A stretch of DNA of 20,011 nucleotides from a bacterium (GCA_021160245.1 JAGHCW010000182.1:1-20011); one strand, 5' to 3'. Numbered from the stretch's first letter, positions 1-20,011 are shown. Notes: a model not told the origin generated them from the letters alone. Made by a program: numbers and translations.

Positions 1-1
1 G

Positions 2-3000
2 GACGGTCTCGGTGAAGACAATCGCTACGAGCCGCTTCGAGGCGGACGGCACGGCGGGGCGCTCATCCTCGAGACTGGTGCAGGAGATAGGTTCAGAATC
101 GAGCGTTACGCCTCAAGCAAGTCCAAGTTAATTGGCGATGTGATTGTGCGCGATGCAGGCGGCAATCAGTTTCCGGATAGTCACATTTCCCGGCTACTCG
201 ATTCCGCGACGGAGGACCTCTTCAATAGCGTTTTCGCATTTGGGTTGCATGAGCTTCAGCGTCTCAAGACACTCACAAGCGATGACGTGAAGGGAGTTAT
301 CTACAGCGCGGGCGCCGGAGGGATTGGGACGTCACTGCCCAAGATCTATGCGAATCTCAAGAAGAACATGGAGGGTCTGTTCAAGAAAAGAGGCAGCAGC
401 CCTGAGGTTAACAGGCTTTTGAAGCAGATTGACGAGATCTCAAAACATCTACGTGAGATTCGGGCACAGTCGGGTCGCTACGACGATCTGAAGCGAGAAT
501 ACGATGGAAGCAGCGCCTCGCTTACGGAGCAGGAGGCCAGACGGAAGTCGCTTTCCGCGTCGTTGAGCGATGTTAAGACGAAGCTCGCCGCGTGGGATGA
601 CTGGGTGGGGCTTCAGTCGGCTCGCAAGCGGCTGGATGAATTGCCACCAGTAGATCGATTCCCGAAGGATGGAATCGGCCGGTTCGAGGCCATGAATGGG
701 GAATTAAGAGGCGCAAATGAGGCAAGAGAAGCGCAGCGCATGCAGCGGGCGGAGCTTCAAGAGGAGCTGGACGCCATCGTGGTAAACGAGTCGCTTCTGG
801 CCAATACCGAGGAGATTGAGCGACTCAAACAGAACCGAAAGGAATACGAATCTTCAGTCAGCGATCTGCCGAAAGTCCGAGCTAGCAGAAATTCGAAGGC
901 GGATGATCTGAAGAAGAATCTCGCCGAGCTTGGGCCGAATTGGGATGAGGCGATGCTAATGCGCTTCGACACATCGCTCGCGACGCGTGACGCTTTGCTG
1001 AGGCTTAAGGGGGATATCGATAAGGCGGAGAATTCTCGGAGGATCGCTGGCGAAAAGCTGACGATTGCAAAGGAAGCTCTGCAAAAAGCGGAGGACAGCG
1101 AACAGGCCGCGAAGAGCCAATTCGAGAGGATGCCCGAGCCGGAGTTAAAGGATGAGCAAGAGATAAGAGACCGAATCAAAAGACTGAAGGAGGCCAGAAA
1201 GCCCTGCAATTCGATTCGACGGGCCGAGGATAAGTTGGAGGACGCATCCGCTCGAATAAAGGAACTCGAATCCTCAGCAAAACGCGAGCAGGAGAGGATT
1301 TCCTGGAGTGCAAGTCATCCGAAACTGGCGGCCTTGCTCATATCCATCGTATGTATGGCGGTTGCGCTCGTCATATATCTTGCCTTCGATGGCCCGGGCA
1401 TCTACGCGTGGCCAGTCGTGGGGCTTATTTTCGTCGGGTCCTATTCCACCCTGTACAGGCGGTTTGAAAAGATGAGTAGGGACTTCAAAACGAACCTGGC
1501 ATCGCTGGATTCCAAGAAGAGCGGCCTGCTTGGAATGGAGATGGAGCTTCGCAAAGCGCTTGAAGCTAATGGCTCTAAGCTACGAGATATGCTCTCTTTT
1601 CTGCAGGATAAAGACATCATGCCCGACGAGAGGCGACTCGATGATCTGATGGATGATTTCAGGGACATGCTCATTGAGCTTGAACAATGGAATCGGGCGT
1701 TTGAGGCGAAGGAACGTGCAGCCAAAGAGCGCGAGGCGGCGAAACGTTCTCAGAGTGCCTCATCCAATGCGCTGTCGGAGCGGGAGAGGGATGTTGAGGC
1801 GGCGAAGTCAGCCTGGGTCTCTTGGCTCGAAAATGCAGGCCTCTCGGCGAGTATGTCGCCGAACACCGCAATTGTGATACCAGAGCGCGTGGGCGCGTGC
1901 AGAGGCGTGCTTCAGTCGATCCGTGACCTCGATGAGCGTATATCCAAAATGGAGGAGGTGGGCGAGCGGCATAAGGGCCAGGTTCTGTTCGTTGCCTCGG
2001 CCTGTGGAATAGACAGTTCAGGCGATGTTGACCCGGGGAGAATGTTGGATGCACTTTCAAGGGCGCTCCACGATGCTATAGAGGCTTCCGCCAGGCGAGA
2101 GAGGCTCAAAGATGAGATCGATCGCCTTTCCCGGGAGATCGAGACCGCAAAGGCAAGCATTGGCGGCAGAGAGAAGGAGATCGGCAAGCTCTTCGAGGCG
2201 GGAGGAGCGTCGAACGAGGAGGAATTCCGCGAGCGGGCTGGGATTTATGAAGAGAGGCTTGATCTACTGCAACAGATAAAGGGCGGAGAGAGTGCTCTTC
2301 AGCGCCTCGTGGGACCCCAGCGCGTTCAGCAGCTTGAGAGCTCCCTCGCGGTAGCCGACCCAATCGATCTGAAGGAGAGGGAAAGCGAGCTAAACGACAC
2401 GCTGGAGGGGCTTGAGACCCAACTGAAGGAACTTCGCGAGGAACGAGGCGGCCTGAAAGCGCAGTTTGAGCAGCTTGAACAGGATGAGGAATCTTCCGTC
2501 TTGAGGCTCCGCAAGCAGGAGCTGGTTGCGGAGCTTAAGAATGCTGTCAAGAGATGGGGCGCCTTTTCGATTGCAAGAAGAGTGCTTCAAGAGGCTCAGG
2601 CCATCTATGAGCGCGACCGTCAACCCAATGTGATTCGGGAGGCAAGCCGCCTCTTCAAGAGTATGACGCGGGCCAAGTTTTCGACCATCGTGAAGCCAAT
2701 GGACAGCCAGTCTTTCGAGGTTCGCGACGAGCAGGGGAGAACGCTCCAGGTCGGGCAGCTCAGCCAGGGGACTCGCGAGCAGTTGCTTCTTGCGATTCGG
2801 TTGGGCCTGGTTCGCGATTTTGGGGAGAGGCAGGAGAAGCTGCCGCTTGTCATGGACGATGTGCTTGTGAATTTTGATTACCATCGGGCATGCGCGACGG
2901 GCGAGGCGCTTCACAGCCTGTCCGAGACACACCAAGTCCTGCTTTTCACGTGCCATCAGGAGACGCTCGATCTGATGCTCGATGTCGCCCCGGGCGCACA

Positions 3001-3034
3001 AATCATAAAATTGAGTGACGGCAAGATATTCTGA
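2..3034 (+). CDS. YhaN/Rad50-like SMC-type ATPase with central membrane hairpin (5' partial)
   Basis: The reading frame is open from base 2, so the start codon and the Walker A loop lie outside the window; the GTG at 140 is internal. The visible 1010 residues begin with a Tyr/Gly-rich stretch (GGRHGGALI) typical of the N-terminal lobe of YhaN proteins. Long Glu/Lys/Arg-rich coiled coils follow (about 120-430 and 490-850). They are interrupted by two hydrophobic segments at about residues 440-480 (1315-1446) that form a membrane hairpin. The C-terminal lobe has an ABC signature, LSQGT (from residue 920), a Walker B ending in MDD (about 951-953), and an H-loop in LLFTCHQE. The family consists of membrane-anchored relatives of SbcC/Rad50 and is usually paired with a YhaO-type metallophosphoesterase (Mre11/SbcD-like), which would be expected just upstream. 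A role in DNA end processing or repair is inferred from the family. Family assignment is strong; exact function is not. Confidence 0.88.
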   Translation, partial: DGLGEDNRYEPLRGGRHGGALILETGAGDRFRIERYASSKSKLIGDVIVRDAGGNQFPDSHISRLLDSATEDLFNSVFAFGLHELQRLKTLTSDDVKGVIYSAGAGGIGTSLPKIYANLKKNMEGLFKKRGSSPEVNRLLKQIDEISKHLREIRAQSGRYDDLKREYDGSSASLTEQEARRKSLSASLSDVKTKLAAWDDWVGLQSARKRLDELPPVDRFPKDGIGRFEAMNGELRGANEAREAQRMQRAELQEELDAIVVNESLLANTEEIERLKQNRKEYESSVSDLPKVRASRNSKADDLKKNLAELGPNWDEAMLMRFDTSLATRDALLRLKGDIDKAENSRRIAGEKLTIAKEALQKAEDSEQAAKSQFERMPEPELKDEQEIRDRIKRLKEARKPCNSIRRAEDKLEDASARIKELESSAKREQERISWSASHPKLAALLISIVCMAVALVIYLAFDGPGIYAWPVVGLIFVGSYSTLYRRFEKMSRDFKTNLASLDSKKSGLLGMEMELRKALEANGSKLRDMLSFLQDKDIMPDERRLDDLMDDFRDMLIELEQWNRAFEAKERAAKEREAAKRSQSASSNALSERERDVEAAKSAWVSWLENAGLSASMSPNTAIVIPERVGACRGVLQSIRDLDERISKMEEVGERHKGQVLFVASACGIDSSGDVDPGRMLDALSRALHDAIEASARRERLKDEIDRLSREIETAKASIGGREKEIGKLFEAGGASNEEEFRERAGIYEERLDLLQQIKGGESALQRLVGPQRVQQLESSLAVADPIDLKERESELNDTLEGLETQLKELREERGGLKAQFEQLEQDEESSVLRLRKQELVAELKNAVKRWGAFSIARRVLQEAQAIYERDRQPNVIREASRLFKSMTRAKFSTIVKPMDSQSFEVRDEQGRTLQVGQLSQGTREQLLLAIRLGLVRDFGERQEKLPLVMDDVLVNFDYHRACATGEALHSLSETHQVLLFTCHQETLDLMLDVAPGAQIIKLSDGKIF

Positions 3035-3067
3035 TCTTCTGTCCGCCATATCCGTTAAGACGTCGAT

Positions 3068-3092
3068 CAGAAGCCTTGATTAACGGCTTCTG
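3068..3092 (+). terminator. Hairpin after YhaN-like gene, possible terminator
   Basis: A perfect 8-bp stem (CAGAAGCC / GGCTTCTG) encloses a 9-nt loop, 34 nt after the stop of the ATPase gene. The sequence after it is CCCTTTGC, so there is no good U-tract. It may act as a weak terminator or as a 3'-end stabiliser. Confidence 0.45.
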
Positions 3093-3174
3093 CCCTTTGC
3101 ATGTCCTTTGCATCTTTTCGGGATGCTCTTCAACTTCAAACCTGTGTTTACGGAGAGTTCCAGAGACCATACAG

Positions 3175-3203
3175 TTGACAGACTTGTAGATGATTGCTAG
3201 CCT
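3175..3203 (+). promoter_or_regulatory. Candidate promoter for the kinase-like gene
   Basis: A consensus -35 box TTGACA (3175-3180) is followed 17 bp later by TAGCCT (3198-3203), a poor -10. It lies about 50 bp upstream of the kinase-like start. The perfect -35 and ideal spacing support it; the weak -10 argues against it. Confidence 0.35.
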
Positions 3204-3253
3204 CTGCTGGGATAGTGGTGTATATGTGATTTAGACGTGGGTTCTAAAGGTCT

Positions 3254-4246
3254 ATGCTTTCATTGATTCCGACCCAGGACGGCTGTTTTGAGAGAGTCAG
3301 GCAGTACCTTCTCAAGCTGGGAGAAAAAGACGGCCTGCTTTTTGATCGTGATGCTCGGATTCTCGAGCTCGCGGTGAGTGGCAATTGCAGCATGTTCTCC
3401 ATCGGTCCGACAGGACAGCCGCCTCGGCTAATAGCGAAGGTTGCCCCAATCTTCTCCGACCGTCGCGCGGAACTGGACCGGCGAATCTGGGCGAAGCGCT
3501 TGGTGATGAGGGCTGGCGGAAATGTGCCCAAGGTTGTCATTGCTGATTGCACCTTGAGGACCAAATTGAGGCACGGTTTCAGTGTTCTTGTCATGGAGTG
3601 GATTAAGGGGAAGTCCCTCCTGTATGGGGAGATGACCGCGGGGAAACTTGGGGCATTGGCCGAGTCGCTTGCGTCGGTCAACGCAGTGAGCACGGGCAAT
3701 GGGATTCCCCTTCGTTTGATTCAGCGACGAGTGGCCCGTAAGTGGCTTGCGGATAAGGTTGATTACAGCCTGAAGACCCTAAGTGGTCGTCCTTTCAACC
3801 TTTCGGAAGGCACCTGCGCGGTGGTCCGCAAGCGGATGTTGAGCCTCCTGGACCATATTTTACAGAAGCGAACAACAAATGAGCTTGTTCATGGAGATAT
3901 CAATCCCCAGAATGTGATCCTGAGAGATGATTGCGCATCTTTGGTCGATTTTCAGAAGAGTCGCTTTCTTTTCTTCGACTTAGATATTCATGCCGCGATA
4001 TACCGGTTTTGCCGCACCGAGGAGGAGGTCTCGCTGTTCCTTGAGAGGTATTTTGAGGTTGTGGGCTTCAAGAAACGAGTTGAATTCGAACGTGATGAGT
4101 CCTTCTTTAGGTCATTCGTCTTGCTGCGCTACTCGGCCGATTGCTTTCGGAGGGTTCGGGATGCAAAGGACAGAGACGAGGCGGAGCGAGAACGAGAGAA
4201 GGCCATGAGGTCCTGGGACGCATTCACGCAAGTGGCATCCGGTTGA
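3254..4246 (+). CDS. Aminoglycoside phosphotransferase (APH)/kinase-fold protein
   Basis: This 330-residue protein has the small-molecule kinase fold. A candidate ATP-binding Lys62 sits in IAKVAP, followed by an Arg/Glu-rich helix. The catalytic Brenner-type loop HGDINPQN is at residues 213-220 (Asp215, Asn220), and the metal-binding Asp232 is in LVDFQ. The catalytic residues are therefore intact, and it should be an active phosphotransferase on a sugar, amine or lipid-like substrate. The substrate cannot be read from the sequence. Family members include antibiotic, choline, fructosamine and LPS-core kinases. The ATG has only a short AAAGGT element four bases upstream. It stands alone between the YhaN-like gene and the phage block, with its own candidate promoter. 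A resistance function should not be assumed. Confidence 0.8.
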   Translation: MLSLIPTQDGCFERVRQYLLKLGEKDGLLFDRDARILELAVSGNCSMFSIGPTGQPPRLIAKVAPIFSDRRAELDRRIWAKRLVMRAGGNVPKVVIADCTLRTKLRHGFSVLVMEWIKGKSLLYGEMTAGKLGALAESLASVNAVSTGNGIPLRLIQRRVARKWLADKVDYSLKTLSGRPFNLSEGTCAVVRKRMLSLLDHILQKRTTNELVHGDINPQNVILRDDCASLVDFQKSRFLFFDLDIHAAIYRFCRTEEEVSLFLERYFEVVGFKKRVEFERDESFFRSFVLLRYSADCFRRVRDAKDRDEAEREREKAMRSWDAFTQVASG

Positions 4247-4357
4247 GGCGGTTAGCCTGACGGCCTGACCGCTGGCTTCTCAAGCACATCTATAGATTCG
4301 GCTGATCTCCCTTCCCCCATGGCATCGCCGCTTCTTACCTTTCAAGAGGTCATCTCC

Positions 4358-4388
4358 GTAGACCGGCGTCCCGACGCCTGTTCTCTAC
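4358..4388. repeat. Imperfect palindrome, REP-like
   Basis: GTAGA near the left end matches TCTAC at the right end. The core GGCGTC (4365-4370) is mirrored by GACGCC (4373-4378) across two bases; an indel separates core and ends. It lies in the 279-bp gap between the kinase-like gene and the portal gene. That gap otherwise holds an AT-rich stretch (about 4480-4512) but no ORF I would defend. The element is weaker than the three other palindromes in the phage block. Confidence 0.4.
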
Positions 4389-4534
4389 CTTCTTTCGGTA
4401 CAACGACGAGTAGGGGATTTCATTGGGAAGCCTCAACTGCTTATGGGTGCACTAGCCCGCATAGAACAGAATCAAAGCAGTATCAGAATAAAAATAGTGT
4501 TTGGTCAAGTTAGACGCAACCGGAGGTGAACCGA

Positions 4535-5938
4535 TTGACCCAGTCTGAATGCCGAGATGCGAGCAGAGAATCCACAGATGAACTGGGGGCATCATCCTGT
4601 CGAGTGGTCTCGGGGGAGAGGATGGCGGGGCTTTCTGAGGTTTCAGAGTACCGTCATTGGTATGAGAATAACGATGTTCGGATTCCACTATATGAGGATA
4701 TGACGACTGCCCAGCTTTCACTGCGGCTTCCGATCTCGCTTGGGATACCGAAGCAGATAATTGACAACTCGGCGGATGCGCTATTCGGGGATGGCCGGTT
4801 TCTGGACGTTCGGATGATCGGGCCGGACGATGCGGAGAGCGCAAGACTTCAGGCGCTTTGGGAGCGGGTCTTCAAGGACAACTCCTTCCGCCAGCGGCTA
4901 TTGACCGACACAATCGACGCGGGGATTTGCGGCGGGATACTCTATTCGGTCAGTTACGATCCATCAGGTCCTCGGGTGTTAAGGGTTCAGTCGATAAGCT
5001 ATGACCAGCTGTGGGACATAGAATTCGATGAGCAGGATTCGACCAGAGTCGTCTCCTACATACTCCAGTGGGAGCAGGTGGAACGGAATGACAGACGGGA
5101 GAATAGGCGCCGCTGGTATCGGGTGCGGATGGATGCGGAGGAAATCACACGCTACCGGGCAGTGCAGCCGCACGTCGAGAGAAGCGATGGCGTCGGTGTC
5201 GAATTTGGGATAGTAAGCCGATCGACGCATGGTCTGGGCATCATCCCGGTCGCCCATTTAGCGAATTCACTTCATCGGATGCAGAGCATTGGGGATTCTG
5301 AGATAGCCCCGCTTGCCCCGATGCTCGACGCCGTCAACCAGATGGTCTCGGACGCCTATTGGCAATCCTATAACGACCAATCGATACTCAAGGCGATCAA
5401 TATAGCCCCGCCGGATGATGACGATATCGAGCAGTCAGTGGTTAGACTTGGCGGCGATCAGATCCACTTTCTGACGGGAAACGATCAGATCAAGCAGGAT
5501 ATCGTTCGAATGAAGCCCGTGGGCATTCCGGATAGTTTCTTCAAGACCCTCAATCTACTCATCGGCCAGATATACAAGACGGCCAGTGAGGCCAACCTCG
5601 ATCCGCTCAAGGCCACAGGCTCGAATATCTCGGGCGTGGCGCTTCGACTGCTCTATGAGCCGCTTGCGAAGAAGACATTTAAGAAACGCATCCATTGGGC
5701 CGGGGGATTTGATGAGCTCGCTCGGATAATTTTTGCCTACGCTAACGCGAAATCCATTGTGCTGGATGAATCTGGGGATTTCGTTCTCGGGGGGCCGAAG
5801 TATCGACTTGAGGACACGGAAGTCCGCTGGGGTTCGCTAGTTCCCGGCGATGATGCAGAGGAACAACGGATTATCTTGGGCGACCTATCCGCCGGCCTGC
5901 TGGGCCTCGAGGAGGCGAGGATCAAACGAGGACTTTAG
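4535..5938 (+). CDS. Phage portal protein (SPP1 gp6-like)
   Basis: Portal proteins form the dodecameric ring at one capsid vertex through which DNA is packaged and ejected. Recognisable parts are the N-terminal helical wing (LRLPISLGIPKQIIDNSADA), the motif around IIPVAHLANSLH, and the helix EIAPLAPMLDAVNQMVSDA. Further on come the stem/crown segment GSNISGVALRLLYEPLAKK and a C-terminal end with WGSLVPGDDAEEQR and GLLGLEEARIKRGL. These are all typical of the SPP1-type portal family, and length (467 residues) is normal. A GTG at 4526 would lengthen it by three residues but overlaps the Shine-Dalgarno GGAGG (4522-4526). The TTG at 4535 is 8 nt after that site and is preferred. An ATG at 4623 after GGGGGAGAGG is a third option. 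No terminase precedes it. Confidence 0.88.
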   Translation: MTQSECRDASRESTDELGASSCRVVSGERMAGLSEVSEYRHWYENNDVRIPLYEDMTTAQLSLRLPISLGIPKQIIDNSADALFGDGRFLDVRMIGPDDAESARLQALWERVFKDNSFRQRLLTDTIDAGICGGILYSVSYDPSGPRVLRVQSISYDQLWDIEFDEQDSTRVVSYILQWEQVERNDRRENRRRWYRVRMDAEEITRYRAVQPHVERSDGVGVEFGIVSRSTHGLGIIPVAHLANSLHRMQSIGDSEIAPLAPMLDAVNQMVSDAYWQSYNDQSILKAINIAPPDDDDIEQSVVRLGGDQIHFLTGNDQIKQDIVRMKPVGIPDSFFKTLNLLIGQIYKTASEANLDPLKATGSNISGVALRLLYEPLAKKTFKKRIHWAGGFDELARIIFAYANAKSIVLDESGDFVLGGPKYRLEDTEVRWGSLVPGDDAEEQRIILGDLSAGLLGLEEARIKRGL

Positions 5939-6029
5939 TGTCCCAATTCCGGCCAGATTATGAATGGGTCTGAGTTGCCGGTACCGCGACGTTTGCTTTG
6001 GATTCAAACATCAGAACAGGGAGAAGAAG

Positions 6030-6521
6030 GTGACGGAAGATATGAATGTTGAGGAAGAGGTTGAGGCAGTATCTGGCGACGATGCTCTTGATGAGGCAAG
6101 GCCCTTGGAGGAAGAGTCCCGGCATGATGCCGACGACAGGCTGGAGCTGCTGCGCCGTGCAGTCTTTGCGGAGGAGTCGCTTGAGCTGTCGCACTATATC
6201 AAGGATAAGGAGATTCTAGGCAGGCTCCGCGATGTCATAACCGGCCAGACGGAGATGGAGCTTAAGCACAAGCTCAATGTGCTGAAGGATGTTTTGGTTC
6301 ACCTAAAGGATGTGGAGAATGATAGCCGGCCCACCGAGGAGGGGTTTGAGCAGATGGTGGCACAGGAGGTTGAGCGAAACTTGGACAGGCTCCACAAGGC
6401 TGCCGAATCGGTTGATGCGGGGATCGTCCAGCCGAGGCGAAATAGTGCCCCGAGTAGCGCAGAGAGCGCCTCTTCTCGTCTGAGTCGCTTGGCGAAGTTG
6501 AGAGGGATATTGCTCAAATAG
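6030..6521 (+). CDS. Acidic scaffold-like protein between portal and capsid genes
   Basis: A 163-residue, highly charged protein, acidic at the N-terminus (EEEVEAVSGDDALDEA), helical in the middle, with a basic C-terminus (RLSRLAKLRGILLK). There are no hydrophobic core domains or catalytic motifs. Its position between portal and decoration/capsid genes, its size and its acidic helix/basic tail layout match phage scaffolding proteins, whose basic tail docks on the coat. This is inference from layout, not homology. An ATG at 5964 is in frame but lacks a ribosome site. GTG at 6030 is 6 nt after GGGAG (6019-6023) and is chosen. No prohead protease residues (Ser-His) are recognisable, so head maturation would have to be protease-free or supplied elsewhere. 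Confidence 0.6.
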   Translation: MTEDMNVEEEVEAVSGDDALDEARPLEEESRHDADDRLELLRRAVFAEESLELSHYIKDKEILGRLRDVITGQTEMELKHKLNVLKDVLVHLKDVENDSRPTEEGFEQMVAQEVERNLDRLHKAAESVDAGIVQPRRNSAPSSAESASSRLSRLAKLRGILLK

Positions 6522-6572
6522 TCTGCGCGAAGAGATTGGAGTCAGCAATCACAAGAGAAGGAGAGACAGAGA

Positions 6573-6995
6573 ATGGCTTGGAAGAACAAGGATGCAAGGG
6601 GTAGTTGGGAAGCAATTGCGGGCGTTGATATCGACGAGAATGAGCTGATGCACATAAGCTCGGATGGGAAGGCTGTACTCGCCGACGCCTCAAGTGGAGT
6701 CGCTCGGGAGGGCCATGGTTTCGCCGCCATGCGGGGTTACGAGACGAATGAGCGTGGAACTCTTGTCAGAACAGGCAAGGTATCTGGTGTAACCGATGAC
6801 TCGGATTCTGCGCTAACTGCAGGGGCCATATATTACCTGAGCGAGACGGCAGGAGGAATCACGGACACAAAACCCACGAGCGACGGAGCGGTCGTTCAGG
6901 TTGTGGGCGTTGCCGCAAGCGCGAGCGAGTTGAATATATCGATTGGCCCGGCCTTTGTCGTTGCAAGCTCGGGGACGTTCCTTAGGGCGCTTTAG
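6573..6995 (+). CDS. Head decoration/structural cement-like protein (DUF2190-like)
   Basis: A 140-residue, Ala/Gly/Ser/Thr-rich, beta-type protein with the run AGAIYYLSETAGGIT, then a Pro-Thr-Ser-Asp-Gly turn, then VVQVVGVAASASEL. This pattern of a short beta barrel with a conserved GxYYL...G.IT...VGVA is usual in phage decoration or cement proteins encoded directly before the major capsid gene. Such proteins sit as trimers on the capsid outside and stabilise it. The ATG is 9 nt after AAGGAG. Placement between scaffold and capsid supports the call; the exact family would need a profile search. Confidence 0.65.
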   Translation: MAWKNKDARGSWEAIAGVDIDENELMHISSDGKAVLADASSGVAREGHGFAAMRGYETNERGTLVRTGKVSGVTDDSDSALTAGAIYYLSETAGGITDTKPTSDGAVVQVVGVAASASELNISIGPAFVVASSGTFLRAL

Positions 6996-7069
6996 GCGAA
7001 TTGAGGCCTCATCTGGAAACAAAGCCGGAAGCTTGGACGGAAATATTCAGAACGAAAGAGAGGTAGGAA

Positions 7070-8131
7070 TTGGCTACTTTTGATACTTACCAGCACCGCG
7101 GCGGCGTTTATGCGGGCGGTGTTCATGGCACTGATACAGACATTGATTGGCGGCAGGTTCTTAAGGACGTCCAGGGCTTAGTCACAGCGTACAATGACCG
7201 GGATGTATCCGGCCTTGCCGACCGTCTTACGCAGAAATCAACAAGCGAGGCTGTGAAGCAGGAGATTAATCGCCTTGTGGCCAAGGAGGTCGCTGAGGGT
7301 CGCGAGCCGGACGTGGATTCAAATAGCGTTTATGAATTCGCGCTCCCAATCAAGGAGTTTGAGGTCTCATTCTCCTTAACGAGAACAGCTCAGAAACGAA
7401 TCGATCCCAGGCGGATAGAGAACCTCTTTGCCAGCGTAATTCAGGCGCACCTTCAACAGCGATTAAAGAACGCGCTGATACCGATATTTTCAACGAACAA
7501 GGCGGGCTCCGAGTGGGGTGGCACTTGGCAGGTGAACACGGATTGCCCAGATTTTGAGGCGAACTCATTCTTCGGCAGCGCACATACCCACGTCTTCACG
7601 AAGACCGCGACGTCTCTTACGCTTGAACACCTTCGTATGCTGGCTGAGGAGATACAGCATCATGGCTTTGGGGCGCCCGGCGTTTACGGCGAGAAGAACC
7701 TGCTTCTGCTGGTGAACATCGCTCAGGCGAACGATCTGATGGCTCAGGCGGACTGGACGGTCCATTCCGGTCTTCCGGATGCCGTCGTCGAAAGGCTGGC
7801 GCTCGATGGGATAAATGCCAATCAGGGCATAAGTGGGTTCATGGTCAATGTTAGCAACATGATCCCCGAGAACTACGTTGTCGCCGTCGCGCTGGATACA
7901 CCCTATCCGGCGGTAACAGCTCGCGTCGAGAGGCAGGAGCAATATCAGGGCTTAGTTCTGGAGACGCCCTTTGAGAACTCGCAGTATCCGTTTAGAGATG
8001 CGGTCTTCACCTTCTCAGAGGGTTGCACGCTGACGCAGCCGAGCGCGGTGGCGGTTCTGATGCTGGGCGCGGATGGCAACAGCACGGATGAGGATATCAG
8101 CGACTACGTGGTTCCTGAGTTCTACTCATGA
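7070..8131 (+). CDS. Major capsid protein (HK97-fold type)
   Basis: The 353-residue protein has the layout of an HK97-fold coat protein. It has an N-terminal helical arm with charged residues (NRLVAKEVAEGREPDVD) and an extended loop (FALPIKEFEVSFSLTRTAQ). A central helix-rich P-domain is followed by the A-domain end, where the protein copy recognises the chain NVSNMIPENYVVAVAL and the final strand DAVFTFSEGCTLTQPSAVAV. No long N-terminal delta domain is obvious. The start is TTG at 7070, just after AGGTAGG. There is no ATG/GTG start nearby, the first internal Met being far downstream, so the TTG start is well supported, though odd for what should be the most abundant virion protein. Assignment rests on fold-like pattern and gene order between decoration and connector genes. 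Confidence 0.78.
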   Translation: MATFDTYQHRGGVYAGGVHGTDTDIDWRQVLKDVQGLVTAYNDRDVSGLADRLTQKSTSEAVKQEINRLVAKEVAEGREPDVDSNSVYEFALPIKEFEVSFSLTRTAQKRIDPRRIENLFASVIQAHLQQRLKNALIPIFSTNKAGSEWGGTWQVNTDCPDFEANSFFGSAHTHVFTKTATSLTLEHLRMLAEEIQHHGFGAPGVYGEKNLLLLVNIAQANDLMAQADWTVHSGLPDAVVERLALDGINANQGISGFMVNVSNMIPENYVVAVALDTPYPAVTARVERQEQYQGLVLETPFENSQYPFRDAVFTFSEGCTLTQPSAVAVLMLGADGNSTDEDISDYVVPEFYS

Positions 8132-8154
8132 CATTCTGATTGGGGAATAGCACA

Positions 8155-8538
8155 ATGATTAGCACTGAATTCAAGACCCGGCTCGAGGCGCTCTTGTCTC
8201 ATCTTGCCAAACATCTTTCGGATGAGCAGATCGACGCTGCAGTCGTCACGGCAAAGGAGATCACGGGCGTCTCATTGCCGACAAGTGATCCTGACAAGAT
8301 CGAGGCGATAATGAATCGTGGCGAATCATTGTGCCTCAAGATGCTCCAGAATGATTGGCTGCCGAGATTCGATTTCAAATACGGCGATGAGTCCCTCTCC
8401 CGTGGAGACGTTTCCAGGACGATAGAGAAGAAGCTGGCCCGATTGGAGAGGAGGTGGGAGAAGCTGTCGGAGCGATACAAGTCCGACTGCGAGCGCAGCA
8501 TAAGCAACGTGGCGGTAAGGACTGCCCATCGCCCATAG
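8155..8538 (+). CDS. Small helical head-tail connector-like protein
   Basis: A 127-residue, mostly helical protein immediately after the capsid gene (23 bp gap). It has an amphipathic N-terminus (FKTRLEALLSHLAKHLSDEQ), a central NDWLPRFDFKYGDESLSRGD, and a C-terminal helix rich in Arg/Lys/Glu. Small helical proteins at this locus in siphoviruses are usually the first adaptor ring below the portal (HK97 gp6/SPP1 gp15 type). This is inferred from position and helix content. A TTG at 8140 is in frame, but GGGG at 8142-8145 points to the ATG at 8155, 9 nt downstream, which is used here. Confidence 0.5.
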   Translation: MISTEFKTRLEALLSHLAKHLSDEQIDAAVVTAKEITGVSLPTSDPDKIEAIMNRGESLCLKMLQNDWLPRFDFKYGDESLSRGDVSRTIEKKLARLERRWEKLSERYKSDCERSISNVAVRTAHRP

Positions 8539-8551
8539 GAGGGAATTCACC

Positions 8552-9259
8552 ATGGCAAAGATCGATCAAGGCCCACTATCAAGATCACAGATGTTCTCCG
8601 ATCTCAAAGGAGCAAGCGAGGACATTCAGCAGCTTCACGGCTGGCAGAAGGCGTCCATTAGGCGGATGATTAAGGCCGAATCACCCGGCGTCGGCTTGCC
8701 GCCTACGGACGCCTACGAAAGCGGTTTGACGGACCTTCCGGTAATCGCCTCGTTCGTCAGATCGAGCACAGAGGAGGGGCCAGTTGCCCCAACTACCTGC
8801 GCCACGATGCAATTTGAGTTCTGGAATGTCGAGGTTACGCCCGGCGACGAGATACTCTTCGGAGGCGAGGTCTTTGTGGTGTGTGACATAACATCGCGCA
8901 GCGAGCGCCTCGTGATGGCAGACGTGCTAGTCCAGAGCGGGGAGACCGTGCTTGAAAAGCAGCAGACTCCTGACGCAGCCGTCGCAGCGATGTGTCTAGT
9001 CTGGAGAAAGCCGCCGGATGCGATATCCCTGAGGCTCAATTATACCGACAATTCGGACGAGGCGCGGGTCTCGGATGAGATCGAATTTGGCGCAGATTGC
9101 AGCGTGGGCGACGTGGTTGTGGTCAGAAGGGACGGGGAGACTGCCGACGTGAAAGACGTAACGGACGTTAACACCTTCTCGGGTGAACTTGGCCTCGGAG
9201 TGATCAAGGTTCTGGACAAGAGTCCGTTCAGATCACAAGTCACCGCCACCAAAGCGTAG
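8552..9259 (+). CDS. Head-closure/stopper-like virion protein
   Basis: A 235-residue protein with an excellent ribosome site (GGAGGG, 8 nt before ATG). The middle (about residues 85-130) has the pattern VTPGDEILFGGEVFVVCDI followed by charged strands. It resembles the small SH3-like barrel of phage stopper proteins, in which a Gly-Asp turn precedes a strand of Tyr/Phe-Val-Val. The N-terminal 70 residues are helical, and the C-terminal 80 are a second beta-rich segment, making it longer than a minimal stopper (about 110-130 residues). Its position after the connector-like gene and before the terminator-like gene agrees. Function is inferred; it could be another neck or baseplate protein. Confidence 0.45.
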   Translation: MAKIDQGPLSRSQMFSDLKGASEDIQQLHGWQKASIRRMIKAESPGVGLPPTDAYESGLTDLPVIASFVRSSTEEGPVAPTTCATMQFEFWNVEVTPGDEILFGGEVFVVCDITSRSERLVMADVLVQSGETVLEKQQTPDAAVAAMCLVWRKPPDAISLRLNYTDNSDEARVSDEIEFGADCSVGDVVVVRRDGETADVKDVTDVNTFSGELGLGVIKVLDKSPFRSQVTATKA

Positions 9260-9301
9260 GACGGGCTTTCCAGCCTGCCCAATGAGTCGAATCTGGGGTC
9301 G

Positions 9302-9365
9302 TGTAGGGGCGGCGCTTGTCTCCGCCCATCTATATATTTGGGCAGACACAAGGCCTGCCCCTACA
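9302..9365. repeat. 26-bp-arm imperfect palindrome, REP/MITE-like
   Basis: The arm at 9303-9327 and the reverse complement of 9340-9364 agree at 20 of 25 positions; the outer T/A pair at 9302/9365 extends the arms. Both arms begin GTAGGGGC on the relevant strand. The 12-base loop ATCTATATATTT is AT-rich. It fills most of the 149-bp gap between two phage-type genes and contains no credible coding start. The nearest in-frame upstream start of the next ORF (9316) falls inside it and is rejected. Confidence 0.75.
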
Positions 9366-9408
9366 TGCAGTATGTCCATGCTTAACCCAGACCATTTGGA
9401 GGACAACT

Positions 9409-9921
9409 ATGACATTGCCAGATTGTGCGAAGCCGCGTAACAAAAGGCTCTCGTTTTATAAGTTTGTAGTCGATAATATCGGTTCGCAGGCGCCAGTTAT
9501 TGTCCAGGGCGCCTCGGACCTCTTCGGTGGCTGGATAGACCCGGGTCAGGTTGACGCTCTCACCGAGTGGGTCGAGCTTATCGTGGACAGCTTCTCCGGC
9601 GGCCTCGATTCCCGAATGCGCGTTAGATTTGTCGTGAATGTCAGGGCGAGGCGCGATGACGATGGCTTTCAGATGAAGCGAATGGACGAGCTACTCTCCG
9701 AGATCATGTCCTTGATGAACATCTCAGGTCAAGAGGTTGCGCCCGTATATGACTACTCGGACCCGACCGACCCGCAGCGGATCGGCGAGCAGCAGGGGCT
9801 CGGCTTTATTCCCAGACACAGACCGGAGAAGGACGGCTTCGTGAATAAAGACGATGGTGACGTGAAGCGCTATGAGCTTCACTACGAATTGTTGCTGTGG
9901 CAGGAGGGGGTCGCGCCATGA
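9409..9921 (+). CDS. Tail-terminator/tail-completion-like protein
   Basis: A 170-residue protein. The ATG at 9409 follows GGAGGA (9398-9403) by 5 nt and is preferred over an upstream start inside the palindrome. It has an N-terminal Arg/Lys/Asn segment, then alternating helices and strands. It ends in ELHYELLLWQE, the strand type commonly seen at the C-terminus of tail-terminator or gp17-like neck proteins. It comes after the stopper-like gene and before the tube-like gene, the normal order for siphovirus head-tail joining genes. Assignment is from order, length and strand pattern only. Its stop codon overlaps an ATG (ATGA, 9918-9921). Confidence 0.45.
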   Translation: MTLPDCAKPRNKRLSFYKFVVDNIGSQAPVIVQGASDLFGGWIDPGQVDALTEWVELIVDSFSGGLDSRMRVRFVVNVRARRDDDGFQMKRMDELLSEIMSLMNISGQEVAPVYDYSDPTDPQRIGEQQGLGFIPRHRPEKDGFVNKDDGDVKRYELHYELLLWQEGVAP

Positions 9922-10032
9922 AGAGCAACACCATCATAGCCTGACACGGCCATCAGCCGATCACCCTCGATCGCAAGGCATAAATAAACACAGTGATCCC
10001 ATTGCGCGAGCAGATATAGGAAGGAGACAGAT

Positions 10033-10893
10033 ATGGGAGGATTTGATCCCACAACGCTACCCGAATTTGGCGTCGATACCGACGAAATAGAGGGAAACGT
10101 CTATCCACAACGCTTCCAACGTCACTACAACACCGAGCTTCTGAGCTATCAGGACGGCTGGGACGTCCAGTTATTCCCACTTGCATTTGAGCAGCGGCTC
10201 GAGGCGACCAAACGCTATGGCGAGAGCTGCCATGGCATCGCGAGCTCCCAAGACTCGGAGCGCAACTCGCTCCATGTGCCGATACGAAGCGCAAAGATGA
10301 CCATAAAGGAGATCGCCTCGGAGCCATTCCTGCGTAGCCTCCACGGAGGTGACGCGCCTCAGCAGGGCCAGCGCCTTCTGTGTTGCGACGGCCTCGTAAT
10401 CAAGGGGGTGAAGGTTGGCGTCTCGATGTTGGGCATGTTCAATACTACCTACTACCCGGACGGCATGAACCCCGCAGGCACGCCGCCTTATGCTCAAGGC
10501 GCCGTCCTGAGCTCTGGCGTGATCTTGAAGCCGGCGGTCGCAAGCTCTCAGGCAGTTGAAGACCTCTTGACTATCGGTATGCCCTTCACGACCGATGTGG
10601 GCGATCTTGGCGCCGATATCAATCCAGTCGTCCGGTCTTTCAGGATTATCAGGGAGATAGACAACTGGGTGACCTTTCAGGCCGACTTTGAGGCGATTAT
10701 TGGCAACGATGAGAACTGGGAAGACGCCACCGGACATCTGCTTCAGCCAAAGCTCATTCTCTCGACCGCGATCACGGTGCTGTCGGACTACTACTTGCTG
10801 GAGCGAAGCATTGAGCTCTTTGCGGATAAAGAGGCGAGGCTGACCGAGGTGGCGACGGTATTTCCGGACGCTGACTACCCAGACGGATTCTGA
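10033..10893 (+). CDS. Phage structural protein, possible tail tube
   Basis: A 286-residue protein with a strong ribosome site (GGAAGGAGA ahead of ATG). Residues 1-60 are acidic and Phe/Tyr-rich, then comes a Gly/Ser/Pro-rich section with TYYPDGMNPAGTPPYAQGAV, and a beta-rich C-terminal half (SFRIIREIDNWVTFQADFEA). The last 60 residues include the helical YYLLERSIELFADKEA. In the usual siphovirus order the gene after the terminator is the tail tube, but I do not recognise a firm family motif. No membrane segment or signal peptide is present. No tape-measure gene follows. Confidence 0.4.
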   Translation: MGGFDPTTLPEFGVDTDEIEGNVYPQRFQRHYNTELLSYQDGWDVQLFPLAFEQRLEATKRYGESCHGIASSQDSERNSLHVPIRSAKMTIKEIASEPFLRSLHGGDAPQQGQRLLCCDGLVIKGVKVGVSMLGMFNTTYYPDGMNPAGTPPYAQGAVLSSGVILKPAVASSQAVEDLLTIGMPFTTDVGDLGADINPVVRSFRIIREIDNWVTFQADFEAIIGNDENWEDATGHLLQPKLILSTAITVLSDYYLLERSIELFADKEARLTEVATVFPDADYPDGF

Positions 10894-10919
10894 TAGCGGA
10901 TTGGCTCACAAGGGAGAGT

Positions 10920-10988
10920 ATCCACGAAGAGCCACCAAGACACACGAAGATGAAAGAGGGCTAAGAACCTTCGTGATTCTTCGTGGAT
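10920..10988. repeat. Imperfect palindrome with CCACGAAG arms
   Basis: The arm 10921-10939 and the reverse complement of 10969-10987 match at 16 of 19 positions, and the outer A/T pair extends the arms by one. The arms contain TCCACGAAGA on both strands, separated by a 29-base centre. It fills the gap between the tube-like gene and the next small gene. It is unrelated in sequence to the palindrome at 9302-9365. Confidence 0.7.
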
Positions 10989-11016
10989 CCCATTCTTATG
11001 TCAACGGAGAGAACTG

Positions 11017-11349
11017 ATGTCACAGACCAAGCACGGCAGCGGGCCGTATTTCAAGGTCGCAAGGCCCATCGTCGTCCTTCCGCGGGACCAATCGGTTCCG
11101 ACGCTGGACGGGGGCCAGGCAAAACAGCGGCTCGGTTACAGACACATCAAGACGATTCTTCTATTCCACATTCTTCACGATGATCTGCAGGACGAGATAG
11201 ATGGCGAGTTCGGTGCCGGTTCCGACTATTCACTCGACAAACAACGAGAGGTCCGCGTGGCCATTGAGGACGAGCTGGAGCTTTACGATGTTGTTCTCGA
11301 GGGGTACAAGTTCAGCCCGAATGCCGCGCCCGATAGCCGATACGAATGA
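11017..11349 (+). CDS. Unknown 110-residue protein of the phage block
   Basis: A 110-residue protein whose ATG follows GGAG (11006-11009) by 7 nt. It has a basic N-terminus, a mixed middle segment (RLGYRHIKTILLFHILHDDL) and an acidic Glu/Asp-rich C-terminus. The location just after the tube-like gene is where tail-assembly chaperones sit, but there is no slippery sequence I can defend and no second frameshift product. The function is therefore left open. It is the last phage-type gene before the palindrome at 11372. Confidence 0.5.
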   Translation: MSQTKHGSGPYFKVARPIVVLPRDQSVPTLDGGQAKQRLGYRHIKTILLFHILHDDLQDEIDGEFGAGSDYSLDKQREVRVAIEDELELYDVVLEGYKFSPNAAPDSRYE

Positions 11350-11371
11350 TCGAGCGGGCGGGCAGGGCGAT

Positions 11372-11415
11372 TTTGGAGTGCGAGTGAAAGCGGTGTCAAG
11401 CCACCGCACTCCAAA
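11372..11415. repeat. Palindrome with 11-bp perfect outer arms and nested stem
   Basis: Outer arms TTTGGAGTGCG (11372-11382) and CGCACTCCAAA (11405-11415) pair perfectly. An alternative inner stem, GCGGTG/CACCGC (11390-11395, 11402-11407), shares its last bases with the outer right arm, so two structures compete. It lies in the 132-bp gap before the DpdA-like gene and differs in sequence from the other palindromes. Confidence 0.75.
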
Positions 11416-11481
11416 GCAGCATCACCCGTTGAGTGCTGGAGCATCCTTGCCATGAGCGCCGACTAAGCTCTACGGGAGATC

Positions 11482-12204
11482 ATGCCGAGCAATGCCAATC
11501 ATAATCAGCCCATATCCACGATGAAGGTGTACTTCGCGGGCGTTGACAGCAACCTGCTGGATACCGTCTTCAATAAGGCAAACGTCCTCTTCTCATTCGC
11601 TCGCCTGAGCCGAAATTGGGCTTCCGCGCGGGGTCATAGAAAGGTGGGCTCAATCATGCTCGATTCAGGCGCCTTCTCGGCCTTCCGCGCGGGAAGGCGG
11701 ATTGAGCTCAGCGCATACTGTGAGTTTCTGGAGCGAAACCTCGACCGCATCGACATCTATGTGAATCTCGATGTGATTGGCAACGCTGAGGCAAGCATGA
11801 ATAATCTGCGGCTGATGGAGCAGCGCGGCCTCTCGCCAATGCCCGTCTTTCATCATGGCGAGGATTTGGACATACTACGCAGATTGCGCGACAATTACCT
11901 CCTAATCGGTCTCGGCGGAATGGTTCCCCGATCGAGGAGGCGCATGTTCGATTGGCTGTCCGTTGTCTTTGAGAAGTTTCCCCACCGGTATCACGGCTTT
12001 GGCATCGGCGATGTCTCGCTCATTCAGGCCTTTCCATTCCACTCAATTGACAACACGACTTGGAAGCGCATCGCCCAAACGCCCGTGCTCAAAACGAGAA
12101 CGAATACCGGCGTTAACTGGGCCGAGCGACTCACTCGCAAAGAGCTCTTCTCAATAAGCCGCAAGTTCTATGAGCGACTCTGCGAGCAAATCGAGCCCAT
12201 GTAA
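11482..12204 (+). CDS. DpdA/TGT-like guanine base-exchange enzyme
   Basis: A 240-residue protein of the tRNA-guanine transglycosylase superfamily. The LDSGAF motif (60-65) is the counterpart of the TGT S-G-G-F loop with its conserved Asp. NLDVIG, FHHGED and the Gly-rich GLGGMVPRSRRR follow. FHSIDNTTW (187-194) places Asp190 at the position of the nucleophile in TGT. Phage-type relatives of this length belong to the DpdA group, which swaps guanine in DNA for 7-deazaguanine derivatives such as preQ0. The exact substrate, DNA or tRNA, cannot be read here. ATG 11482 has GGGAG only 3 nt away; an ATG at 11521 (MKVYFAG) is a realistic alternative. No preQ0 synthesis genes (QueC/D/E, FolE) are present nearby. 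Confidence 0.72.
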   Translation: MPSNANHNQPISTMKVYFAGVDSNLLDTVFNKANVLFSFARLSRNWASARGHRKVGSIMLDSGAFSAFRAGRRIELSAYCEFLERNLDRIDIYVNLDVIGNAEASMNNLRLMEQRGLSPMPVFHHGEDLDILRRLRDNYLLIGLGGMVPRSRRRMFDWLSVVFEKFPHRYHGFGIGDVSLIQAFPFHSIDNTTWKRIAQTPVLKTRTNTGVNWAERLTRKELFSISRKFYERLCEQIEPM

Positions 12205-12634
12205 TGAGCTATGTCGGATTGCCAGAGGCCCCACAACGCCCTCCAGCATGGGCCCTTCCCCTTTTCCTTATCTGGCCCGTTTTCGCTTTACCGAGACTCC
12301 GCATCCCCAATAATCAGATTGGCGCAGATGATGCAAGCGCTATTGGCACTTGCCCTTGAGTTCGCGGTCTGTGCTGTTGCGCCTCAAGGTTTGCGGGGAG
12401 TTCCAGAGCCTATCGACCTCTCGCAATAGGGTGGAAGAGGTCGCGGGATATGTCGCCTCGTATTTCCCCGCATTTCACACGAGGCTACCTATGTATCGCC
12501 CCTTCAGAGCGTCGATTAGGATGAAGGACAATTCTCGCAATATGAACCTCGGTATGAGATATCTACAATTAGTGTCATGCCCGTCAGAAGGATTGGCTTT
12601 TGACTCTCAACTCTTATCTGTATGATACGATCAA
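12205..12634. other. Long gap without defensible gene
   Basis: This 430-bp gap has two short overlapping open frames (12211-12429 and 12350-12625). Neither has a ribosome site, recognisable motif or composition like its neighbours. I see no repeat, tRNA or clear pseudogene. Only a candidate promoter near its end is supported. Confidence 0.55.
12600..12626 (+). promoter_or_regulatory. Candidate promoter, possibly giving a leaderless mRNA
   Basis: TTGACT (12600-12605) is followed 15 bp later by TATGAT (12621-12626), five of six bases of the -10 consensus. With this -10, transcription would start close to the ATG at 12635, leaving almost no leader. The gene has no Shine-Dalgarno sequence, which fits. 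The 15-bp spacer is short for a standard promoter. Confidence 0.4.
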
Positions 12635-14170
12635 ATGCCTGAGAATGCCTACATCTTCGTTAATTGGTCTTGCGGCCTCATTCTGGCCGCCGTTGTTATC
12701 AAACGCCTCGCCGGGAAATCCACCGTCGCCAAATACCTGTTCTCGCCTCGGCTAAGAATCCCGCGCCTCGTGATATTGGCCGCGATGCTCATTGTCGCAG
12801 CCGGGGAGTTTCTTGACGTCGGACTATACGAGCCGATGTTCTTGCGGGCAGAGAAGGGTGACCCCATCTTTGAGCCTCCAATTGACGGTCAAGCGGCGCC
12901 TGAGATCGCCCCTAGGCCGCCCAAGAGCCTCGATTTCGCCGAATACTGGCTCGGAGCATCAGACCTTCGCCTCGGCAACAATATCTACAGGGATATGGCG
13001 GAATATATCCACCACAAGTCGCTCGAGCACAAACGCGAGGGGAGAGAGATACCGATGGCCCGGTTCGCAGACCCCGAAAGCGATAGCAAAGAGGGCTTTG
13101 TGCGGCTTGATAGGATGGCCCGGGAAAATGGCATACCTTTGTTCCCACACTTCACGTATCCACCCACTTGGTATCTCTTGTTTGTGCCATTCACGTATCT
13201 CGATTGGAGGGACGCACACGATCTTTGGCTCATCCTGAACCTACTATTTGTCGCCGCCTCAATTGCCCTAATCGCTTGCGCTATTGGATACCGACCCCGT
13301 ATCGCTGAAGAGACGCTCGCGGTGCTTACGCTTATTCTCGGCTTCTCACCGCTGATCTTCGCGCTAAAAGAATGCCAGGCAAACAGCCTAGTTCTCTTAA
13401 TAATAAGCGCCTCAATCTACTTCGCTGCCCGCGGAAACGAGGCGCCAGCTGGGGCGCTTCTTGCGCTCGGCGCGGCGATCAAAATCTTTCCCGGCATCCT
13501 GATCGCCTATTTCCTATGGACACGCAGGTTCAAGCTTGCGGCCTGGGCGATTGGTGTCCTCATTGCAATCTTACTCATCTCAATCGCCGCTGCTGGCTGG
13601 GAGATGCACAGCTGGTACTTCTTCAAGGTGATTCCCACTTGGGCATCGAATATCAGGGCGTTCGATATGAATCAGTCGGTCGCGGGGGTCATCGCACGCA
13701 CTCTCGTCGGCGGCGAGGGGATAACCCCGATAGCACACAGCCCGCGGCTCGCAAGAGTTGCTATATGGGCGGCGCAGATTCTCCTTCTGGGCCTCGCAAT
13801 GTGGTTCACAAGGGGCAAGCGAGAGAGAATCGGTGACCAAGTCCTACTAGAGATCGGCCTGATGATCGTGCTCTATCAGCTGGCCTCCACCTGGGTTCTG
13901 ATTCATCACCTGCAGTGGCTACTCGTCCCTTTTCTTATAGTCTGGGGGCTTGCCGCAAGAGGCGCAATCAAGCTCCGCCGCGGCCTGCTTCTATCGTTCT
14001 GCGCCTCATATCTACTTGTGGGCATAAAATACATTTACTATCGAGCAGAGTTCCGAGCAGGCCCAATGGCGCTCATGGCCTCGCTCAAATGCCTCGGCGC
14101 CCTACTCCTCTTCGCCTCGCTCATCCTGCTGATACGCTCGCTGAGAGCTGGATCTTCCCATTCCAACTAA
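12635..14170 (+). CDS. GT87-family (DUF2029) membrane glycosyltransferase
   Basis: A 511-residue polytopic membrane protein with about ten hydrophobic segments. An N-terminal TM pair (about 5-22, 43-60) is followed by a large outside loop carrying LDFAEYWLGASDLRLGNN (Asp100). That is the Asp-Phe-x-x-Tyr/Trp and Leu-x-x-Gly pattern where GT-C enzymes of the PimE group keep their catalytic Asp. Then come YPPTWYLLFVPFTYL, KECQANSLVLLI, a Gly/Ala-rich helix with AIKIFPG, and DMNQSVAGVIARTL, all typical of the family. These enzymes transfer a sugar from a polyprenyl-phosphate donor outside the membrane. The acceptor is unknown. No ribosome site precedes the ATG. It does not belong to the phage block and points to a chromosomal setting. 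Confidence 0.82.
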   Translation: MPENAYIFVNWSCGLILAAVVIKRLAGKSTVAKYLFSPRLRIPRLVILAAMLIVAAGEFLDVGLYEPMFLRAEKGDPIFEPPIDGQAAPEIAPRPPKSLDFAEYWLGASDLRLGNNIYRDMAEYIHHKSLEHKREGREIPMARFADPESDSKEGFVRLDRMARENGIPLFPHFTYPPTWYLLFVPFTYLDWRDAHDLWLILNLLFVAASIALIACAIGYRPRIAEETLAVLTLILGFSPLIFALKECQANSLVLLIISASIYFAARGNEAPAGALLALGAAIKIFPGILIAYFLWTRRFKLAAWAIGVLIAILLISIAAAGWEMHSWYFFKVIPTWASNIRAFDMNQSVAGVIARTLVGGEGITPIAHSPRLARVAIWAAQILLLGLAMWFTRGKRERIGDQVLLEIGLMIVLYQLASTWVLIHHLQWLLVPFLIVWGLAARGAIKLRRGLLLSFCASYLLVGIKYIYYRAEFRAGPMALMASLKCLGALLLFASLILLIRSLRAGSSHSN

Positions 14171-14212
14171 TCCAGCCCATTTTTCTGCCATTATCCGGAT
14201 GCGACTCACCAC

Positions 14213-14228
14213 ATTATCTTGTGATAAT
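14213..14228 (+). promoter_or_regulatory. Small AT-rich dyad upstream of the repeat/nuclease locus
   Basis: ATTATC and GATAAT form a 6-bp stem with a TTGT loop. The surrounding 14210-14270 stretch is AT-rich, and a promoter is likely there, but no clean -35/-10 pair can be assigned. It may be a regulator site. Confidence 0.3.
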
Positions 14229-14286
14229 TGCCTTTGAATAATCAATGTACACAATAATTTAGGAATTCAATAGAGGAGACGAGAAC

Positions 14287-14577
14287 ATGAGGAAATTTGA
14301 CCTGCAGAATCTGAACTTACCCAACGACCGCAAACGCATCGGTGAAACTAGCATGGAAGCCGTCAATTCTGTGCTACGTGCATGGGGAGGATATGGCGAA
14401 TTAGGAAGAAGGCGGATCGGCGAAACTGGTGCGACGGCAGTCACATATCTGCGGGAGCGCTGGGAGCGACAAGGCCAACAGGAGTTTCAAGACTTGATTC
14501 AGAAGCGCATTGAGCAGGATATTCAACGTTGCACCTGGGCGTTTCGACCCACCATCAGACCACCCGAACCAGAGTAG
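14287..14577 (+). CDS. Small protein with tandem IGET repeats, in frame with the next ORF
   Basis: A 96-residue ORF whose ATG follows GAGGAG. It contains two copies of an Arg-x-Arg-Ile-Gly-Glu-Thr motif spaced 26 residues apart, each followed by x-x-x-Ala-Val and an Arg/Trp-rich helix. The matching DNA at 14335-14349 and 14413-14427 is 13 of 15 identical, so the duplication is recent or constrained. The C-terminal part is an amphipathic helix and a proline-rich tail. It ends at TAG (14575-14577). The frame then runs on without another stop into the nuclease-like ORF. No family is recognised. It may be a subunit, or the N-terminal part of a single split gene. Confidence 0.6.
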   Translation: MRKFDLQNLNLPNDRKRIGETSMEAVNSVLRAWGGYGELGRRRIGETGATAVTYLRERWERQGQQEFQDLIQKRIEQDIQRCTWAFRPTIRPPEPE

Positions 14578-14589
14578 TTCCGCTCGCCA

Positions 14590-15168
14590 TTGCCGAGCAT
14601 CATTCATCGAGTTCAGGAGTCCGTTAGGGAGATCATGAGACAGGAGATAGAGGAGAAAGCGGGGCGAATTCAGCCATACCTGGACAGGTGCGCTAGATTG
14701 TGTGGGCCGCAGACCTTTATGAAACTTCTAAGTGCATTCGCAACGAACTTCGGTGAGAAATACTGGGTCATCTCCGGGAGACACCAACGCCAGTGTCTCC
14801 AAAAACTACCCGAATCTTTGGCACAAATGGCTCTAGACTTTTGGCTGCAAGCGAAGTATGGTAAGGACTGCCATGTTTATGTAGAAACGCCGGCTGCCAA
14901 TGGATATGTGGACTTGCGAGTCGAATACATGGGTGACATATACCTCGTAGAGCTGAAAGTGCTCGATTCGACACGTTCAATCGGCTGGGCCAAAGAAGGT
15001 CTGACTCAACTCGATCAATATATGGAAGCCAACGGCTGCAATGAATCATACCTCCTAGTGTTTGATTGTCGCGCGACCAACAAAGGCGATGAACTTAAGC
15101 CAATCGAGAATCGGGAAGATGGCAGAATTGCCCACGTCATTTGGCAGCGCATAATTTGGCCGAAATGA
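14590..15168 (+). CDS. PD-(D/E)XK nuclease-like protein
   Basis: A 192-residue ORF. Residues 100-150 carry a PD-(D/E)XK core: GYVDLRVEYMGDIYLVELKV puts Asp108, Glu121 and Lys123 at the D...ExK positions, and Gln140 in GLTQLDQYME fits the QxxxY helix. It is followed by a YLLVFDCR strand. The N-terminus is a long amphipathic helix region. Start is uncertain: the TTG at 14590 has no ribosome site, and the ATG at 14635 has GGGAG 3 nt away but would cut into the continuous N-terminal helix. Same frame as the ORF before it, separated only by TAG. PD-(D/E)XK enzymes occur in restriction, repair and defence; nothing here fixes the target. Confidence 0.7.
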   Translation: MPSIIHRVQESVREIMRQEIEEKAGRIQPYLDRCARLCGPQTFMKLLSAFATNFGEKYWVISGRHQRQCLQKLPESLAQMALDFWLQAKYGKDCHVYVETPAANGYVDLRVEYMGDIYLVELKVLDSTRSIGWAKEGLTQLDQYMEANGCNESYLLVFDCRATNKGDELKPIENREDGRIAHVIWQRIIWPK

Positions 15169-15259
15169 TGGCAAAGATCATACTCTTAAAGACACAGCCC
15201 TGGGCCTGCTCATGTCGATTCTGGCGAACAAAGTAGCGAGGCGGGCGTGACGCACTACT

Positions 15260-16174
15260 TCACGTGAACAGCCCTTCCACGCTCAAATATCGCTGGCCGG
15301 TGTCGGCAAAGACGCACACTATGACTTTGCCTTCATTCTCGGGCCGCTTCGCTATCTCAATCGAGGCGTGTGCGACCGCCCCTGACGATATTCCGACAAG
15401 GACGCCCTCCTTGCGCGCGATCGCGCGGCAGGACTCGAAGGCCTCCTGTTCGCTCACGAGATAGATCTCATCTATAAGATCGCGATCCAGCGTCTCGGGA
15501 TAGAAGCCCGGCGCGGTTCCCATCATCCGGTGCGGTCGGAAGATTCCTTTCGAGATGTAAGGTGACTCCGAGGGTTCGATGGCTATCAGCTGCATATTTG
15601 CCTTCATCTCCTTCAGATAGCGACCCGCTCCGCAGATAGTGCCGCCGGTTCCCAATCCAGCCACCAGGATATCTATTTGACCATCGGTATCCTGCCATAT
15701 CTCCGGGCCTGTGCTCTCATAATGCGCCTTGGGATTGGATGGGCTGACATGTTGACCTATATAGAAATACTCGGGATGCTCCGCAATCATCACCTTGAGC
15801 TTGCGCCTCGCTCCCTCAGTGCCCAGCGAGGCCGGCGTCAGGATCAGCTCGGCGCCGAATGCCTTTAGCACCTTCCGGCGCTCCAGGCTCTGAATTTCGG
15901 ACATGACCAAAATGGCTCGATAGCCCTTAATAGCGGCAATGTAGGCCACTGCCATCCCTGTATTGCCGCTCGTCATCTCGATCAGAACGCCACCGGGCCT
16001 CAAAGTGCCCGCTCGCTCCGCGTCCTTGATGATCTGAAGCACCGGTCGATCCTTGATGCTCAGGGGATTCATGAATTCGCATTTGGCGTAGAGCTTCCAC
16101 TCTGGAGCCAAGCGCTCAAGTCGTAAAAGTGGCGTCCTGCCAATCAACTCTAGAATGCTGCGATAGAACTTCAT
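15260..16174 (-). CDS. cysK: Cysteine synthase (PLP-dependent, CysK/CysM type)
   Basis: This 304-residue enzyme makes cysteine from O-acetylserine and sulfide (or a related beta-replacement reaction). The PLP lysine is Lys41 in NPLSIKDRP, the substrate/cofactor loop TSGNTG is at 68-73, and the phosphate-binding Gly loop GTGGT is at 175-179. GILVGISSGA-type sequence (EGVLVGISSGA) lies near the C-terminus. Length and all key residues are normal. The ATG directly follows an in-frame TAG, so the start is fixed; the AGGAGG ribosome site is 12 nt upstream, longer than usual. The gene lies 49 bp downstream of the secreted SUMF1-domain gene and could share its transcript, but no serine acetyltransferase is nearby. 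The cysK versus cysM choice is not certain. Confidence 0.9.
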   Translation of the reverse strand: MKFYRSILELIGRTPLLRLERLAPEWKLYAKCEFMNPLSIKDRPVLQIIKDAERAGTLRPGGVLIEMTSGNTGMAVAYIAAIKGYRAILVMSEIQSLERRKVLKAFGAELILTPASLGTEGARRKLKVMIAEHPEYFYIGQHVSPSNPKAHYESTGPEIWQDTDGQIDILVAGLGTGGTICGAGRYLKEMKANMQLIAIEPSESPYISKGIFRPHRMMGTAPGFYPETLDRDLIDEIYLVSEQEAFESCRAIARKEGVLVGISSGAVAHASIEIAKRPENEGKVIVCVFADTGQRYLSVEGLFT

Positions 16175-16223
16175 CTAACTTTATTGCCTCCTATCCAGAA
16201 TCACCCAGAATATAGCCCAATGG

Positions 16224-17435
16224 TTACGGTCGCCTCACAAGACGCACGCCGCAGTAGGCGCATGGTTCACCGGGTCTGCACCAATCAAAGCGAACGGCGG
16301 AACGGCAATAGCTGGCCCGATAGTCCCAGCTGCCGCCCCGCGCTACACGATAGGCGCCACCTGCGGGGCCTCTAGGATTATCATCCAAATCTGGACGCAG
16401 ACCATAATAGTCTGACGAATACCAGTCCCAACACCACTCACTCGCGTTGCCGTGCATGTCATATATGCCAAATCCATTAGCCCTTTTCAGGCGTACTTTC
16501 TGCTTCTGAAGACCGGAATTGTGACCATGCCACCCCATGTGACTGAGAGCCGATTCCGTATCACCTCCATAGAAGCGTGTTGTCGTCCCAGCCCGACAGG
16601 CATACTCCCACTCCGCCTCCGTCGCTAGACGATAGCCATTCGCCTCAAAGTCGCAGGTTATATCTGCCGAGGCAATATGATTTCCACTGTAGAAGATGTT
16701 CGTGAGAGTATAGCATTTCACATAGTCGCTGGCTTCGGACAGCTTATTGCAGAATGACAAGCAATCAAACCAAGTGACTCCCTCCACTGGATATTCGGCG
16801 CCTCGCTTTTCGATGCAGTCATTCCAGCCCATCGCATCTTCCCACTGCTTCTCTGTGATCTCCGTTTCTGACATCAGAAAAGCCGAGATATTCACAGTTC
16901 GCATTGGTCCCTCATTGTCTTCTCGGCCCTCTTCATTGTCCGGCGACCCCATCAAGAATGAGCCTTCCGGGACCTGGACCATCTTGATGTCCACCAGTGG
17001 GTCGGAACCCATAATGGAAAATGGCGCATAGCTTATCTCGTTCACGAAGTTGCATGTTCCAGGGTACGCTAGCCCCGCGGCGAACTCATAATCGCCTTCC
17101 GCCTCGCTCGGAATCGTGAGCCAGAAGAGCGGCGTGGCGGCCATATTGAAGCCAGATGGGACATTGACATCCGCAAGCCACGGCACAATCGCGCCCGTCA
17201 GCCAGCCTCCTTGGACAAACAACATGAATGAACCGTTGGGCATGAACAGCGCGACATAGACATCCACGGTCATCGCCTCCGTGTCATTTGAGGCAGATAG
17301 GCGGGCCGTGATCATGTCCCCGGACTGATACGTTTCGGCGTCCGTGTAGATTGCGATCGCCGGTGCCCCAGAGGCAATGACCGGCAAAACCGCGAACGTC
17401 GCAAGAATGACACAAACCAGAATATCTATTTTCAT
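16224..17435 (-). CDS. Secreted SUMF1/FGE-domain protein lacking one catalytic Cys
   Basis: A 403-residue protein starting with a signal peptide (MKIDILVCVILATFAVLPVI) and a beta-sandwich-like domain to about residue 150. A SUMF1/formylglycine-generating-like domain follows, with EGSFLMGSP, GYRLATEAEWEYACRAGT, YDMHGNASEWCWDWY and VARGGSWDYRASYCRSAV. In true aerobic FGE, GGSFLC...SYC supplies two cysteines; here the first is Tyr372 while the second, Cys377, remains. A sulfatase-activating reaction is therefore doubtful. Such domains are often reused as lectin-like or catalytically inactive secreted modules. SD AGGAGGG lies four nt before the ATG. A divergent promoter region separates it from the MEMO gene. 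Confidence 0.83.
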   Translation of the reverse strand: MKIDILVCVILATFAVLPVIASGAPAIAIYTDAETYQSGDMITARLSASNDTEAMTVDVYVALFMPNGSFMLFVQGGWLTGAIVPWLADVNVPSGFNMAATPLFWLTIPSEAEGDYEFAAGLAYPGTCNFVNEISYAPFSIMGSDPLVDIKMVQVPEGSFLMGSPDNEEGREDNEGPMRTVNISAFLMSETEITEKQWEDAMGWNDCIEKRGAEYPVEGVTWFDCLSFCNKLSEASDYVKCYTLTNIFYSGNHIASADITCDFEANGYRLATEAEWEYACRAGTTTRFYGGDTESALSHMGWHGHNSGLQKQKVRLKRANGFGIYDMHGNASEWCWDWYSSDYYGLRPDLDDNPRGPAGGAYRVARGGSWDYRASYCRSAVRFDWCRPGEPCAYCGVRLVRRP

Positions 17436-17529
17436 CTTGCCCTCCTGATTCTTATTAAATCACCGCATTCGCGCGCAGTTCATACGGCCGCACGCCTTCA
17501 CAAAAACGGATAATGGCCTCATGGCTCTC

Positions 17530-17599
17530 TCCTAACACTTTTAGGAAGATCAGACAGAAAGTAATGTATAGGCCTATCTTCTCATGATATGTATCATGA
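17530..17599. promoter_or_regulatory. Cluster of three dyads in the divergent intergenic region
   Basis: TCCTAA and TTAGGA (17530-17546, loop CACTT) form one dyad. ATAGGCCTAT (17568-17577) is a perfect 10-bp palindrome. TCATGATA-TG-TATCATGA (17582-17599) is a perfect 8-bp inverted repeat. They lie between the minus-strand SUMF1 gene and the plus-strand MEMO gene, so they are candidate operators for one or both; no gene occupies 17436-17742. Confidence 0.5.
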
Positions 17600-17645
17600 A
17601 TTAAGGGACTGGGGGCCATGTATTGGAACTTGGACTAGATTCGAG

Positions 17646-17678
17646 ATGTGGTATTGTCCACATTAAGAAGAGTATAAT
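17646..17678 (+). promoter_or_regulatory. MEMO gene promoter with an overlapping dyad
   Basis: A perfect -10 box TATAAT lies at 17673-17678. The matching -35 region is poor and instead carries ATGTGG-N6-CCACAT (17646-17663), a perfect 6-bp inverted repeat. This is the arrangement expected for an operator or activator site near the -35. Transcription would start near 17685. Confidence 0.5.
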
Positions 17679-17742
17679 CAGCGGGTGATGTTTGCCGTTC
17701 TTTAGGCATTTATCGAACGAACAAGGGCTGGAGGGCCAGGTT

Positions 17743-18951
17743 TTGGATTATCCGAAGTTGAGGAATGTTGAGGCGTTTCCTATTGAGCAGGATGGACAGC
17801 GGTTTGCTTGCCTCCGGGACCCGACGAATCTGACGCCAAATGTGCTCATCCTGCCGCAGGACGCATTCGCCATCGTCCAGACGTTCGACGGCAAGAATAG
17901 CATCGCCGAGATACAGGCGGCCTGCATGCGCCAGTTTGGCGAGCTCATTTACGGTGACGATATCCGGGCGCTGATAAAGCAACTAGACGATGCTCACATG
18001 CTGGAAGGCGCAGCATTCGAGGAGTATCGAATGGCTATTGAGCGTGACTTTCGGCAGTCCGATGTTCGAGAAAGCATTCTTGCAGGTAAGAGCTACTCCG
18101 CGGAGCCGGAGGAGCTAGAGTTTGAACTTTCGGGACTCTTTCTTTCAGAAGATGGCCCTGGTGAGGTGCCGAAGATCGCTGTGGGTGATCGTAAGAAGGG
18201 CGCCGTCTTGCCACATATCGACTTCGATCGAGGCGCGAAGTGCTATGCGATGGGCTGGGCGGCTGCAGCGATGGGATGTTACGCTAGGCGGCTCATCGTG
18301 ATTGGCACGGGGCATTTTGGGCTGGAGAAGCCACTGGCGCTTACGAGCAAGGATTTCAGGACGCCTCTCGGTTTGGTCAAGACGGACAAGAAGTTCGTTG
18401 AATCGCTGCGGGAGCGACTCGGGGACGAGGCGTTTGAGGGGGAGTATGCACACCGAGCGGAGCACTCAATCGAGCTTCAGCTCTTATTCATTCAGTATCT
18501 CTTTGGGAATGACATGGAGATTGTGCCGGTTATCTCCGTTGCGAGAGAGAAGCCGGCGTGGGGCGAGGGTGGCTTCTTAAGCCCGTTGGCATCGAATTTC
18601 GTCGCGGCGACGAGGGAGCTTATTGAAGATTCGCCCGGGGAGACATTCGTGATTGCGAGCGCGGACCTTGCGCACGTTGGGCCGAGATTCGGGGACCAGT
18701 TGGAGGTCTCGCAGACTGCTGTCGATGCTATGAGGGAGAAGGACATCGAGCTTCTGGAGACGCTCGAAAAGCCCGATATTGCGGCCTTCGCGGACGCGGT
18801 GCAATCAGATGGCAACGCTCGGAACATCTGCGGCTTCATGCCTATTCTGCTTGCGGCAGCGATAACAGGCGGGCGCTTCGAGCTCGTGGATTACTCACAG
18901 GCGTTCGATCCAATGGCCACGGTAACATTCGCCAGCATGATGATAGCGTGA
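17743..18951 (+). CDS. MEMO-family protein (AmmeMemoRadiSam system B type) with PqqD-like N-terminal domain
   Basis: The 402-residue protein has two parts. Residues about 25-92 resemble a PqqD/RiPP-recognition-like fold: a strand-rich start, FDGKNSIAEIQ, then a helix pair ending in IKQLDDAHML. The MEMO domain follows, with His158 (PHIDFD), His191 (GTGHFG), His237/His241 (HRAEHSIELQ), His311 (SADLAHVG) and Cys363 (NICGF) as likely metal-site residues. AmmeMemoRadiSam genes normally occur with an AMMECR1 protein and a radical SAM enzyme; neither is present in the window. The TTG at 17743 is 7 nt after GGAGGG; a TTG at 17692 would add 17 residues but lacks such a site. The molecular job of this family is not settled. 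Confidence 0.82.
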   Translation: MDYPKLRNVEAFPIEQDGQRFACLRDPTNLTPNVLILPQDAFAIVQTFDGKNSIAEIQAACMRQFGELIYGDDIRALIKQLDDAHMLEGAAFEEYRMAIERDFRQSDVRESILAGKSYSAEPEELEFELSGLFLSEDGPGEVPKIAVGDRKKGAVLPHIDFDRGAKCYAMGWAAAAMGCYARRLIVIGTGHFGLEKPLALTSKDFRTPLGLVKTDKKFVESLRERLGDEAFEGEYAHRAEHSIELQLLFIQYLFGNDMEIVPVISVAREKPAWGEGGFLSPLASNFVAATRELIEDSPGETFVIASADLAHVGPRFGDQLEVSQTAVDAMREKDIELLETLEKPDIAAFADAVQSDGNARNICGFMPILLAAAITGGRFELVDYSQAFDPMATVTFASMMIA

Positions 18952-18978
18952 GGCGGCCGGGATTTGCCTTTTCTGGAG

Positions 18979-18996
18979 CGTATCCATTAGGATACG
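18979..18996. promoter_or_regulatory. Perfect 7-bp hairpin upstream of DUF2283 gene
   Basis: CGTATCC, loop ATTA, then GGATACG. It sits 28 nt after the MEMO stop and just before the CAGGAG ribosome site of the next gene. No T-run follows, so an operator or mRNA structure is more likely than a terminator. Confidence 0.4.
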
Positions 18997-19014
18997 AACT
19001 CAGGAGAAAGCACT

Positions 19015-19251
19015 ATGCAGAAGATCAAGTATAGTTCAGATGTCGATGCCCTGATGGTTGAGATATCAGAAAGACCAATAGACCACGCGGAGCAGACGGG
19101 ACAATTCATAACGCATTTCGGAGAAGACGGCGACGTTGTCCTGATTGAAATACTCAACGCGCAGAAGTTCTTGCTTCAGTCGATATCCAGCGTTATGAAG
19201 CAAGCTGAAACCGCAAAGGAACCCGGGTCTGATAAGCGGATGAAAGAATGA
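19015..19251 (+). CDS. DUF2283 family small protein
   Basis: A 78-residue protein with the DUF2283 pattern: Tyr-Ser-x-x-Val-Asp-Ala-Leu near the N-terminus, an Ile-rich strand, then DGDVVLIEILNAQKFLL. The function of the family is unknown. CAGGAG lies ahead of the ATG. Its stop overlaps the start of the AAA ATPase gene (ATGA, 19248-19251), so the two are translationally coupled. Small proteins upstream of an ATPase are sometimes regulators or partners, but nothing in this sequence shows that directly. Confidence 0.75.
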   Translation: MQKIKYSSDVDALMVEISERPIDHAEQTGQFITHFGEDGDVVLIEILNAQKFLLQSISSVMKQAETAKEPGSDKRMKE

Positions 19252-20011
19252 TCAAGCGAATAAAGATTGAGGGCTACAAATCCTTCAAGAGCCTCGACCT
19301 GAAACTCTCGCCCGTGTCCGTCATCTTCGGCCCCAACGCCTCTGGCAAGAGCAACCTGCTGGACGCTATCCAACTGCTCTCCAGAATGGCGACATGCAAG
19401 ACGCTGGGCGAGGCGTTTGATGGGCATCGGGGGCTAGCCAAGGAGAGCTTTCACTACGTTGTTCATATTGATCACGACGAGAAACCTATTGCGATGACAT
19501 TCGAGGTGGATGTTGAAATCTCAGAGGCAGTTGTCGATAAGATCAACAGAGTGATAAGCGAGAAGAGAAAAGGGATCGATTCTGCTGAATCGCCGAAGCT
19601 ATATGTAAGAGAGAAATTCTTACGCTATGGTATTACTCTGGAGAGGCTTCCTGAGACCGGTCATCTCCGGGTAATGAATGAAAAACTCGCCGCGTTGACC
19701 AAGAATGGAGAACAGACGGCTAGGCGGAGGCCGTTTCTTGAGCGCCAGGATGATGGTCCCAAGCGACGTATTCATCTAAGGATGGAGGGGCAAGGTCATC
19801 CCATCTATCAGCAGGTTGGTCTGGACCATACAATCATATCGACGCCGCTGTATGAGCCGCATTATCCGCACATCGCGGCCTTTCGGGAAGAGCTGTCGCG
19901 TTGGAAGACTTACTATCTCGAGCCAAAGACACTGATGAGGGCGGAGGAACCGATCTCGCCGGTGCAGGAAGTCGGACCCAGGGGGCAGAACCTCGCAGCA
20001 TTTCTCAACAA
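19248..20011 (+). CDS. AAA ATPase, OLD/RecF-like, 3' partial
   Basis: The ORF begins at the ATG overlapping the DUF2283 stop and runs off the window end after 254 codons. The N-terminus is MIKRIKIEGYKSFKSLDLKL, the usual beta-strand start of SMC-like or RecF/OLD ATPases. A Walker A FGPNASGKSN follows, then LLDAIQLLSRM. The middle 150 residues are charged and less conserved. Walker B, signature and any TOPRIM or HNH domain would be downstream. Such ATPases occur in repair and in anti-phage systems, but the decisive partner domain is out of view. Close coupling to DUF2283 suggests a two-gene unit. Confidence 0.8.
   Translation, partial: MIKRIKIEGYKSFKSLDLKLSPVSVIFGPNASGKSNLLDAIQLLSRMATCKTLGEAFDGHRGLAKESFHYVVHIDHDEKPIAMTFEVDVEISEAVVDKINRVISEKRKGIDSAESPKLYVREKFLRYGITLERLPETGHLRVMNEKLAALTKNGEQTARRRPFLERQDDGPKRRIHLRMEGQGHPIYQQVGLDHTIISTPLYEPHYPHIAAFREELSRWKTYYLEPKTLMRAEEPISPVQEVGPRGQNLAAFLN

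Follow-up and report, generated by a model that had tools for sequence, protein, structure and literature searches.

Gene transfer agents (GTAs) are defined by the ICTV as viriforms whose particle proteins derive from caudoviricetes and whose genome is endogenised, often at several loci, and inherited mostly vertically; they package mostly random host DNA, cannot fully package their own genome, and act by delivery to cells (PMC9662315). RcGTA (Rhodogtaviriformidae) is phage-derived and vertically inherited, with genes at several loci, five in R. capsulatus; its large terminase (TerL) is gene g2 and its capsid gene g5 (PMC9662315). In BhGTA, or VSH-1, of Brachyspira (Brachygtaviriformidae), the one conserved terL stands apart from the structural cluster; the agent shows no synteny across species and has co-diversified with its hosts (PMC9662315).

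The closest described layout to that of the locus analysed here is the BhGTA layout, a likeness of arrangement. BhGTA is an agent that cells produce, with an endolysin and room for ~7.5 kb of host DNA, whereas the present element is known from its gene sequences and carries a DpdA-like gene in its structural cassette. It resembles RcGTA in being phage-derived and in having genes spread over several loci. In RcGTA, g2 adjoins g5 in the main cluster, whereas the present element has an unlinked terL and an SPP1-type portal.

The head modules of certain actinophages are another close parallel. The Microbacterium phage Huwbert has the order portal, scaffold, minor capsid, major capsid protein (MCP), stopper, terminator, major tail protein and tape measure, with further genes between several of these. 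Huwbert, Ajin and DrLupo all share the gene order of the cassette from portal to major tail protein, the cassette having fewer small genes between than Huwbert. Unlike the cassette, these phages have genomes of 57–70 kb in which terminase, tape measure and tail genes are contiguous, and their MCPs are only 24–28% identical to that of the cassette.

The host, Candidatus Coatesbacteria, is an uncultured candidate phylum known from metagenomes. The cassette probably serves as structural operon for a GTA-like particle that descends from a phage and is inherited vertically. It is best read as a previously unrecognised, dispersed element, unusual in having a DpdA-type gene within its structural operon.

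A conserved ten-gene cassette

The window, 20,011 bases, is a complete contig (C129) of a metagenome-assembled genome (MAG) of 3.43 Mb in 244 contigs, 94.8% complete with 1.8% contamination. Since the window is the entire contig, it could not be extended, and absence from the flanks is bounded by C129. The comparison set consists of four Coatesbacteria genomes, all MAGs, from three genera of one family: G000 (the window's genome), G001 and G002 (both genus g2), and G003.

Nine co-oriented open frames at 4526–11349 lie in siphovirus order, as in Huwbert, which bears out the siphovirus order with open frames proposed in a preliminary description of the window. The roles it gave to these genes hold to different degrees: portal and capsid are secure, decoration and stopper are weaker, and scaffold, connector, terminator and tube are assigned by position (Table 1). 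The same description took a kinase gene and a DpdA-like gene for the flanks. The kinase does lie outside the cassette; the DpdA-like gene is a conserved tenth member and no flank.

Table 1. Cassette genes and upstream element, in window coordinates
Feature	Coordinates	Strand	Basis
Conserved upstream element YCAACTGCTTAYG (window: TCAACTGCTTATG), ~80 b before portal start	4433..4445	+	four-genome conservation
Portal protein, SPP1 gp6-like, 470 aa, GTG start	4526..5938	+	PF05133 SPP1_portal, phrog_64
Scaffold-like acidic protein, 185 aa	5964..6521	+	position between portal and decoration/capsid
Head decoration/minor capsid-like protein, 140 aa	6573..6995	+	weak profile and position
Major capsid protein (MCP), 353 aa, TTG start	7070..8131	+	phrog_3990, hhalign
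Probable head-tail connector (g6), ~128 aa, listed frame from 8140	8152..8538	+	position only
Probable head-tail stopper (g7), added C-terminal beta domain, 235 aa	8552..9259	+	weak hhalign
Probable tail terminator (g8), 170 aa, conserved ATG 9409, listed frame from 9316	9409..9921	+	position
Probable major tail (tube) protein (g9), 286 aa	10033..10893	+	position and length
Conserved 110-aa protein (g10), tail-assembly-chaperone position	11017..11349	+	position only
DpdA-like DNA-guanine transglycosylase, tenth gene of cassette, listed frame from 11482	11521..12204	+	phrog_887

The portal matches PF05133 above the cut-off (E=5e-19) and phrog_64 (E=1e-18), and is 65–74% identical to the relatives' segments by tblastn. 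The MCP matches the major head protein family phrog_3990 (E=1e-24) and aligns with actinophage MCPs by hhalign at 97.8% probability (E=8e-13, 303 columns), indicating homology over its length. It is 86–88% identical between the window's genome and relatives, and 82–88% across genera. The decoration-like protein matches phrog_4368, a family of unknown function (E=2e-10), and more weakly the head decoration family phrog_122 (E=0.019); its gene is placed as in Huwbert and is 73–76% identical in relatives. For the scaffold-like gene (46–58% identity in relatives), the single profile match is to the head assembly family phrog_1052 (E=0.045), and hhalign gives no significant match to phage scaffolds.

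The neck and tail genes are less readily matched. Neither g6 (53–57% identity to relatives) nor g8 (67–73%; relatives start at the equivalent MTLPD) has a significant hhalign match. The least conserved gene of the cassette, g7 (44–46%), aligns weakly by hhalign (E=0.015) with the stopper-position genes of Huwbert, Ajin and DrLupo, sharing the segment GDEI..G..Y.V; its AlphaFold2 model is beta-rich (pLDDT 69), with no convincing structural match in fold comparison. The length of g9 is close to that of the DrLupo major tail protein (281 aa), and it is 74–75% identical in relatives. No match to g9 emerges from profile or hhalign searches of PHROG, Pfam and PDB profiles, and its AlphaFold2 model, built from four sequences, is unusable (pLDDT 33). 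The g10 protein is 82–85% identical across genera, with no significant hhalign result and no phage match. PDB profile searches with g9, TerL, MCP and DpdA return no usable match.

By tblastn with all window genes, the cassette comprises ten genes, portal to DpdA-like, in identical order in all four genomes. Each has one copy of the capsid gene by sequence query, and a capsid profile has no match in another 382 genomes drawn from the whole domain. Searches of IMG/VR and phage records with capsid, portal and TerL yield no close relative; the one IMG/VR capsid is distant (24% identity). GC content within the cassette is 0.53–0.57, without contrast to its flanks.

The kinase, glycosyltransferase and other flanking genes are not common to the relatives, and the cassette flanks differ in every genome (tblastn). 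Host-type genes stand on both sides of the G003 cassette, where a 2046-aa repeat protein bounds it at one end and host-type genes follow downstream; in G002, pyrE-like/permease genes border one end and a DUF262-like gene the other. Little flank is visible in G001, whose cassette contig measures only 8.3 kb. Ten common genes, unshared flanks and the surroundings in G003 and G002 together indicate that the cassette ends are real and no accident of assembly. The sole additional tblastn matches are weak ones between the N-terminal domain of an FGE-type gene and repeat proteins of G003. One base of the G001 portal gene is missing from that of G002, a frameshift that reflects either true loss in G002 or a fault of assembly.

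The element YCAACTGCTTAYG occurs exactly once per genome in all four genomes, on the strand of the cassette and always upstream of the portal; the genome-wide search, aimed at further operons, found the portal site alone in each. It is possibly an operator or activator site of the cassette operon.

The DpdA-like gene is the distinctive part of the element. It matches phrog_887 (E=1e-42) and, by tblastn, is 32–39% identical to phage genes, some annotated '7-deazaguanosine inserting enzyme' (33%); the match to a Sulfitobacter phage is at 39% identity (E=2e-31). It occupies the equivalent place in all four genomes (62–72% identity), with the motifs MLDSGAFSA and SIDNT.W invariant, which we take, from TGT enzymes in general, to correspond to the DSG.F and second Asp motifs. 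Family match and TGT-like motifs together place the protein in the DpdA family. It resembles phage DpdA proteins in both family and identity, but sits in a domesticated head operon, and its putative substrate is DNA or tRNA. Phages with dpdA but no preQ0 genes have been described as a group (PMC6884629). QueC, a precondition for preQ0 insertion, is encoded in all four genomes. Given that DpdA occurs in phages, frequently unaccompanied by preQ0 genes, and that QueC is present in the host, the DpdA-like protein may modify DNA with preQ0. We know of no other GTA-like operon with a built-in DNA-guanine modification gene.

The unlinked terminase locus and the missing tail parts

No terminase, tape measure or integrase is recognised within C129. 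The preliminary description, which saw a module without a packaging motor and considered that the rest of a prophage might lie elsewhere, is thus right about the contig. It does not hold for the genome: each of the four genomes has one unlinked TerL (phrog_2), a gene of ~650 aa always on a non-cassette contig. The motor does lie elsewhere, in all four cases at a locus that is no prophage.

Against annotated Streptomyces and Gordonia phage terminases, the G000 TerL aligns over 90–95% of its length (E=4e-34, ~25% identity). It belongs to the same PHROG family as the TerL of DrLupo, a phage whose MCP is related to that of the window. Invariant in the four genomes are GKDSGKS, IIDEAS, SSP and the nuclease Asp residues, presumably serving, as in TerL proteins generally, as Walker A, Walker B, coupling motif and nuclease centre. 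A RecD2-like helicase, recognised by its sequence, accounts for a second phrog_2 match in G000 (E about 1e-4), and its apparent ortholog for one in G002. The terminase profile PF04466 has no match in G000.

A conserved gene of 155–182 aa precedes terL in all four genomes, corresponding in position and size to TerS. In the two of these four genes that were scanned, neither an HTH nor a TerS family match was seen, so the TerS identity is positional. GTA-type TerS proteins lack a detectable DNA-binding domain and adjoin TerL (PMC11841831). A ~58-aa ORF follows terL and, where the contig continues, the block includes a 137–138-aa sigma-region-4 protein (PF08281, E=5e-11). Conserved elements of its own, AACCGCGTAC and AAAACGAGAATC, lie upstream of the block; no motif common to the cassette and terL loci was seen in the upstream sequences. 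Flanking genes are host genes and differ between genera. Both terL blocks of genus g2 (G001, G002) adjoin a similar large membrane protein, and that of G002 lies within a 74-kb contig of host genes. The terL locus is therefore a small conserved block among host genes, not a prophage.

The statement that tape measure and tip are absent holds for C129 and, in a limited test with three profiles of fast-evolving genes, for the four genomes, where tape measure (PF10145, phrog_305) and distal tail (phrog_33) find no true match. The PF10145 match in G003 is a chemotaxis-receptor coiled coil. The phrog_305 matches in three genomes are MlaD/MCE-type proteins, which in the two loci read stand beside an MsbA-like transporter. 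Tape measures diverge fast; any tape measure, tail tip and lysis genes of the element would need to have diverged strongly or to lie at additional loci. The missing protease is unremarkable, since SPP1-type phages, to our knowledge, assemble without one and in Huwbert, whose capsid is related, the stretch read encodes a scaffolding protein but carries no protease annotation.

Selection and inheritance

Omega was estimated by NG86 counting. Cross-genus dS is saturated, so the values rest on the single unsaturated pair, G001–G002 (dS about 0.4), and the portal is unscored because of the G002 frameshift. The lowest values belong to the MCP (0.06), g10 (0.09) and g9 (0.10), followed by TerL (0.13), the DpdA-like gene, g6 and g8 (0.14 each), decoration and scaffold (0.15–0.16), and g7 (0.23). 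Every cassette gene tested is under purifying selection, with omega 0.06–0.23. For the TerS-position gene, which overlaps terL, omega is 0.35.

Measured from the window's genome to those of other genera, identity is 86–88% for the capsid, 74–75% for g9, 68–69% for TerL, 67–69% for the portal, 61–70% for the DpdA-like gene and 42–45% for g7; core genes in the same comparison are 76–80% (RecA), 77–79% (RmlA-like) and 60–62% (MlaD). Within the genus, the cassette and TerL set and the core-gene set are both 79–94% identical. Cassette and TerL thus diverge about as core genes do, and this pairwise divergence, which fits core genes and genus structure in four genomes, is suggestive of vertical inheritance.

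A probable GTA-like particle and its alternatives

The preliminary description wavered between a trimmed and kept module, as a domesticated particle or helper-dependent satellite, and a scattered prophage. A domesticated particle is well supported: the cassette is present in all four genomes, under purifying selection and with housekeeping-like divergence, and both loci are intact apart from the one portal frameshift. A kept head operon, an unlinked, intact and co-conserved TerL, and the lack of a recognisable phage genome make the GTA-like reading the best one. Family matches of portal, MCP and TerL point to caudoviricete-derived proteins, and the genome is endogenised, with host genes surrounding both the structural cassette and the separately located terL block. 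An ordinary prophage would have contiguous structural, packaging, integration and replication genes; here TerL is unlinked, flanks are host-type, and no integrase is recognised in the window. Packaging of the whole of its own genome would be implausible because the loci are dispersed. With two ICTV features found and a third, vertical inheritance, suggested, the element is named GTA-like, not GTA.

A domesticated particle might instead have another cargo or role, such as protein delivery, a toxin-like particle or a storage compartment. The search found no tape measure or tail tip gene, and the tail parts are positional, as such a particle would allow. Retention of the portal, of a probable DNA-acting enzyme in the cassette, and of a co-conserved TerL that in every genome is complete in length and in its ATPase and nuclease motifs is what would be expected if DNA is packaged, which makes another cargo unlikely. 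The differing flanks could also suggest a mobile, helper-phage-dependent satellite or cassette. Ordinary rearrangement produces differing flanks as well, and BhGTA genes likewise lack synteny (PMC9662315). No integrase, att-like direct repeats or tRNA are recognised at the cassette ends, the cassette is single-copy in each genome, no mobile relatives were found, and the genomes hold no other terminase of TerL's family to serve as helper. Its divergence is core-gene-like and is tracked by TerL at a second site, so the satellite proposal fails to find support and is very improbable.

Decay of an ancient prophage would account for the lack of recognised tape measure, tip, lysis and replication genes and for the frameshifted G002 portal. 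In the other genomes, however, ten genes remain intact and in order, omega is low throughout, and the capsid is strongly conserved across genera; decay would have erased such conservation at saturated synonymous divergence, and we give this explanation hardly any weight. Nor does fragmentation of an ordinary prophage or lytic phage by assembly or binning deserve more credence. The window is a whole short contig, as a fragment would be, but four separate MAGs agree, the G003 cassette is flanked by host-type genes, the G002 terL block sits in its long host contig, and no close phage appears in IMG/VR or phage records.

For the GTA-like particle, a host signal would act through the sigma-like gene or another regulator and turn on both loci. 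Portal, scaffold and capsid would then form a procapsid, which the unlinked terminase would load with DNA, most likely that of the host because no phage genome is left for packaging. Connector, stopper, terminator and tube would finish the particle. DpdA may swap guanines for preQ0, supplied through host QueC, a change that could protect the DNA against restriction in the recipient. A more specific proposal, that this is an independent GTA lineage of an uncultivated phylum whose operon-encoded 7-deazaguanine enzyme marks or protects transferred host DNA before it meets the recipient, is tentative and more doubtful than probable.

Recognised GTA families come from few lineages, and our literature search found no paper naming both Coatesbacteria and gene transfer agents. 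If true, the GTA-like reading would add a further, probably independent phage domestication, in a candidate phylum, and a possible route of gene exchange for uncultured bacteria. The present arrangement also illustrates that a search for capsid clusters alone can miss an unlinked terminase.

Surroundings of the terL block

AACCGCGTAC and AAAACGAGAATC-like elements are conserved 5′ of the gene preceding terL in all four genomes (terL loci L019, L020, L021 and L022) and are probable regulatory sites. The small sigma-region-4 protein encoded beside terL begins with a cysteine-rich N-terminal stretch and is a candidate regulator of the element. Only in G000, the window's genome, does a DnaB-like helicase gene lie near the terL block.

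Genes flanking the cassette

In the window, the APH-like phosphotransferase gene lies immediately 5′ of the cassette; no such gene was found in the cassette flanks of the relatives. In PADLOC, the coiled-coil ATPase at the window's 5′ end weakly matches JetC and LmuB. At the 3′ end, a 78-aa ORF at 19015 precedes the AAA_15/OLD-type ATPase gene, with which it may form a defence pair.

In G002, the DUF262-type gene is situated immediately 3′ of the cassette. The portal gene of this genome carries a 1-base deletion at L011 3223 relative to G001, which is either real or an assembly error.

Genes around the cassette and the terL block (L011, cassette locus of G002; L019 to L021, terL loci, L019 from G000)
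Feature	Location	Strand	Remarks
YhaN/SMC-like coiled-coil ATPase (AAA_27)	window 2-3034	+	gene 5′ end truncated by contig edge
APH-like phosphotransferase	window 3254-4246	+	PF01636, E=1e-9
AAA_15/OLD-type ATPase	window 19248-20009	+	truncated by contig end; top PADLOC match HEC-01A, E=1e-34
DUF262-type protein	L011 10560-12659	-	dnd-associated Orf5/HEC-06-like, E to 5e-177
DnaB-like helicase, 792 aa	L019 7282-9660	-	N-terminus primase-like
Sigma-region-4 protein, 137-138 aa	L019 12610-13026; L020 8629-9042; L021 1333-1746		adjoins terL in 3 genomes
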